NCBI GenBank assembly: GCA_021286765.1 | Contig: JAJTBS010000004.1 | Coordinates: forward strand, 215,427 to 279,426 | Reading direction: 5' to 3' | DNA from: Holophagaceae bacterium | GTDB lineage: Bacteria; Acidobacteriota; Holophagae; Holophagales; Holophagaceae | Length of the DNA: 64,000 nucleotides | Notes under the pieces: model-generated | Databases searched by the model: none | What the model saw: the letters and a program-made list of their open reading frames with translations, nothing else | What the model was told of the DNA's origin: nothing | Shown here: positions 1 through 64,000 of the stretch, piece by piece | Layout: every line of letters starts with the position of its first letter | Position numbering within the stretch: the stretch's first letter is position 1 | Position numbers and translations under genes: made by a program

Positions 1-50
1 ACGAAGTGCAGCCAGAGGGCAAGGTTGACGGCTTCGAGCTTGAGATTCAT
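1..50 (-). CDS. N-terminal fragment of a divergent gene, unknown
   Basis: A minus-strand start codon (complement of CAT at 48-50) opens a frame that runs off the left edge. Only about 16 residues are visible, beginning MNLKLEAVNLALWLHF. A GAGG ribosome-binding sequence lies about five bases upstream on the minus strand, and the gene would be divergent from the oxidoreductase that starts at 117. Too little is visible to name a family. The 66 bases between the two starts would hold both promoters. Confidence 0.45.
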   Translation of the reverse strand, partial: MNLKLEAVNLALWLHF

Positions 51-116
51 GGTCGCCTCGTGAGGAAGTCCCCCAGGGTAGCAGCCCTGCTAGGCTCGAT
101 TGGTCAGGAGGAAGTC

Positions 117-1082
117 ATGACCAAGCTCTGTGTCGCCGTCGTCGGTGTGGGCCATCTGGGACAACATCATGCCCGCATCGCAGCTTCGGCACCGGATGCG
201 GTGCTCACCGCCGTGGTGGATCCCGATCCGCTGCGGGGGCCTGAGATCGCCGCCAAGTTCGGCGCGCCATGGGTCGCCACGCTGGCGGAGGTGCTGGGCG
301 AGGTGGACGCCGTCCAGATCGCTGCGCCCACGGGCTTCCACCATGCCCTCGGCACCCAGGCGCTGAAGGCCGGCAAGCATGTGCTGATGGAGAAACCCCT
401 GGCCGCCACCCTCGACGAGGGCGTGGCCCTGCTGAAGGCCCTGGGCGAAGCCCGGGCTTCCCACCCGAGGCTCGTGGCGCAGGTGGGCCACCTGGAGCGC
501 TTCAACCCCGCCGTCACGGCCCTGCGGGAGCGCGGCTTCAAGCCCCGCTTTCTGGAGGCCGTGCGCGTTTCACCCTTTCCGGCCCGCAGCCTCGAAGTGG
601 ACGTGGTGATGGATGTGATGATCCATGACCTGGACCTGCTCCGCGCCCTGGTGGGCCGCCCTGTGGTCGATGTGGAGGCCGTCGGCGTCCCGGTGTTGAC
701 GCCCTATGCCGACCTGGTGAATGCCCGCCTGAAGTTCGAAGGCGGGGCCTTCGCCACGGTCACGGCCAGCCGCGTGGCGCGCAAGAAGGAGCGGACGCTG
801 CGCGCTTTCGGCGACAAGGAATACGCGAGCCTGGACTTCGCCACCCAGAAGCTCGAACTGCTGCGCCTCGTCATGGGCCCCGAGGGCCCCCAGGTGCAGC
901 CTGAGACCGCCGACATCGTGGAAGGCGAACCCCTGCGCCTGGAGATCGAGGCCTTTCATGCCGCCTGCCTCGGCCGCAGCGAAGAGGGCGTCACCTGGGC
1001 CGAAGCCCAGGAGGCCATGGGCGTCGCCGACCAGGTTCAGAAAGCCGTGGCCAAGAGCCTGCTGGAGATGAGCCGGGCGTGA
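117..1082 (+). CDS. Gfo/Idh/MocA family oxidoreductase
   Basis: A 321-residue NAD(P)-dependent dehydrogenase of the Gfo/Idh/MocA family, which oxidises or reduces sugars, inositols or nucleotide sugars. The N-terminal Rossmann fold has a G-x-G-x-x-G loop (VGVGHLGQHHARI, about residue 8), the family EKP motif is present (LMEKPLA, about residue 90), and the C-terminal domain has the expected MIHDLDLLRAL region. The start at 117 was chosen over an in-frame upstream codon at 6 because a strong GGAGGA ribosome-binding site precedes it. The stop overlaps the GTG start of the next gene by four bases, so the two are probably co-translated. Substrate is not predictable from sequence alone; relatives of this type occur beside lipid A genes in other bacteria, but no such gene is adjacent here. 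Confidence 0.85.
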   Translation: MTKLCVAVVGVGHLGQHHARIAASAPDAVLTAVVDPDPLRGPEIAAKFGAPWVATLAEVLGEVDAVQIAAPTGFHHALGTQALKAGKHVLMEKPLAATLDEGVALLKALGEARASHPRLVAQVGHLERFNPAVTALRERGFKPRFLEAVRVSPFPARSLEVDVVMDVMIHDLDLLRALVGRPVVDVEAVGVPVLTPYADLVNARLKFEGGAFATVTASRVARKKERTLRAFGDKEYASLDFATQKLELLRLVMGPEGPQVQPETADIVEGEPLRLEIEAFHAACLGRSEEGVTWAEAQEAMGVADQVQKAVAKSLLEMSRA

Positions 1083-2035
1083 CCCGCTTCTACGATCTCG
1101 CTTCCCTCGCCAAACCCCTGGTGACGGCGCCCCTGGCGCTGGCCTTCCTGGACCTGGACGCGGACCGGCGATGGGCGTTGGGCTTCCATGACCGGGGGAC
1201 GCCGCTCACCGTGCGACAGCTGCTCTCGCACAGCTCGGGACTTCCGCCCTGGCGGCCCTTCACGGGGGAACCCGTGGCCCAGCAGCTGCGCCGCGAGGTG
1301 GCGGTCCATCCCCTGCTCCGCCCCGCCGCCCCCGGCCTCGCCACCTACTCGGACCTGAACTACCGCCTGCTCGCCGAGCTGCTGGAAGCCGAGACCGGGG
1401 TGCCCTTCGAGAAGCTCGGCGCCGCCTCGGGACTCAGCCCGGCACCCTGGAGCCCATCGCCAACGGAGGTGCCGGATGGTCCCGATGCCACCGCCTGGCC
1501 CCTGGCCACGGACTCCCCCCTGCCCGCCCGGTCCCCGTGGCTGCCCCACGATGCCAACGCCCGAGCCGGGATGCGGGGCCATGCGGGGTTCGGGGCAACC
1601 CCGGCCCAGCTGCACGCCGCCCTGACCCGGTGGTTGGCCTCAGGCTGGCCCCGGCGCATGGCGGTGGAGACCACCCCGGGCGAGAATGGCGCCACCTGGG
1701 GCCTGGGCTTGCAGGTGGTGCACGGGGGTTCTGGGCACTTTGGACAACTGCTGTCGAGAGTTCAACCTGGGATCGGCGTCCACGTCCTGGAAGATCCCAC
1801 TGAAGGGATGCCGCCGTCCGCCCCAAGCATTCAGAACGAGCCGGGCCCGGGCTCTGGCTGGTGGTTCCACCTCGGCTACACCGGCCCGGCCTTGTTCTAT
1901 CGGCCCGCAGACGGCGCCTGCCTCGGGCTGCTCATCCATCGCCGGGGGCCCGACGGCGCGCTGCTCGACGCCGAGTCCCTGCGGGCCCGCCGCTGGGCGG
2001 CCCTGGCCCGATTCGTGGGACAATCCGGCGGATGA
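1079..2035 (+). CDS. Serine hydrolase, beta-lactamase/class C-like
   Basis: A 318-residue protein of the serine beta-lactamase/penicillin-binding-protein-like family. The nucleophile motif S-x-x-K appears as SLAKP near residue 9, followed by LLSHSSGLPPW, typical of class C-like esterases and peptidases, and a Y-x-N-type motif (YSDLNY, about residue 91). It begins very close to the SxxK motif and has no signal peptide, so it is probably cytoplasmic; this is shorter at the N-terminus than secreted relatives. The GTG start overlaps the preceding stop (GTGA) and its own stop overlaps the next ATG (ATGA), placing it in the middle of a three-gene coupled operon. It may act on an ester, amide or peptidoglycan fragment; the substrate is unknown. 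Confidence 0.78.
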   Translation: MTRFYDLASLAKPLVTAPLALAFLDLDADRRWALGFHDRGTPLTVRQLLSHSSGLPPWRPFTGEPVAQQLRREVAVHPLLRPAAPGLATYSDLNYRLLAELLEAETGVPFEKLGAASGLSPAPWSPSPTEVPDGPDATAWPLATDSPLPARSPWLPHDANARAGMRGHAGFGATPAQLHAALTRWLASGWPRRMAVETTPGENGATWGLGLQVVHGGSGHFGQLLSRVQPGIGVHVLEDPTEGMPPSAPSIQNEPGPGSGWWFHLGYTGPALFYRPADGACLGLLIHRRGPDGALLDAESLRARRWAALARFVGQSGG

Positions 2036-4137
2036 AGCTCCATCCCATCCCCGCCCTGCTCCTGACGCTCCCTCCCGCCATCGCCGCGCAGCCTCCGCTG
2101 AAGATCGGCATCGACACCCAGGCCACGGAGTGGGTCGTGTCGCTTGAGGGGGGCGGTCAGGTCTGCGACCGCTCGGGGAAACCCCTGCTGAAGCTGGCCC
2201 CCGACGAGAAGCTGCGCATCTGGTGGGACAGCCGCGGCGTGTCCGACCCCACCGCCGAGTACCGCATCCAGGTGGGGAAACCCCACACGGCCGCAGAGGC
2301 CGCGGCGCTGATGAAGCGACTCAAGGAACTTGGCGAGGCCCCGGACAAGGTGAAGGTGCCAGATGCCGACACCTGGCGCGTGCTCACGGGGCATTTCCCC
2401 GAAGCCGGCGGGGCCGAACCTGTGTTGCAGAAACTCCAGGACCTGGGCTTCGAGGAGCTCTGGGTGGCCTCCGAATCCCGCCCCAGCCAGCCCCGAAAGG
2501 GCCGGGCCCTCTACGCCATCACGGACCGCTACGAGCGCCGCTCCCTGCCCCTCGGAGGCGTCTGGCTCAGGCCCACGGGGGAACTGACGGCCCTCCAGGG
2601 CAAGGGGCGCTACCGGGGCAAGGTCGAGATCCATCCCAATGCCCAGGGCCGCTTGACGGTGGTGAACACCGTGGACCTGGAGACCTATCTGCGCGGCGTG
2701 GTACCCAAGGAGATGGGGGCCTGGGAGTTCCCCTCGCTCGAGGCCCTCAAGGCGCAGGCCGTGGCGGCCCGCACCTATGCCGTGGCCAACCGTGGCAAGC
2801 GCGCCGCCGACGGCTTCGACATGGGCGACACGGTGGCCGACCAGGTCTATGGGGGCCGCGACGGCGAGCAGGCCCTCACGGACCGGGCCATTGCCGAGAC
2901 CGAGGGCCTCTTCGCCACCTATGGCGGCAAGCCCATCCAGGCCCTGTTCATGGCCAACTGCGGGGGACATACCACGGATGTGGCCCATGTCTTCGGTGGG
3001 GACGCGCCCTACCTCCGCGCGGCCTCATGCTACCCGGCCAGGCCCCTGACCCTGCCTTACGCTTCTGGCGCCACCGTCACTGCCGAGGCCCAGCAGCCCT
3101 GGCTCAGCTGGGAGTTGCTGCGGCTGGCCTCCGTGGCCCTGCCCCCGGAATGCCTTTCCGGCGAACGGCTGGCCAAAGCCGCGACCCTCGAGGATCTGGC
3201 CGGCCCCCTCCGGACCCTCCAGCAGCGCCTCGCCCTCGAAGCCCGCCCCTTGGCCCGGGAAGGGCACCTCCTCCTGGCCCTGGCCCGGGCCTTCGGCTTC
3301 CAGCGGATCGTGGAGGGCCAGGAGCGGCCCCAGGACGCCGCCTACTTCCTGCCGGACTCGCTGCCCGAGGACCGGCTCCTGGCCGCCTTTCTCACGCGGC
3401 GGGGCGTGGTTCCCGCTTCGGCCTGGGCCGCTTCCGAGCCTGTCACCCTCCGTCAGGCCCTCCAGGTCCTGGGGCGGCTCTGGCAAGAGCTGGAGCCCTT
3501 CACCCCGGGCGAAGGTTCCCTGTTGCTGGACCGGCAGATCCGGCGGAAACGAGGAGGACCCGAGCCCCTGCCCCTGGCTCCCACCCTGCTGCTGGCGGAA
3601 GAGGGCCCCGACGGCAGCCTGCGCCTGGTCGCCAAGGCCGACATCCAGGTGGGTGACCGGCTCAAGTGGATCCCCGGGGAGGACGGCCCGGTCCAGGTGC
3701 TGGTGCGCCGGCTCGATCCCGATGGCGCCGCCTGGGACCGCTACAACCCCACCGCCCACTGGCGCGTGGAGTACATGGAAGCCGACCTGCTCGCCACGGT
3801 GCGCAAGCGCATCAACGTCCCTGGCATCCGCGACCTGAGGGCCGAGTACAACGACCAGGGCCGGGTGCTGGACCTCACCCTGGTGGACACCAAGGGGGCG
3901 CCCCACCGCGTGCGCGGCATGCACATCCGCGGCCTCCTCGGCCTCAAGGACAATGTCTTCCGGTGGCTCACGGTCGGCCAAGGGGCCAAGCGCCGCTGGA
4001 TCTTCTACGGCCGGGGCTGGGGTCACGGCCTGGGCATGTGCCAGACCGGCGCCTATGGCATGGCCCTGGAGGGCGCCACGTTCGAGCAGATCCTGCAGCA
4101 CTACTACCCGGGCATGCGCCTGCAGCGCGTCGAATAA
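2032..4137 (+). CDS. SpoIID/LytB-domain protein with SPOR-like region
   Basis: A 701-residue secreted protein with an N-terminal signal peptide (about residues 1-21, cleavage after AIAAQ). Residues about 75-150 resemble a SPOR repeat (YRIQVGKPHTAAEA... and a second VLTGHF half), a domain that binds denuded peptidoglycan. The SpoIID/LytB core starts near residue 210 (VNTVDLETYLRGVVPKEM, then QAVAARTYA) and ends with GRGWGHGLGMCQTGAYGMA near residue 660. SpoIID proteins are lytic transglycosylases or amidase enhancers that remodel the cell wall. Between the two halves of the core lies an extra segment of more than 200 residues, roughly residues 340-570, longer than the usual family. ATG start overlaps the upstream stop. 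It probably works on septal or envelope peptidoglycan; this organism shows no other sporulation gene here. Confidence 0.85.
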   Translation: MKLHPIPALLLTLPPAIAAQPPLKIGIDTQATEWVVSLEGGGQVCDRSGKPLLKLAPDEKLRIWWDSRGVSDPTAEYRIQVGKPHTAAEAAALMKRLKELGEAPDKVKVPDADTWRVLTGHFPEAGGAEPVLQKLQDLGFEELWVASESRPSQPRKGRALYAITDRYERRSLPLGGVWLRPTGELTALQGKGRYRGKVEIHPNAQGRLTVVNTVDLETYLRGVVPKEMGAWEFPSLEALKAQAVAARTYAVANRGKRAADGFDMGDTVADQVYGGRDGEQALTDRAIAETEGLFATYGGKPIQALFMANCGGHTTDVAHVFGGDAPYLRAASCYPARPLTLPYASGATVTAEAQQPWLSWELLRLASVALPPECLSGERLAKAATLEDLAGPLRTLQQRLALEARPLAREGHLLLALARAFGFQRIVEGQERPQDAAYFLPDSLPEDRLLAAFLTRRGVVPASAWAASEPVTLRQALQVLGRLWQELEPFTPGEGSLLLDRQIRRKRGGPEPLPLAPTLLLAEEGPDGSLRLVAKADIQVGDRLKWIPGEDGPVQVLVRRLDPDGAAWDRYNPTAHWRVEYMEADLLATVRKRINVPGIRDLRAEYNDQGRVLDLTLVDTKGAPHRVRGMHIRGLLGLKDNVFRWLTVGQGAKRRWIFYGRGWGHGLGMCQTGAYGMALEGATFEQILQHYYPGMRLQRVE

Positions 4138-4217
4138 ATATCCCCGAATATTTCCCATTCAGGGATTGACGGCAGGTGGGAGAAGACCGAGGCTAGGCTC
4201 TCCTAAGGAGGCTGGGC

Positions 4218-5165
4218 ATGGCCTTGGATGCGTGGATCCTCAGTGCGCCGCTGCGGGTGTTGCGGCAGGAGGACCACCCCTATCGGGAGACCACCCTGGC
4301 CACCCTGGGCCGTCACGAACTGGGCCTTTGCCGCCGAGCCACCAGCGCTGGGCCCGCCTGCGAACTCTTCCTTGATGGCCGTTCCATCTTCCTGCCCGGA
4401 GCTGCAGGCCCGGAGCGGGCCTGGTTCGAGCTGTGCCGGGAGCTCGGCTACGAGCCCGCCCGCCACTGGGACTGGGACCCGGCTCTCATCCTCTTCCAGC
4501 AGGTGGTGCCTGCCCTGGCCTCGGACTGGCATGAACCGCCCCTGGCCCTGACCAGCCAGGGAGTCCCCGAGGGTGTGCTGAGCCTGGCCGAGTTGCGGCA
4601 GACCTTCGCGGAAGCCGTGGCTGCGCTGCGCCGGGAGTTCTCGGGCCCCGTGGGCGCCAAGGTGGTCGAGACCTTCGAGTGGCTCCCCCTGCGGGCCGTG
4701 GTCTTCCACGACGATGTGCAACTGCCCCTGGACTTTGAAGGCACGGGTCCTGGCGGCCGGGTGTCCCTCTGGCTCGGCATCCACCACGAGCGGCCGGTGG
4801 TCCTTGAGGGGCAGGCCCCCGCGGCTTCAGGCCGCCGCTGGACCACCGGAAACATCGAAGCCCGGGCCCCCTCCGAAGCCTTCCTCTCCGCGGCAGGCTT
4901 GGATCCCGAGCCACCCAAGGGCTTCGAGGCCACCCTCCAGGCCGCTCTGGACAGCCTGTGCCACTGGATGGAGGCGCCCCTGGACGCCTACCGCCGCACC
5001 TACCCCGTGGGGATCTCCTGGCACCACGGCCGGCGGGAGCGTCTGCTGGGCCGCACCATCGTCGATGTGCGCGCCGGCGACCCGCCCCGCCTCGTCCTGG
5101 ACGACGGCACCGAAGTGGCCATCGATCCCGAACCCGTGCCCTTCTGGGAGCACGGGGGCATCTGA
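4218..5165 (+). CDS. Hypothetical protein, no recognised family
   Basis: A 315-residue soluble protein I do not recognise. It starts at an ATG preceded by a perfect AGGAGG ribosome-binding site and has strong coding bias, so it is surely expressed. It has no signal peptide or membrane segment. Several aromatic and acidic stretches are visible (RHWDWDPALILFQQV near residue 80, FHDDVQLPLDFEGTGPGG near residue 170) and it ends with a short strand-rich segment (GRTIVDVRAGDPPRLVLDDG). It stands alone between the SpoIID-like gene and a convergent dCMP deaminase, ending three bases from the latter. Confidence 0.7.
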   Translation: MALDAWILSAPLRVLRQEDHPYRETTLATLGRHELGLCRRATSAGPACELFLDGRSIFLPGAAGPERAWFELCRELGYEPARHWDWDPALILFQQVVPALASDWHEPPLALTSQGVPEGVLSLAELRQTFAEAVAALRREFSGPVGAKVVETFEWLPLRAVVFHDDVQLPLDFEGTGPGGRVSLWLGIHHERPVVLEGQAPAASGRRWTTGNIEARAPSEAFLSAAGLDPEPPKGFEATLQAALDSLCHWMEAPLDAYRRTYPVGISWHHGRRERLLGRTIVDVRAGDPPRLVLDDGTEVAIDPEPVPFWEHGGI

Positions 5166-5167
5166 CG

Positions 5168-5599
5168 TCAGGCCTCCCCGAGCTGCTCCCAGCGCACGCC
5201 GAAGTGGTCGAGGATGCCCTGCCGCTCGGCCCGCTCCTGCTCGGCGATGCTCGTATAGGGATGGCGGAACACCACCCTCCGAACCCCGCGGCGCACGAGC
5301 GCGCGGCAGCAGATGAGGCAGGGCTCATGGGTGACGTAGGCCGTGGCGACGGCCCCATCGCAGAACCCCAGGGCGTTCTCCTCGGCGTGGCTGGTGTGGA
5401 GGCAGCGCTGGCCTGGCCTGCAGGTCTCAGGCGTGCAGTGCGCCATGCCCGGCAGCGCCCCGTTGAAGCCCGCCGCCGCCACGCCGCCATCGGCGCGCAA
5501 CAGAACCGCCCCGACTTTCAGCCGACAGCAGGTGCCGAGCCGGCTCAGCTCCAGCGCCATGTTCATGAAGACTTCATCCTTGAGCTGCGAGCGTGACAT
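5168..5599 (-). CDS. dCMP deaminase family protein (ComEB-like)
   Basis: A 143-residue zinc-dependent cytidine/deoxycytidylate deaminase. The catalytic zinc motif is split as usual: H-A-E-E-N (about residue 70) supplies the histidine ligand and catalytic glutamate, and P-C-L-I-C-C (about residue 97) supplies the two cysteines. An upstream cysteine cluster (HCTPETCRPGQRCLHT) matches the extra zinc site of dCMP deaminases, which make dUMP for thymidylate synthesis. I chose the ATG at 5599 because a GAGGT sequence precedes it; an ATG pair at 5626 would add nine residues and lacks a clear ribosome-binding site. It converges on the orphan gene ending at 5165. Confidence 0.85.
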   Translation of the reverse strand: MSRSQLKDEVFMNMALELSRLGTCCRLKVGAVLLRADGGVAAAGFNGALPGMAHCTPETCRPGQRCLHTSHAEENALGFCDGAVATAYVTHEPCLICCRALVRRGVRRVVFRHPYTSIAEQERAERQGILDHFGVRWEQLGEA

Positions 5600-5757
5600 G
5601 GCGACCTCGGGGCGGGCCTCCATCATCGCAAGAACCGGGGCGGCTGCGGAGATTCAATGGATACGGGGGTCTATGGTCCGTGTCGTGCTCTCGGTCACAG
5701 ACTCCGGCATTCAACCAGAGTCGCTCATGCGCATAATAAAATATAGGCAGGTGATAA

Positions 5758-6837
5758 ATGAGTAATTTATTCCTGGTTCTCTTGGTGCTGTCCGGCCTGG
5801 TCGTCCCCATGCCACTGCGCGCCCAGGGCTGGGACGCGACCCGGCACGCTTCGGGCTGGGCCTTCCAGGAAGTCGATGGTTCGCTCATCTTCTACGATCC
5901 GGCCGCCCGGTCTCTCCGCACCTGGATGAAGGGCAGCGGCCTGCTCGCCTCGCTTCCCTTGGTCTTGCCCGAATCCCGAAAACCCGCTGTCGCGACCCCG
6001 GCCACGACTCCCGCCCCCACCGTCGCCACCTCGGACTACGATGCGGCCGGCGCCTTGCTCTATGGGCTGCCCCGGCAGCAGCGCCCCCAGGGCGCCCCAG
6101 CCAGGCCATCCTCCAAGGAAGCCGTCGAGTCTGCAACTGTCGGCGTGGCCGTGCCCGAGCGCTGGGTGCTCGACGCCTACGATCGCATCTGGATGGCCTG
6201 CGACCAACGCCTGGCAGTGCTGGGGAAGAACGGCAAGCCGGAAACCACCCTCCCCCTGCCTGCCCTCGTCGAGGACATGGCCATCGGCCGGGATGGCCTG
6301 TTCATTCTCTACCGCACGCCGAAGCCCTACCTGGAGAAGCGGGACCTCAAGAGCGGCGCCGTGCTCTGGACCTTCGGGGACAAAGCCCAGCTGAAGGAGT
6401 CCGCGGCCCAGCCCCTGCTGGTGGGTCTGAACCGCATGGCCCTCGGCACGGACGGCAGCGTCTATCTGGCCGAGGGGGCCAGCATGGCCTTCACCGTCCT
6501 GGATCCCGTCAAGGGTCCGAAAGAGCCCGGCCAGACCTTCTTCACCTGCAACGATGCCCTCCCCGCCCGCGCAGTGCTGGGACGGGTGGGACGCGGCCCC
6601 ATCCTCCCCTGGTCCGGCCGGGACGTGATCTTCGGAGTCTTCGCCCCCAGCCAGGTCAAGTCCTGTGGCGCTCCGGAATCCAAGGGGCTACTCCTCGCCC
6701 GCTTCGACCTCGCCAAGGGCACCATGGAATGGCTGCCCACTCCCCTGGGAGAAGGGCACCGCCTGATCGGCCTCCTCGATGCCGAAGCCGTCTTCCTCGC
6801 CCCGGGCGGCGGGCTGGCCTACGCGCCGATCCGGTAA
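5758..6837 (+). CDS. Secreted protein of unknown function
   Basis: A 359-residue protein with a clear signal peptide (residues 1-22, LFLVLLVLSGLVV core, cleavage near LRAQG), so probably periplasmic or secreted. Residues 75-110 form an Ala/Pro/Thr-rich linker. From about residue 130 onward repeated short strand patterns (DRIWMACDQRLAVLGKNGK, GLFILYRTPKPYLEKRD, GSVYLAEGASMAFTVLD) look like beta-propeller blades, which is inference from pattern only. The upstream 158 bases are unusually AT-rich just before the start (CATAATAAAATATA at 5732-5745) with an AGGTGA ribosome-binding site, suggesting its own promoter. It is followed by a hairpin and tRNA-Arg. Confidence 0.7.
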   Translation: MSNLFLVLLVLSGLVVPMPLRAQGWDATRHASGWAFQEVDGSLIFYDPAARSLRTWMKGSGLLASLPLVLPESRKPAVATPATTPAPTVATSDYDAAGALLYGLPRQQRPQGAPARPSSKEAVESATVGVAVPERWVLDAYDRIWMACDQRLAVLGKNGKPETTLPLPALVEDMAIGRDGLFILYRTPKPYLEKRDLKSGAVLWTFGDKAQLKESAAQPLLVGLNRMALGTDGSVYLAEGASMAFTVLDPVKGPKEPGQTFFTCNDALPARAVLGRVGRGPILPWSGRDVIFGVFAPSQVKSCGAPESKGLLLARFDLAKGTMEWLPTPLGEGHRLIGLLDAEAVFLAPGGGLAYAPIR

Positions 6838-6858
6838 CAGCCGACGCTGCTGCCAGGA

Positions 6859-6879
6859 GCATCCTGCGGGGCAGGATGC
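6859..6879 (+). terminator. Hairpin terminator candidate after secreted protein gene
   Basis: A perfect nine-base stem (GCATCCTGC / GCAGGATGC) with a three-base GGG loop lies 22 bases after the stop of the secreted protein gene and before tRNA-Arg. No T-run follows on the plus strand, so it may need a factor or may only stabilise the transcript. Confidence 0.5.
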
Positions 6880-6969
6880 GATCGGCGGAGGAGCAGCTCC
6901 CCTCATCACCGATGGAGCTGCGCGACCCGGGGCTGAAGCCGGGATCGAGTTGTGCGACCATGGGGTCGG

Positions 6970-7046
6970 GGTCCCGTAGCTCAGCTGGATAGAGCAGCTC
7001 CCTCCTAAGGAGCAGGTCGGACGTTCGAATCGTCTCGGGGCCACCA
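6970..7046 (+). tRNA. tRNA-Arg, anticodon CCT
   Basis: A 77-base cloverleaf can be folded by eye. Acceptor GGTCCCG pairs with CGGGGCC (one T-G pair), D-arm GCTC/GAGC, anticodon arm GCTCC-CTCCTAA-GGAGC giving anticodon CCT that reads AGG, and T-arm GGACG-TTCGAAT-CGTCT. The discriminator base A and a genome-encoded CCA (7044-7046) follow. Confidence 0.95.
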
Positions 7047-7066
7047 CTCCCCCCATCTGCCTTGTC

Positions 7067-7774
7067 ATGGCGGCGAAGATGCTCCTGTTCGACGCCCATT
7101 GTCATCTGCCTGACACGGGAACCGGCTCCCCGGTGCAGATCCGGGTGGTCTGCGGGACTCGCGAGGCGGACTGGGAGGCGGTCCTGGCCCATGCGGCCTC
7201 CGATTCCCGCGTCGTCCCCATGCTGGGCTTGCACCCCTGGTTCGTGGCCACGGCGGCGCCGGGCTGGGAGGCGCGGCTGGATGCCCTGCTGCGCGCCCAC
7301 CGGACCGGCGTGGGGGAGTGCGGCCTGGATTTCGCCCGGGAGGCCGCCGACCGGCCAGCCCAGGAGCAGGCCTTCCGGCTCCAGCTGCGCCTCGCGCACG
7401 CCCTGCAACGCCCTGTGGCCATCCACGCCGTACGAGCCTGGGGGCGCCTGCTCGACCTGTTGCAAGAAGAAGGTGTGCCGCCGGCAGGCGCCCTCGTACA
7501 TGCCTTTTCGGGCAGCCCCGAGACAGCGGCCACCCTGCAGGCCCTGGGCGTCTTCCTCTCCTTCTCCGCCGGAGACCTGGGCTCCGCGCGGAGCAAGGTC
7601 CAGGAAACCCTGCGCACGGTGCCCTCCAGCCACTTGCTGCTGGAAACCGATGCCGACGGGGATCTGGAGCAGGCCATTGGCCTGGCCGCGGCCCTCCGGG
7701 GCGTGGCCACTGAGGATCTGGCCGCGCGAACCTGGAAGAATGGCCTTCGGTGCTTCAAGGAGCTGATGGCATGA
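7067..7774 (+). CDS. TatD family metal-dependent hydrolase
   Basis: A 235-residue TIM-barrel metal hydrolase of the TatD family (3'-5' exonuclease/DNase relatives). Metal-ligand motifs are in order: DAHCHL (about residue 9), GECGLD (about 84), IHAVRAW (about 119), HAFSG (about 145) and ETDADGD (about 193). Shorter than the usual 255-265 residues. The ATG at 7067 was chosen; an internal ATG at 7079 (MLLFDAH) is an equally plausible start. Its stop overlaps the next ATG (ATGA at 7771-7774), so it is translationally coupled to the TcdA-like gene. Confidence 0.85.
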   Translation: MAAKMLLFDAHCHLPDTGTGSPVQIRVVCGTREADWEAVLAHAASDSRVVPMLGLHPWFVATAAPGWEARLDALLRAHRTGVGECGLDFAREAADRPAQEQAFRLQLRLAHALQRPVAIHAVRAWGRLLDLLQEEGVPPAGALVHAFSGSPETAATLQALGVFLSFSAGDLGSARSKVQETLRTVPSSHLLLETDADGDLEQAIGLAAALRGVATEDLAARTWKNGLRCFKELMA

Positions 7775-8544
7775 GGTGGTTTTCCCGCAGCGAGCTGCTG
7801 CTCGGCGAAGCGGCACTGGAACGGCTCACCGCCGCCCGGGTAACCGTATTCGGCCTGGGAGGTGTGGGGTCCTTCGCCGTGGAGGCCCTGGCCCGGGCAG
7901 GCGTGGGCCACCTGCGCCTGGTGGATCATGATGTGGTGGGCCCCAGCAACCTCAACCGGCAGCTCTTCGCCCTGCGCTCCACCCTCGGCCAGCCCAAGGC
8001 GGACGTGGCGGCTGCCCGGGTGCGTGACATCAATCCGGACTGCATCGTGGAGCCCCACCAGACCTTTATCCACACGGATACCTTGCCGGACCTGCTGACA
8101 CCGCGGCCCCACGTGATGGTCGACGCCATCGACTCCATGACCTGCAAAGTGGCCCTCATGCGCACGGCCCACGAGCAGGGCATCCCCATCATCACGGCTA
8201 TGGGCGCAGGGGGACGCACGGACAGCAGCCTGCTCCGCGCGGGCGACCTCAGCGAGACCCGCCTCTGTCCCCTGGCCGCCCGCGTCCGCAAGGAGCTGCG
8301 CAAGGCGGGCATCACCAAGGGCATCCGCTGCGTGTACTCACTGGAACCCGCCGACAACAAGCGCCCCGCCAACCCCGTGGACATCGAGCCCCACCGCGGC
8401 CCCGGACGCCAGCGCCGCCCCGTGGGCACCATCTCGTACATGCCCGCCATCGTGGGGATGAGGGTAGCCGAGGAAGTCCTCCGGATGCTGCTCAGTCCTG
8501 AGAAGCCTGGACCCCTTCCACCGCCCGGCGGAGGACGGTCATGA
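7771..8544 (+). CDS. tcdA: tRNA threonylcarbamoyladenosine dehydratase (TcdA-like)
   Basis: A 257-residue E1-like ThiF/MoeB superfamily enzyme. The ATP-binding loop GLGGVGSFAVEALARAG is at about residues 29-45 and DHDVVGPSNLNRQL, typical of the CsdL/TcdA branch, follows at about 51. TcdA dehydrates threonylcarbamoyl-adenosine 37 to its cyclic form in ANN-decoding tRNAs. It lacks the Cys-x-x-Cys zinc pairs of MoeB/ThiF. The last 53 bases overlap the 3' end of the convergent kinase gene, so transcripts from both strands collide here. Start chosen at the ATGA overlap with the TatD gene. Confidence 0.88.
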   Translation: MRWFSRSELLLGEAALERLTAARVTVFGLGGVGSFAVEALARAGVGHLRLVDHDVVGPSNLNRQLFALRSTLGQPKADVAAARVRDINPDCIVEPHQTFIHTDTLPDLLTPRPHVMVDAIDSMTCKVALMRTAHEQGIPIITAMGAGGRTDSSLLRAGDLSETRLCPLAARVRKELRKAGITKGIRCVYSLEPADNKRPANPVDIEPHRGPGRQRRPVGTISYMPAIVGMRVAEEVLRMLLSPEKPGPLPPPGGGRS

Positions 8545-10117
8545 ACTGGGAGGCCTGGTAGGGCTTGGGCAGGAATCCGGCCAGCCCCCTGCCGAGGAAT
8601 TCCGCGAGGACGTCCTGTTCGCTGTAGCCGCTGGTGAGGATGACAGGGACCCCCGGATTGACTTCGCGCATGCCGAGGAAGGCTTGGCCACCGTTCATGC
8701 GGGGCATGGTCAGGTCCATCAGCACCGCGGACAACTCTGAGTGGCGCAGCTCGAAGATGGCCAGGGCTTCCATGCCGTCGGCGGCTTCCAGCACATGGAA
8801 GCCGAGGCTCTCCGCCATCCTCCTCGCCACATCCCGGGCCGAGGGTTCATCGTCCACCAGCAGGAGCAGGCCATGCCCCTGCCATTCCGGAGCCCGGTGG
8901 GTCGGCACTTCCGCCGCCCCCTCCGGAACCAGGGACGGAAGGAAGAGCCGGAAGACCGAACCTCGCCCAGGCTCGCTGTAGACCTTGAGGCTGCCGTGGT
9001 GGCTTCTTAGGATGCCCAGCATGGCCGAGAGCCCCAGTCCCCGGCCTGTGAACTTGGTGGTGAAGAAGGGATCGAAGATCCGCTCCAGCACCTCGCGCGG
9101 CATGCCGCACCCCGTGTCGCTCACCTCCAGTGTCACGTAGGTTCCCGCCGCCAGCGGTAGGGTGGGCAGCAGGCCAGACGTGTAGGACTCGTCGATGGTC
9201 TGGACGCCGGTTCGGAGGGTGATCAGGCCGCTGGCCCCCTCCCCGATGGCCTCCGAGGCATTGGTCACGAGGTTCATGACCAGCTGCTGCATCTGGGTGG
9301 GATCGGCCGTGATGAACGGCAGGTCCGGGGCGAGGTCGTAGCGCACCACGGCCTGCTTGGAGATGGAAACCGTCAGGAGCTGGGTCATCTCCAGCACCAG
9401 CCGGTTCAGATTGACCTCCATGACCTGCAGTCGCCCCTTGCCGGCATAGGCGAGAAGCTGGCGGGTCAGGTCCGCGGCCCGCAGGGTGGCCTCTTCAATC
9501 TGCTTGAGGATGGGTTGTGCGGGGCTTTCCGGGGGCAGCCGCATGGCCCCCAGGTTCGCGTTGCCCAGGATGATCGTCAGAAGGTTGTTGAAGTCATGGG
9601 CGATGCCCCCGGACAGGACCCCCAGGCTTTCCAGTTTCTGGGATTGGCGCAGGGCATCCTCGGCCTCCTTCCGCTGGGTGATGTCGGCCCGGATGGCCAC
9701 GAACTGGATGGGCGCGCCATCCTCGCCCAGGAAGGGCACGATGGTGGTGTCCACCCAATAGTGGGTGCCATCCTTGGCGCGATTCCGGATTTCGCCCTTC
9801 CAGACGCCTCCGGCGAGGATGGTCTTCCAGAGTTGCGCCATGAAGGCCTTCGGGTGAAATCCGGAGTTGATGAGGCGGTGGTCCTGGCCCAGCAGCTCCT
9901 CCCGGCTGTACTTGGAAATGGCGCAGAATTTCTCGTTCACGTAGGTGATGCGGCCCTTGGCATCGGTGACCGCCACGATGGCGTGCTCGTCCAGGGCGCG
10001 CTTGAAATTCTCAAGCTCGCGGATGGCCCGGGCCACCCGCGAGAGCGGGCGGATCCCCCGGCCCTGGCCCGGTCCGCCATCAGCGGGTGTCTCCCGCCCT
10101 CCATGCCGCAATGCCAC
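8492..10117 (-). CDS. PAS hybrid sensor histidine kinase with C-terminal receiver
   Basis: A 541-residue cytoplasmic hybrid kinase. Order: PAS domain about residues 38-150 (IVAVTDAKGRITYVNEKFC; closing VAIRADITQRK), HisKA about 160-225 with phospho-histidine in GGIAHDFNNLL, HATPase about 270-390 (NLVTNASEAI N box; DTGCGMP, FTGRGLGLS), and receiver about 415-535 with acidic pocket VDDE, phospho-Asp in LMDLTMPRMNGG, and lysine in LPKPY. No membrane segment, so it senses an internal signal. The start is GTG at 10117. A likely promoter lies in the AT-rich 145-base gap upstream. Output partner is not visible in the window. Confidence 0.9.
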   Translation of the reverse strand: MALRHGGRETPADGGPGQGRGIRPLSRVARAIRELENFKRALDEHAIVAVTDAKGRITYVNEKFCAISKYSREELLGQDHRLINSGFHPKAFMAQLWKTILAGGVWKGEIRNRAKDGTHYWVDTTIVPFLGEDGAPIQFVAIRADITQRKEAEDALRQSQKLESLGVLSGGIAHDFNNLLTIILGNANLGAMRLPPESPAQPILKQIEEATLRAADLTRQLLAYAGKGRLQVMEVNLNRLVLEMTQLLTVSISKQAVVRYDLAPDLPFITADPTQMQQLVMNLVTNASEAIGEGASGLITLRTGVQTIDESYTSGLLPTLPLAAGTYVTLEVSDTGCGMPREVLERIFDPFFTTKFTGRGLGLSAMLGILRSHHGSLKVYSEPGRGSVFRLFLPSLVPEGAAEVPTHRAPEWQGHGLLLLVDDEPSARDVARRMAESLGFHVLEAADGMEALAIFELRHSELSAVLMDLTMPRMNGGQAFLGMREVNPGVPVILTSGYSEQDVLAEFLGRGLAGFLPKPYQASQFMTVLRRAVEGVQASQD

Positions 10118-10160
10118 GGGCTGCTCGCTCTCCAGACCTTAGAAACCAAGATCTGGACTC

Positions 10161-10188
10161 AATATACTTTTTTGACCCCACAGAGCAA
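10161..10188 (-). promoter_or_regulatory. Putative promoter for the PAS hybrid kinase
   Basis: On the minus strand a TTGCTC box (10183-10188) is followed after 16 bases by TATATT (10161-10166), a good sigma-70-type spacing, 43 bases or so before the GTG start at 10117. The whole gap 10118-10262 is far more AT-rich than the surrounding genes. This is pattern recognition only. Confidence 0.4.
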
Positions 10189-10262
10189 GAATGAGGTTCA
10201 ATTCGTTGATTTATAAATATCTAATTCAAGTCATTGAATGACGGACCTTCGGGAGCGGATCC

Positions 10263-11876
10263 TCAGCGTCCCGTCGGCGCGTTGTATTCCTCGTAGGTAC
10301 CCTGGAAGTCCTCGATGCCCTCATCGGTCAGATGCCAGATGCGGGTGGCCACCTCGTCGATGATGTCCTCGTCGTGGGTCACGAAGAGGATCGTGCCTTC
10401 GTAGCGCTGGAGCGCATCGTTGAGGGCGATGACGGCTTCCAGGTCCAGGTGGTTGGTGGGTTCGTCCAGCACCAGGATGTTGGGTTTCTGCAGCATCAGC
10501 TTGCAGAAGAGCAGGCGGCAGGACTCGCCGCCGCTCAGCACGTCCGTCATCTTGTTGCCCTCTTCGCCCCGGAAGAGCATCTGGCCCATGACCCCGCGGA
10601 TCTGCTCCTTGGTGGCCTCGGGGTCGAACTGGTGCAGCCAGCTGACCAGCTCATAGCCCTTGGGAATGCTCTCCGCGAAATCCTGCGAAAAGTAGCCCAC
10701 GTTGGCCTCGTGCCCCCACTTGACCTCCCCGCCATCCAGCTTCAGCCCGCCCTCGGTGACCTGCGGCGCATTGGCCAGCAGCGCGTTGAGGAGCGTGGTC
10801 TTGCCAATGGCGTTGCGGCCCATGATGGCGATCTTCTCGCCGCGCTGCACCATGGCCGTGAAGCCCTTGATCACTTCCAGGCGCCCCTTGTCGGTATCGT
10901 AGCCCTTCTTCACCCCCTCGAACTCGAGGGCGTAGCGGCCGCCCGGCTTGCCCAGGTTGAACTTGATGAAGGGGCGCTGGATGTTGCTGCGGGCCAGGTC
11001 GCTGGGCTGGAGGCGCTCCACTTCCTTCCGCCGGCTGTTCACCTGGCTGCTGCGGGTGCCGGCGGCGAAGCGCTGGATGAACTCGTTGAGCTGGGCGATC
11101 TTCTTCTCGCGCTGGGCGTTATCCGCCTCGATGCGTGAGCGCACCTGGATCTTGGCCATCACCATGTCGTCGTAGCCGCCGGTGTACTGGATGATCGTCT
11201 GGTAGTCGATGTCGGCGATGTGGGTGCAGACGTTGTTCAGGAAGTGGCGGTCGTGGGAGATGACCACCACCGTGCCCTTGTAGCGGCTGAGGAACTCCTC
11301 CAGCCAGTGGATGGAATCCAGGTCGAGGTGATTGGTGGGCTCGTCCAGCAGCAGCGCCTCGGGGTTGCCGAAGAGGGCCTGGGACAGCAGCACGCGCACC
11401 TTCTGTCCACCCTGCAACTCGCTCATCTTCCGGTCGTGCAGTTCCTCGGGGATGCCCAGGCCATCCAGCAGCACCGCCGCGTCGCTCTCGGCCGTGTAGC
11501 CGTCTTCATCGGCCACGATGCCCTCGAGCTCGGCCACGCGCATGCCGTCCTCGTCGGTCATCTCCGCCTTCTCATAGATGGCGTCGCGCTCCTGCAGCGC
11601 CTTCCAGAGGCCCGCGTTGCCCATGATCACCGTGTCGATGACGCGGAAGGCGTCGAAGGCGAACTGGTCCTGCCGCAGGATGCCCATCTTGCGGGGGCGG
11701 ATCACGTTCCCCACCTGCTGCTCCAGCTCGCCGGAGAGGATCTTCATGAAGGTGGACTTGCCGGCGCCGTTGGGGCCGGTCAGGCCGTAGCGACGGCCCG
11801 GGTTGAAGGTCGTGGTGACATCCTCGAAGAGGATCTTCGCGCCGTAGCGCATGGTGACGTTCTGCACTGCAAGCAT
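10263..11876 (-). CDS. ABC-F family ATPase (YbiT-like)
   Basis: A 537-residue protein with two ABC ATPase domains and no membrane domain, hence ABC-F (translation factor) class. Walker A motifs GPNGAGKST (about residue 33) and GRNAIGKTT (about 350), signature motifs SELQGGQ and LSGGE, and Walker B LLLDEPTNHLD twice (about 183 and 455). The linker between them is alpha-helical and charged, as in the ribosome-binding P-site tRNA interaction motif. The overall order and the MLAVQNVTMRYG start match the YbiT/Uup-type subgroup. The ATG at 11876 was preferred to the one at 11897 because of a GGGAG ribosome-binding site. ABC-F proteins of this type rescue stalled ribosomes; antibiotic resistance cannot be inferred. 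Confidence 0.9.
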   Translation of the reverse strand: MLAVQNVTMRYGAKILFEDVTTTFNPGRRYGLTGPNGAGKSTFMKILSGELEQQVGNVIRPRKMGILRQDQFAFDAFRVIDTVIMGNAGLWKALQERDAIYEKAEMTDEDGMRVAELEGIVADEDGYTAESDAAVLLDGLGIPEELHDRKMSELQGGQKVRVLLSQALFGNPEALLLDEPTNHLDLDSIHWLEEFLSRYKGTVVVISHDRHFLNNVCTHIADIDYQTIIQYTGGYDDMVMAKIQVRSRIEADNAQREKKIAQLNEFIQRFAAGTRSSQVNSRRKEVERLQPSDLARSNIQRPFIKFNLGKPGGRYALEFEGVKKGYDTDKGRLEVIKGFTAMVQRGEKIAIMGRNAIGKTTLLNALLANAPQVTEGGLKLDGGEVKWGHEANVGYFSQDFAESIPKGYELVSWLHQFDPEATKEQIRGVMGQMLFRGEEGNKMTDVLSGGESCRLLFCKLMLQKPNILVLDEPTNHLDLEAVIALNDALQRYEGTILFVTHDEDIIDEVATRIWHLTDEGIEDFQGTYEEYNAPTGR

Positions 11877-11979
11877 GGAGACTCCCGAACCGACCATTCT
11901 ACTTCAGGCCCGCTGGATTTCCGAGGACCGTTCTCCGCCCGGAGTTGGGCGAGGGCGCTGCCAGCGGCCCCTTCCCGAA

Positions 11980-12012
11980 CATCAAAACGGCGCCAGAGGC
12001 GCCGTTTTGATG
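11980..12012 (-). terminator. Intrinsic terminator after ssb
   Basis: A perfect 15-base inverted repeat, positions 11980-11994 pairing with 11998-12012, with a three-base loop. It contains runs of A and T at the stem ends (AAAA/TTTT), so it can act as a terminator in either direction. It lies 33 bases downstream of the ssb stop and 100 bases upstream of the ABC-F gene start on the same strand. Confidence 0.75.
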
Positions 12013-12045
12013 TCGTGCCGAATCATCCGGCGGAGCCCCGCCCCA

Positions 12046-12510
12046 TCAGAACGGGATGTCGTCATCCGGGAAGCTGGTGTTGCCGCCCGAATGGGCAGGA
12101 GCGCCGTGGTCCTCGAAGTCCTGGCCGCCGCCGGAGTTCCTGCCGCCATAGCCGCCGGAATCGCGGTTGCTGTCCTCCATGCGACCCAACATGACGAAGT
12201 TGTCGCAGCGGATATCGCAGGCGGTCTTCTTCACGCCGGCCTGGTCCGTGTACTCGCGGTACTGGATGCGGCCTTCGATCATCACCTGCTTGCCCTTGCG
12301 GAGGTACTTCTCGGCGATCTCAGCCTGCTTGCCCCACACCACGATGTTGTGCCATTCGGTCTTGCTCTGCTTCGTCCCATCCTGGCCCTTCCAGGTCTCC
12401 GTGGTGGCGACGGAGAACCGGGCCACGGTCTGTCCCGAAGGGGTGGACTTCAACTCGGGATCGCGCCCGAGGTTGCCGATGAGCAGCACTTTGTTCAAGG
12501 ATCCGGACAT
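12046..12510 (-). CDS. ssb: Single-stranded DNA-binding protein
   Basis: A 154-residue SSB. The OB fold covers about residues 1-105, with the usual start MSGSLNKVLLIGNLGRDPE and internal WHNIVVWGKQAEIAEKYLRKG. A Gly/Ser/Asn-rich linker follows, ending in the acidic tail DDDIPF that recruits replication and repair proteins. The start at 12510 is fixed by an AGGAGG-type site (cacaggaggacac). A divergent amidotransferase gene lies 93 bases away. One of the housekeeping genes with high certainty. Confidence 0.97.
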   Translation of the reverse strand: MSGSLNKVLLIGNLGRDPELKSTPSGQTVARFSVATTETWKGQDGTKQSKTEWHNIVVWGKQAEIAEKYLRKGKQVMIEGRIQYREYTDQAGVKKTACDIRCDNFVMLGRMEDSNRDSGGYGGRNSGGGQDFEDHGAPAHSGGNTSFPDDDIPF

Positions 12511-12603
12511 GTGTCCTCCTGTGGGTACCGGCGGAGCTCTCCGCCTCACCGTCGACTCAGACCATCTGAGGGGGTGGTAGGGTGATGAGGTTTGCGCCGG
12601 GGA

Positions 12604-13350
12604 ATGGACATGTCAAGCAGCAACTCAACGCTCCTGGTGAGCTGTAAAAACAAGTCGGGCGCGGAGAAGCATTACCTTCCGGCCCTGAAAATGGCCGGCT
12701 GGACCGGCCCCACCCTGCTGGTGGCCCCCGGCGATCCCCTGCCGGACTTGGCTCACGCTGCGGGCTTGCTGCTCACGGGCGGCCATGACATCCACCCCAG
12801 TCGCTGGGACGCCACCGAGCCCGTGCATCCGAAGGCCGAGGTGGACGCCGAGCGCGACGAGCATGAGCTGACCCTGATCCGCGCAGCCTGGGAGCGGAAC
12901 CTGCCCATTCTGGGCATCTGCCGCGGTGAGCAGATCCTCAATGTGGCCCTGGGCGGAAGCATGATCCAGGACGTACCGGACCACTTCGCCTGCGAACCCT
13001 CCCGCCACCAGCACGGCACGCCGGAGGTCCCCGACATGCACCACCGCGTGCAGCTGGCCCCTGGCTCGCGCCTGCGCTCGCTGCTGGGCGAGGATGTCTT
13101 CCTGGTGAACAGCCGTCACCACCAGGCCGTGAAGCGCGTGGCGCCGCCCCTGGTGGCCGTGGGCTGGCACCTGGACACGGTCCACCCGGACACCGGGCCC
13201 CTGATCGAGGCGGTGGAGGCTGCCGACCCCAAACGCTGGGTCTTCGGCGTGCAGTGGCATCCCGAGAACCTGGTCAACCTGAAGGGGCCTGCCGGGGATG
13301 CGGCGCGGGACCTCTTCGCGGCCTTCGTGAAAGCCATTGGCCGCGCGTGA
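12604..13350 (+). CDS. Gamma-glutamyl-gamma-aminobutyrate hydrolase family protein
   Basis: A 248-residue class I glutamine amidotransferase-like protein of the PuuD/peptidase C26 family. Catalytic triad residues are visible: Cys in GICRGEQILNVALGG (about residue 100), His and Glu in VQWHPE (about residue 217). Relatives hydrolyse gamma-glutamyl bonds, as in the gamma-glutamyl-putrescine pathway. No other polyamine gene is nearby, so the substrate is open. The start could be ATG 12604 or 12610; GGGGA precedes them. Divergent from ssb. Confidence 0.85.
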   Translation: MDMSSSNSTLLVSCKNKSGAEKHYLPALKMAGWTGPTLLVAPGDPLPDLAHAAGLLLTGGHDIHPSRWDATEPVHPKAEVDAERDEHELTLIRAAWERNLPILGICRGEQILNVALGGSMIQDVPDHFACEPSRHQHGTPEVPDMHHRVQLAPGSRLRSLLGEDVFLVNSRHHQAVKRVAPPLVAVGWHLDTVHPDTGPLIEAVEAADPKRWVFGVQWHPENLVNLKGPAGDAARDLFAAFVKAIGRA

Positions 13351-13367
13351 ATACGGATGCGCACAGA

Positions 13368-13393
13368 GGATGAAGGCGGATCCGCCTTGATCC
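13368..13393. promoter_or_regulatory. 26-base near-perfect palindrome before enoyl-CoA hydratase gene
   Basis: The core at 13373-13388 (AAGGCGGATCCGCCTT) is a perfect 16-base palindrome, and with one mismatch the symmetry extends to 13368-13393 (GGAT...ATCC). There is no loop, which suits a dimeric repressor site better than a hairpin terminator. It lies between the amidotransferase stop and the hydratase ribosome-binding site, 21 bases before the hydratase start. Confidence 0.45.
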
Positions 13394-13414
13394 GTGGCTG
13401 ATTTAGGAGTTCGC

Positions 13415-14203
13415 ATGCAGAGTCCCATCCATTTCGAGATCCGCGACCGCGTCGCCACGCTGACGCTGAACCGGCCGGACAAGCTGAACGCCCTGGTGCC
13501 GGAGATGAAGGAGGGCTTCGAGGAGGCCCTGGCGAAGTCGGCGGAACCCGCGGTGAAGGCCCTCTTCCTGAGGGGAGAGGGCCGGGCCTTCTGCGCGGGC
13601 GGCGACATCGGCTGGCTGGCGAAGGCCCTGTCGGAAGGCCGCTGGGATGACCTGGAGGCACTGCTGGATCTGGGCGTGACCGTGGCCCATGGCCTGGCCA
13701 CCCTCCCCAAGCCCGTGGTGGCGGTGGTGCATGGGCCCGCGGCAGGCGCGGGGATGAGCTTGGCCCTGGATGCCGACCTGCGCATCGCCACCCCCGAGGC
13801 GCGGTTCAGCATGGCCTTCGTGAAGATCGGCCTCCACCCGGACTGGGGCGGCAGCGTGGGCCTGTGCCGCCTCGTAAACCCCGCCGTGGCCGCCGAACTG
13901 ATGCTGACCGGCGATACGATCGACGCCGGGCGGGCCCAGTCCCTGGGCCTGGTGAATCAGGTCGTTCCGGCGGATGACCTGGAGGCCACCGTCGAAGCCC
14001 TGGGGCACCGCCTCGCCGCAGGCCCCGCCGAGACCTTCGCCCGCATCAAGGCCACCCTGCGGCACAACCAGGGACTGGATGATGAAGGGCTGCGCGCCCG
14101 CCTGGAGGCCGAGGGCGCCCAGATGAAAGCCGCCATGCGCCACCCGGATGCCAAGGAGGGACTGGCGGCCTTCCTGGAGAAGCGGGCGCCGCGGTTCGCC
14201 TGA
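13415..14203 (+). CDS. Enoyl-CoA hydratase/isomerase family protein
   Basis: A 262-residue crotonase-fold protein. Signature elements: LNRPDKLNAL (about residue 20), the oxyanion-hole strands AFCAGGDIGWLA (about 60) and the helix HGPAAGAGMSLALDADLRIA (about 110), and FVKIGLHPDWGG (about 140). The catalytic glutamate pair of true enoyl-CoA hydratase is only partly matched: the usual E in the A-GGGCELA type loop is replaced by AGAGMSLAL, and HPDWGG rather than P-E-x-G-G points to a PaaG/isomerase-like or other crotonase reaction. The start at 13415 follows a clear TTAGGAG site. Fatty-acid or aromatic acid catabolism is likely; the exact reaction is not determinable. Confidence 0.85.
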   Translation: MQSPIHFEIRDRVATLTLNRPDKLNALVPEMKEGFEEALAKSAEPAVKALFLRGEGRAFCAGGDIGWLAKALSEGRWDDLEALLDLGVTVAHGLATLPKPVVAVVHGPAAGAGMSLALDADLRIATPEARFSMAFVKIGLHPDWGGSVGLCRLVNPAVAAELMLTGDTIDAGRAQSLGLVNQVVPADDLEATVEALGHRLAAGPAETFARIKATLRHNQGLDDEGLRARLEAEGAQMKAAMRHPDAKEGLAAFLEKRAPRFA

Positions 14204-14228
14204 CCGGCAATCTCGACAAGCCCGATGA

Positions 14229-14248
14229 GTATGAAAATTCATTCATAC
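14229..14248. promoter_or_regulatory. Inverted repeat upstream of small cysteine protein gene
   Basis: GTATGAA (14229-14235) and TTCATAC (14242-14248) form a perfect seven-base inverted repeat with a six-base AT-rich spacer, in a locally AT-rich patch 18 bases before the ATG at 14267. Such symmetry fits a dimeric regulator, perhaps a metal-sensing one given the neighbouring cysteine protein. Confidence 0.4.
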
Positions 14249-14266
14249 ATGTAGTACCGTGTGTCA

Positions 14267-14554
14267 ATGCCGTCCACCTTCACCATCTGCGCAGACTGTG
14301 AGCGCATCGCCCTTCGGCGCCCCAGGCAGGGCCGGGCCATGACCGAGGCCCTGGCCAGCCTCACGCACCTGTTGTTGGCCCGCAGACGGTTGCAGGGCTT
14401 GGCTGTGGTGCGGGAATCCTGCCTCCAGACCTGCCCGCTGGGGAAGATCTGCGTGGCCCTGAAGCAGGGTGATCGAACGGTCCGCCACCACCTCCATCCG
14501 CAGGATGACCTCCGGCTCGTGGCGGCCAAGCTGGCGGGCAGCACCCGAGATTGA
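14267..14554 (+). CDS. Small cysteine-rich protein, DUF1636-like predicted metal binder
   Basis: A 95-residue protein with cysteines arranged as T-I-C-A-D-C near the start and V-R-E-S-C-L-Q-T-C-P-L-G-K-I-C in the middle. The pattern recalls the DUF1636 family of predicted metal-binding proteins, which is a resemblance, not a verified match. The remainder is basic and helical. A GTG two codons upstream (14261) is an alternative start. No strong ribosome-binding site is visible. It ends nine bases from the 3' end of the convergent kinase gene. Confidence 0.6.
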   Translation: MPSTFTICADCERIALRRPRQGRAMTEALASLTHLLLARRRLQGLAVVRESCLQTCPLGKICVALKQGDRTVRHHLHPQDDLRLVAAKLAGSTRD

Positions 14555-14563
14555 AGCCGATCG

Positions 14564-17332
14564 TTATCGGGTGGCGTTCCCCAGGAACAGCTGCCGGGTC
14601 TGCTCCCATTCCCCCCTCAGCTCAGGTGCCTGTCGACGGGGATCGGCCATGCCTTTGCCGAGCTCCGACAGGGCCGTCTCTTTCTGCCCGGCACTGAAAG
14701 CGAGCCAGGCCCTGGACCGGTACACATAAGGCGTATCGGATTCCCCATCTGGCAGGGCCGCCAGGATCTTGGCCGCCTCCTTCGCGTCCGGCCGGGGCAT
14801 CCGGACGAGGCACTCGGCGAGGGCTGCCTGGGCGTTGATGCGCACCTCGGGGGTCACGCCTTCCGGAAGCAGCGCGATGACCCGTTGGAAGCCTTCCCGG
14901 GCCTCCTTGAACCGCTGCCTGAGGCGGTCCAGGTCCGCGGCGTAGAACTGGCATTCGGCCTCCACGGTCCGCAGACCGGCGGCCTTGGCCAGGTTCATGG
15001 CCCGCAGGTGGAAGTCAGCGGCCTCTGGAATCTGGCCCTTCATGGTGGTGAGGATTCCCAGGTTGCGCAGGCAGGAGACCTGGCCGCCCTTGTCGCCCAG
15101 GGCCTCACGGAGGGCCAGGGCCCGGGTCACCAGGGTCTCGGCACCCGGCAGGTCCCGCATCATGAGGGCGATCACGCCCAGGTTGTTCAGAGCCAGGGCC
15201 TCGCCCCAGCGGTTGCCCAGCGTCTGCTGGAGCTTCAGGTTGGTCCGGTACAGCGACTCGGCCGCCCCCAGATCGCCCCGCTTCAGGGCGAGGTTGGCCA
15301 GGTTGTTCTGCGCCAGGGACAGGTAGACCTGATCGCCCGTCTGCTGACTAAGGGCCAGGGAGCGCTCGTAGAGCTGGTTGGCCTCCTCGTTCCGACCGCG
15401 TTCGGCGGCGATGAGGCCGAGGTGGTTGTAGGACATGGTCTCGCCATCCCGGTCCCCGATGGACTGGGCCAGCGCCAGGGCGGCCTCCCGCAGGCGCTGG
15501 GCCTCGTCCAGCTGGCCCAGATCCTTGGCCAGGTAGGCCTTCAGGCCCAGGGCGCGTCCTTCCGCCCAGCGGTCTCCAGTGGCGCGGGCGGACATGAGCG
15601 CCCAGTTCGCCACCGCCGGCGCCTGCTCCCGGCCCAGGCGGCGGAGGCAGGCCGCGTAGCCCGAGACGGCGCTGGAGAAGGCCGGCGCCTGCATGGCCGC
15701 GTCCCGCAGGAACGGCTCGCTGCCCTTGAAGTCGCCCTTGAGGAAGAGGGCCTTCCCGTTGGCATAGGCGGCAAAGACCCCGGGCGGGACCGGTAGGTTC
15801 TGGGTGGCGCTCGATCGGAGCGGGTCCACCTTGCGGAGCAGGTCGTGGGCCGCGGGATCCACCAGGGCATAGGGCGCGAAAGTGGCCTGCCGGGGCGCTT
15901 TCACCAGGCCGGTGAAGCGGGTTCGGCCGGTCTGGTCCACCAGCTCATAGCTGAGGACATGGACCGGGCCTGAGGCATCCTGGCGCAGCGTCCCCCTCAG
16001 GAGGAGGCGGGCACCCAGGGCAGAGGCGATCCGGGCCTGGCCGGCGGGTTCCAGGGCTTCGGCGGGATTCATCCTCAGGCCGCTGATGGCCCGGCTCACC
16101 GCTTCGGGCTCCACCACGGCCATGCGCTGGGAACCGTTCAGGGCCATGGAGAGCAGCTCGGTCATGCCGACGCCCACCAGGGCATCGAGGCTTCCGTCCC
16201 CGGTCAGGTTCCGGATGGGCATGACCGCCATCCGCGGAGGCTGTTCCCGGCCCAGGTCGGCGATGATGCTCCGCCCGAAGAGGAGGTAGGCGGAGCCGCC
16301 CACCAGGATGAGGCACGTGAGGGCGGCCACGGCCCACCAGGCGGCGGGGGTGCTGGCCAGTTGGCGGGACAGGAGCTCCGCCACCTGCTGGCTGGTGGGA
16401 CGGTGGTCCGCCTCCTTGTGGAGCATGGCGCGGAGGAGGGCCGCCACCCTCCGGGGCAGCCTGCGGCCCCGCAGCGGCTTGAGCTCCCCTTCGATGGTGG
16501 CGGCCATCCTCGCCTGCCCCTCGCCCGGGAAGGGCTGGTCCCCCAGGAGCAGCTCCCAGGCCACCACACCCAGCGAGAAGACATCGCTGGGAGGGCCCAC
16601 CCGCCGCCCTCGCATCTGCTCGGGCGAAGCGTAGGTGGGGCTGCCCATGAAGGTGCCGGCCTCGGTCATCTCCCCCCAGCTCGACGGCTGCGAGGAGGAA
16701 CCCGGCGCAGGCCCGAGGCTGGTCGGCTCCTCCCCGTGGAACGCAGCGGTTTCCGCCTGCGTGAAGTTCCCCTCGACCTGGGCGGCGATGCCGGAGAGGT
16801 TCGGGACGCGGTCCGTGGAGGCCTCGGCCCCGTCGGTCGCGGAATCCACCAGGCGGGCCAGTCCAAAGTCCAGCACCTTGATCTCGCCGCTGGCATCCAG
16901 CATCACGTTGCTCGGTTTCAGGTCCCGGTGGACGATCCCCTTGGCGTGGGCGGCTTCCAGGGCATGAGCGATGGACCGCAGGGCCTCGAGCTTCTGCCGG
17001 AGGTCCATGCTGGGAGCGCGGGCGGAAAGGGTCTCCCCCTCGATGAACTCCATAGCGATGTAGGCGCTGCCGCCGGCCTCCACCCAGTCATGGACCTGGC
17101 AGACGTTCCGGTGGTTGAGCTGGGCCAGGGCCATGGCCTCCCGGCGGAAGCGGGCCGTGCTGGCTGCTTCCCCGGTCTGGCCCAGGCGAATGGCCTTGAG
17201 GGCGACCTTCCGCTCCAGCACGGGGTCCCAGGCCAGGTAGACGGCTCCCATGCCGCCCTGGCCCAGAAGGGAGCGCACCTGGAAGCGGCCGACCCCAGTG
17301 CCCGGGGCGAGGTTGCCGGGCCCATGCCTCAC
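14564..17332 (-). CDS. Serine/threonine protein kinase with TolB-like and TPR region
   Basis: A 922-residue membrane-anchored eukaryotic-like Ser/Thr kinase. The kinase domain (about residues 12-300) has the Gly loop LLGQGGMGAVYLA, the ATP lysine VALKAI, catalytic loop IVHRDLKPSNVML, DFG (VLDFGLARL) and the activation segment SPTYASPEQM. A single membrane helix (WWAVAALTCLILVGGSAYLLFG) lies near residue 345. After it comes a TolB/FlgO-like region (MAVMPIRNLTGDGSLDALVGVGMTELL) and a long series of tetratricopeptide-like repeats (GLIAAERGRNEEANQLYERSL and similar) to the C-terminus. GTG 17332 was chosen for its GGAG site; GTG 17398 would add 22 residues. It is downstream of the PH-like and transketolase genes on the same strand. 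Confidence 0.92.
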   Translation of the reverse strand: MRHGPGNLAPGTGVGRFQVRSLLGQGGMGAVYLAWDPVLERKVALKAIRLGQTGEAASTARFRREAMALAQLNHRNVCQVHDWVEAGGSAYIAMEFIEGETLSARAPSMDLRQKLEALRSIAHALEAAHAKGIVHRDLKPSNVMLDASGEIKVLDFGLARLVDSATDGAEASTDRVPNLSGIAAQVEGNFTQAETAAFHGEEPTSLGPAPGSSSQPSSWGEMTEAGTFMGSPTYASPEQMRGRRVGPPSDVFSLGVVAWELLLGDQPFPGEGQARMAATIEGELKPLRGRRLPRRVAALLRAMLHKEADHRPTSQQVAELLSRQLASTPAAWWAVAALTCLILVGGSAYLLFGRSIIADLGREQPPRMAVMPIRNLTGDGSLDALVGVGMTELLSMALNGSQRMAVVEPEAVSRAISGLRMNPAEALEPAGQARIASALGARLLLRGTLRQDASGPVHVLSYELVDQTGRTRFTGLVKAPRQATFAPYALVDPAAHDLLRKVDPLRSSATQNLPVPPGVFAAYANGKALFLKGDFKGSEPFLRDAAMQAPAFSSAVSGYAACLRRLGREQAPAVANWALMSARATGDRWAEGRALGLKAYLAKDLGQLDEAQRLREAALALAQSIGDRDGETMSYNHLGLIAAERGRNEEANQLYERSLALSQQTGDQVYLSLAQNNLANLALKRGDLGAAESLYRTNLKLQQTLGNRWGEALALNNLGVIALMMRDLPGAETLVTRALALREALGDKGGQVSCLRNLGILTTMKGQIPEAADFHLRAMNLAKAAGLRTVEAECQFYAADLDRLRQRFKEAREGFQRVIALLPEGVTPEVRINAQAALAECLVRMPRPDAKEAAKILAALPDGESDTPYVYRSRAWLAFSAGQKETALSELGKGMADPRRQAPELRGEWEQTRQLFLGNATR

Positions 17333-17474
17333 GGCCGCTCCGCGTTCAATGGCGTTGGCGTCGATGCCAGCATGGTCAGGCCTGTGGGAGGGGGACACCA
17401 GATCTGATCGGCGGATCCAGGTCGGAGTGAAGAACGGCCGCGAAGCCCGGCGCAGGACCTGCGACGGTGGGCTG

Positions 17475-17777
17475 TTACCTCATGCCCCGGCTCTGGGCCG
17501 CCTCGATGAGTTCCTTGATGCGGCGGGCATCGGCCTTGCGGTGGCCATGGCTGGCGAGGGGGTCGCTGCCGCCCGTGCTCTCCACCAGGATGTCGGCCCA
17601 GAACAGGCCCGTGTCGATGCGCACGCTGGCCACCTTGGACAGGTGGATGCTGATCTCGTTCACCGTGAACCAGGAGCGCTTGCGGCGGATGACGGCGGCC
17701 TCCGTCACTTCGATGACCGTGGTGAACAGGTGGTTGCCCTTGGTCCAGCGGCTGGCCCGGAAGGTCTCCGTGGCCAT
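17475..17777 (-). CDS. Small protein, possibly bacterial PH domain-like
   Basis: A 100-residue protein whose start overlaps the transketolase stop by one base (TGATG), so it is coupled to that gene. The strand pattern (HLFTTVIEVTEAAVIRRKRSWFTVNEISIHLSKVASVRIDTGLFWADILVES) and the closing helix (ADARRIKELIEAAQ) resemble bacterial PH (bPH) domains that sit at membranes or bind phosphoinositides. Assignment is by fold pattern only. The serine/threonine kinase gene follows 142 bases downstream. Confidence 0.65.
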   Translation of the reverse strand: MATETFRASRWTKGNHLFTTVIEVTEAAVIRRKRSWFTVNEISIHLSKVASVRIDTGLFWADILVESTGGSDPLASHGHRKADARRIKELIEAAQSRGMR

Positions 17778-18745
17778 CAGAGCGCCGCCTTCGCGGCGGC
17801 GGCCACGGCCTGGGGGGTGACCCCGTAAGCGGCCAGCAGCTTCTCGGGCTTGCCGCTCTGGCCAAACTGATCCTGCACGCCCACGCGGCGCACCGGCATG
17901 GGGTGGGCCTCGCCGAGGGTCTCCGCCACGATGCCGCCCAGACCGCCGTCGGCCTGGTGTTCCTCGCAGGTGACGACGGCCTTGCGGGTCTTCGCCAGGG
18001 CCACCAGCGTCTCGCGGTCGAAGGGCTTGACGGTGGGCGCGTGCAGCACGGCGGCCTCGATGCCCTCCGCGGCCAGCAGCTCCGCAGCCTCCAGGCAGAT
18101 GGAGGTGCCCAGGCCACAGCCCACCAGCAGGACGTCCCTGCCCTCGCGCATCACCACCGCCTTGCCAGCCTCGAAGCGGTAGTCCTCGGCGTGGATGCGG
18201 GGGAACTTGTCGCGGGTGAGGCGGACATAGACAGGGCCCTGGTGGGCGTAGGCGAACCGGATGGCCTGCTTCGTCTCGATGGCATCGGCGGGGGAGATGA
18301 TGGTCATGCCCGGGATCATGCGCATGAGGGCCAGATCCTCCAGGCACTGGTGGGTGCCGCCGTCCTCGCCCACCGTGAGGCCCGCGTGGGTGGCGACGAT
18401 CTTCACGTTCTGGTGGCCCACGCCCACAGCCTGGCGCACGAACTCGTAGGCGCGGCCCGTGGCGAACATGGCGAAGGTGCTGAGGAAGGGCACCACGCCC
18501 GTGGTGGCGGCCCCGGCGGCGGCGGCCACCATGCCCTGCTCGGCGGCGCCCATGTTGAAGAAGCGCTCCGGGAAGGCCTTGGCGAACTTGCCCGTACGGG
18601 TGGATCCGGCCAGATCGGCGTCGAACACGATGAGGTTGGCGCCCTCGTGGCCCAGTTCCACGAGGGTGTCCCCGTAGGCGTCCCGCAGGCTGTCCATGAC
18701 CCCTCCCGCCTTGCCGCCCACGCCTGCCGTTTCCATGCCCGCCAT
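17777..18745 (-). CDS. Transketolase, C-terminal subunit
   Basis: A 322-residue protein with the pyrimidine-binding and C-terminal domains of split transketolases. Motifs: FFNMGAAEQGMVAAAAGAA (about residues 62-80), VGEDGGTHQCLEDLALMR (about 125), and the C-terminal domain beginning at VLLVGCGLGTSICLEAAELL (about 205). The N-terminal subunit that supplies the thiamine-diphosphate pyrophosphate-binding half is absent from this window; the upstream neighbour (18870) is an unrelated gene on the other strand. The start at 18745 has a GGGAG site; 18769 is an upstream alternative. Transketolase moves two-carbon units in the pentose phosphate and related pathways. Confidence 0.88.
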   Translation of the reverse strand: MAGMETAGVGGKAGGVMDSLRDAYGDTLVELGHEGANLIVFDADLAGSTRTGKFAKAFPERFFNMGAAEQGMVAAAAGAATTGVVPFLSTFAMFATGRAYEFVRQAVGVGHQNVKIVATHAGLTVGEDGGTHQCLEDLALMRMIPGMTIISPADAIETKQAIRFAYAHQGPVYVRLTRDKFPRIHAEDYRFEAGKAVVMREGRDVLLVGCGLGTSICLEAAELLAAEGIEAAVLHAPTVKPFDRETLVALAKTRKAVVTCEEHQADGGLGGIVAETLGEAHPMPVRRVGVQDQFGQSGKPEKLLAAYGVTPQAVAAAAKAAL

Positions 18746-18869
18746 GACCACTCCCGTCGAATCTCCCATTCTACGCGAGGCGGCCCGGAAGCGCTGCCGC
18801 TCAGCGGCCGCGGCAGGCGGATCGCCGGGCGGTCCGCAGGAACAGGCCCGAAGGCCTTAGGCTGGAGCC

Positions 18870-19868
18870 ATGGCCTCGCGCTTCCGCCCCGCGTCCCTGC
18901 TCTGGGGACTCTTCCTCGCCCTCGGTGGCGTGGCCCTGGCCTTGCGTCTGCGGAGTCCCGGACACCCGGCTCTGACCTGGATCACAACTTCCCTGCTGAC
19001 GCTGCTGGCCCTTCGGCTGGTGGCGCTGGCCTCTGATTGGCGGTTGGGACGGGTCCCCGGCACGCGGCTCCTGCTTCCGGCCTTGATCCTGGCTGAGGGA
19101 CTGGGGCTGGTCCTCACCCGTGCCTCGCAGCTGGCCCTCCACCTGCGCCTGGGCACGGCGCTGGCCCTTGAGCTCCTGCTCCTGGTCCTGGCCGTGAAGG
19201 CCTGGCGCACGGCCCGGTCCCTCCCCGGAACCTGGCCCGAGGACCGCATCGCGGCCACCTTTGAGGCCTTCGTGCCACCCGGCGCCGCGCGACTCATGGC
19301 CTTAGAGTTGGTGATGCTGGCCAGTGCGGTCCAGTTCCTCTGCGGGGGGTTCCGCGAGGCCGCGCCCGCAGGCTTCAGCCACCACCGCGAAGCCACCCTC
19401 CGGGCCATCCTTCCGGCGATTCCCTTGATGATCCCCGGCGACGTCCTGCTGATGCGGGCGATCTCCACCGGAATGCCGCCCTGGCTGCAGTGGACGCTGC
19501 ACGGCTCCACAGTCTACGCGGTGCTCTGGCTGGTCGGCCTCTACGCCACCCTCAAGGCCCGCCCCCATCAGCTCCGTGGAGGAGAGGTCCAACTCCACCT
19601 AGGGTTGGTGAAGCGATGCAGCTTCCCCGCCAGCCTGGTGGCATCCGCCGCGCCCCTGCCGGACTTCGACGATGATTGGGCCCGCCATGCCTACATGAAG
19701 GGCATGCCGAGGCTGGTGGCCAAGGGGAATGCCGTCCTTGAACTGAAACTCTCAGAACCTTTCCAGGTGATGGGCCTGCTGGGTCCGGGGCTGCCAACCC
19801 AGCGCCTGGCCGTGTCCATGGATGATCCCTTCGCCTTCCTTGCCGCCCTGGGACAGCCATGCGCCTGA
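18870..19868 (+). CDS. Multi-spanning membrane protein, unknown
   Basis: A 332-residue protein with about six or seven hydrophobic segments (residues roughly 8-25, 35-50, 65-85, 90-108, 143-160, 178-195, 213-230), then a soluble C-terminal tail of about 90 residues including WARHAYMKGMPRLVAKGNAVLELKL. I do not recognise the family. It starts at an ATG with a GGAG site and its last ten bases overlap the start of hrpB, so both are probably in one transcript. Confidence 0.7.
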   Translation: MASRFRPASLLWGLFLALGGVALALRLRSPGHPALTWITTSLLTLLALRLVALASDWRLGRVPGTRLLLPALILAEGLGLVLTRASQLALHLRLGTALALELLLLVLAVKAWRTARSLPGTWPEDRIAATFEAFVPPGAARLMALELVMLASAVQFLCGGFREAAPAGFSHHREATLRAILPAIPLMIPGDVLLMRAISTGMPPWLQWTLHGSTVYAVLWLVGLYATLKARPHQLRGGEVQLHLGLVKRCSFPASLVASAAPLPDFDDDWARHAYMKGMPRLVAKGNAVLELKLSEPFQVMGLLGPGLPTQRLAVSMDDPFAFLAALGQPCA

Positions 19869-22330
19869 GCCAGTTGCCCATCGACTCCCTGCTGCCGCAG
19901 CTCGTGGCCAGCCTGCACGGGAATCCCAACCTGGTGCTGCAGGCCGATCCCGGCGCGGGCAAGACCACGCGGGTGCCCCCGGCCCTGCTGGAATCAGGTC
20001 TGCTGGGGGAGGGCGAGTGCTGGATCCTGGAGCCTCGCCGTCTGGCCGCGCGTCTGGCCGCCACGCGGGTGGCGGACGAGCTGGGCGAGGCGCTAGGCCA
20101 GCGGGCGGGCTATGCCGTCCGCTTCGAGCAGAAGGTGTCAAGAGCCACGCGGCTGCGCTTCGTCACCGAGGGCCTCCTGCTGCGCCGCCTGCATGGGGAC
20201 CCCGGGTTGCGCGGCATCGCGGCCGTGGTACTGGACGAGTTCCACGAGCGGCATCTGCATACGGATCTGGGCATCACCCTGCTGCGCCGCCTTCAGCGCG
20301 AGGCGCGTCCCGACCTGAAGCTGCTGGTCATGTCCGCCACCCTGGATCCGGGTCCCGTGGCCACTTACCTCGACGCGCCAGTGCTGAAGAGCGAGGGCCG
20401 CGCCTTTCCCGTGGACACGACCTTCCTACCCCGGCCCGATGACCGGCCCTTGGAGCAGCAGGTCTCCGACGCCCTCGATCGTCTCTATGGCGAAGGGTTG
20501 AAGCAGCACACCCTGGTCTTCCTGCCGGGCGCCGCGGAGATCCGCGCCTGCCTGAAGGGCTGCGAGGCCATGGCCGCGCGGCGCGGCCTGAGCCTGCGGC
20601 CCCTGCACGGCGAGTTGTCACCGGAAGCCCAGCTCCACGCCCTTGAAGTCACCGAAACGCCCAAGGTCATCCTCAGTACCAACCTCGCCGAAAGCTCCGT
20701 CACCCTCGATGGGATCGGCGCGGTGGTGGACTCGGGCCTGGGTCGGGAGGCCTCCCACTCGCCCTGGTCGGGCCTCTCGGGCCTGCGCACGGTGCGCATC
20801 AGCCAGGCCCGCTGCACGCAGCGCACAGGCCGCGCGGGCCGCACGGGGCCGGGCCGCTGCCTGCGCCTCTACACCGAAGCCGACTTCAGCGCCCGCCCCG
20901 CCTTCGACACCCCAGAGCTGCAGCGCAGCGATCTGGCGGAACCCCTCCTGACCCTGCATGGGATGGGCATCGCCCAACCGGAAGCCCTCGACTGGTTTGA
21001 AGCGCCGCCTCAGACCGCGCTCGCCGCCGCGGAATCCCTGCTCACGGGCCTGGGCGCCCTGGAGAACGCAACCCTCAGCCGCGTGGGGCGACGCATGGCG
21101 GACCTGCCGCTCCATCCCCGCCTGGCCCGGCTCGCCATCGGCGGGGAAGACCTCGGCATCCCACAGCTGGCCCTCCGGGCCGCCGCCCTGCTGGAGACCG
21201 GCAGCCTCTCGGCCCGGCAGGGCCTGAACCGGGCACCGGCGAAGACGGGCCACGGCGCGGATTCGGACCTGCTGCTCCGCCTGGACCAGTTCGAGGAAGC
21301 CGAAGCCGCCGGCTTCGGCCCTGGAGCCTGCCGGGCCGCGGGCCTGGATGTTTCTGCGGTCCAGCGGGCGCGGCGGGCGGTGCAGTCCCTCTCGCGGTTC
21401 CTACCCTCGCCCGCCGAACCGGCGGATGCGGAGGCGCGCCTGCTGAAGGCCCTGCTTCTGGCGTATCCGGATCGCGTGGGACAGCTCTCCGCCAACGGCA
21501 CCTGCGCCTTCGCCGGAGGTGGGGGCGCCAGGCTGGACCCCACCAGCCGGGTACGTCGGCCAGGGCTCATCCTGGCTCTGGAGGCCGAGTCCGTGAAGCA
21601 GGGCACTGGCGGCCAGACCCTCATCCGCCTGGCCTCCCGCTGCGAGGCCGACTGGCTGCTGGAGGCATTCCCCGAGCGCCTGGAGGACATCGACGAGCTC
21701 GTCTTCAACGCGTCTGCCGGTCGCGTGGAGCGCAGGGCCGAGATCCGCTTCGAGGGGCTTAGCATCGACCTGAGTCGGGGACCCGCGGATCCTGCGGATC
21801 CACGGGTGGCCGCGCTGCTGGCCGAGGGACTGCGGGACCGCCCCCTGGACGAGGTTCCAACCAGGATCCTCGCCCGCCTGGCCTTCCTGAGAAAGCACCG
21901 TCCCGATCTCGATCTTCCAGAGGACCTGCTGGGCCCTCTGTTGGCCGGCGCCTGCCGGGGCAGGTCCACCCTGCGCGAAGTCCAGGACGTGGACTGGCCC
22001 GCAGCCCTGCGCCAGGCCTTTCCCCCGGAGACGCTGCGGCTGCTGGAGGCCTGGGCCCCCGAAGCCATCCAGCTGCCCAAGGGGCGCCCCACCAAGGTCC
22101 ACTACGAGGATGACCCGCCCTGGATCGCCTCCAGGCTGCAGGATTTCTGGGGCCTCAAGAAGTCCCCGGCGGTGGCCGGCGGAGCCGTGCCCCTCGTGCT
22201 GCACCTGCTGGCTCCCAACATGCGCGCCGTGCAGGTCACCACGGACCTTGCCGGCTTCTGGCAGCGGGCCTACCAGGAACTGCGCCCGGGACTCTCCCGT
22301 CGCTATCCGAAGCATCACTGGCCGGAGTGA
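19859..22330 (+). CDS. hrpB: ATP-dependent RNA helicase HrpB
   Basis: An 823-residue DEAH/RHA-family helicase, close to the usual length for HrpB. Motif I ADPGAGKTTRVP (about residue 31), motif II DEFHER (about 127; the HrpB variant of DEAH), motif III MSATLD (about 157), and the helicase C motifs (STNLAESSVTLDGIGAVVDSG about 276; QRTGRAGRTGPG about 318). The long C-terminal HrpB-specific region ends with RRYPKHHWPE, typical of the family. The role of HrpB in bacteria is poorly defined; it is thought to act on RNA. The 3' end overlaps the convergent aldolase by 16 bases. Confidence 0.93.
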   Translation: MRLSQLPIDSLLPQLVASLHGNPNLVLQADPGAGKTTRVPPALLESGLLGEGECWILEPRRLAARLAATRVADELGEALGQRAGYAVRFEQKVSRATRLRFVTEGLLLRRLHGDPGLRGIAAVVLDEFHERHLHTDLGITLLRRLQREARPDLKLLVMSATLDPGPVATYLDAPVLKSEGRAFPVDTTFLPRPDDRPLEQQVSDALDRLYGEGLKQHTLVFLPGAAEIRACLKGCEAMAARRGLSLRPLHGELSPEAQLHALEVTETPKVILSTNLAESSVTLDGIGAVVDSGLGREASHSPWSGLSGLRTVRISQARCTQRTGRAGRTGPGRCLRLYTEADFSARPAFDTPELQRSDLAEPLLTLHGMGIAQPEALDWFEAPPQTALAAAESLLTGLGALENATLSRVGRRMADLPLHPRLARLAIGGEDLGIPQLALRAAALLETGSLSARQGLNRAPAKTGHGADSDLLLRLDQFEEAEAAGFGPGACRAAGLDVSAVQRARRAVQSLSRFLPSPAEPADAEARLLKALLLAYPDRVGQLSANGTCAFAGGGGARLDPTSRVRRPGLILALEAESVKQGTGGQTLIRLASRCEADWLLEAFPERLEDIDELVFNASAGRVERRAEIRFEGLSIDLSRGPADPADPRVAALLAEGLRDRPLDEVPTRILARLAFLRKHRPDLDLPEDLLGPLLAGACRGRSTLREVQDVDWPAALRQAFPPETLRLLEAWAPEAIQLPKGRPTKVHYEDDPPWIASRLQDFWGLKKSPAVAGGAVPLVLHLLAPNMRAVQVTTDLAGFWQRAYQELRPGLSRRYPKHHWPE

Positions 22331-23007
22331 TCGGGTCCGCTTCCCCGCAGTGCCGCCAGCATCCCCCGCGCCCCGGCCGCCAACAAGGTGGAGTCCAGCC
22401 CCGTGGCCAGCAGCGTGAAGCCCTGGCAGGTGTGGCTCAGGATCTCCGGAGCGGTCATGCGGAAGATGCCGAGGGGCATGTGGGCGCTCCGGCAGGCCTG
22501 CACGATGGTGTCCACGGCTTCGGCGAAGGCTGGGTGCCCGAACTGCCCGGGAATGCCCAGGTTTTCGGTCAGGTCGTAGGGGCCCACGAACACGGCATCC
22601 ACGCCAGAGACTTGGGCGATGGCGTCGATGTGGGCCACGGCCTCCCGGGATTCAGCCTGGACCACCACCAGACCGGATCCCCGGATCTGCCGGACGGCGG
22701 CTTCGGCCTGGGCGGCGGCATCCACGTGGGGCAGGATGAGGCCTGCCGCGCCGCAAGCGGCTGCGGCCCCGAGGACATCAGGCTCTAGTGAGGGCACCCG
22801 CACCAGGCAGGGTACCGAACCATCCAGGACCCGCAGAGTGGCGACCACCTCGGCCGGGCCGTAGCCGCCGTGCTCCCCATCCAGGAAGAGCCAGTCGAAG
22901 CCCTGCCGGGCAAGGTGGAGGGCCACGTCAGGATGGGGGATCTGGACGAGGGTGCCCAGCAGCCGATCACCAGCGCGAAGGCGAGCTCGAAAGGCGGTTC
23001 CTGACAT
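22315..23007 (-). CDS. HpcH/HpaI family aldolase
   Basis: A 230-residue class II aldolase of the HpcH/HpaI (citrate lyase beta-like) family, with TIM-barrel motifs FDWLFLDGEHGGYGP (about residue 38), VRVPS, AAGLILPHVDAAAQAEAAV (about 90), VVQAESREAV and AVFVGPYDLTENLGIPGQ (about 140). The acid residues for metal binding are present (VQAES; PYD). Relatives cleave 4-hydroxy-2-oxoheptanedioate or 2-keto-3-deoxy sugar acids into pyruvate and an aldehyde; the substrate here is unresolved. A purine-rich site (GGAAGGGGGG) lies 6 bases before the start. Confidence 0.85.
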   Translation of the reverse strand: MSGTAFRARLRAGDRLLGTLVQIPHPDVALHLARQGFDWLFLDGEHGGYGPAEVVATLRVLDGSVPCLVRVPSLEPDVLGAAAACGAAGLILPHVDAAAQAEAAVRQIRGSGLVVVQAESREAVAHIDAIAQVSGVDAVFVGPYDLTENLGIPGQFGHPAFAEAVDTIVQACRSAHMPLGIFRMTAPEILSHTCQGFTLLATGLDSTLLAAGARGMLAALRGSGPDHSGQ

Positions 23008-23075
23008 GACGTCCCCCCTTCCAGCTTGGCCTGGACCAGACCCCCGGGCGAGGCCTTTGGGTTACCTTAGGAGCC

Positions 23076-23561
23076 ATGCTGACGTTCCGAGCCATCTGCC
23101 CCGAGGATGACGCCGCGGTGGCGGCCATCATCCGCCAGGTCATGCCCGAGTTTGGTGCCGATGGCCCTGGATTCGCCATCCACGACCCCGAGGTGGATCA
23201 CATGAGCGCGGCCTATTCCGCATCCGGCTCAGCCTATTTCGTGGTGGTGGATGAAGCCGGCCGGGTGGTGGGCGGAGCGGGCATCGCGGCCCTCGTGGGC
23301 GGCGAGCCCGGGGTCTGCGAACTGCGCAAGATGTACTTCCTGCCGGAAACCCGCGGCCAGGGCATGGGTGAAACCCTGCTGCGGCACTGCCTGGGGGTGG
23401 CCCAGGACCTGGGCTACCGGACCTGCTACCTGGAAACCCTCTCTGGCATGGACCAGGCCATCCGCCTCTATGGCAAGCTCGGCTTCAAGCCCCTCTGCTC
23501 GCCCCTGGGCCGCACCGGCCACGGTGGTTGCGACCACTGGTTCGCCCGGGAGCTGGCGTGA
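23076..23561 (+). CDS. GNAT family N-acetyltransferase
   Basis: A 161-residue acetyltransferase. The acetyl-CoA-binding signature is seen as ETRGQGMGETLLRHCLGVA (about residue 90), followed by CYLETLSGMDQAIRLYGKLGFKPL, the usual end of the fold. It starts at an ATG with a strong TTAGGAG site and its TGA overlaps the GTG start of acpS. Substrate unknown; the association with acpS may be only by operon. Confidence 0.85.
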   Translation: MLTFRAICPEDDAAVAAIIRQVMPEFGADGPGFAIHDPEVDHMSAAYSASGSAYFVVVDEAGRVVGGAGIAALVGGEPGVCELRKMYFLPETRGQGMGETLLRHCLGVAQDLGYRTCYLETLSGMDQAIRLYGKLGFKPLCSPLGRTGHGGCDHWFARELA

Positions 23562-23926
23562 TCGTCGGCCTGGGCACGGACCTCTGCCCCCCCAGCCGCT
23601 GGCGCCACCTGGTGGAGCGGTTCGGGGCGGAGAAGTGCGCGGGCCGGATCCTCCACGTGGAGGAAGCCGCCTACCTGCTGGGGGGCAACCGGGAGCGCCT
23701 GCCGGAGCGCCTGGCAGGGCGCTGGGCCCTGCGGGAGGCCTTCGGCAAGGCCCTGGGCCAGGGGCTGGACGGCTGGTCCTGGAAGGAACTGCGCTACGTC
23801 AACGGGCGGCTCTGGGCCGTGGGAGGCCTGGCTGATCTGCTGGCCTCCCGGGACATCCGGACCCTGCATGGCAGCGTCAGCCACGATGGGGACCTGGCCC
23901 TGGCCGTGGTCATCCTGGAACGGTGA
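23558..23926 (+). CDS. acpS: Holo-[acyl-carrier-protein] synthase
   Basis: A 122-residue protein of the AcpS type, which transfers phosphopantetheine from CoA to the acyl carrier protein. The opening VGLGTDL matches the metal-binding aspartate motif (usually GIGTD), and the helix RWALREAFGKALGQGL (about residue 52) matches the E-A-F-x-K-A-L motif. The end SHDGDLALAVVILE matches the family's SxxxxxAxAxVxLE. The GTG start overlaps the upstream stop. Slightly divergent around GGLADLLASRDI. Confidence 0.85.
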   Translation: MIVGLGTDLCPPSRWRHLVERFGAEKCAGRILHVEEAAYLLGGNRERLPERLAGRWALREAFGKALGQGLDGWSWKELRYVNGRLWAVGGLADLLASRDIRTLHGSVSHDGDLALAVVILER

Positions 23927-24080
23927 TCCTGTCCCGAGGAACGGCCTGACCGCTTTGCGAGCGAGGTCAGCCCAGGACCCCCCGGGCGCCTCCACCGGGC
24001 CAGGCCCGGCCTAGGCGCCAAATGCCGATCCAAACTCAAGCCTTTGGTTCCCGGGCCGATCCTGGGGGCAGGACGACCCG

Positions 24081-24938
24081 ATGGATCCACTCCAGGCCAA
24101 ACAGCAGATGACCCTTGCCGAGTTCCGGAGCCTCCGGGACTTCATCTATGCCAAGTCGGGCATCTTCTTCAGTGAGTCCAAGCAGTACTTCCTGGAGAAC
24201 CGGCTCAGCAAGCGGATCGGGGAGCTGAAGCTGCGCTCCTACGGGGACTACCTCGCCCTGCTGCAGGGCAGCCAGGGGGCCGCGGAGCTGAAGCGGCTCT
24301 TCGTGGAGATCACCACCAACGAGACCAGCTTCTGGCGCAACCCACCCCAGATCGAGGCCTTCCAGAACATCGTGCTGCCGGATGCGGCCAAGCAGGCCCG
24401 CGAACGGGGGCAGAGCCGGCTGCGCATCTGGTCGGCGGCCTGCTCCAGCGGCGAGGAGCCCTACACCCTGGCCATGATCTGCCAGGATCTGAAAGACACG
24501 GTGCTGCGCGGCTTCACCGTGGAGATCCTGGGGACGGACATCAGCGAGAAGGTGCTGGCCCAGGCCCAGGATGGCGTCTACAACAGCTACACCCTGCGCA
24601 ACCTGACGCCGGACCAGCTTCAGCGCCATTTCATCCCCCTGGGCAAGGACCTCTTCCAGGTGAAGCCGGAACTCCAGCGGCTCACCAGCCTGCGGAACTT
24701 CAACCTGGTGGACTACGCCGCCTACCGGCAGCTGGGCGCCTTCGACGTGATCTTCTGCCGGAACGTCCTCATCTACTTCGACGAATCCGTCAAATCCCAG
24801 GTACTCAAGGGTTTCCACGGCCAGCTCCACCCCAAGGCCTACCTGCTGGTGGGACACAGCGAAAGCATCCATGCTTTCAACACCGGCTTTGAGCTGCTGC
24901 ATTTCAGCAAGGCCATGGGTTACCGGAAGCGGACTTAG
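24081..24938 (+). CDS. cheR: CheR-type protein-glutamate O-methyltransferase
   Basis: A 285-residue SAM-dependent methyltransferase of the CheR family. The all-helical N-terminal domain (FIYAKSGIFFSESKQYFLENRLSKRI) is followed by TTNETSFWRNPPQIEAF, the SAM motif RIWSAACSSGEEPYTLAM (about residue 115) and GTDISEKVLAQA (about 153), ending with FCRNVLIYFD (about 230). CheR methylates chemoreceptor glutamates. No receptor gene lies in the window. First gene of a same-strand cluster with two HDOD genes and cheB. Only a weak AGGA-type ribosome-binding sequence precedes the start. Confidence 0.93.
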   Translation: MDPLQAKQQMTLAEFRSLRDFIYAKSGIFFSESKQYFLENRLSKRIGELKLRSYGDYLALLQGSQGAAELKRLFVEITTNETSFWRNPPQIEAFQNIVLPDAAKQARERGQSRLRIWSAACSSGEEPYTLAMICQDLKDTVLRGFTVEILGTDISEKVLAQAQDGVYNSYTLRNLTPDQLQRHFIPLGKDLFQVKPELQRLTSLRNFNLVDYAAYRQLGAFDVIFCRNVLIYFDESVKSQVLKGFHGQLHPKAYLLVGHSESIHAFNTGFELLHFSKAMGYRKRT

Positions 24939-24948
24939 AGGTCGGACC

Positions 24949-25797
24949 ATGCCCATCACACCCCAGGAACTCATCGCGAACCTCGGAGATCTGCCGCCCC
25001 TTCCGCAGGTGGCCTCGCAGGTGCTGCGCGTGTCCGCCGACCCCGATGCCAATGCCGAGGACCTCCGCAAGGTCATCTCCATGGACCAGGCCCTCACCAG
25101 CCAGATCCTGAAGATCTCCAACTCCGCCATGTTCGGCATGGTCCGGGAAGTCACCACGCTGACCCAGGCGATCATGACCCTGGGCTTTTCGACCATCAAG
25201 AGCGTGGTCATCGCCAGCTCCGCCAAGAACCTCTACCACCGCGGTGCCGTGGGACTCCAGGAGCGGCTGATCTGGGAGCATGCGTTGGTGTCCGCCATCG
25301 CCAGCCGCGCCTTCGCGAAGAGCCTCCGCTTCCCCCGCATGGAGGAGGCCTTCATCGGCGGCCTGCTGCATGACATCGGGAAGTCCGTCATGGGCGTGAA
25401 GTTCCCCGAACGCTATGGGGCCTTGCTCCGCACCGTCTATAACGAGCAGGGCGTTTGCTTGGATCTCGAACTGGATACCTTCGGATTCGACCACGCCATG
25501 GTGGGCGCGGCCCTGGTGAACAAGTGGAATCTGGCCCCCAGCCTCCAGGCGGCGGTGCGCTTCCACCACGACCCCATCCACGCCCCCGAGGACTACCATG
25601 AGCTTTCCGCCATCGTGGCCCTGGCCAACCACCTGGCCCTGGAGGAGAAGGTAGGGATCGGCAACCCCCATCATCTCGAAGGGGCCTCCCTGCAGGCCAT
25701 GGAGATCCTGCAACTGGGTCCCGAAGCCCTGACCGGCATCAAAGAAGGGGTCCGGGCCGCCATCGAGCAGGACAAGTCCATGATCGCGGAGTTCTAG
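24949..25797 (+). CDS. HDOD domain signalling protein
   Basis: A 282-residue HDOD (metal-dependent-hydrolase-related output domain) protein. The domain spans about residues 15-210: PPLPQVASQVLRVSADPDANAEDLRKVISMDQALTSQILKISNSA is the usual opening, and LLHDIGKSVMG (about residue 140) preserves the HD pair, so catalysis is not excluded. HDOD proteins act in signalling, often next to kinases or in c-di-GMP circuits. The ATG 24949 lies 11 bases after the cheR stop; the following HDOD gene starts two bases after its stop. Confidence 0.9.
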   Translation: MPITPQELIANLGDLPPLPQVASQVLRVSADPDANAEDLRKVISMDQALTSQILKISNSAMFGMVREVTTLTQAIMTLGFSTIKSVVIASSAKNLYHRGAVGLQERLIWEHALVSAIASRAFAKSLRFPRMEEAFIGGLLHDIGKSVMGVKFPERYGALLRTVYNEQGVCLDLELDTFGFDHAMVGAALVNKWNLAPSLQAAVRFHHDPIHAPEDYHELSAIVALANHLALEEKVGIGNPHHLEGASLQAMEILQLGPEALTGIKEGVRAAIEQDKSMIAEF

Positions 25798-25798
25798 C

Positions 25799-26662
25799 AT
25801 GATTTCCCGGGAGCAGTTCACCTCGCGCCTGAAGGCCAGGACCCTTCCAAGCCTCCCCCTGACGGTGGTGGCCCTGGGCGAGGCCGTGCAGGACGAGCGC
25901 TGCACCGTGGACCGCGTCCTCGGCATCCTCTCGAAGGATCCCTCCCTGTCCGCCACCCTGCTGCGCCTGGCGAACTCCGCCCTCTATGCCAGCTCGGATT
26001 CCGTCATGGACCTGCGCACGGCCGTGCTGCGCCTGGGCTTCGACGCCGTGGCCAACCTGGGCACCGGCGCCGCCGTCATCCGCACCCTGAAGGGCGGAAG
26101 CCACCTCGACGCGGTCAAGCTGTGGCAGCACAGTGTGGCCGTGGGCCTCACGGCCAAGGGTGTCTGCATCCTGGCCAGGAGGCATGGACAGGCTGAGACC
26201 GCCTTCCTCTGCGGCCTGCTCCACGACATCGGGAAGATCGCCCTGGACACCTGCTTCCCCGAAGACTATGCCGGAGTCCTCAAGGCCGTGGCCGAAGGCG
26301 CCGCCTTCGTGGACGCGGAACGCGCCCTGCTGGGCATGGACCATGCCGAGGCTGGAGCCCTGCTCGCCGCCGACTGGTCCTTCCCCGAGAGCATCGTCGA
26401 CGTGATCCGAGACCACCACGACCCCAAGCCCGAGGATTTCCTGCCGAACCTGATCCATCTGGCCGACCTGCTGGTGCGCACCCGCATCCCCATGGGCCCT
26501 GCGGACGAGCGGCTGATGATCTCGCTTGACGACCTGCCGGCCTTCAAGGCGGTGCTGGCAGGCGCCCTGCACAAGGATCTGGACGTGGAACGGATGACCT
26601 TCTCCATCGACGACGAAGTGGATCACGCCCTGGCCTTCGTCGAAGTGGCTTTCCAGGCTTGA
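25799..26662 (+). CDS. HDOD domain signalling protein, second copy
   Basis: A 287-residue HDOD protein paralogous to its upstream neighbour: opening LKARTLPSLPLTVVALGEAVQDERC, LLRLANSALYASSDSVMDLRTAVLRLGFDAVANLG (about residues 45-80), and LLHDIGKIALD (about 140) again with the HD pair. The two differ enough to suggest an old tandem duplication. It is followed after seven bases by cheB, so the block cheR-HDOD-HDOD-cheB is probably one transcript. Confidence 0.9.
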   Translation: MISREQFTSRLKARTLPSLPLTVVALGEAVQDERCTVDRVLGILSKDPSLSATLLRLANSALYASSDSVMDLRTAVLRLGFDAVANLGTGAAVIRTLKGGSHLDAVKLWQHSVAVGLTAKGVCILARRHGQAETAFLCGLLHDIGKIALDTCFPEDYAGVLKAVAEGAAFVDAERALLGMDHAEAGALLAADWSFPESIVDVIRDHHDPKPEDFLPNLIHLADLLVRTRIPMGPADERLMISLDDLPAFKAVLAGALHKDLDVERMTFSIDDEVDHALAFVEVAFQA

Positions 26663-26669
26663 GGCAGAG

Positions 26670-27785
26670 ATGACGATCCGGATCCTGGTGGTGGACGACA
26701 GCCCCTTCATGAGGAAATCCTTGCAGAAGATGCTGGAGGAAGCCCCGGATCTCCGCGTGATCGCCACGGCCCGCGACGGCATCGACGCCCTGGAGAAGAT
26801 CCAGGAGCACAAGCCCGACATCGTGACGCTCGACATCGAAATGCCGCGCATGGATGGGCTCACTTGCCTGAAGAAGATCATGGCCGACCACCCCATCCCG
26901 GTGCTCATGGTGTCCAGCCTCACCCAGGAAGGCGCCCAGGCCACGCTCGATGCGCTGTCCCTCGGCGCCCTCGATTTCATCCCCAAGGAGAGCGGCTTCG
27001 CCAGCCTGAGCATCCTGCAGATCCAGCACGACCTGCAGGAGAAGGTGCGCCGTCTGGCCACCAGCCCGCGCTTCCACAAGACGGGGTCGACCTCTCCCGC
27101 CGCGCCCGCGCATGCGCCCATGACGCCGCCACCCCCACCGGCAAGCGCCCCACCCAAGGCGCCTGCTGCGCCCAAGGCCGCGCCCCCTTCGGGCACGAGC
27201 CTGGGATCGCCCCAGGCGGAGCTGCTCCTGATTGGCAGTTCCACTGGCGGCCCCAAGGCCCTGCAGGACATCCTGCCCACCATCCCTGCCAGCCTGCCCG
27301 TGGCCTGCCTCATCGTCCAGCACATGCCCAGCACCTTCACCAAGCCCTTCGCGGACCGCCTGAATGGCATCTGCCAGGTGCACGTCAAGGAGGCCGAACA
27401 GGGCGAACCCCTCAAGGCGGGCACGGTCTACATCGCCCCCGGCGGCATCCACATGACCTACGGGGCCCGCGGCCCCAAGGGCTGCATCGAACTGAGCGCC
27501 GAGCCCGTGTCCTCCCTCCACCGCCCCAGCGTGGATGTGCTCTTCCTCAGCGTGGCGGAGCTGTTCCGGGGCCAGGTGCTCGCGGGCATCCTCACCGGCA
27601 TGGGCGCGGATGGCGCCAAGGGCATGGAGCAGCTGAAGCGCAAGGGAGCCCACACCTTGGCCGAATCCGAGGAGAGCTGCGTGGTCTACGGCATGCCACG
27701 GGCCGCCGTGGAGCGCGGCTGCGTGGACGTGGTGGCGCCCCTGGGCGAGATCCCCGGCCATCTCCGGCGCCACTTCCACATCTGA
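26670..27785 (+). CDS. cheB: CheB-type chemotaxis response regulator methylesterase
   Basis: A 371-residue protein with an N-terminal receiver (about residues 1-120: VVDDSPFMRKSL, phospho-Asp in TLDIEMPRMDGL, PVLMVSSLTQ, IPKE) and a C-terminal methylesterase (about 185-365). Esterase triad elements are visible: Ser in GSSTGGPKALQD, His in VQHMPSTFT, Asp in GMGADGAKG. The linker is Ala/Pro-rich (residues about 140-180). CheB demethylates or deamidates receptors; here the partner receptors are not in view. Stop overlaps the next start by one base (TGATG). Confidence 0.94.
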   Translation: MTIRILVVDDSPFMRKSLQKMLEEAPDLRVIATARDGIDALEKIQEHKPDIVTLDIEMPRMDGLTCLKKIMADHPIPVLMVSSLTQEGAQATLDALSLGALDFIPKESGFASLSILQIQHDLQEKVRRLATSPRFHKTGSTSPAAPAHAPMTPPPPPASAPPKAPAAPKAAPPSGTSLGSPQAELLLIGSSTGGPKALQDILPTIPASLPVACLIVQHMPSTFTKPFADRLNGICQVHVKEAEQGEPLKAGTVYIAPGGIHMTYGARGPKGCIELSAEPVSSLHRPSVDVLFLSVAELFRGQVLAGILTGMGADGAKGMEQLKRKGAHTLAESEESCVVYGMPRAAVERGCVDVVAPLGEIPGHLRRHFHI

Positions 27786-28660
27786 TGGAGATCCCCGCGA
27801 TCCTGGGGTCCCTGCGGATCCCGGCCTCCGCGGCCCCCTCCGCCCAGGCCCTGGCCAGCGCCCTCGCCGGTGAGACCATCGAGGCCACCCTCGAGGCCGT
27901 CCTCCCGGAGGGCCTCCTGCTGCGCCTCGCGGATGGCAAGCAGCTCCAGGCCCAGGGCAGCCTGCCCTTTCCGCCCGGCAGCACGTTGGCCCTGCGCGGC
28001 GTGCCCCTGCCGGAGGGCGCGGGCATCCGCCTCCAGGTGGTCCGGTCCACGCCGCCGCCCAGCCCGGCCCTGCTGGCCCCGCTGGTCCTCGGCGAGGCGG
28101 GCCCCCTGTTGGCGCGGCTCCAGTCCAGCGCCGCCCAAACGCCGCTCGGTCAACGGCTGGGCCAGCTGCTGCAGGCGGGCCTGGCCGTGGCGGAACAGCC
28201 CGAGGCCTGGTCCTCCTGGCTGAAGGAGGCCATGAAGACCCTTGCCGATCCGGCCGCCTCCCCCGCTGAGTCAGCCTTCCACCGGCTGCAAGCCAAGGAG
28301 GGCACGGGCTGGTTCGAGATTCCCCTGCCCTGGGCGCCGGGCGCAGAACCCCTGCGGCTCTGGATCGAAGGGGAAGGCGACGCCTCCGGAGCCGAGCCCG
28401 AGGCCGTCCATCGCGTCTTCCTCAGCGTCCCCTTCTCGACCCTCGGCGAGGTGCGGCTGGGCCTGGAACAGCGCAGCGCGGGGCTGCGGGTCCGGCTCTG
28501 GCTCCAGGATCCCGGGCAGATTGCGACCCTTCGCCAGGATCTGGAAGCCGAGCTGGCCTCGCTGGGGAGGCCCGTGGATCTCCAGGTGTTCGCCCTTCCC
28601 GCGGATTCGCCGGATCTGAGGGCCCTGGCGGGCGGCAGCCCCCTCCAGGCCATGGGGTGA
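27785..28660 (+). CDS. Protein with FliK C-terminal-like domain
   Basis: A 291-residue protein I cannot name firmly. The N-terminal half (residues 1-120) is Ala/Leu/Pro-rich with strand patterns (LEAVLPEGLLLRLADGKQLQAQGSL). The C-terminal part (about residues 190-285: VFLSVPFSTLGEVRLGLEQRSAGLRVRLWLQDPGQIATLRQDLEAELASLGRPVDLQVFALP) has the strand-helix layout of the FliK/flagellar hook-length control C-terminal domain. That is a resemblance only. ATG overlaps the cheB stop. Its position in a chemosensory block makes a structural or export-related role conceivable. Confidence 0.55.
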   Translation: MEIPAILGSLRIPASAAPSAQALASALAGETIEATLEAVLPEGLLLRLADGKQLQAQGSLPFPPGSTLALRGVPLPEGAGIRLQVVRSTPPPSPALLAPLVLGEAGPLLARLQSSAAQTPLGQRLGQLLQAGLAVAEQPEAWSSWLKEAMKTLADPAASPAESAFHRLQAKEGTGWFEIPLPWAPGAEPLRLWIEGEGDASGAEPEAVHRVFLSVPFSTLGEVRLGLEQRSAGLRVRLWLQDPGQIATLRQDLEAELASLGRPVDLQVFALPADSPDLRALAGGSPLQAMG

Positions 28661-28663
28661 GTC

Positions 28664-30622
28664 ATGGCTGAAACCACCCTCCAGCCCTCTTCGGTGACGG
28701 AAGCCTTTCCGGCCCAGTCCGGAACCCGCGGTCGACGCCCGGGCCTGAGGGCGGTGCTGGCCGCCTACCTGGCAGCCTTCATCCTGCTGCACCTGGTGGC
28801 TTCCTCCCTGAGCACGAAGGATGGCGTCTTCCTGTGGTACTTCCCCGCGGCCCTGAGCGTGGCGCTGCTGCTGGCCTACGGCCCGAAGGTCCTGCCGGTC
28901 GTCATCCTCGCACCGCTCCCCGTGGACCTCTGGCTCCGCCCCATGGGGATGGGGCCCTGGACCATCCTGGCCGTGTCGGGACTCTATGCCGGCGGCCATG
29001 CCCTGGCCGCCCTGGCCTTCCGGAAGGCCCGGTTGTCGATCCGCCTCCATCGCACCCAGGACGTGGGCGGGTTCCTGCTCCTCGCCCTCCTCGGCCCCCT
29101 GCTGGCCTCCCTGCCCGTCTACGCCCTGCTGCGCCACATGGGCATCCTTCAAGGCACTCACCTCACGAACGAAGTCCGGATCCTGCTCCTCAGCGACGCC
29201 CTTGGGGTGCTCACCCTGGGACCGGCCCTGCTCCTGTGGGTGCGGCCCTGGCTGAGCCTGGGAAGCCCCCGGCTGAGGTCGCTGACGCCGTCCCCCGGTG
29301 CGCTGGAATTCCTGGCCCAGGCATTCGCCCTGATCCTGACCACGGTCCTGGTGGTGCGATTCAGCGAGCCCGGAACCCTGCACATGAAGTACCTGCTCTT
29401 CCTGCCAATGACCTGGATGGTCATCCGCGGCGGACTCCGGACGGCCAGCCTGGGCTTCCCGATCCTCGGCCTGGCCCTGACCATCCTCATCCTCAGGAAC
29501 GACCTGCCGGTGGACGCCCAGTTGGGCATCCAGTCCTTCCTGGTGGCCTTGTTCGGAATGGCCATGTTCCTGGGCTCGGCCATGGACGCCCAGCGCACGG
29601 CCCTGGACATCCGCGACCGCCGCGGCCGCCACCTGAACCAGCTCATGGAGGTCACGGGGGCCATCCCCTGGGAGATGGACCTCAACACCGGACGCTGCGG
29701 CTACCTGGGTGCCGCCGTCTTGACCCACTTCAGCTGGCCGCAGGACCTCTGGCTGAAGAAGCCCTTCTGGGGGGAGGTGATCCATCCGGAAGATCAACTC
29801 TCCTTCCTCCGCTTCCTCCTGGAGATCAGCCGCCCGGAGGGGGACCGGCAGCTCGAATTCAGGCTGAGGAATCCCGATGGCGGCGAGCACTGGGTCCGGG
29901 TGGCGGGCGGCCTGGAATCCAGACAGGGGCAGGGCCGGGTCATGGGCTTCCTGTTCGACATCCATGCCCACAAGCACGCCGAGGAGAACGCCCTCCGGGC
30001 CACCCTGCGGGAGAAGGACCTCCTGCTACGCGAGATCCACCACCGGGTGAAGAACAACCTCCAGGTGGTCTCCAGCCTGCTGCGCCTGCAGGCTTCCACC
30101 CAGGAGGATCCGGCGGTCCACCTGGCGCTTCAGGAAGCCCAGGAGCGCGTGCAGGCCATCGCCCTCATCCATCAGAAGCTCAAGCACGCCCCCGACTTCT
30201 CCCAGCTCGACCTGCCCGGCTACGTGCAGACCCTGGCCGAGCGCCTGGTCCGCAGCTACGCCAGCGTGCCGGCCCTCATCGACCTCCGGGTCCAGGTGGC
30301 CACCGTGGAACTGGGACCCGACGCCCCGGTCCCGCTGGGATTGATCCTGAATGAGCTGGTGGCCAACGCCCTCCAGCATGCCTTCCCGCCCGGTCAGGGC
30401 GGCAGCCTGGACATCGAGATCGAACCGGACGCCCAGGGCCGGATCACGCTCCGCGTGGCCGACTCGGGGCAGGGCCTGCCAGAGTCCGTGGACCTGGAGA
30501 GTGGGGGCCTGGGATTCCAGTTGGTCCGCGCCCTGACCGATCAGCTGGGGGGAACCCTGGAGCTCGAACGACGCCGAGGCGCCTCCTTCCTCCTGAGCTT
30601 CCCCCCCAGCCGCCACCCATGA
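28664..30622 (+). CDS. MASE1 sensor histidine kinase (HisKA_2 type)
   Basis: A 652-residue membrane kinase. The N-terminal MASE1-type region (about residues 28-310) has eight hydrophobic segments, then a PAS-like domain (WEMDLNTGRCGYLGAAVLTHFSW to MGFLFDIHAHK, about 325-440), and a HisKA_2 box with phospho-histidine in LREIHHRVKNNLQVVSSLL (His459/460). The HATPase region contains LGLILNELVANALQHAF and ends with GGLGFQLVRALTDQLGGTLELERR. HisKA_2 kinases often partner with single or hybrid regulators. The stop overlaps the start of the next gene (ATGA), so this kinase and the following hybrid are probably a pair. Confidence 0.9.
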   Translation: MAETTLQPSSVTEAFPAQSGTRGRRPGLRAVLAAYLAAFILLHLVASSLSTKDGVFLWYFPAALSVALLLAYGPKVLPVVILAPLPVDLWLRPMGMGPWTILAVSGLYAGGHALAALAFRKARLSIRLHRTQDVGGFLLLALLGPLLASLPVYALLRHMGILQGTHLTNEVRILLLSDALGVLTLGPALLLWVRPWLSLGSPRLRSLTPSPGALEFLAQAFALILTTVLVVRFSEPGTLHMKYLLFLPMTWMVIRGGLRTASLGFPILGLALTILILRNDLPVDAQLGIQSFLVALFGMAMFLGSAMDAQRTALDIRDRRGRHLNQLMEVTGAIPWEMDLNTGRCGYLGAAVLTHFSWPQDLWLKKPFWGEVIHPEDQLSFLRFLLEISRPEGDRQLEFRLRNPDGGEHWVRVAGGLESRQGQGRVMGFLFDIHAHKHAEENALRATLREKDLLLREIHHRVKNNLQVVSSLLRLQASTQEDPAVHLALQEAQERVQAIALIHQKLKHAPDFSQLDLPGYVQTLAERLVRSYASVPALIDLRVQVATVELGPDAPVPLGLILNELVANALQHAFPPGQGGSLDIEIEPDAQGRITLRVADSGQGLPESVDLESGGLGFQLVRALTDQLGGTLELERRRGASFLLSFPPSRHP

Positions 30623-32541
30623 ATCCACCCCAGATCCTCATCGTCGAAGACGAAGCCATCGTGGCCATGGACCTGCGCCTGCACCTGCAGGACCTCGGCT
30701 ACGCGGTGTCCGGCCTGGCCTCCACCGGGGAGGAAGCCGTGGCCATGGCCGAGCGCACCCGGCCCACCCTGGTGCTCATGGACATCTCCCTCGGCGCTGG
30801 CATGGACGGCATCGAGGCCGCCCACCACATGCAGGGCATGGGCCTGCCGGTGGTGTATCTCACCGCCTTCGCCGACGAGGCGACGCTCACCCGGGCCAAG
30901 CAGAGCGGCCCCTACGGCTACCTCCTCAAGCCCTTCGACGAGCGGACCCTCCACTCGACCATCGAAATGGCCCTCTACCGCCACCGGATGGAACAGGAAC
31001 TGAAGGCCAGCGAGTCCCGCATGCGGGCCATCATCGAGCATGCCCTGGACCTGGTCGTGATTCTCGACCAGTCCGGGCACGTGGCCTACAGCAGCCCCTC
31101 TGCGGAGCGGATCCTGGGCTATCGCCACGGGGAACGGTACGGCACGCCCGCCGCCGAACTGGTCCATCCGGACGACCGGCAGGCCTATGCCGCGATCTTG
31201 CGCGAGCTCGTCCAGGCGCCCGGCGAATCCAGGGCCATCGAGATCCGCATTCTCCATAAAGACGGCTCTTCGCGGCTCATGGAGGCGGTGGCCCACAACG
31301 CTTTAGGCGTGCCTGGCGTCCACGGCATCGTGATCAACGCCCGGGACATCACGGAAAAACGCCAAGTGGAGCTGGACCGCCAGATCATGGAAGCCAAGGT
31401 CCAGCAGGCGCAGAAGCTCGAAAGCCTCGGCGTGCTGGCGGGGGGCATCGCCCACGACTTCAACAACCTGCTGATGGGCATCATGGGCCATGCAGGCCTG
31501 GCCCTCATGGACCTCCAGGCGGACAACCCCCTGCGGCGGCGCCTGCACCAGATCGAGCTGGCGGCCACCCGGGCCGCGGAGCTGACCAACCAGCTGCTGG
31601 CCTACTCGGGCCGAGGCAAGTTCCTGGTCGAGCCCATTTCCCTCTCCCGCCTGGTGGATGAGATGGAAAGCCTGCTGGAGACCGTCATTTCCAAGAAGGC
31701 CGTGCTCGAGCACCACTACGCCCACGATCTTCCCCTGATCGACGGGGATGCCACCCAGATCCGCCAGGTGATCATGAACCTCATCACCAACGCCTCGGAT
31801 GCCCTGGGCGAGCGGACCGGCAAGATCACCATCACCGTGGGCACCATGCCCACCGGGCCACTCACCCCTTGCCTGGCCGGCACGCCGCCGGAGGGGGAAT
31901 CGGTCTTCCTGGAAGTGAAGGACACCGGCACCGGCATGGCCCACGACACCCTGGGCCGGATCTTCGATCCCTTCTTCACCACCAAGTTCACCGGACGCGG
32001 GCTTGGGCTGGCCGCCGTCCTGGGCATCATGCACGGCCACCACGGCGCCATCCAGGTGGTCAGCGAGCCCGGCCTGGGCACCACCTTCCGCCTGCTCTTC
32101 CCCCGCTCCGAAGGCACCCATGGCCAGGACCTCTGGCAGGACCGTCCCTCCCTGACCTACACGAGCCACGGAACCATCCTCGTGGTGGATGACGAAGAGA
32201 CCGTGCGCAGCGTCGCCGCCGCCACGCTTGAACGCTGCGGCTTCCAGGTCCGGACCGCCACCAACGGTCGCGATGGCCTTGCGGTCTACCGGGACCTGGC
32301 CGCGGACATCCGCGCCGTGGTGCTGGACCTCACCATGCCCATCCTGGGCGGGGACGAAGTCCTCGGGGAGCTGCGCTCCGGAAGCGGGCCGGGAGCCATC
32401 GTGCCTGTCCTGCTCTCCAGCGGCTACAGCAGCTCGGACGTGGCGGGCAACCTCCAGCGCTTCGCTCCGATCCAGTTCCTGCAGAAGCCCTACAACCCGG
32501 TCGACCTCATCCAGAAGATCCGCAGCTGCCTGGGGGAGTGA
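30619..32541 (+). CDS. REC-PAS-HisKA-HATPase-REC hybrid kinase
   Basis: A 640-residue hybrid with receivers at both ends. N-terminal receiver (about 1-125): VEDEAIVAMDL, Asp in LMDISLGAGMDGIEA, YLTAFADE, YLLKPF. PAS about 135-250 (LDLVVILDQSGHVAYSSPSAERILGY). HisKA phospho-histidine in AGGIAHDFNNLLMGIMGH (about 275). HATPase about 370-500 (NLITNASDALGE, DTGTGMAHD, FTGRGLGLAAVLG). C-terminal receiver about 515-640 (VVDDEETVR, Asp in VLDLTMPILGGDE, FLQKPY). The kinase core closely resembles the hybrid at 8492-10117, suggesting a recent paralogue. It is probably a phosphorelay hub fed by the MASE1 kinase upstream. Confidence 0.9.
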   Translation: MNPPQILIVEDEAIVAMDLRLHLQDLGYAVSGLASTGEEAVAMAERTRPTLVLMDISLGAGMDGIEAAHHMQGMGLPVVYLTAFADEATLTRAKQSGPYGYLLKPFDERTLHSTIEMALYRHRMEQELKASESRMRAIIEHALDLVVILDQSGHVAYSSPSAERILGYRHGERYGTPAAELVHPDDRQAYAAILRELVQAPGESRAIEIRILHKDGSSRLMEAVAHNALGVPGVHGIVINARDITEKRQVELDRQIMEAKVQQAQKLESLGVLAGGIAHDFNNLLMGIMGHAGLALMDLQADNPLRRRLHQIELAATRAAELTNQLLAYSGRGKFLVEPISLSRLVDEMESLLETVISKKAVLEHHYAHDLPLIDGDATQIRQVIMNLITNASDALGERTGKITITVGTMPTGPLTPCLAGTPPEGESVFLEVKDTGTGMAHDTLGRIFDPFFTTKFTGRGLGLAAVLGIMHGHHGAIQVVSEPGLGTTFRLLFPRSEGTHGQDLWQDRPSLTYTSHGTILVVDDEETVRSVAAATLERCGFQVRTATNGRDGLAVYRDLAADIRAVVLDLTMPILGGDEVLGELRSGSGPGAIVPVLLSSGYSSSDVAGNLQRFAPIQFLQKPYNPVDLIQKIRSCLGE

Positions 32542-33543
32542 TCAGGCCTTGCGGAGCTGCTTCATCAGGCGTGGCAGGCGATTCAAGGCGGCCTGGGCCT
32601 CGGTCCACTCCTTGTGCGGGCGGGCTGGGAAGCCGGTGACGAAGCTGCCCTCGGGCAGGCTCTTGGCCACCACGCTGTTGCCGCCCACCACGCTGCGGCT
32701 GCCGATCTCGATGTGTCCCACCACACCCACCTTGCCGGCCAGCGTCACGTAATCCCCGAGCTTCGTCGAGCCGCTGATTCCCGTCTGGCTCACCAGGAGG
32801 CAGTGGTTCCCCACCTGCACGTTGTGGCCCACCTGCACCTGGTTGTCGATCTTGGTGCCGGCGCCGATGCGCGTGGGGCCCAGCACGCCGCGGTCGATGC
32901 ACACGCAGGCGCCGATCTCCACCTCATCGCCCACCTCCACCCAGCCCACCTGGGGGATCTTGGCGTGGCGGCCCTCCACCAGCACGTAGCCGTAGCCGTC
33001 GCTGCCCACCACGGAATTGGCATGCACGGCCACGCGGTTCCCCAGCTGGGTGCGCCGGTAGAGCACTGCACCGGAGAACAGTTCACACCCCTCCCCCAGC
33101 ACGCAGTCATCCCCGACGTGGACGCCGGGATGCAGCACGCAGCCCCGCCCCAGCACGGTGCGGGCTCCCACGGTGGCGCCGGGAGCAATGCGGCACCCCT
33201 CGCCCACGGAGGCGGAAGGATCCACCGGCGTGTCGCTCCAGCTGGGGGCCGGTTCCGGATGCAGCCAGCCGATGGCCTGGGCGAAGGCCCAGTAGGGATG
33301 CTTCACGCGCAGCACGGGGCGTTCCCCGAGGTCCACGGCGGCATCGACGAAGATCAGGCCCGCGGCGCTGTCCTTGGCCTTGGCTGCGTACTTGGGGTTG
33401 GCCAGGAAGGAGACGGAGCCCGCCCCCGCCTCTTCCAGTGGCTTCACTTCGGAAATGGCGCGTTCCGGGGGACAATGCTCCAGGACGCCACCCAGACGTT
33501 CGGCCAGATCCTGCGCGGTCAGGGTCGTCACGGTCCGGGACAT
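32542..33543 (-). CDS. lpxD: UDP-3-O-(3-hydroxyacyl)glucosamine N-acyltransferase
   Basis: A 333-residue left-handed beta-helix acyltransferase with hexapeptide repeats through most of the C-terminal two thirds. The catalytic His is in VQVGHNVQVGNHC (about residue 235). The N-terminal uridine-binding domain is visible (VKPLEEAGAGSVSFLANPKYA). LpxD makes the N-acylated intermediate of lipid A, so this organism has a Gram-negative outer membrane. The stop codon directly abuts that of the upstream hybrid kinase (TGATCA); start has a GGAGG site. Divergent from lgt. Confidence 0.95.
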   Translation of the reverse strand: MSRTVTTLTAQDLAERLGGVLEHCPPERAISEVKPLEEAGAGSVSFLANPKYAAKAKDSAAGLIFVDAAVDLGERPVLRVKHPYWAFAQAIGWLHPEPAPSWSDTPVDPSASVGEGCRIAPGATVGARTVLGRGCVLHPGVHVGDDCVLGEGCELFSGAVLYRRTQLGNRVAVHANSVVGSDGYGYVLVEGRHAKIPQVGWVEVGDEVEIGACVCIDRGVLGPTRIGAGTKIDNQVQVGHNVQVGNHCLLVSQTGISGSTKLGDYVTLAGKVGVVGHIEIGSRSVVGGNSVVAKSLPEGSFVTGFPARPHKEWTEAQAALNRLPRLMKQLRKA

Positions 33544-33608
33544 GGGGCCTCCTCGTCTGCCATCAGCCTACCGTCCCCCGTTTCCAATCTCTCCCCGGAA
33601 TCCGAACC

Positions 33609-34403
33609 ATGCACCCTGTCCTCTTCGAGATCGGCTCGTTCCCCCTGGGCACCTACGGGCTCCTGCTGGCCATCGCCTTCTTCGCCGGCACGGGCCTGGC
33701 CAAGCGGCAGGCCAAACTCGATGGCCTGGCCCCGGCCGCCATCACCGATCTCGCCATCGCCATGCTCATCTCCGCCATCCTGGGCTCCAAGCTGCTCATG
33801 GTGGTGGTGGATCTCATCGGCGGCGCGCCCCTGCGGGAGGTGTTCTCCTTCGCCACCCTGCGCGCGGGTGGCGCCATCCATGGCGGCATCATCGCCGCCA
33901 CGGCGGTGTTCTTCTGGAAGCTGCGCGAGGGCCAGGGCCTGCCCCTGCGGATCACCGGCGACGCGCTGGTACCCGGCGTGGCCCTGGGCCAGGCCATCGG
34001 CCGGCTGGGCTGCTTCTCCGCCGGCTGCTGCTACGGCACCGAAAGCCACGCCTCCTGGGCCACCACTTTCACGGATCCCATCGCCCACGCCTTCAGCGGC
34101 ACGCCCCTGGGCATCCCGCTCCATCCCGTGCAGCTCTACAACTCGCTGGCCAACCTGACCGTGATGGCCGTTCTGCTGCTGGCCAGGCCCAAGCGGACTT
34201 TCCAGGGGCAGGTCTTCGCCCTCTACTTCCTGGTGGAGGGCCTCGGCCGCGTTCTCACCGAGACCTGGCGGGGGGACGTGGACCGTGGCACCGGCTGGCT
34301 GGGCTGGGCCTGGCTGAGCACCGGGCGCCTCACGGGCATTGCGTTCATGTTGCTGGGACTGGGCCTCTGGCTGGTCTGGAGCCGGCGTAAGGAGACCACG
34401 TGA
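33609..34403 (+). CDS. lgt: Prolipoprotein diacylglyceryl transferase
   Basis: A 264-residue integral membrane enzyme with about seven hydrophobic segments. It transfers diacylglycerol from phosphatidylglycerol to the lipobox cysteine of prolipoproteins. Key elements: GGAIHGGII (about residue 90), the Lgt signature GQAIGRLGCFSAGCCYG (about 125) and the late Leu/Val/Gly-rich helices. The ribosome-binding site is weak. The TGA overlaps the GTG start of the pseudouridine synthase gene by three bases plus one, so both are coupled. Confidence 0.94.
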   Translation: MHPVLFEIGSFPLGTYGLLLAIAFFAGTGLAKRQAKLDGLAPAAITDLAIAMLISAILGSKLLMVVVDLIGGAPLREVFSFATLRAGGAIHGGIIAATAVFFWKLREGQGLPLRITGDALVPGVALGQAIGRLGCFSAGCCYGTESHASWATTFTDPIAHAFSGTPLGIPLHPVQLYNSLANLTVMAVLLLARPKRTFQGQVFALYFLVEGLGRVLTETWRGDVDRGTGWLGWAWLSTGRLTGIAFMLLGLGLWLVWSRRKETT

Positions 34404-35383
34404 GACTGATCGCCGAAGAGGGCGCCCCCCGCCTGGATCGCTTCCTCGCGGACCGCTACCCCGAGATCCCCCGGGCCCGCTGGGATGTCCACGTCCGCAC
34501 GGGCGAGATCAGGGTGAACGGTGTGGCGGTGACCAAGGGCGGCGTGAAGCTGCGTCCAGGCGACCTGATCGAAACCGAGCTCCCGGTGGTGGCACCTCCG
34601 GCGGCCCACCTGGAAGCCGAGGACATCGACCTGCCGTCCCTCTTCGAGGACAACCACCTGTGGATCGTGGACAAGCCCGCGGGCATGGTGGTGCATCCCG
34701 GCCCGGGCCATCCGGGCGGCACCGTGGTGAATGCCCTGCTGCACCGGCTCAAGACGCCGGGCGTGGTCGAGGTCGCCGAAGACGACGAGCCCGGCGAAGA
34801 CACCGAGGAGCTCTCCTCCGGGTGGCCCGGGCTGGTGCACCGCCTGGACCGCTACACCACGGGCTGCCTGTGCCTGGCCAAGACCGCCGAGGCCCAGCGG
34901 GCCATCCAGGATCAGTTCAAGGCCCGCTCCGTGGAGAAGCGGTACCTGGCCCTCGTGCGCCACTCGCCAAAGCTTCCCCAGCTTGGCAGCCTGCTCATCG
35001 ATGAGCCCATCGCCCGCCACAAGCGCGACCGCCTGCGCATGGTCGTGGCCGCGGGGGGACGCTCGGCGCAGACGCGCATCCGCGTGCTGGCCCGCACCAC
35101 CAGCGCCGCCCTCGTGGAATGCGAGCTGCTCACGGGCCGCACCCATCAGATCCGCGTCCACCTGGCCCACCTGCGGGCCCCACTCATGGGCGATCCCCTC
35201 TATGGCGGCCCCGGCAAGTGGAAGGATGTGGACGGCCAGCAACTGCTGCTGCCGCATCCGGCCCTCCATGCCTGGAAGCTGTCGGTGGATCATCCCCTGA
35301 CCGGGGCCCGGATCGATGCGGAGGCGCCCATTCCTGAGGCCTTTCATGCCCTGGCCGCAGCCCTGGGCTTGCCCGGCTTCTGA
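34400..35383 (+). CDS. RluA family pseudouridine synthase
   Basis: A 327-residue protein with an N-terminal S4 RNA-binding domain (RLDRFLADRYPEIPRARW, IRVNGVAVTKGG) and an RluA-type catalytic domain. The catalytic Asp is in GLVHRLDRYTTGCLC (about residue 150; canonical HRLDRxTSG, here TTG). Also IVDKPAGMVVHPGPGHPGGT and the closing GRTHQIRVHLAHL. It probably modifies 23S rRNA (RluC/RluD-like), but the target is not assignable. GTG start overlapping the lgt stop. A hairpin covers its stop codon. Confidence 0.9.
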   Translation: MRLIAEEGAPRLDRFLADRYPEIPRARWDVHVRTGEIRVNGVAVTKGGVKLRPGDLIETELPVVAPPAAHLEAEDIDLPSLFEDNHLWIVDKPAGMVVHPGPGHPGGTVVNALLHRLKTPGVVEVAEDDEPGEDTEELSSGWPGLVHRLDRYTTGCLCLAKTAEAQRAIQDQFKARSVEKRYLALVRHSPKLPQLGSLLIDEPIARHKRDRLRMVVAAGGRSAQTRIRVLARTTSAALVECELLTGRTHQIRVHLAHLRAPLMGDPLYGGPGKWKDVDGQQLLLPHPALHAWKLSVDHPLTGARIDAEAPIPEAFHALAAALGLPGF

Positions 35384-35390
35384 GCCGGGC
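35371..35390 (+). terminator. Hairpin terminator candidate at RluA gene end
   Basis: A perfect eight-base stem (GCCCGGCT / AGCCGGGC) with a four-base loop straddles the TGA stop of the pseudouridine synthase gene. No T-run follows. It probably ends the lgt-rluA transcript. Confidence 0.5.
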
Positions 35391-35427
35391 GCATCATCCC
35401 CTCAGAGCATCCGCACCCGGGGGTTCC

Positions 35428-35892
35428 ATGCTTGGCACTGCGCCCGCGCCCACCACCTTGGAAGGCTGGCTGAAGGCCTACCCCCAGCTGCCAGGCATCC
35501 TGATGGCGGCCATATGCATGCTGGTCCTCCTCCTGGTGGTGCGGCCCAGGATCGCCTCCTGGCGACGGGGGAAGGGCCGACCGGTCCTGGACCCGGTGCA
35601 GGTGGATGAGCTGATCACGGGGTCGGGAGCCCTGGTGGTGGATCTGCGGAGCGCCGAAGCCTTCCGGACGGGCCACATCCGGGGCTGCCTGCACGTGCCT
35701 TTCGGGGAATTGCCGCAGCGATTCGGGACCCCGGACCCCAAGGCCCGCCGGGCCCTGATCCTGGTGGATGAGACGGACGAGTTGGCCCACCAGGCCTTCG
35801 ACCTGCTGACCCGGCGGGGCTTCACCTGGCTCTACGTGATGCAGGGCGGTATGAGGGCCTGGCGACGGGCCAACCGGCCCCTGGCGAAGTAG
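35428..35892 (+). CDS. Membrane-anchored rhodanese-domain protein
   Basis: A 154-residue protein with one N-terminal membrane helix (residues about 20-36, LMAAICMLVLLLVV) and a rhodanese fold (about 55-150): ALVVDLRSAEAFRTGHIRGCLHVPFGELPQR, then LILVDETDELAHQAFDLLTRRGFTWLYVMQGGMRAWR. The usual active-site cysteine position (between DETD and the helix) reads no cysteine, so it is probably inactive as a sulfurtransferase and may act in binding or redox sensing. Single gene with a GGGGG site. Confidence 0.82.
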   Translation: MLGTAPAPTTLEGWLKAYPQLPGILMAAICMLVLLLVVRPRIASWRRGKGRPVLDPVQVDELITGSGALVVDLRSAEAFRTGHIRGCLHVPFGELPQRFGTPDPKARRALILVDETDELAHQAFDLLTRRGFTWLYVMQGGMRAWRRANRPLAK

Positions 35893-35894
35893 AG

Positions 35895-36506
35895 CTATTT
35901 CTTGGGCGCTTCGGCTGCGGGCTTTTTGGGCGCGTCCAAAACCGCCGGAAGCGCATCCGTGGGGGCGCTCTGGAAAGCCAGGTGCATGATCCACCAACGC
36001 TTGCCGTCGAAGACGCACTGCAGGGCGTTGATGCCCGTGTAAAGTGCAGGGCCTTCCGCCACCAGGCGAATCTCGTAGGGCGACCAGACCTGGGCGATGC
36101 CCTCCTGTTTCGTGACAGTCACCGCCGTGCCTTTTTCGAAGAAGCCCTTCTCCCACTGGGGGATCGCGAAGGCCAGAAAGGCCTCGAGATCCATGGGGCG
36201 CATGAAGGCGCCCTTGTCGGGATGCTTGGCCGCCACCGCGAGGCGGGCATGGACGTGGAACAGGGCCCGGATTTTCTCGATGTCCCGCTTCTGGTCCTTG
36301 GGGCCGGAGATGAATGCATAGAGCGAGGCGGTGAGGGCCTCCGGGCTGCCAACCTCAGTCGGCCCCAGTTCGGCCCGAACCAGTTCCTTCACGGCGTTTG
36401 AGCTGGGTGCGGGCAGGGCGGGAAGCTCCGCGACCTTCTTCTTGGCGGGGGGTGGCCCCTGGGCCAGCAGGGACAGGGCGGTCAGGCAGAGCAGCGGGCG
36501 GATCAC
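35895..36506 (-). CDS. Secreted hypothetical protein
   Basis: A 203-residue protein with a signal peptide (about residues 1-17, LLCLTALSLLAQG). Mature residues 50-180 show an alpha-beta pattern that could suit a nuclear-transport-factor-like or SnoaL-like fold (LEAFLAFAIPQWEKGFFEKGTAVTV, INALQCVFDGKRWWIMHLAF). Lys/Ala/Pro-rich tail (KKPAAEAPKK). GTG start with a GGAGG site. Sits 25 bases downstream of the AmpG-like gene on the same strand, so it may share its transcript. Function unknown. Confidence 0.68.
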   Translation of the reverse strand: MIRPLLCLTALSLLAQGPPPAKKKVAELPALPAPSSNAVKELVRAELGPTEVGSPEALTASLYAFISGPKDQKRDIEKIRALFHVHARLAVAAKHPDKGAFMRPMDLEAFLAFAIPQWEKGFFEKGTAVTVTKQEGIAQVWSPYEIRLVAEGPALYTGINALQCVFDGKRWWIMHLAFQSAPTDALPAVLDAPKKPAAEAPKK

Positions 36507-36531
36507 GGAACCTCCGGAGAGAACGACTTTG

Positions 36532-37746
36532 TCACGACTCGGGCGCTTCGGGGAGCCCCCAGCGGTCGTACAGGAGCAGAAGCAGCAGGCCCGGGATGGC
36601 TGCGGCGGCGCAGAGGGGGAAGTAGAGGGTCCACCCCACACGGTCGGCCAGGAACCCCGTTCCTCCCGCAAAGAGGGTGCGGGGCAGCGCCATGAGGGCG
36701 CTGAAGAGGGCGTACTGGGTGCCCGTGTATTTGAGGTTGCAGCTGCCCATGAGCAGGGCCGCAAAGGCGCTGCCGCCCATGCCGTAGGCCAGGTTCTCCA
36801 GCGAATTGGCGGCCACCAGCAGAGGCAGGTGGCGGCCCAGGAGGGAGATGGCCCAGAAGCCCAGGATGCTGCCGGCCTGCACGAATCCGCAGATCCACAG
36901 CGCCTTGCGCAGGCTCATGCGGGTGAGCATCCAGCCGCCCAGCAGTCCGCCCAGGATGATGGCCAGCATGGCGGTGGTCTTCTGCACGGTGCCGATCTGC
37001 AGCTTCGTGAAGCCCATGCCGCGCAGCAGGAAGGGCATGGTCATGGATTCCGCCAGCCAGTCTCCCAGCTTGTAGAAAATGGCGAAGCCCAGCAGATAGG
37101 CGATCCCCCTGCGGCGGAGCAGATCCGCCAGCGGCCCCGTGATGGCCTCCTGCAGGGTGCGGGGAGCCCGGGCCACGCCATCCGTATTGGTGGCCAGCCA
37201 GGTCCCCAGCATGCCCAGGCCCGTGAGGACGGCCATGAGCAGGTAGGTGGTGCGCCAGCTGTAGACTTGGGCCAGGATCATCGCCAGCCCCCCGCTCACC
37301 AGCATGGCCACGCGGTAGGCGGCGATGTGGATGCTGTTGCCCAGGCCCAGTTGCCTCTGCTCCAGCGCTTCGGCCCGCCAGGCGTCCACCGCGATGTCGA
37401 AGGTGGCGCTGCCCACGGCCACCGCCAGAGCCAGGATCACCACGCGGGTGAGATCCAGGTGGGGTTGGGTGCGGGCCAGCAGCACCAGGGCGATGGCCAT
37501 GGCCCCCTGCATGGCGAGCATCCAGCCCCGACGGCGCCCAAGGCTCGGCAGGGCATACCGGTCCAGGAGAGGCGCCCAGAGGACCTTCAAGCTGTAAGGC
37601 AGGGTCACGAAGCTGAAGAGGCCGATGGTGCCGAGGCTCAGGCCCTCGTCCGTCATCCAGGCCTTCAGGGTCGAGCCCGTCAGGAAGAGGGGCAGCCCCG
37701 AGGCGAAACCCAGGAGGATGAGGACGAGCAGGCGGCGGCGGGGCAT
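36532..37746 (-). CDS. AmpG-like MFS permease
   Basis: A 404-residue major facilitator with twelve hydrophobic segments. The pattern FASGLPLFLTGSTLKAWMTDEGLSLGTIGLFSFVTLPYSLKVLWAPLLDRY (about residues 14-64) is characteristic of the AmpG family of muropeptide/PAT transporters, as is GWMLAMQGAMAIALVLLA. AmpG imports anhydromuropeptides for cell-wall recycling. Start at ATG 37746 (MPRRRLLV), since the upstream extension is basic and outside the transporter pattern. Downstream of acs on the same strand but separated by a 216-base gap with a hairpin, so probably its own unit. Confidence 0.85.
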   Translation of the reverse strand: MPRRRLLVLILLGFASGLPLFLTGSTLKAWMTDEGLSLGTIGLFSFVTLPYSLKVLWAPLLDRYALPSLGRRRGWMLAMQGAMAIALVLLARTQPHLDLTRVVILALAVAVGSATFDIAVDAWRAEALEQRQLGLGNSIHIAAYRVAMLVSGGLAMILAQVYSWRTTYLLMAVLTGLGMLGTWLATNTDGVARAPRTLQEAITGPLADLLRRRGIAYLLGFAIFYKLGDWLAESMTMPFLLRGMGFTKLQIGTVQKTTAMLAIILGGLLGGWMLTRMSLRKALWICGFVQAGSILGFWAISLLGRHLPLLVAANSLENLAYGMGGSAFAALLMGSCNLKYTGTQYALFSALMALPRTLFAGGTGFLADRVGWTLYFPLCAAAAIPGLLLLLLYDRWGLPEAPES

Positions 37747-37775
37747 GACCGATGGTAGCGGGACCACAGCCTGAC

Positions 37776-37907
37776 GCGCAGCGAAGCGGAGCCAACCTTT
37801 GGAATGGGTCAAAGTGGGGCGAGCCGCCGAGCCGAGCGCGGGGGGCCGGGGGGAGGCTCCGCGGAGCTAAGCGCGGAGGTCTGGGGGTGTTTGCGTAGCG
37901 AAGCGGA
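37776..37907. repeat. Direct GCG(C/T)AGCGAAGCGGA repeat in a GC-rich gap
   Basis: Two 15-base copies, differing at one base, at 37776-37790 and 37893-37907, flank a G-rich block (GAGCCGAGCGCGGGGGGCC type) in the gap between the AmpG-like and acs genes. The gap 37747-37962 holds no credible gene. It looks like a dispersed non-coding element rather than an insertion sequence. Confidence 0.45.
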
Positions 37908-37921
37908 GGGAGCCCCTAGAT

Positions 37922-37945
37922 CCTCGCGGCGCCTGCGCCGCAAGG
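37922..37945 (-). terminator. Hairpin terminator candidate after acs
   Basis: An 11-base stem with one T-G pair and a GC-rich core (GCGGCGC / GCGCCGC) lies 18 bases past the acs stop codon on the minus strand. The loop is only two bases if fully paired, so the inner pairs probably open. No long T-run follows. Confidence 0.45.
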
Positions 37946-37962
37946 GGAACCCCCGGAGAATA

Positions 37963-39894
37963 TCAATCCGCCAGCGTGCTGAGGTCTCCCGGATCCTGCC
38001 CCAGGGCTTCCGCCTTGAGGGCGCGGCGGAGGATCTTGCCTGAGCGGGTCTTGGGGAGGGTGGCCCGGAGTTCGATGTCGGAGGGGACGGCGATGCCGCC
38101 CAGGTCCTCGCGGACGTGGTCCTTCAGGCTGGCGATGAGGCCGGGGCCCGTGGCGACCCCCGCCCGGACGACCACGAAGGCCTTGATGTTCTCCCCCTTG
38201 ATGGGATCGGGGATGCCCACCACGGCACTCTCGGCCACGGCCGGATGGCGGATGAGGGAGCCCTCCACATCAGCGGTGCCGATGCGGTGGCCCGCCACGT
38301 TGAGCACGTCGTCGGAGCGGCCCAGGACGGCGATGTAGCCGTCGGCATCGCGCACCGCCACGTCGCCCACGGTGTAGTAGCCCGGGATCTCCCGCCAGTA
38401 GTCCTCGTAGCGCTTGTGATCGTTCCACACGGTCCGCAGCATGTAGGGCAGCGGGAACTTGATGACCAGCAGGCCGCCCTGGCCGTCCGGCACGGGGGAC
38501 CCATCCTTGTTCACCACCGCCAGCTGGGCCCCGGGCATGGCCTTGCCCGCCTTGCCGGGACGCACTTCGAAGGTGGGCAGGGTGCCGATGACGGGCCCGG
38601 CGATCTCCGTCTGCCACCAGTTGTCCACCAGCTGGCCGTTGCCCTGGCCCACGAGGTGCTGCTGGGCCCAGCGGTGGGCCTCGGGGTTGAGCGGCTCTCC
38701 GGCGCAGGCCATGAGACGCAGGCGGCTGAGGTCGAACTTGCCGGGCGCATCGGCCCCGTGGCTCATCCACATGCGGACCGCGGTGGGCGCCGTGAACATC
38801 ACGTTCACCCCGAAGCGCTCGCAGATCTCCCAGGTGACGTCGGGGCTCGGGTAGTCCGGCGCGCCCTCGCGGCACAGCACCGTGGCGCCGATGCTCATGG
38901 GGCCGTAGACGATGAAGCTGTGGCCCACGACCCAGCCGATGTCCGAGGTGCTCCAGTAGATGTCGCGTTCCTGGATCTGATAGAAGGCCTTGCTCAGGTA
39001 GTTCACGCCCACCAGGTATCCACCGGTGGCATGGACCACGCCCTTGGGCTTACCGGTGGTGCCGCTGGTGTAGAGGATGAACAGCGGGTGTTCCGCATCC
39101 ACCATCTCGGGATCGCAGTGGATGTCGCGGCCCTGCTGGATGTCGTAGAAGTCCTTCTCTCGCTCGCTGGCGAAGGTCACCGGCGCGTCGCCGGGCCGGG
39201 AGCCCCGGCGGTGGACGATGACATGATCCACGGAGGTCAGGTCACGCACGGCCTCGTCCACAATGGGCTTCAGTGGGATGGCCTTCCCGCGGCGGTAGGT
39301 GAAGTCCGAGCAGACGATCACCTTGGCGCCGGCGTCCTCGATGCGGGTGCGCAGCGCAAGCGCGCCCATGCCCGCGTAGACCACGCTGTGGATGGCGCCG
39401 ATGCGGGCGCAGGCCAGCATCGAGATGATGCCTTCCGGCGTGAGCGGCATGTAGAGGATGACTCGGTCACCCTTCTTCACGCCCAGGCGCTTCAGGGTGT
39501 TGGCGAACCGGTTCATCTCCCGGTAGAGGCGGTTGTAGGTGTAGGAGCGCTCGTCGCCATCCTCGCCCACCCACAGCAGCGCGGCCTTGTTGCGCCGGTC
39601 GCTGTGCACGTGGCGGTCGATGCAGTTCACGGTGGCATTCAACTTGCCGCCCAGGAACCAGGCGTGGTTGGGGGGGGTGAAGTCGAAGACCTTCGTCCAG
39701 GGCTCTGCCCAGTCCAGGGCCTTGGCCTTCTCCCCCCAGAAGGCCGCGGGATCATCCTCCGCCAGGGCCCGCTCCACTTCGTAGTTGATGGCCGCCTGCT
39801 TGGCCAGCCAGCCCTTCATGGGAATGGGGGCCTCGCCCTTCTGCAGGGCCTGGATGGTCTTCTGCTGAGTAATGCTGATTTCCACTTCGCTCAT
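37963..39894 (-). CDS. acs: Acetyl-CoA synthetase
   Basis: A 643-residue acetate:CoA ligase (AMP-forming). The AMP-binding motif is YTSGTTGKPKG (about residue 275), with NWWQTEIAG (about 428), GYYTVGD (about 513), GHRIGTADVE and the C-terminal PKTRSGKILRR, which carries the catalytic lysine known to be acetylated in Acs proteins. It activates acetate for the TCA cycle and fatty acid synthesis, beside AcnB and AccBC in this window. The upstream intergenic region is 128 bases, and the next gene is divergent. Confidence 0.96.
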   Translation of the reverse strand: MSEVEISITQQKTIQALQKGEAPIPMKGWLAKQAAINYEVERALAEDDPAAFWGEKAKALDWAEPWTKVFDFTPPNHAWFLGGKLNATVNCIDRHVHSDRRNKAALLWVGEDGDERSYTYNRLYREMNRFANTLKRLGVKKGDRVILYMPLTPEGIISMLACARIGAIHSVVYAGMGALALRTRIEDAGAKVIVCSDFTYRRGKAIPLKPIVDEAVRDLTSVDHVIVHRRGSRPGDAPVTFASEREKDFYDIQQGRDIHCDPEMVDAEHPLFILYTSGTTGKPKGVVHATGGYLVGVNYLSKAFYQIQERDIYWSTSDIGWVVGHSFIVYGPMSIGATVLCREGAPDYPSPDVTWEICERFGVNVMFTAPTAVRMWMSHGADAPGKFDLSRLRLMACAGEPLNPEAHRWAQQHLVGQGNGQLVDNWWQTEIAGPVIGTLPTFEVRPGKAGKAMPGAQLAVVNKDGSPVPDGQGGLLVIKFPLPYMLRTVWNDHKRYEDYWREIPGYYTVGDVAVRDADGYIAVLGRSDDVLNVAGHRIGTADVEGSLIRHPAVAESAVVGIPDPIKGENIKAFVVVRAGVATGPGLIASLKDHVREDLGGIAVPSDIELRATLPKTRSGKILRRALKAEALGQDPGDLSTLAD

Positions 39895-40022
39895 GGAGGG
39901 CTCCGAGAACGGGATGCGGTGGATGAAATGGGATTGGTTGGGAGGGAAGGTAGCACGACGCCGGGGAGATCGGTGGAATCGATGACGGTCATCACAGCTA
40001 CACTGGCGCCGGAGCCCCGACC

Positions 40023-40649
40023 ATGGCGAAAGCGATCCACCCGGCCCCCTTCGACCTCCATCCCAGCGTGGCCTATGTCCAGGCCATCCTCGCCAACTTC
40101 AAGGCCAAGACCGGACACGCCCTGGAGGATTGGGTGGTCTTCCTGCGCCGGGAGCAGCCAGCCGACCCCAAGGGCTGGCTGAAGGCCCAGGGCCTGGGCA
40201 CCAACCAGGCAGGGTTTGTCCTGCAGCGGGCCGGGGCCGCCCCCGGCCATGCCTTCGACGACACGCCGGAGGGTTACCTGGCGGCGGCGCCAGGCTACGT
40301 GGACGCGCAGTACGGCGGGAAGAAGGCCCCGCTCCGCCCGCTCTTCGAACAGGTCGTGGCCCTGGTCCGCAACCTGGGCTCCGACGTGAAGGTCTGCCCC
40401 TGCGAAACCATGGTCCCCTTCTACCGGAACCATGTCTTCGCGGAGGTCAAACCCTATGCCTCCCGCCTGGACCTGGGGCTGGCCCTGGGCGACCCCGCGA
40501 CCGTGGCCGATTCATCCGGAAAGCTGAAGGACACGGGCGGCTTCCAGAAGAAGGACCGCATCACCCACAAGCTCGAACTCGTGTCCGAAGCGGATCTGAA
40601 GGCCGCCCTGCCCTGGCTGCAGCGGGCCTACGAGCGGGACGGAGACTGA
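40023..40649 (+). CDS. DUF4287/DUF5655 domain protein
   Basis: A 208-residue protein. Residues about 20-80 (ILANFKAKTGHALEDWVVFLRREQ...AQGLGTNQAGFVLQ) fit the DUF4287 pattern and residues about 100-205 (PLRPLFEQVVALVRNLGSDVKVCPCETMVPFYRNHVFAEVKPYASRLDLGLALGD) fit DUF5655. Both families are uncharacterised and often occur together. Function unknown. A GGAG sequence lies about 8 bases before the ATG; it is divergent from acs and converges on the DinB gene. Confidence 0.78.
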   Translation: MAKAIHPAPFDLHPSVAYVQAILANFKAKTGHALEDWVVFLRREQPADPKGWLKAQGLGTNQAGFVLQRAGAAPGHAFDDTPEGYLAAAPGYVDAQYGGKKAPLRPLFEQVVALVRNLGSDVKVCPCETMVPFYRNHVFAEVKPYASRLDLGLALGDPATVADSSGKLKDTGGFQKKDRITHKLELVSEADLKAALPWLQRAYERDGD

Positions 40650-40665
40650 GCCGGCCGGAACGGCT

Positions 40666-41256
40666 TCAGGACTTCGGCCTGGGACGGCTGGCGGGCGGGA
40701 CGATGCCGTTCATGCGGAGGTACTCCACCATCTGGCCGTAGTGGTCCATGCCGTGGAAGGCAAGGAGGGTGGCCATGCCGATGGCCGTGAAGTCCGGCCC
40801 CTGGCCGAAGGGGTTCTTGATCGGACGGCTGCCGTTCTGGGCCGTGATGGCCTGGATGGCCTTCCGGGCGTAGGCGAAGGAGTCCTTCATGTACTTCACG
40901 ATCTCGGCCTTGGTCTTGAGGCTGTCGGGGCCCATCTCCATGTCCCCCACCTCCGCCGGGGGCTTCTCGCCCAGAATCATGGCGCCCATGGCGAAATTCA
41001 CGGCCGAGACGTGCTTCACCTGCTGGGCGAAGGTCTTCACGCCCTTGAACTCGCCCTGGCTGGGGGCCCAGTTGAACTTGTCCTCGGGCATGGCCTCGGC
41101 GGCGCCGATGAACTGGGCCGGAACGAACTGGTAGGTGGCATCCATGGCCGCACCGACGGTGGGCTCCGCGGCGGGGGCCGGCGCGGGAGCCTTGGGCGCC
41201 GGAGCCTGGGCCGCCAGTGGCAGGGCGAGCAGGAGGGAGAGGAGCTTCGTCTTCAT
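40666..41256 (-). CDS. DinB-family protein with signal peptide
   Basis: A 196-residue protein with a signal peptide (residues about 1-18, LLSLLLALPLAAQA), then an Ala/Pro-rich linker and a DinB-like four-helix bundle (about 40-190): FKGVKTFAQQVKHVSAVNFAMGAMIL, GMATLLAFHGMDHYGQMVEYLRMNGIVPPASR. His residues in HVSAVNF and HGMDHYG would form the metal site. DinB proteins are metal-dependent, often thiol-dependent enzymes of unknown substrate. AAGGAG site precedes the start. Confidence 0.85.
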   Translation of the reverse strand: MKTKLLSLLLALPLAAQAPAPKAPAPAPAAEPTVGAAMDATYQFVPAQFIGAAEAMPEDKFNWAPSQGEFKGVKTFAQQVKHVSAVNFAMGAMILGEKPPAEVGDMEMGPDSLKTKAEIVKYMKDSFAYARKAIQAITAQNGSRPIKNPFGQGPDFTAIGMATLLAFHGMDHYGQMVEYLRMNGIVPPASRPRPKS

Positions 41257-41348
41257 GTCGGACTCCTTGGAAAGGAGGCCATCCTACACCCGAGGACGCG
41301 TCCCTGTCTCAACAACCAGATCCGGTTTTAGAGGGGGAGGCCCGGGGT

Positions 41349-41828
41349 TTAGGGAAGCGCGACACTCACCCGGTTCACCTTCAGCACCGTGTCCAGGCCT
41401 GACGGGGCCAGCGCCACCAGGAATCCCCGGCTGCCGCCGTTGAGGTAGATGCGCGGCAGCTCGAAGATGCTGGCTTCGGCATGGATGGGCAGGGCCTTCT
41501 TGGTGCCGAAGGGGCTGGTGCCGCCCACTAGGTAGCCGCTGTGCCGGTTGGCCACTTCGGGCTTGCAGGGCTGCACAGCCTTGGCACCGATCTGCCGGGC
41601 CAGTTCCTTGGTGCTCACCTCCCGATCGCCGTGCATGAGGATGATCAGGGGCGCGCCCTTCTCGTCCTCCATGACCAGCGTCTTGATGACGGCATGTTCC
41701 TCCACTCCGAGTTCCCGGGCGCTGACCTGGGTGCCGCCATGCTCCTCGTAGCGGTACAGGTGTTCCGTGAAGGGCACGCCCGCCTGCTTCAGGGCCCGGG
41801 TGGCGTTGGTGGAGGGCGCTTTCGACAT
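41349..41828 (-). CDS. ybaK: YbaK/EbsC-type aminoacyl-tRNA deacylase
   Basis: A 159-residue protein of the YbaK/Cys-tRNA(Pro) deacylase family, which edits mischarged tRNA-Pro. Family strands: TNATRALKQAGVPFTEHLYRYEEH, GVEEHAVIKTLVMEDEKG, APLIILMHGDREVSTKELARQIGAK, NRHSGYLVGGTSPFGTKKALPIHAEASIFE and IYLNGGSRGFLVALAPSGL. Start chosen at ATG 41828. Its start is 14 bases from the divergent dehydrogenase gene, so the two share a short regulatory region. Confidence 0.88.
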   Translation of the reverse strand: MSKAPSTNATRALKQAGVPFTEHLYRYEEHGGTQVSARELGVEEHAVIKTLVMEDEKGAPLIILMHGDREVSTKELARQIGAKAVQPCKPEVANRHSGYLVGGTSPFGTKKALPIHAEASIFELPRIYLNGGSRGFLVALAPSGLDTVLKVNRVSVALP

Positions 41829-41842
41829 GGCATCATCATTCC

Positions 41843-42547
41843 ATGACTCAGCATGTGGTGATCGCCGGGGGCTCCGGGGAGGTGGGCAGGCAGCTGCTGG
41901 CCCTGCTGGCACAGCGGCCGGAGCTGTCCCTGCGGGCCCTCGTGCGCCAGCTAGGCTCGCTTCCCGCCAGCGCCAACCTGGAGGAAGTGCCCTTCGACTT
42001 CGAGGACTCGGCGGCCTACGGCCCCCTCTTCGCGCGGCCCTGTGACCTGCTCCTCATCGCCCTGGGCACCACCCGCGCCAAGGCCGGCAGCGCCGAGGCC
42101 TTCCTGCGCGTGGACCGGGACTATCCGATGCGGCTCATCTCGGCCCTGGCCACCACGCACCCCGGGGCCAAGGTGGGCCTCGTGAGCAGCGTCGGGGCCG
42201 ACCGGGGCAAGGGTCTGTACCTCGGCGCCAAGGCCACGGTCGAGGCCGAGCTGGCGGCCAGCGGGCTCAGCCACGCCATCGTCCGTCCCTCCTTCCTGCG
42301 CAGTGACCGCCGGGAATTCCGCCTTCTGGAAGTCCTCGTGAACCGCCTCATCGCGCCCCCCTGGCTGGCCCTGGGACGCATGGCTTTCTCCAGCAGCCCC
42401 GCCTGGTGGCGCTGGGCCCCGGTGCATGTGCGGGAGGTGGCCGCCACGCTGCTGGAGGCCACCCTGAGCCTCAAGCCCGGCCAGCGGCGCGTGCTCGAGG
42501 GCCTCGACCTGCATCCGGGCCCCGCGAGCCGATGGGGAAAGCCGTGA
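41843..42547 (+). CDS. NAD(P)-binding atypical SDR protein
   Basis: A 234-residue protein with a Rossmann fold beginning VVIAGGSGEVGRQLLALLAQ (G-x-x-G-x-x-G), then ALVRQLGSLPASANLEEVPFDFED. It resembles NAD(P)H-binding SDR-like proteins (PF13460 type, as in YwnB or HSCARG relatives), with GAKVGLVSSVGADRGKGLYLGAKATVEAEL carrying the Y-x-x-x-K-like YLGAK. Probably an oxidoreductase or quinone-related protein. Its stop overlaps the start of the following SDR by four bases, so they form a coupled pair. Confidence 0.8.
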   Translation: MTQHVVIAGGSGEVGRQLLALLAQRPELSLRALVRQLGSLPASANLEEVPFDFEDSAAYGPLFARPCDLLLIALGTTRAKAGSAEAFLRVDRDYPMRLISALATTHPGAKVGLVSSVGADRGKGLYLGAKATVEAELAASGLSHAIVRPSFLRSDRREFRLLEVLVNRLIAPPWLALGRMAFSSSPAWWRWAPVHVREVAATLLEATLSLKPGQRRVLEGLDLHPGPASRWGKP

Positions 42548-43215
42548 CCCGTCCCATCACCCTCATCACGGGGGCCTCCCGCGGCCTGGGCCGGGAAGTG
42601 GCCCAGCGGCTCGTGGCGGAGGGCCACACGGTCCTCGCCGGCGTCCGGGATCCAGCGGGGATGAAGCCCCTCCCTGGCGCGGACGTGTTGCCGCTGGATG
42701 TCTCTGATCCAGCCTCCATCACCGCCGCGGCGGCTTCCATCCGAGCCCGGCACGGGCGCCTGGATGGGCTGGTGAACAACGCGGGCATCCTCCTCGACCA
42801 AGATGGCGATGCCCTGACTCTGGCGGCCGAGCTGCTGCAGCGCACCTTCGCGACCAACACCATGGGCCCCCTGCGGTTAGTCCAGGTCCTGGCCCCCCTC
42901 ATGGCGCGAGGCGGCCGCATCGTGAACGTCAGCAGCGGGGGCGGCCAGCTCTCGGAGCCCGCCACCTGGGCCCCCGCCTACTGCATCTCGAAGACCGCCT
43001 TCAATGCCGTCACGGTTCAGCTCGCCGAGGCGCTGCGACCCATGGGCATCGCCGTGAACGCCGTGTGTCCGGGCTGGGTGCGCACGGACATGGGCGGGGC
43101 AGCCGCCCCCCGCAGCCTCCAGCAGGGCGCCGACAGCATCCTGTGGCTCCTGCTCCAGGCCGATCCCCTGCTCACGGGCGGCTTCTGGCGGGATGGTGCG
43201 CGGATTCCCTGGTAA
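42544..43215 (+). CDS. Short-chain dehydrogenase/reductase
   Basis: A 223-residue classical SDR. TGxxxGxG as TGASRGLG (about residue 9), NNAG (about 78), the catalytic triad Ser in NVSSGGGQLS, and Y-x-x-x-K in YCISKTAF (about 147). Ends with VNAVCPGWVRTDMGG, typical of the family. The GTG at 42544 overlaps the upstream stop (GTGA) and has GGGGA before it; an in-frame ATG at 42532 is an alternative. Substrate unknown. Confidence 0.88.
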   Translation: MTRPITLITGASRGLGREVAQRLVAEGHTVLAGVRDPAGMKPLPGADVLPLDVSDPASITAAAASIRARHGRLDGLVNNAGILLDQDGDALTLAAELLQRTFATNTMGPLRLVQVLAPLMARGGRIVNVSSGGGQLSEPATWAPAYCISKTAFNAVTVQLAEALRPMGIAVNAVCPGWVRTDMGGAAAPRSLQQGADSILWLLLQADPLLTGGFWRDGARIPW

Positions 43216-43260
43216 GAGTCCTTCAGCGCCTTGGTGAATCGAAGTTGGAGAAGCCCCGCG

Positions 43261-44505
43261 ATGGATGCCCCCGCCCCTGAACCGCCGGTCCACCCCAACA
43301 CCGAGATGGGACCCGGATCCGCGACCAAGGCCTGCCCCGCCTGCGGGTTCGTGCAGGAGGACTGGGCCCGGATCTGCCCGAGGTGCGAGTACCTCTGGCC
43401 AGATCCGAACCAGGATCCCGATGGCTCCCAGGCCCGGCTGGCCCAGTTCCAGGACCAGCTGGCGGCGAAGGCGCCTTTCCCCGCGCTGACCCTCGGCATC
43501 ATCTGCGCAAACGCCGCCATCTATCTCGCCATGCTGCTGACGGGCGTTCACTTTCTCGAACCGCGCGTGGCGGACCTGCTGACCTGGGGCGCGAACCTGG
43601 GATCGGCCACCACGGCGGGCCAGTGGTGGCGCCTGTTCACCTGCACCTTCCTGCACATCGGCCTCATCCACATCCTGTTCAACATGTACGTCCTCTGGGA
43701 CATCGGGCGGTTCATGGAGCGCCTCCTCGGCGCGGCCGGGTTCGCGACGGTCTACGTCCTGGCGGGCCTCGCGGGAAGCATCGCCTCCATGTGGTGGAAC
43801 CCCTACATGGTCTCGGCGGGCGCGTCGGGCGCGATCTTCGGGCTCTATGGTTGCCTCCTTGGCTACCTGCTGGCCGGAGCCCGGGACATCCCCGGGGACG
43901 TGGCGAAAAACCTCCAGAAGAACGCCCTGGTGTTCCTGGGGTACAACCTGCTCTGGGGGCTCACCCACCGCGGGCTCGACATGGCCGGCCACCTGGGCGG
44001 CCTGCTGGGGGGACTGGCCTGCGGGTTCGTGATGGCCAGGCGGCTTCAGGCCCACGGCCTTGAGGCCAGGCCGCGGGTCCATGCCCAGGTGCTGGCCTTC
44101 GGACTCGCCCTCCTGGCCCTGGCCGCGGCCCTGCGCCCGAAGACCGTGGATCTGCAGCAGGAGCTCCGCCGGTTCTCGGACATGGAGGACCGGGTCCAGA
44201 CCAGGTACAGCCAGGCTCTCCAGAGGGCGCGGTCCGGGGGTCTTTCCGATTCGGAGTTCGCGATTCTCATGGATGCGGAAGTCATCCAGCCCTGGCATTC
44301 CGCCCGCCTCCGGCTCGAGGGCATCCATGGGGTGCCCAAGGACCAAGCCAGGCTGCTCGCTCGGATCGAGCAGTATGCGGACCTCCGTGAACAGGCCTGG
44401 ACGAAGCTTGCGGAGGCCCTTCGGCTCCGGGACCTCGATGGAATCCAGCAGGCGAACGCCTTGCACGCGGAAGCGGACCTCCACGCCAAGAACCTCCAGC
44501 ACTAG
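43261..44505 (+). CDS. Rhomboid-family protease with N-terminal zinc ribbon
   Basis: A 414-residue intramembrane serine protease candidate. Residues about 25-45 form a zinc ribbon (ACPACGFVQEDWARICPRC, two C-x-x-C pairs). The rhomboid domain (about 75-275) has WWRLFTCTFLHIGLIHILFNM, the catalytic Ser in VSAGASGAIFGLYG and the catalytic His in DMAGHLGGLLGG. A long soluble, charged C-terminal helix region follows (about 290-410, LQQELRRFSDMEDRVQTRYSQALQR). Rhomboids cleave membrane proteins within the bilayer. The start at 43261 was chosen because it begins the acidic, low-complexity tail typical before the ribbon; an upstream TTG at 43231 is possible. Confidence 0.88.
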   Translation: MDAPAPEPPVHPNTEMGPGSATKACPACGFVQEDWARICPRCEYLWPDPNQDPDGSQARLAQFQDQLAAKAPFPALTLGIICANAAIYLAMLLTGVHFLEPRVADLLTWGANLGSATTAGQWWRLFTCTFLHIGLIHILFNMYVLWDIGRFMERLLGAAGFATVYVLAGLAGSIASMWWNPYMVSAGASGAIFGLYGCLLGYLLAGARDIPGDVAKNLQKNALVFLGYNLLWGLTHRGLDMAGHLGGLLGGLACGFVMARRLQAHGLEARPRVHAQVLAFGLALLALAAALRPKTVDLQQELRRFSDMEDRVQTRYSQALQRARSGGLSDSEFAILMDAEVIQPWHSARLRLEGIHGVPKDQARLLARIEQYADLREQAWTKLAEALRLRDLDGIQQANALHAEADLHAKNLQH

Positions 44506-44545
44506 GGTCCCGCGGGCCGGCGGGTCCGATGGAATTCCCGCCGGA

Positions 44546-45736
44546 TCACCTTCCGGAGCGGCGGGAAGGCAGGTCGGGGTACATCTTCGACACGCAGTCC
44601 GGGCAGATGCCATGGGTGAAGGTGGCCGCGGTGTGGGCCTGCACGTAGGATTCGATCTGATTCCAGTACCCAGCGTCATCCCGGATCTTCTTGCAGCTTG
44701 CGCAGATGGGCAGCAGCCCGCGCAGTTCGTGGACTTCCTCCAGAGCCCGCGCGCGTTCGCGCTTCCAGGCCCGGTGGAGCAGCCACGCCAGGCCGGAGGT
44801 GAGCAGGGTGGAGAGACCGGCCAGGCTCCAGCTCCAGCGGGACACGGTCCGCCAACGGGCCAGATAGTCCTCGGAGCCCAGGCCCACATGAAGGTAGAGC
44901 GGATGGGGCCCGACTTTGGTAAAGGCGAAGATCCGCTCGACACCATCGACCCCGCCGCGGGCTTTGTACACCCCCGAGGTGCGCCCCTGCTGGAACAGAG
45001 CCTGGAACGTCGGCGAGATGTCCCGCCTCCCCACCACCTGCCCAAGCGCCCTGTTGACGGGGTACTTGGCGTAGAGGTCCAGCTGCCTGCCCCGCAGGGT
45101 CACCGTGCCGTGGGGGCCGAGGTTGATGCGCGACATCGATTGGGTGAACTGCTCAACCGTGATGGCAGCATAGGCCACTCCGGCGAATCCTCCCGCTGGA
45201 TGGTCGATGCGCCGCGCGAGGATGACCACCCACTGCCCGCTGATGCGCCCCACCACCGGCTCAGAGATCAGCAGGCCAGCCTCGGGATTCCGCCGGGCTT
45301 CGGCGAAGTAGGCGCGGTCGGCCACGCTGAAGGCGCTGCCTGGCTGCACGCCAATGCCGTGGTCGATGCGCCCCGCCGCATTCGCCGTCCGGATCGAGCT
45401 CAGCTCCGGAAACTGGGTGAAGAGGCGTGCAATGTAGTCGTTCAGTTCCGCGTCCCGGATGCCCCCAGTGCTCATCTGGCGGGTCATCTCACCCCGGAGG
45501 GCGAAGAGCGCCAGGTCGATCCGCTGGAGGTCGCCCGACATCTGGCGATCCAGCACCTGGACCAGGTTCTGGGCGGTACGGCCAGCGTCCTCCTCGGCGC
45601 GATGGAGGTGCCACTTCAGAATCACCACCGTGAAGGCCAGCACCAGGAGGTTCACCACGACGAGGACGCCGACCACGGTCCGGATGCCGCCGACCCGGTG
45701 GTCCGGAGGTCCTGGTGCCACCCCTCGGAATGCCAA
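44546..45736 (-). CDS. Cache-domain membrane sensor with C-terminal cysteine motif
   Basis: A 396-residue protein with a first membrane helix (about 19-40, VVGVLVVVNLLVLAFTVVIL), a periplasmic dCache-type domain (about 45-305, with TVTLRGRQLDLYAKYPVNRALG and FAGVAYAAITVEQF), a second helix (about 310-330) and a cytoplasmic tail of about 60 residues. The tail is the C-x-x-C, ...GYW...H..., C-x-x-C zinc-ribbon-like motif (ICASCKKIRDDAGYWNQ...GICPDC), which elsewhere ends PAS or receiver-type proteins. No kinase, GGDEF or methyl-accepting region is visible. It converges on the rhomboid gene. Confidence 0.8.
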   Translation of the reverse strand: MAFRGVAPGPPDHRVGGIRTVVGVLVVVNLLVLAFTVVILKWHLHRAEEDAGRTAQNLVQVLDRQMSGDLQRIDLALFALRGEMTRQMSTGGIRDAELNDYIARLFTQFPELSSIRTANAAGRIDHGIGVQPGSAFSVADRAYFAEARRNPEAGLLISEPVVGRISGQWVVILARRIDHPAGGFAGVAYAAITVEQFTQSMSRINLGPHGTVTLRGRQLDLYAKYPVNRALGQVVGRRDISPTFQALFQQGRTSGVYKARGGVDGVERIFAFTKVGPHPLYLHVGLGSEDYLARWRTVSRWSWSLAGLSTLLTSGLAWLLHRAWKRERARALEEVHELRGLLPICASCKKIRDDAGYWNQIESYVQAHTAATFTHGICPDCVSKMYPDLPSRRSGR

Positions 45737-45814
45737 GCAACCTCCTTGGCCATGCGATGCGAGTCGCCTGGCCTCAGCCGTGCATCCAGGTCATCGACAG
45801 CTGGGCCAGATTCC

Positions 45815-46642
45815 TTAAAAGCCAGCGGTTGATGTGGAGCCATCCCCAGGGGCCTGGCGCCCCAGGGCCCGGAAGGTGGTCCCGTCCTGCACCTCGATGC
45901 CGAACACCTCCCGCAGGATGGGAATCACCTCTTCCGGCGCCAGCTCGCGACCCTCCACCTGGTCACCGCGCAGCTCGGCGTAGGCGCGGTTGCGGAGGAT
46001 GCGGCGCACCTCCGGCCCGGGCAGCTGGGCGGTGAGCGTCTTGATGAAGCGCGAGTCGGGATGGGTGCTGGTGTAGTGGCTGGCCATCTCGAAGTCGATG
46101 GGGAAGCGCGGCGCCGGTTCGAAGGCGTAGAGATCCTCCCAAGCGCCGTGATGGAAGGACTGGAGCACGCGCAGGCCGCCCTCCTCCGCCACCCGGTAGG
46201 TGTTCAGGAACTGCGAATGGGCCGCCTCATCCAGCGGCACCGGCCCCAGGAGGCCCTCGCCGCCGAAGCCCACGTCAGCCAGCCAATCAGCCCCCTCCAA
46301 CCGAACCAGCAGCAGCATGTGGGTGCGGGGGAGCATCCCCTGGGCGCCCAGGCGCACCCGGGCCTCGCAGGCGATAACGTCGAAGTCGAGTTCCTTCAGC
46401 ACGGCCTGGAACAGCGTGTTGTGCTCGAAGCAGTAGCCGCCTCGCTCCTGCCGGACCAGCTTGGCCTGCAGGGAGGCCAGATCCAGAGGGATGGGCAGGC
46501 CCATCTGGATGTCCAGGTTCTCGAAGGGGATGGTGGTGGCATGGGCCAGGTGCAGCGCCCGCAGGCCTGCCAGGTCGGCCCGGGGCGGTTCCTTCAGGCC
46601 GATGCGCCGCAGGTAGGCGCCCAGATCCAGTTCAGCGGACAT
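45815..46642 (-). CDS. nat: Arylamine N-acetyltransferase
   Basis: A 275-residue NAT-family acetyltransferase using acetyl-CoA to acetylate arylamines. The Cys-His-Asp triad is visible: Cys in ERGGYCFEHN (about residue 67), His in LPRTHMLLLV (about 107) and Asp in WLADVGFGGEG (about 122). Other family elements: HATTIPFENLDI. Start at ATG 46642, overlapping the upstream tautomerase by 11 bases. Xenobiotic detoxification is known for the family; natural substrate is unclear. Confidence 0.9.
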   Translation of the reverse strand: MSAELDLGAYLRRIGLKEPPRADLAGLRALHLAHATTIPFENLDIQMGLPIPLDLASLQAKLVRQERGGYCFEHNTLFQAVLKELDFDVIACEARVRLGAQGMLPRTHMLLLVRLEGADWLADVGFGGEGLLGPVPLDEAAHSQFLNTYRVAEEGGLRVLQSFHHGAWEDLYAFEPAPRFPIDFEMASHYTSTHPDSRFIKTLTAQLPGPEVRRILRNRAYAELRGDQVEGRELAPEEVIPILREVFGIEVQDGTTFRALGRQAPGDGSTSTAGF

Positions 46643-47012
46643 ACTGCGCATCGCCCTTGCCGAAGGACCAGTCCGCCAGGTCGTTCTCCACCAGGCAGAC
46701 CAGGATGTCTTCGGACCGCAGGCCTGGATTGCGCGCCAAATTCTCGGCAATGCGGCGGTACAGGGCCTGCTTCATCTCCACCGTCCGGCCCCGGCGAAGG
46801 GTGATCTGGATGGCCACCCAGTCGGAGGTCCGCTCGATGCCCAGGTAGTGGGCATCGAAGATCAGACCCGCGGCGTGCTCGGTGAGGATGTGGAAGCGGT
46901 CGTCCGGAGGCACGTTGATCGTGCCTGCCATCGCCTCCTGGACACCATCGGACAGGGCCTGCCGATAGGCTTCCGTGGCGCCGGACCGGTGGGATATGCG
47001 GACAAGAGGCAT
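46632..47012 (-). CDS. Tautomerase family protein
   Basis: A 126-residue tautomerase superfamily protein with the essential N-terminal proline (MPLVRISHRSG), and a second beta-alpha-beta unit (TVEMKQALYRRIAENLARNPGLRSEDILVCLVENDLADWSFGKG). It resembles the PF14552-type tautomerases. GGAGG site upstream. It is coupled to the NAT gene downstream by an 11-base overlap and lies 14 bases after the DinB gene, so DinB-tautomerase-NAT may be an operon for small-molecule handling. Confidence 0.85.
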   Translation of the reverse strand: MPLVRISHRSGATEAYRQALSDGVQEAMAGTINVPPDDRFHILTEHAAGLIFDAHYLGIERTSDWVAIQITLRRGRTVEMKQALYRRIAENLARNPGLRSEDILVCLVENDLADWSFGKGDAQYVR

Positions 47013-47025
47013 GGGCCCTCCAGGT

Positions 47026-47511
47026 TCAGCGGGCCTGCCAGGCCGCGAGGTTGCGACGGATCTGGGCCGCGTGGACCTCCAGGTGCTCCCCGTAGTTGCG
47101 CAGCCAGTCATCGGTTCCATAGGGGCCACTCTGGGTGTGGCGGCCCATGCGGCCCCAGGCCTCCTCGGGCAGGCGGTCGAGCATCGCTGCCGTATGGGCG
47201 CGGGCGGTCTCCACCAGGCGCAGGGCCAGCTCGGGATCAGAGGCGTGGTAGTCGAAGCGCTTCGCCCAGGTGGTCTCGTCATAGCCCACGACGAGAGGTT
47301 CCGCCTCCGCCAGCAGGAGTCGGATGCGGATCGCCGCGTAGGTCTCGGAGTCGGCGCAGTGGACCACCACCTCGTGGGCGCTCCACCGGCCCGCGCCGGG
47401 ACGCCAGGTCCGGGCCTCCGCGGGGACCTCGTCCCAGGCCTGCCGCAGCAGCGCGGCACCCTGGGCGTACCGGCGGAGGAAGGACTCCCGGGTCATTGCG
47501 TCAAAGGCCAT
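47026..47511 (-). CDS. DinB-family protein
   Basis: A 161-residue DinB/YfiT-type four-helix bundle without signal peptide. WRPGAGRWSAHEVVVHCADSETYAAIRIRLLLAEAEP carries the first His of the metal site (about residue 47), and NYGEHLEVHAAQIRRNLAAW (about 140) the other two His. Metal-dependent enzymes of this type act on thiols or small molecules. The start is uncertain among in-frame ATGs (47511, 47532, 47562); 47511 was chosen as the canonical start of the first helix. Confidence 0.85.
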   Translation of the reverse strand: MAFDAMTRESFLRRYAQGAALLRQAWDEVPAEARTWRPGAGRWSAHEVVVHCADSETYAAIRIRLLLAEAEPLVVGYDETTWAKRFDYHASDPELALRLVETARAHTAAMLDRLPEEAWGRMGRHTQSGPYGTDDWLRNYGEHLEVHAAQIRRNLAAWQAR

Positions 47512-47612
47512 GGGGCACCCCGCCTCCAGCATGGTCGAGTCAGGCGAAAAATGAAGCCTCATCTTGCGAGGCAGCCATGGTTACATTCTGGGAGGCACTG
47601 TCCGGAGTTTCC

Positions 47613-49310
47613 ATGCGCCTTCCCTCCGTTTGTTTCCTTCTGGGTTTCACGGCCCTGTGCCTTCACGCCGGTGACCGGGTCACGGGCCGGGCCTTCGCCA
47701 CGCGCTCCGAGGTGGCCGCCCAGCACGGCATGGCCTGCACCAGCCAGGCGCTGGTTACCCAGATCGCCCTCGACATCCTGAAGCAGGGTGGCTCCGCCGT
47801 GGATGCCGCCATCGCCGCCGATGCGGCGCTGGGGCTGATGGAGCCCACGGGCAGCGGCATGGGCGGCGACCTCTACGCCATCGTGTGGGACGCGAAAGCG
47901 AAGAAGCTGCATGGCCTCAACGCCAGTGGCCGCTCGCCGAAATCCCTCAGCCTCGATCATTTCAAGAAGCTCGGCCTCAAGCACATCCCGCCCCACGGCC
48001 CCCTGCCAGTGAGCGTGCCGGGCTGCGTGGACGGCTGGTTCGAGCTCCACAAAAAGTTCGGCAGGCTGCCCATGGCCCGGGTGCTGGCCCCGGCCATTCG
48101 CTATGCCAAGGACGGCTTTCCGGTGAGCGAGCTCATCGCCTACTACTGGGAGCGCAGCGTGCCCGTACTGGGCAAGTTCCCGGGTTTCCTGGAGACCTAC
48201 ACCGTGGACGGCAAGCGGGCGCCGAAGAGTGGCGAGGTCTTCCGCAATCCCCGCCTGGCCAAGACCCTGGAGCTCCTGGCGAAAGAGGGCCGCGACGCCT
48301 TCTACAAGGGCGACATCGCCCGGAAGATCGACACCTACATGAAGGCCCAGGGCGGCTTCCTCAGCTACGAGGATCTGGCCGCCCACCGCTCGGACTGGGT
48401 GGAGCCCGTGAGCGTCAACTACCGCGGCTACGACGTCTGGGAGCTGCCCCCCAACGGCCAGGGCATTGCCGCGCTGCAGATGCTGAACCTCCTCGAGGGC
48501 TACGATTTCTCGAAGATCCCCTTCGGCAGCCCGCGCCATGTCCACCTGTTCACCGAGGCCAAGAAGCTGGCCTTCGAGGACCGGGCCAAATTCTATGCGG
48601 ATGCCCCCTTCATGAAAGTGCCCCTGTCCTGGCTGCTCTCGAAGGAGTATGCCGCCCAACGCCGTGCCCTCATCGACGAGACCCGGGCCGCCCGTCGCCT
48701 GGAGGCGGGCCACCCGCCCCTGAAGGAGGGCGACACCATCTACCTCACCACCGCCGATGGCGAGGGCAACATGGTGAGCCTCATCCAGAGCAACTACCGC
48801 GGCATGGGCAGCGGCATGACGCCCGGGGATCTGGGTTTCTGCCTCCAGGACCGGGGCGAGCTGTTCAACCTCGAAGAGGGCAATGCCAACACCTATGCGC
48901 CCGGCAAGCGGCCTTTCCACACCATCATCCCGGGCTTCATCACAAAGGACGGTCAGCCCTTCCTCAGCTATGGCGTCATGGGCGGTGAATTCCAACCCAT
49001 CGGTCATGCCCAGATCGTGATGAACCTGGTCGACTTCGGCATGAACGCCCAGGAGGCTGGCGATGCGCCGCGCATGAGCCACGACGGATCGCCGGAGCCC
49101 ACCGGCGAGAAGGGCAAGCTGCCCGGCACCATCCAGCTGGAAAGCGGCTTCCCCTACGAGACGGTGCGCGAGCTCATGAACCGCGGCCACGGCGTGGGCT
49201 GGCTCTTCGGCGGCTATGGCGGCTACCAGGCCATCCGCTGGGACCCCAAGCAGAAGGTCTACTTCGGCGCCTCGGAATCCCGGAAGGACGGCCAGGCGGC
49301 CGGCTACTGA
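47613..49310 (+). CDS. ggt: Gamma-glutamyltransferase
   Basis: A 565-residue N-terminal nucleophile hydrolase with a signal peptide (about residues 1-18). The proenzyme would self-cleave before the catalytic Thr, which I place in KEGDTIYLTTADGEGNMVS (about residue 373), as in bacterial GGT-like proteins with GDTIYL. The large subunit motif GMACTSQALVTQIALDILKQGGSAVDAAIA and GGYGGYQAI near the end fit. GGT cleaves or transfers gamma-glutamyl groups of glutathione in the periplasm. ATG 47613 was chosen over 47578 because it starts the signal peptide directly and has a GGAG site. Confidence 0.9.
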   Translation: MRLPSVCFLLGFTALCLHAGDRVTGRAFATRSEVAAQHGMACTSQALVTQIALDILKQGGSAVDAAIAADAALGLMEPTGSGMGGDLYAIVWDAKAKKLHGLNASGRSPKSLSLDHFKKLGLKHIPPHGPLPVSVPGCVDGWFELHKKFGRLPMARVLAPAIRYAKDGFPVSELIAYYWERSVPVLGKFPGFLETYTVDGKRAPKSGEVFRNPRLAKTLELLAKEGRDAFYKGDIARKIDTYMKAQGGFLSYEDLAAHRSDWVEPVSVNYRGYDVWELPPNGQGIAALQMLNLLEGYDFSKIPFGSPRHVHLFTEAKKLAFEDRAKFYADAPFMKVPLSWLLSKEYAAQRRALIDETRAARRLEAGHPPLKEGDTIYLTTADGEGNMVSLIQSNYRGMGSGMTPGDLGFCLQDRGELFNLEEGNANTYAPGKRPFHTIIPGFITKDGQPFLSYGVMGGEFQPIGHAQIVMNLVDFGMNAQEAGDAPRMSHDGSPEPTGEKGKLPGTIQLESGFPYETVRELMNRGHGVGWLFGGYGGYQAIRWDPKQKVYFGASESRKDGQAAGY

Positions 49311-49421
49311 GGCCCCGGTCCGGCTTGTGACCGCCGTCCTCGGCAGCCTGAAGAGGCGTGTTCTAGACTGCCCTGGGTCCCCCCTTCCCACTTCACCGTC
49401 GCCACCCTACCCGGACAGGGC

Positions 49422-51668
49422 ATGATTCCCCTTCGCCGCCTCCTGGCCCGCCAGCTTCTGAGCATCCAGATTCCCCTCGTGGCCATCCTCCTCGGGCTGG
49501 TCTGGTGGGGATCCCGGACACTCCTGCTGGGGCAGGCCCAGCGCGATGGCGAGGCTCGGCTCCGCATCGCGGTCCAGGCCATGGACCAGCGCCTGACGGA
49601 GGTGGAGCAGAGTGGCATGCTCGTCCACGACTACTGGACCCAGGGGAGGCTCCGCTTCGAAACGCCTGAAGCCAACGCCTCGCTGCTCTTGCCCTGGCTG
49701 CGCAGCCAGGATGATTTCCGCCTGCTCAACTTTCTGGATGAACAGGGGCATTCCCTGCTCCTCATGCAGGGCAAGGATGGCTGGCATGGCCGCGTGATCC
49801 GGGAGGACTCCGCCGGCCGCTTCCAGCTGGGTTGGCAGAAGGCGGGGGCCCTGGGCCTGGAGCCCCCCATCCCCGGGGCCTACCGGGACCTGAGCGGCTA
49901 CGATCCCAGGACCCGCCCCTGGTACCAGGAAGCCCGCGGGCTCGAGGCGCCACGCTGGTCCGTGCCCTACCGCCTGGGCCCTCCGGAAAACCGGCTGGTC
50001 ATGACCTGGCTGATGCCCCTGAGAAAACCCGGGCGCCCGCTGGAAGGCGCTTTGGGACTCGACCTTGTGGCTGAGGACCTCCAGGACTTCCTGGAACTCC
50101 TCCGGCCGACCCGGAGCAGCCGGCTCTGGCTCCTCGACCAGGAGGGGCAGGTGCTGTCCGATGCCCACGGCTCCCAGGCCATGGTGGCGCTGCCTCCGCC
50201 CGGCTCCACCTCCGCCACCCTCGGTGGGCAACGCCACAGGATCCTGCGGTGCGATCTCCCCAGCCACCCCGGCTCCCAATGGCGCATGGTCCTGGCCATC
50301 CCAGAGGGGGACCTGCTCGCCACGGCCCAGGGGAAGCTGCTCGGCTTCACGGCCGCGGCCTTCGTGGTGATGCTGCTGCCCATCCTCTGGGGCCTCCGGG
50401 TGGGACGTAGGCTCTCGGACGGCATCCAGGACCTGGCCCGGGCTGCGGGGGAGGTGGGCGAGGGCGTGTCACCCCGCCGGCCCTCGAACGAGGTGCTCGA
50501 ATTCCAGGTCGTGGGCCAGGCCCTGCAGTGGGCCCACGCGGAGATACGGGAACGACACGCCCTGCAGGAGCAGCTTCAGCACAGCCAGCGCCTGGAGACC
50601 CTGGGCACCCTGGCCGGCGGCATCGCCCACGACGTGAACAACCACCTCAGCGCCATCCTTGGCCAGCTGCATCTGGTCAAGGAGACGCTCCCGGACGGGC
50701 ACCCCGCGCACCCTCGGTTGACCCTGGCCGAGTCCTCGGCCACCAACTGCGCCCGTACCACCCGGACCCTCCTCGCCTTCAGCCGCCACGGCAACCCTGA
50801 CCTGCGCCCCATGGACCTCCACGAGCTGGTGTCGTCCACCGCGAATCTGCTGGGCTGCATCCTCGGCGGGCTCATCCAGGTCAGGGCGGAGCTGGAGCCT
50901 GGGCCCGCCCCCATCCTGGGGGACCGCCTGCAGCTGGAGCAGGTGCTCATGAATCTGGCCGTCAACGCCCGGGATGCCATGCCCCAGGGGGGAGAGCTCA
51001 GCCTGCGGACCCGCCGGACCGGGAAGGGACGCATCGAGCTCGAGGTGGAGGACACGGGGGAGGGCATCTCCGCGGAAGCCCTTCCCCGCATCTTCGAGCC
51101 GTTCTTCACCACCAAGGCGGTGGGTCAGGGGACCGGACTTGGCCTGTCCATGGTGCATGGGATCGTCCAGACCCACGGGGGGACGCTCGCCGTGGAGAGT
51201 CAAGTGGGGACCGGCACCCGTTTCACCCTGACCTTTGACCTGACCACCCCCGGGGCCCTCGACCCCATGCCGCCGCCTTCTGGGAGAAACCTCGCCGGAT
51301 CACTCCTCGGGTTGCGGATTCTGGTGGCCGAGGACGAAGACTTCCTGCTCGACATGCTGGAGAGCGCCCTGGGCGCCGCCGGTGCCCATGTGACCCGGGC
51401 GGCTTCCGGCAGCGAGGCGTGGGAGGCCTTCCAGGGCCGGGCCTTCGACCTGGTGCTCAGTGACCAGCGCATGCCGGGCTGCACGGGCATGGAGCTGTTC
51501 CAGCGGATCCGCCACTCGGGTTCCCGGGTTCCCTTCATCCTTGCCAGCGGCCAATCCCTGGAAGCCTTCCAGTCCGCCTTCGCCTCGGATGCCCGGGCCC
51601 ACCTCCTGAACAAACCCTTTGCCATCGACGATCTGCTGAACCTGATCCGGGGACTGACGGCCCATTGA
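49422..51668 (+). CDS. Cache-domain hybrid histidine kinase with receiver
   Basis: A 748-residue membrane hybrid. Helix 1 (about 14-36), extracytoplasmic Cache-type domain (about 40-300; FLDEQGHSLLLM, IPGAYRDLSGYDPRTRPWYQEA), helix 2 (about 308-328), HAMP-like linker, HisKA with His in LAGGIAHDVNNHLSAILG (about residue 403; note VNNHL for the common FNNLL), HATPase (about 500-610; LMNLAVNARDAM, DTGEGIS, GTGLGLS) and receiver (about 628-745; VAEDEDFLLD, Asp in VLSDQRMPGCTGME, LLNKPF). It senses an external ligand or nutrient. A 111-base gap lies upstream, and it converges on the HD-GYP gene. Confidence 0.9.
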   Translation: MIPLRRLLARQLLSIQIPLVAILLGLVWWGSRTLLLGQAQRDGEARLRIAVQAMDQRLTEVEQSGMLVHDYWTQGRLRFETPEANASLLLPWLRSQDDFRLLNFLDEQGHSLLLMQGKDGWHGRVIREDSAGRFQLGWQKAGALGLEPPIPGAYRDLSGYDPRTRPWYQEARGLEAPRWSVPYRLGPPENRLVMTWLMPLRKPGRPLEGALGLDLVAEDLQDFLELLRPTRSSRLWLLDQEGQVLSDAHGSQAMVALPPPGSTSATLGGQRHRILRCDLPSHPGSQWRMVLAIPEGDLLATAQGKLLGFTAAAFVVMLLPILWGLRVGRRLSDGIQDLARAAGEVGEGVSPRRPSNEVLEFQVVGQALQWAHAEIRERHALQEQLQHSQRLETLGTLAGGIAHDVNNHLSAILGQLHLVKETLPDGHPAHPRLTLAESSATNCARTTRTLLAFSRHGNPDLRPMDLHELVSSTANLLGCILGGLIQVRAELEPGPAPILGDRLQLEQVLMNLAVNARDAMPQGGELSLRTRRTGKGRIELEVEDTGEGISAEALPRIFEPFFTTKAVGQGTGLGLSMVHGIVQTHGGTLAVESQVGTGTRFTLTFDLTTPGALDPMPPPSGRNLAGSLLGLRILVAEDEDFLLDMLESALGAAGAHVTRAASGSEAWEAFQGRAFDLVLSDQRMPGCTGMELFQRIRHSGSRVPFILASGQSLEAFQSAFASDARAHLLNKPFAIDDLLNLIRGLTAH

Positions 51669-51698
51669 CCGCCAGGGTCCTGGCTCGGGCAGCGGCCG

Positions 51699-52907
51699 CT
51701 AGCCTCGGAGGTAGTCCAGGGGATCGAGACCCCACTCGGCTGGTTCCTCAAAGGACTCGATGTGGCGATCGGAGGTCAGGAGGTTGAGGTCCTTCGGAGG
51801 CAGCCCATAGCCCCGGACGGCATCGTAGATGATGCGCACCGTGGGACGCAGCAGGTCCTCCTGCTGTTCCACCACCACGGCCAGCTTGTCATCCGACAGG
51901 CGCACGAGGCTGCCCACGGGGTAGATGCCCAGCGCCCGGATGAAGAGCTGGACCAGGTCGCCGTCCAGGTGGTCGCCGCTCCACTCCAGCAGCTTCTTGA
52001 GGGCATCCGAGGGCTCCATGCCCTTGTGGTAGACCCGGTTCGACGTGAGGGCGTCGTAGACGTCCACGATGGCGGCCATGCGGCCCGCCTGGGAGATCTG
52101 CTCCCCCCGGAGCCCCGCGGGATAGCCGCACCCGCCCATCTTCTCGTGGTGCTCGGAGGCGATGCGGATCACGGTCTCCGTGATGCCGGGCGTATCTTGC
52201 AGCAGCTCCCGGCTGAGGGCCGCGTGGGATTTCATGATGGCGAACTCCTCTTCGGTGAGCCGCCCGGGCTTATTGAGGATCTCGTTGGGGATCTTCATCT
52301 TCCCCACATCGTGCAGAAGCCCGCCCAGGCCCGCCTCGCGGACCGCCTCGGCATCCAGGCCGAGGGCGTGCGAGAAGCTCACGAGGAGGGCGCAGACACT
52401 GACGCAGTGCTGGAACGTGTAGGAGTCTGCCTGCTTGATGCGGCCCAGGCTCAGCAGGGCGCCGGGGTTGCGCAGCATGGAGGCGTTGATCTCGTCCACC
52501 ACGGGCATGGCCTTGGCCGGGTCCACCTGCCTGCCCAGGCGGATGTCCTGCATCATGCCCTTCACGACGCCCTGAGCCTCGCCCAGGATGCGCTGGGCCG
52601 CCACCGCCTCCTCCCGCTGGGGCACGCGGGCGGTGGGAAGCGTCGGTTTCTGGGCCCCGGAGGCCTCGAGCTGCTCCTGGAGAACCTGCTGGACTTCAGC
52701 CTCGGTGGGCGCGCCCGGCAGATCCGCCCCCTTGCCGGTGTCGATGTAGACGTCGTGCATGCCCTGGTGGCGCATTTTCTCCACCTGGCTCTCGGATCTG
52801 AGCAGGAACTGCTGCCGGAGGAACCCATGCTGCAGCCAGCCGCAATTCAGGTCGTGGATGTACATGCCCGGCTTGAGTTGGTCCACCCGCACCCGCTTGA
52901 TCGCCAT
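51699..52907 (-). CDS. HD-GYP domain phosphodiesterase with DUF3391-like N-terminus
   Basis: A 402-residue protein. The N-terminal part (VRVDQLKPGMYIHDLNCGWLQHGF, about residues 5-28) is DUF3391-like. The HD-GYP domain (about 160-345) has LLHDVGKMKIPNEILNKPG, and HHEKMGGCGYPAGLRGEQIS instead of the common H-H-E-x-x-DGxGYP (the D is a G here). HD-GYP proteins hydrolyse cyclic-di-GMP, so this gene gives the window a c-di-GMP element beside several sensors. Start at ATG 52907. It converges on the Cache hybrid kinase, ending 31 bases away. Confidence 0.9.
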   Translation of the reverse strand: MAIKRVRVDQLKPGMYIHDLNCGWLQHGFLRQQFLLRSESQVEKMRHQGMHDVYIDTGKGADLPGAPTEAEVQQVLQEQLEASGAQKPTLPTARVPQREEAVAAQRILGEAQGVVKGMMQDIRLGRQVDPAKAMPVVDEINASMLRNPGALLSLGRIKQADSYTFQHCVSVCALLVSFSHALGLDAEAVREAGLGGLLHDVGKMKIPNEILNKPGRLTEEEFAIMKSHAALSRELLQDTPGITETVIRIASEHHEKMGGCGYPAGLRGEQISQAGRMAAIVDVYDALTSNRVYHKGMEPSDALKKLLEWSGDHLDGDLVQLFIRALGIYPVGSLVRLSDDKLAVVVEQQEDLLRPTVRIIYDAVRGYGLPPKDLNLLTSDRHIESFEEPAEWGLDPLDYLRG

Positions 52908-53088
52908 CCGTACCGACCCCCCGCTTCCCCCCTCCATCGGCCGGAGGGCCGGGAGGTTGAGTCGATGCCGATTCATGCCTCCAGCCGCATGGCTGCCTGA
53001 CCCCGGTTTAGGGGAACCGCCCCGGCCCCGCCGGGATGTAGAATGAAGGTTCGGACCGCGCCCAGCGGCGCTTTCAGGGGGGTCGACC

Positions 53089-55665
53089 GTGCTTCAAGCC
53101 TATCGCCAACATGTCGCCGAACGCGCCGCCCTCGGCATCCCGCCCCTGCCCTTGACCGACGCGCAGATGTCCGAGCTTGCCGACCTGCTGGCCCACCCGC
53201 CCGCAGGGGAAGAGGCCTTCCTCCTCGACCTGCTCACCCACCGCGTGCCCGCCGGCGTGGACGACGCCGCCCGCGTGAAGGCCGCCTTCCTGGCGAACGT
53301 GGCCGCCGGCAGGGAAACCGTGGCGCTGGTCTCCCGCGAGAAGGCCACGGAGCTGCTGGGCACCATGCTGGGCGGCTTCAACGTGAAGCCCCTCATCGAC
53401 CTGCTGGACGACGCCAAGGTCGGCGCCCTCGCCGCGGAAGGCCTGAAGAAGACCCTGCTGGTCTTCGACGCCTTCGCCGACGTGAAGGCCAAGGCCGACG
53501 CCGGCAATGCGAACGCCAAGGCCGTGCTCCAGTCCTGGGCCGAGGCCGAGTGGTTCACCACCCGCCCCGAGGTGCCCCAGAGCCTCACCCTGACCGTGTT
53601 CAAGGTCACGGGCGAGACCAACACCGACGACCTCTCCCCGGCACCCGACGCGTGGAGCCGCCCCGACATCCCGCTCCACGCCCTGGCCATGCTGAAGAAC
53701 GCGCGCCCCGGCATCACCCCCGACGAGCCCGGCAAGGTGGGCCCCATTCAGCAGCTCGAGGCCCTCAAGGCCAAGGGGAACCTGGTGGCCTATGTGGGCG
53801 ATGTGGTGGGCACCGGCTCCAGCCGCAAGTCCGCCACCAACTCCGTGCTCTGGTTCACGGGTGAGGACATCCCCTTCGTGCCCAACAAGCGCTTTGGCGG
53901 CGTCTGCCTGGGCACCAAGATCGCGCCCATCTTCTACAACACCATGGAAGACGCCGGCGCCCTCCCCATCGAGCTGGACGTCAACGGCATGGACATGGGC
54001 GACGTCATCGAGTTGCGTCCCTACGAGGGCAAGGCCCTGAAGAACGGCCAGGTCATCGCCCAGTTCAAGGTGAAGTCCGACGTGATCTTCGATGAGGTCC
54101 GCGCCGGCGGCCGCATCCCGCTCATCGTGGGCCGCGGCCTCACCGCCAAGGCCCGCAAGGCCCTGGGCCTGCCCGAGTCCACGGCCTTCCGCCTGCCGAC
54201 CATCCCCGAGGACACCGGCAAGGGCTTCTCGCTCGCCCAGAAGATGGTCGGCAAAGCCTGCGGCGTCGCCGGCATCCGCCCTGGCACCTACTGTGAGCCG
54301 AAGATGACCACCGTGGGTTCCCAGGACACCACGGGCCCCATGACCCGCGACGAGTTGAAGGATCTGGCCTGCCTCCAGTTCTCCGCCGACATGGTGATGC
54401 AGTCCTTCTGCCACACCGCGCCCTACCCCAAGCCCGTCGATGTGAAGACCCACCGCGAACTGCCGCCCTTCATCACCAACCGGGGCGGCGTCTCCCTCAA
54501 GGTGGGTGACGGTGTCATCCACAGCTGGCTGAACCGCCTCCTCCTGCCTGACACCGTGGGCACCGGGGGCGACTCCCACACGCGCTTCCCCATCGGCATC
54601 TCCTTCCCCGCCGGCTCGGGCCTGGTGGCCTTCGCCGCCGCCACGGGGGTCATGCCCCTCGACATGCCGGAATCCGTGCTGGTGCGTTTCAAGGGCCAGC
54701 TGCAGCCTGGCGTGACGCTCCGCGACCTGGTGAACGCGATCCCCTACTACGCCATCCAGCAGGGCCTCCTGACCGTGGAGAAGAAGGGCAAGAAGAACAT
54801 CTTCAGCGGCCGCATCCTCGAGATCGAGGGGCTGCCCACTTTGAAGGTGGAGCAGGCTTTCGAGCTGTCCGATGCCTCGGCCGAGCGCTCCGCCGCCGGC
54901 TGCACCGTGCGCCTGGACAAGGAACCGATTATCGAATACATGACGTCGAACATCACGCTCATGAAGTGGATGATCGCCAACGGCTACGAGCATCGGGCCA
55001 CGCTGGAGAACCGCATCAAGGCCATGCAGGCCTGGATCGCCAAGCCCGAGCTCCTGGCGCCGGATGCCGATGCCGAGTACGCCGCCGTCATCGAGATCGA
55101 TCTGGCCGAGGTGAAGGAGCCCCTGCTGGCCTGCCCCAACGATCCCGATGACGTGAAGCCCCTGTCCGCGGTGGCTGGCGTGGCCGTCGACGAGGTGTTC
55201 ATCGGCTCCTGCATGACCAACATCGGCCACTTCCGCGCCGCTGGGAAGCTTCTGGATGGCAAGAGCGACATTCCCACCCGCCTCTGGATCGCCCCGCCCA
55301 CCAAGATGGACGAATACATCCTCACGCAGGAGGGCTACTACGGCATCCTGGGCCGCACGGGCGCCCGGCTGGAGATGCCCGGCTGCTCGCTCTGCATGGG
55401 CAACCAGGCCCAGATCCGCAAGGGCAGCACGGCCGTATCCACCTCCACCCGCAACTTCCCCAATCGCCTGGGCATCGACACCCAGGTCTACCTGGCCTCC
55501 GCCGAGCTGGCAGCCATCTGCGCCCTGACCGGGAAAATCCCCACCGTGGCCGAGTACATGGCCCAGATCGGCGTGGTGGACGCCAAAGGCAAGGACATCT
55601 ACCGCTACATGAACTTCGATCAGATTCCGGATTTCCGCGAGATCGCGGACACCGTCCAGGTCTAG
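53089..55665 (+). CDS. acnB: Aconitate hydratase B
   Basis: An 858-residue AcnB, a TCA-cycle enzyme converting citrate to isocitrate through a [4Fe-4S] cluster. It begins with the AcnB-only helical HEAT-like domain ([26 protein letters not shown]). Cluster ligands and active-site motifs: [21 protein letters not shown] (about residue 487), [14 protein letters not shown] (about 706) and [10 protein letters not shown] (about 765). AcnB also moonlights as an RNA-binding regulator in some bacteria. GTG start with a GGGGG site, preceded by a 181-base gap. A terminator hairpin follows. Confidence 0.97.
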
Positions 55666-55679
55666 GTTCCACCAGGCTC

Positions 55680-55714
55680 GGAAATGGCCCGGGGGCCCAC
55701 CCCGGGCCATTTCC
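55680..55714 (+). terminator. Terminator hairpin after acnB
   Basis: A perfect 15-base stem, 55680-55694 pairing with 55700-55714, with a five-base loop, 15 bases after the acnB stop codon and before ribH. No T-run follows on the plus strand, so rho-independent termination would be weak without it. Confidence 0.7.
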
Positions 55715-55778
55715 GGGTTACCGTTGCGCCGGGTTGTGTTACGCTCGTCAGTTCTTAACCACCTTTCGGGGGGTTCCC

Positions 55779-56264
55779 ATGGGGATCTTTGAGGGCCACA
55801 TCCGCGTGCACGGGGGCGACCGCTTCGCCCTGGTCGCTTCGCGCTGGAATGACTTCATCGTGGAGCGCCTCATCGAGGGCGCGAAGGACTGCATCCTCCG
55901 CCACGGCGGCACTGAAGATCAGATGGACCTCATCCGCGTCCCGGGGAGCTTCGAGCTGCCCCAGGCGGCGAAGCTCGCCGCGACCAGCGGTCGCTATGCC
56001 GGCGTCATCGTGCTGGGCACGGTGATCCGCGGCGGCACGCCCCACTTCGACATGATCGCCGCCGAAGTCACCAAGGGCGCCGCCCAAGTGGCCCTGGACA
56101 CGGGCCTGCCCCTGGCCTTCGGCGTGCTCACCACGGACAGCGTGGAGCAGGCCATCGACCGGGCCGGCGCCAAGATGGGCAACAAGGGCTGGGAAGCCGC
56201 CCAGAGCGTCCTCGAGATGGTGGACCTGGCCCACACCCTTGGCGGCAAGAAGGGAAAGAAGTAG
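55779..56264 (+). CDS. ribH: 6,7-dimethyl-8-ribityllumazine synthase
   Basis: A 161-residue lumazine synthase, the penultimate step of riboflavin synthesis. [12 protein letters not shown] (about residue 53) and [13 protein letters not shown], with the catalytic His (about residue 87), are family hallmarks, as is [13 protein letters not shown] near residue 115. The start at 55779 follows CGGGGGG. First gene of ribH-nusB-accB-accC on one strand; nusB starts immediately after its stop. Confidence 0.96.
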
Positions 56265-56732
56265 ATGGGAGTTCGTCGCCGCGGGCGTGAATACGCCCTG
56301 CAAATGCTGTACGCCATGGACCTGACCGGCTACGCGCCGGACCAGGTGTTCGCCGGTTTCTATGCCATCCAGGATCTGAACCGGGATGCCTTCTACTATG
56401 CCCGGCGCCTGGTGGACGGCGTCCACGGCCAGATGGAGGAGATCGACGGCGTGCTCACCAAGTACGCTGAGCACTGGAAGATCCACCGCATGGCCGCCGT
56501 GGATCGGAACCTCCTGCGCCTGGGCCTCTACGAGCTCATGTTCGTGAAGGAAGTGCCTTTCCCCATCGTCATCAATGAGGCGCTGGAGATCGTCAAGGAA
56601 TTCAGCGATCAGGAAGGCACACAATTCCTAAATGGCATTCTCGATGCGGCCCGCAAAGAATTCCGACCGGAAGAAAACGGCCCTCGCACCAAAAAGAAGG
56701 TCCCCGTGGCGGAACCTTCCGAAGAATCGTGA
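56265..56732 (+). CDS. nusB: Transcription antitermination protein NusB
   Basis: A 155-residue NusB with the all-helical fold: RRRGREYALQMLYAMDLTG at the start, HWKIHRMAAVDRNLLRLGLYELMF in the middle and VINEALEIVKEFSDQEGTQFLNGILDAARKE near the end. It forms a complex with NusE on boxA of rRNA operons. A basic, disordered C-terminal tail (residues about 135-155) is an extension. Follows ribH with no gap, a pairing common in bacteria. Confidence 0.96.
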   Translation: MGVRRRGREYALQMLYAMDLTGYAPDQVFAGFYAIQDLNRDAFYYARRLVDGVHGQMEEIDGVLTKYAEHWKIHRMAAVDRNLLRLGLYELMFVKEVPFPIVINEALEIVKEFSDQEGTQFLNGILDAARKEFRPEENGPRTKKKVPVAEPSEES

Positions 56733-56801
56733 CCTGACCCCTCCCCCCTGGTTTGGTATGCTCGATCCCTTCCCCAGCCTGACCTGATCGTTGGAGCCTT
56801 G

Positions 56802-57392
<591 letters not shown>

Positions 57393-57395
57393 GCC

Positions 57396-58823
<1,428 letters not shown>

Positions 58824-58903
58824 CGGGTCCCATAACAACCCGGTTGGCCCACCTTCCAGGCGCAGTTCAGCAATCCCGCCGACTCCGATAAACTGGAATC
58901 CGT

Positions 58904-58979
58904 GCCGCCTTAGCTCAGTTGGCAGAGCATCTGATTTGTAACCAGAAGGTCGCCGGTTCAATTCCGGCAGGCGGCTCCA
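58904..58979 (+). tRNA. tRNA-Thr, anticodon TGT
   Basis: A 76-base cloverleaf: acceptor GCCGCCT pairs with AGGCGGC, D-arm GCTC/GAGC, anticodon loop TTTGTAA gives anticodon TGT, T-arm GCCGG/CCGGC with TTCAATT, and CCA encoded at 58977-58979. The anticodon stem reads TCTGA / CCAGA, so the last pair (A31-C39) is a mismatch. Confidence 0.95.
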
Positions 58980-59012
58980 CCCCTTCGACCCGGCTCCCTC
59001 CCGAGCCTGCCC

Positions 59013-59420
59013 CTACCCTGTTCCCGTGGGCCCGTTCATCTGCAGCCAATGGATGAACACCATGTCTGCAGTCTCGAAGTGGTAGGTGAAGCTCTCCCGC
59101 GCGTGCTCAATGAAGGCAGGAACGGCCTGGTCGCCTTTGACGACCCGCCGGAGGGATTCGATGAAGGCCTTGCGCATGGCCTCGTGTTCCAGGACGTGTC
59201 CGGCGGCCCCTGCGTAGCCCCAGCTGCGCATCATCTGCTCTTCCCGGGTGAAGTGGTCGAAGGTGTGGTCGAGCAGCTGGTCCAGGAGGGGATTGAGCTC
59301 GTCGATGTCCGAGGCGCGGCGGTGGGTGCCCATCCGATCCAGGAGCTTGAACAGGCTGAGGTGGTCCGCGTCGATGCGCGGATCCATGGAACTGAAGGCT
59401 GTCTCCCTGCGTCGTCTCAT
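59013..59420 (-). CDS. Bacteriohemerythrin-like protein
   Basis: A 135-residue protein with the four-helix hemerythrin pattern. Iron ligands are visible: His in DADHLSLFKLL (about residue 20), H-x-x-x-H-x-x-x-E in HTFDHFTREEQMM (about 55), HVLEHEAM (about 75) and the final helix YHFETADMVFIHWL with the last His and Asp. Bacteriohemerythrins bind oxygen, as sensors or stores, and are common in micro-aerobic or anaerobic bacteria. No ribosome-binding site is strong; ATG 59420 was kept, ATG 59387 is an alternative. Single gene between tRNA-Thr and murJ. Confidence 0.9.
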   Translation of the reverse strand: MRRRRETAFSSMDPRIDADHLSLFKLLDRMGTHRRASDIDELNPLLDQLLDHTFDHFTREEQMMRSWGYAGAAGHVLEHEAMRKAFIESLRRVVKGDQAVPAFIEHARESFTYHFETADMVFIHWLQMNGPTGTG

Positions 59421-59600
59421 GAGCCCACCCCCTGACCTCGGGGAGAGTGTTCATCCTAGTGCCGAAGGCGTACCGCGTTGCCTGAAATATCCGGCATTCC
59501 TGTTTCTTTTTGAGGGAACTTTTCGAAGGGATCGTAACCGCCCTGTGCCCTGGAAAAGACGGTCCTGGAAGGCATCTGGCGCCCGGCCCACGCTATCCTC

Positions 59601-59681
59601 ATGATCATGCTCCTCCTTCCGCATCTGGCCCTGCTGCACGCCGTGGTTCCCGCCCTCCCCGACCTGCTGATCCAGGCATGA
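59601..59681 (+). CDS. Possible 26-residue hydrophobic leader peptide
   Basis: An ATG at 59601 opens a 26-codon frame (MIMLLLPHLALLHAVVPALP...) ending at TGA 59679-59681, which overlaps the ATG of murJ by four bases (ATGA). It is strongly hydrophobic and could be a translational coupling leader or a tiny membrane protein. There is no convincing ribosome-binding site, so it may be chance. Confidence 0.3.
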   Translation: MIMLLLPHLALLHAVVPALPDLLIQA

Positions 59682-61281
59682 GCGGCGGCCCGGGCACGCC
59701 CAGCCTGCTCCGGTCTGCGGGGATCGTGGGCCTGATGACCCTGCTGAGCCGGCTCACGGGCCTGGCCCAGACCTTCTTCCTCAGCCATGTGCTCGGCGCA
59801 GGCGCCGCCGCCGACGCCTACGTGGTGGCCTTCCGTCTGCCCAATCTCCTGCGGCGGTTCACCGCCGAAGGCACCATGACCGCCGCCTTCCTGCCCACCC
59901 TGGCCGAGGCGGAGGCGGCCGAGGGCGAGGCCGCTCTGAAGGCCGTGGCGGCGCGGTTCCTCGGCACGCTCCTGGCCATCCTGCTGGGCGGTGTGGCGCT
60001 GGTGCTGCTCGCCATGGGCCCCCTGGCGGGCCTGCTCATGGGCGGCCGGCCCGAAACCCAGGCCCAGCTCACCACCCTGCTGGGCCGGATCATGTTCCCC
60101 TACCTGGCCCTGGTGAGCCTCACGGCGGGCTTCGCGGGACTGCTGAACCTGCGCCATCGCTTCGCCCTGGCGGCCTCGGTCTCCGTGTTCTGGAACCTGG
60201 CCTTCATCGCCTTCGGCTGGGTGGCCCTGCAGGTGCTGCAGCGGCAGGGGCCCGTCCCCTTCGAGACCGTGGCCGTGGTCTGCGCCTGCGCCGTCCTGGC
60301 GGGCGGCCTGCTCCAGCTGGTGGTGCTGCTGCCCGCGGTGCGGCAGGAGGGCTTCGGCCTCGCCTTCGGACTGCATCTGAAGGATCCGTGGGTGCTCAAG
60401 GCCCTCAAGCGCATGGGACCGGGCCTGCTGGCAGCGGGGATCTACCCCATAAACGCCCTCATCAGCACCATGCTGGCCTCGCGGCTGCCCAACGGCGCGC
60501 AGACCGTGCTCTACAACAGCGGGATGATGGGCGAGATGGTCATGGGGCTCTTCGCCATGAGCCTGGCCACGGCGAGCCTGCCGGCCCTGTCGCGCCAGGC
60601 CGAGGCCCGGGACTGGCCCGCCATGCACCGCAGCCTCATCCAGTCGGTCTCGGCCTCGGCGCTGCTGGTGCTGCCGGCCTCCGTGGGCCTGGCCGTGCTG
60701 GCGCGGCCCATCTGCGCCCTGCTCTTCCGCACCGGCGCCTACGGGCCCGCCGCCGCGGACTGGACCGCCTCCACGCTGGTGTTCCAGTCCCTGGGGCTCG
60801 TCTTCGTGGCCGCCCAGCGCCTGGGCAACCAGGCCCTCTATGCCCTCAAGGACTACCGCGGCCCCGCCGCCCTGGCGGGCTTCACGCTGCTGCTCAACGT
60901 CGCGCTCAGCCTCGCCCTGCTGAAACCCCTCGGCACCGGGGGCCTGGCCCTGGCCAACGGGCTCGCCAGCCTGGCGGGTCTGCTGCTCCTGATGGGGCGC
61001 CTGCGCCCCCGCCTGCCGGGGCTGAACCTGCTCCCCCTGTTGCGAGCCATCGCGAAGGCCCTCGCAGCCTGTGTGCTCATGGGCCTGCTGGCCTGGGCCG
61101 GGGCCTGGTTCCTGGCCGTGGACGCCCCCCACGCCTTCACCCGCCTGGCCCTGGGCCTCCGCCTGCTGCCCCTGGTGGCCCTCTGCGCCGCAGCCTATGG
61201 TCTGACGGCGGCAGGGTTGGGGCACCCCGAGGCGCGGGAGCTGGCGGACAAGGTCCTGCGGCGGCGGCGGAACAGGAACGC

Positions 61282-61285
<4 letters not shown>
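59678..61285 (+). CDS. murJ: Lipid II flippase MurJ
   Basis: A 535-residue integral membrane protein with about 14 hydrophobic segments, of the MurJ/MviN family that flips lipid II across the inner membrane for peptidoglycan assembly. Opening GIVGLMTLLSRLTGLAQTFFLSHVLGAGAAADAYVVAFRLPNLLRRFTAEG (about residues 14-64) is the family signature, with Arg residues in the central cavity retained. PFEYLALVSLTAGFAGLLNLRHRFA-like segments follow. Start at ATG 59678, overlapping the stop of the possible leader. It overlaps by four bases with the convergent acyl-CoA ligase at 61282. Confidence 0.93.
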
Positions 61286-63018
<1,733 letters not shown>

Positions 63019-63121
63019 TCAACCGCCTTCATTCACGAATTTCGACACGAACCGATGCCTCGGCTGACCCAGGCCCCTCTGTGAGAGAGCCACCTTTGAT
63101 CTTAGCCCGTCCGGGCATCAA

Positions 63122-63145
63122 AACGGCCGGGCAAGCCCGGCCGTT
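63122..63145 (-). terminator. Intrinsic terminator after S9 peptidase gene
   Basis: An 11-base perfect stem (63122-63132 with 63135-63145) has a two-base loop; on the minus strand it is followed by a TTTT tract (reading CGTTTTGATG), a typical intrinsic terminator 18 bases after the peptidase gene stop. Confidence 0.7.
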
Positions 63146-63162
63146 CCTGGATCAAGTCCCCT

Positions 63163-64000
63163 TCAGTTCTGCAGTTCCACCGTGACCACGGCGCCGCCCA
63201 TCTGGGGCATGACCGAGACGGTCTTGAGCACCTTGCGGGTGGCGGTATCCACCCACATGGTGGTGCTGCCAGGATCGCCCTCGGCGGAGGTGAGCTCCAC
63301 CTTCCAGGCCTTGAAGCTGCCCGCGGGCACCTTCACTTCCTCCTGGGCCAGCACCTTGGCCTGCTTGAGCTGGACCTTCTGCTTCTGCAGGTCCACGTTG
63401 CGGAAGGTGACGCTGTAGTCCGCCGCCAGAGGCAGGCAGGCCAGGGCATCCTGGGAGCCCGAGCCGTCGGCATAGGCACCGCCGCCGAGGTCGATGCTGA
63501 AGGGCTTGGGCTCGGCGCCCATGCCCATGGTGCCCGTGGCCTTGCTGCCCTCGAAGGTGATCTCGATGGCCACGGGGCCCTGCTTCACCTGCCGCTTCTG
63601 GGGCGCCAGGGTGTCCTTGGCCATGGTCGTGGTATCCACAGCCTCGCCCATGGGCAGCTTGGCCGTATCCGTCACGACCCAGGAGCCGCCCTCCTCCTTC
63701 ACGGTACGGACCATGGAGATGGGCATGCTCTGGGGGCCCATGGCGATGGTACCGGCATAGGTGAAGGTGCCGGGGGTGGGACTGGCCACGGGTTTGGGCA
63801 CACCCACCGAGGCGGCGTCCGCCTTCTTGGCCAGCACCACGGTCTTGGGGTCCACCGTGATCTCGGGCAGGCGCTTCATCACGTCTTCCTTGCCGCCTTC
63901 CTGGTAGCGGGCGTGCAGGTACTTGGCCAGGAACTTCTCGGCGGCCGCGAACATGGCCTGGCTGTTGACGGGGCGGGCGAAGCCATGGCCCTCATCCGGC
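63163..64000 (-). CDS. S9 family peptidase C-terminus with extra beta domain (partial)
   Basis: The gene enters from the right edge; about 279 residues are visible. The first visible residues are PDEGHGFARPVNSQAMFAAAEKFLAKYL, the end of a prolyl-oligopeptidase-type S9 domain in which the catalytic His is the one in EGHGF. The Ser and Asp of the triad lie beyond the window. After a hinge (VLAKKADAASVGVPKPVASPTPG) comes a strand-rich domain of about 200 residues (FTYAGTIAMGPQSMPISMV... EGDPGSTTMWVDTATRKVLKTVSV), resembling the DUF3108 or lipoprotein-like beta fold. Fused to the peptidase. The ATG at 63954 is internal, not the start. Confidence 0.82.
   Translation of the reverse strand, partial: PDEGHGFARPVNSQAMFAAAEKFLAKYLHARYQEGGKEDVMKRLPEITVDPKTVVLAKKADAASVGVPKPVASPTPGTFTYAGTIAMGPQSMPISMVRTVKEEGGSWVVTDTAKLPMGEAVDTTTMAKDTLAPQKRQVKQGPVAIEITFEGSKATGTMGMGAEPKPFSIDLGGGAYADGSGSQDALACLPLAADYSVTFRNVDLQKQKVQLKQAKVLAQEEVKVPAGSFKAWKVELTSAEGDPGSTTMWVDTATRKVLKTVSVMPQMGGAVVTVELQN

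Follow-up and report, generated by a model that had tools for sequence, protein, structure and literature searches.

The output domain that seems to be missing from a dCache sensor of a Holophagaceae bacterium is, in our best reading, its own cysteine tail, a coil-driven module that serves many sensors. The sensor gene lies within a 64,000-nucleotide stretch of DNA, hereafter the window. We consider it probable that this tail is a small output domain, presumably holding zinc, that replaces the usual histidine kinase, GGDEF, or methyl-accepting (MCP) output and acts on one common partner. The modularity of the tail, its exclusion from kinases, its heptad-stepped linkers, and its use in SiaC-type diguanylate cyclases emerged directly from the computations presented below. 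The observation is wider than the sequence-only reading held: the tail turns out to be a module common to many unrelated sensors. Many receptors of Acidobacteriota and of bacteria of Desulfobacterota type would be annotated at present as sensors without output.

The gene occupies positions 44546..45736 of the minus strand, from a TTG start at 45736 to a stop at 44546, and its product of 396 amino acids is organized as TM–dCache–TM–coil–C4 tail. Its assignment relies on the open reading frame, on orthologues, and on a codon-usage gene caller that preferred this frame to the antisense ones. The first transmembrane helix (about residues 19–41, 45614..45682, minus strand) and the second one (about residues 299–321, 44774..44842, minus strand) were read by eye as hydrophobic stretches and agree with helices 13–65 and 288–336 of a low-confidence AlphaFold2 (AF2) model. 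Between them lies the periplasmic double Cache sensor (residues 48–281, 44894..45595, minus strand), recognized by Pfam through dCache_1 (PF02743, residues 48–214, E 1.5e-8), whose 35 bits fall short of the 45-bit threshold of the family, and through dCache_1_like (PF22588, residues 195–281, E 0.0012). Moreover, the protein can be aligned with other dCache-tail proteins along its length, which places it among the dCache_1 sensors. NCBIfam offered nothing beyond a weak similarity to the PhyK sensor region (residues 98–222). On the cytoplasmic side, a short signaling helix or coil (residues 322–341, 44714..44773, minus strand), supported by an AF2 helix and by the heptad-stepped linkers of REC-tail relatives, leads into the C4 tail (residues 342–390, 44567..44713, minus strand), which is conserved in alignments and has no family model. 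This tail of about 50 residues follows about 20 residues of helix and reads C-x2-C-x29-C-x2-C, with a first pair formed by Cys345 and Cys348 (44693..44704, minus strand) and a second one formed by Cys378 and Cys381, preceded by His375 (44594..44605, minus strand), both pairs being invariant in the tail alignments. The layout as a whole is that of dCache histidine kinases and diguanylate cyclases, in which the same TM–dCache–TM–helix order is found, but here the tail replaces the catalytic output. Indeed, Pfam searches up to E 10 found no enzymatic match in the protein, nor any HisKA/HATPase, GGDEF, HAMP, or MCP domain. The sequence-only reading had described the two helices flanking a dCache domain, the cytoplasmic C-x-x-C...C-x-x-C tail, and the lack of a kinase, GGDEF, HAMP, or methyl-accepting output, and each of these elements is borne out by the domain matches and by the four cysteines in place. 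A hidden enzymatic domain, for which it had proposed a sensitive profile search, was found neither in the protein nor in the tail with Pfam, NCBIfam, and PHROGs, and a hidden enzyme in the tail was therefore rejected.

The tail was conserved throughout the collection assembled from it. When the first 22 tails were aligned, C18, C21, W31, E35, H48, C51, P52, and C54 were invariant, and the conserved residues present in the window protein include W358, E362, and H375. The whole harvest, made by profile search at chosen places and not as a random sample, comprised 262 tail matches, 197 of them distinct. The CxxC..CxxC pattern is kept in 194 of the 197, a retention that is partly selected for because the tails were found by means of a tail profile, and the other three are stop-cut or fragments; the gap between the pairs is 29 residues in 188 of these 194. 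The search for the motif at the C-termini of other proteins, also suggested beforehand, agreed with the expectation that the tail usually ends larger regulators, given that 189 of the 197 distinct tails finish no more than 40 residues from the stop. No model for the tail was found in Pfam, NCBIfam, or PHROGs, and a sequence search of the PDB yielded no solved relative (best E 0.16). DUF3039 matched 17 of the 22 tails weakly (best E 0.0019), covering in the window tail only about 12 residues around a CxxC, and was taken as a chance match. No paper describing the tail was recognized in the full-text literature, mostly outside subscription journals, so that a description may be in print elsewhere. 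Judged by its sequence, the tail is an unnamed domain in its own right.

An AF2 model of the tail alone (19 rows, pLDDT 78.5) runs through a helix, a strand, the first CxxC, short bridges, a helix, a strand, and a second CxxC that starts the last helix, an order of elements that may recall a treble clef; a full-length model (pLDDT 65), in contrast to the tail-alone one, renders the first half of the tail helical, and the predicted fold is thus not a firm one. The ligand pattern makes zinc binding probable. Foldseek ranked PerR first, a protein with a structural Zn(Cys)4 site that also has two CxxC pairs, but the E value of 0.13 is not significant, and VIA-align reached at best a Z of 2.7, to Nmd3, among 198 chains compared. 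The fold searches thus yielded no convincing relative, and a family's absence from them carries no weight. Two cysteine-rich domains of similar placement, HalOD2 and TackOD1, have been described behind the REC domain of archaeal response regulators, with function unknown (PMC5847659). HalOD2 resembles the REC-tail proteins in this placement but has CxxC pairs 20–25 residues apart instead of the 29 that prevail in the tail, while TackOD1 spans about 200 amino acids with 11 Cys, in contrast to the C4 tail of some 50 residues. Neither was among the 25 families listed of the 33 that Pfam matched up to E 1, where HalOD2 would appear only if it has a Pfam model.

The domains attached to the tail are highly diverse. 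The inputs of 139 distinct tails, labeled with small home-made profiles, were PAS (31), propeller (27), dCache (20), REC (18), REC plus PAS (4), dCache plus PAS (1), and others (38), and multi-TM inputs also precede the tail. These classes agree with Pfam on 84 tail proteins, where PAS_4 (23), Response_reg (18), Reg_prop (7), dCache_1 (5), GGDEF (3), HAMP (3), GAF_2 (3), and TPR_12 (2) were found. By contrast, a histidine kinase domain was found in none of the 197 tail proteins with our own profile, the same that matches 39 of the 715 genes of the regions surveyed. On a tree of 137 tails, from which the two of the 139 lacking the full C4 pattern were omitted, at least 24 changes of input class are needed (four classes, 99 classed tips), versus a shuffled mean of 54 and a minimum of 47, although a domain this short gives a poorly resolved tree, on which changes are overcounted. 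Therefore, inputs have been swapped repeatedly, though not freely. When 21 REC-tail proteins were compared pair by pair, the tails had a median identity of 54% and the REC domains one of 30%, and in 197 of 210 pairs the tails resembled each other more than the REC domains did. A shared partner would be expected to keep tails on unlike sensors as similar as this. The arrangement is similar in kind to that of chemoreceptors, in which variable sensors end in one strongly conserved, helix-borne tip with a shared partner, the tips all touching CheA/CheW; the difference is that the window protein has no MCP domain and bears instead a C4 domain of about 50 residues, and that one tail-bearing metagenome-assembled genome (MAG), G332, showed no CheW.

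This diversity of inputs also bears on the idea of the tail as a nucleic-acid-binding zinc finger and of the protein as a membrane-tethered or REC-driven transcription regulator. A basic CKKIR beside the first Cys pair, scattered weak zinc-finger matches in Pfam, and the combination of a coil with a C4 finger, reminiscent of DksA, speak in its favor. However, most tail inputs are membrane receptors of a kind that otherwise drives kinases or cyclases, and as many as 19 sensors of one genome, sharing this tail, would all be given one nucleic-acid site, so that we regard this idea as improbable.

The helix that joins the input to the tail shows a regular register. Counted between the Lys of the KP motif in REC and the first Cys of the tail, the linkers of REC-tail proteins, obtained for 24 of the 31 REC-bearing tails, are 27, 34, 41, 48, 55, or 63 residues long, with one of 90, and that of L221 is 49 by hand count, its script value of 106 having come from a wrong KP anchor. 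Counting related proteins as independent, 22 of the 24 raw values and 15 of the 17 non-redundant ones are 6 modulo 7, and the exceptions (63 and the 49 of L221) lie one residue over the phase. The mean resultant length is 0.94 at period 7 versus at most 0.72 at periods 5, 6, 8, and 9, and the control, the number of residues after the last Cys, has no phase (R 0.27). Five of the seven distinct lengths fall in one phase, with p about 0.001 in a Monte Carlo test that took 16 of the 17 non-redundant values and left out L213 (90, in phase), whose linker is not a plain coil. The PAS-to-tail length is 35 in 32 of 42 cases, which cannot separate a heptad from other periods. In the window protein, 21 residues were counted by hand from a Trp of the second helix to Cys345, a value out of phase with the 27, 34, and 41 of three dCache-tail proteins, the helix boundary being uncertain. 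Heptad-stepped linkers are known in kinases and diguanylate cyclases, whose output is driven by a dimeric coil that rotates or shifts, and the heptad steps between REC and tail are therefore a mark of coiled-coil-driven output. The tail might instead be only a dimer clamp or a localization tag with no signaling role, as its small size and lack of a recognized catalytic domain would allow. Against this stand the heptad-fixed register, a conservation of the tail exceeding that of the attached REC, and the position of the tail as the only possible output of the REC proteins, which together make a mere clamp or tag quite unlikely.

In five proteins (L117, L159, L179, L253, and L256) the tail is followed by GGDEF. 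An ISDxYQ motif, degenerate in L159 as ISDAFE, precedes the first Cys by 32, 32, 32, 33, or 39 residues in all five, and a second ISDxYQ stands exactly 22 residues ahead of the GGDEF start motif DxLTG, also in all of them. SiaC contacts the stalk of Pseudomonas aeruginosa SiaD at residues that include I81, S82, D83, Y85, and Q86, and two such motifs are present (PMC8457831). Consistently, a SiaC homologue was found by phmmer in the reading frame directly upstream of all five genes, with PF09345 for three of them, and the upstream neighbor in L179 is SiaC by Pfam (E 8e-40); a DUF6272 gene lies close to the tail-GGDEF gene of L117, and L200 holds a plain SiaC-linked cyclase without tail. Thus, these diguanylate cyclases resemble those of SiaD type in their stalk motifs, their GGDEF, and their upstream SiaC gene, but carry the tail between two SiaC-binding motifs, whereas SiaD as described (PMC8457831) consists of no more than N-terminal helices, a stalk, and GGDEF. 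The motif is restricted to 5 of the 197 tail proteins; the window protein has neither it nor GGDEF, and no SiaC (PF09345) was found in the window genome (G000) or in five other tested genomes of its genus, all with tails. A stalk of the kind that carries GGDEF can thus carry the tail as well, alongside GGDEF, and this supports the tail's role as an output domain.

The tail lies in mid-chain in three further proteins outside the SiaC group. In L170 (4494-6572, minus strand) it stands between two sensor blocks, with PAS before it and three GAF domains after it; in L029 (3839-5452, minus strand) a GAF-PAS protein carries it ahead of a weak SpoIIAA-like (STAS) domain (E 0.068); and in L206 (1114-1884, plus strand) it follows an N-terminal domain without Pfam match and precedes about 60 residues. 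Such positions, between PAS and GAF in L170 and before GGDEF in the five Sia-type proteins, would suit a tail acting as a second input that senses redox state or metal and so tunes the protein, with dimerization of the whole chain as the output. The invariant CxxC pairs fit a sensor of this sort, as does the weak fold match to PerR. Nevertheless, the tails that end their protein (189 of 197) leave nothing after them to control, and the REC-tail proteins would be left without any other output, so that a second input appears rather unlikely, if somewhat less so than a nucleic-acid-binding finger.

Under the output-domain reading, binding of a ligand to the dCache domain would shift the second membrane helix, and a dimeric coiled coil would carry this shift to two paired tails, which would then present a changed surface. 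All tails of one genome would touch one common partner encoded elsewhere. The tails would dimerize, and a single common partner is most likely, given how closely the tails of very different sensors resemble one another within a genome. A bolder and tentative version is that as many as 19 or so sensors in a genome, with very different inputs, converge through fixed-register coils and one zinc output domain on a single hub protein, forming a system comparable to the chemoreceptor array but with receptor chains without kinase or cyclase, which would amount to an entire unnamed class of bacterial signaling. Naming the tail as the output would provide a tractable system, with one kind of bait, several sensors, and one expected partner, to which the SiaC-linked cyclases with tail plus GGDEF give direct access, the regulator that acts upstream of them being understood already.

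The neighborhood of tail genes was surveyed for this partner. No gene family recurs beside tails beyond generic signaling genes, REC (14) and HisKA (13) being the frequent ones among 119 immediate neighbors. These counts and the kinase counts that follow rest on the 66 tail genes kept by our own gene caller, which missed others. Kinases are enriched beside REC-tail genes (5 of 25, versus 9 of 276 genes at a distance of at least three positions, p 0.003), which is usual for response regulators, and beside non-REC tail genes their excess is not significant (8 of 101 versus 9 of 276, p 0.087). Family searches for CheW, SiaC, and GGDEF covered 20 chosen, not random, genomes. SiaC was excluded as a universal partner, being absent from G000 and five congeneric genomes, all tail-bearing. 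CheA/CheW is weakened in that role, not excluded, by the MAG without CheW. GGDEF occurs in every tail-bearing genome tested and also in the tail-free G269 and G263, and a link to c-di-GMP is thus not decisive.

The sequence-only reading had proposed contact with a separate partner, which remains the best interpretation, and had pointed to the neighboring hybrid kinase (49422) or HD-GYP protein (51699), for which no support was found. Both genes lie within about 8 kb of the tail gene in the window. Orthologues of the window gene were found at five related loci (L017, L018, L019, L020, and L185) with 68–87% identity, the closest named one, at 87%, being that of a Geothrix MAG, which marks the window genome as Geothrix-like. 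Between the gamma-glutamyltransferase (GGT) and HD-GYP genes, the hybrid kinase is missing in L017, L019, and L020 and present in L185, while the L018 contig is too short to show it. In a whole-genome search of MAGs, possibly incomplete, its orthologue (89%) was found only in G189, the other four orthologue-bearing genomes giving at most 32% identity. Since the orthologue is missing from four of these five genomes, and kinases show no significant excess beside non-REC tails, the window kinase is unlikely to be the partner. L017, L019, L020, and L185 all retain the HD-GYP gene, but GGT is kept in the same loci, as is aconitase where the contig reaches, so that its co-occurrence reflects general synteny; moreover, it stands several kb from the tail gene, in no operon with it. 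Transfer of the signal to either neighbor is therefore very improbable.

The orthologous loci also answered whether the tail is conserved, as the earlier reading had wished to see checked: it is present in all five orthologues, one of them stop-interrupted. This copy, in L017, has an in-frame stop at about 11069 between the CxxC pairs, an error of the MAG contig or the trace of a pseudogene. An arylamine N-acetyltransferase gene directly upstream of the window gene on the same strand is kept in all five loci, probably as mere synteny. Convergent with the tail gene, a plus-strand gene (43231-44505) encodes a rhomboid protease with an N-terminal zinc-ribbon-like stretch, which was unmatched in L017, L018, L019, and L020.

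In searches with the 22-row alignment, the tail turned up in 107 of the 297 genomes sampled across the phylum and in 52 of the 61 of the family. The window genome encodes 8 tail proteins, and the highest numbers per genome were 19 (G327) and 18 (G329). In a scan of genome contigs, tail loci were also titled Nitrospirae, Syntrophobacterales, Desulfobacteraceae, Deltaproteobacteria, and Geomesophilobacter. The phage records searched gave no tail match and the plasmid records one. A divergent tail with 30–41% identity lies on a contig classed as viral, which may be host DNA (L074, 3428-4027, plus strand). The plasmid match is a short unannotated frame with a degenerate tail (L201, 2968-3141, plus strand), near IS21 and IS91 genes on a plasmid of Dongshaea marina, and is perhaps a remnant in this gammaproteobacterium.
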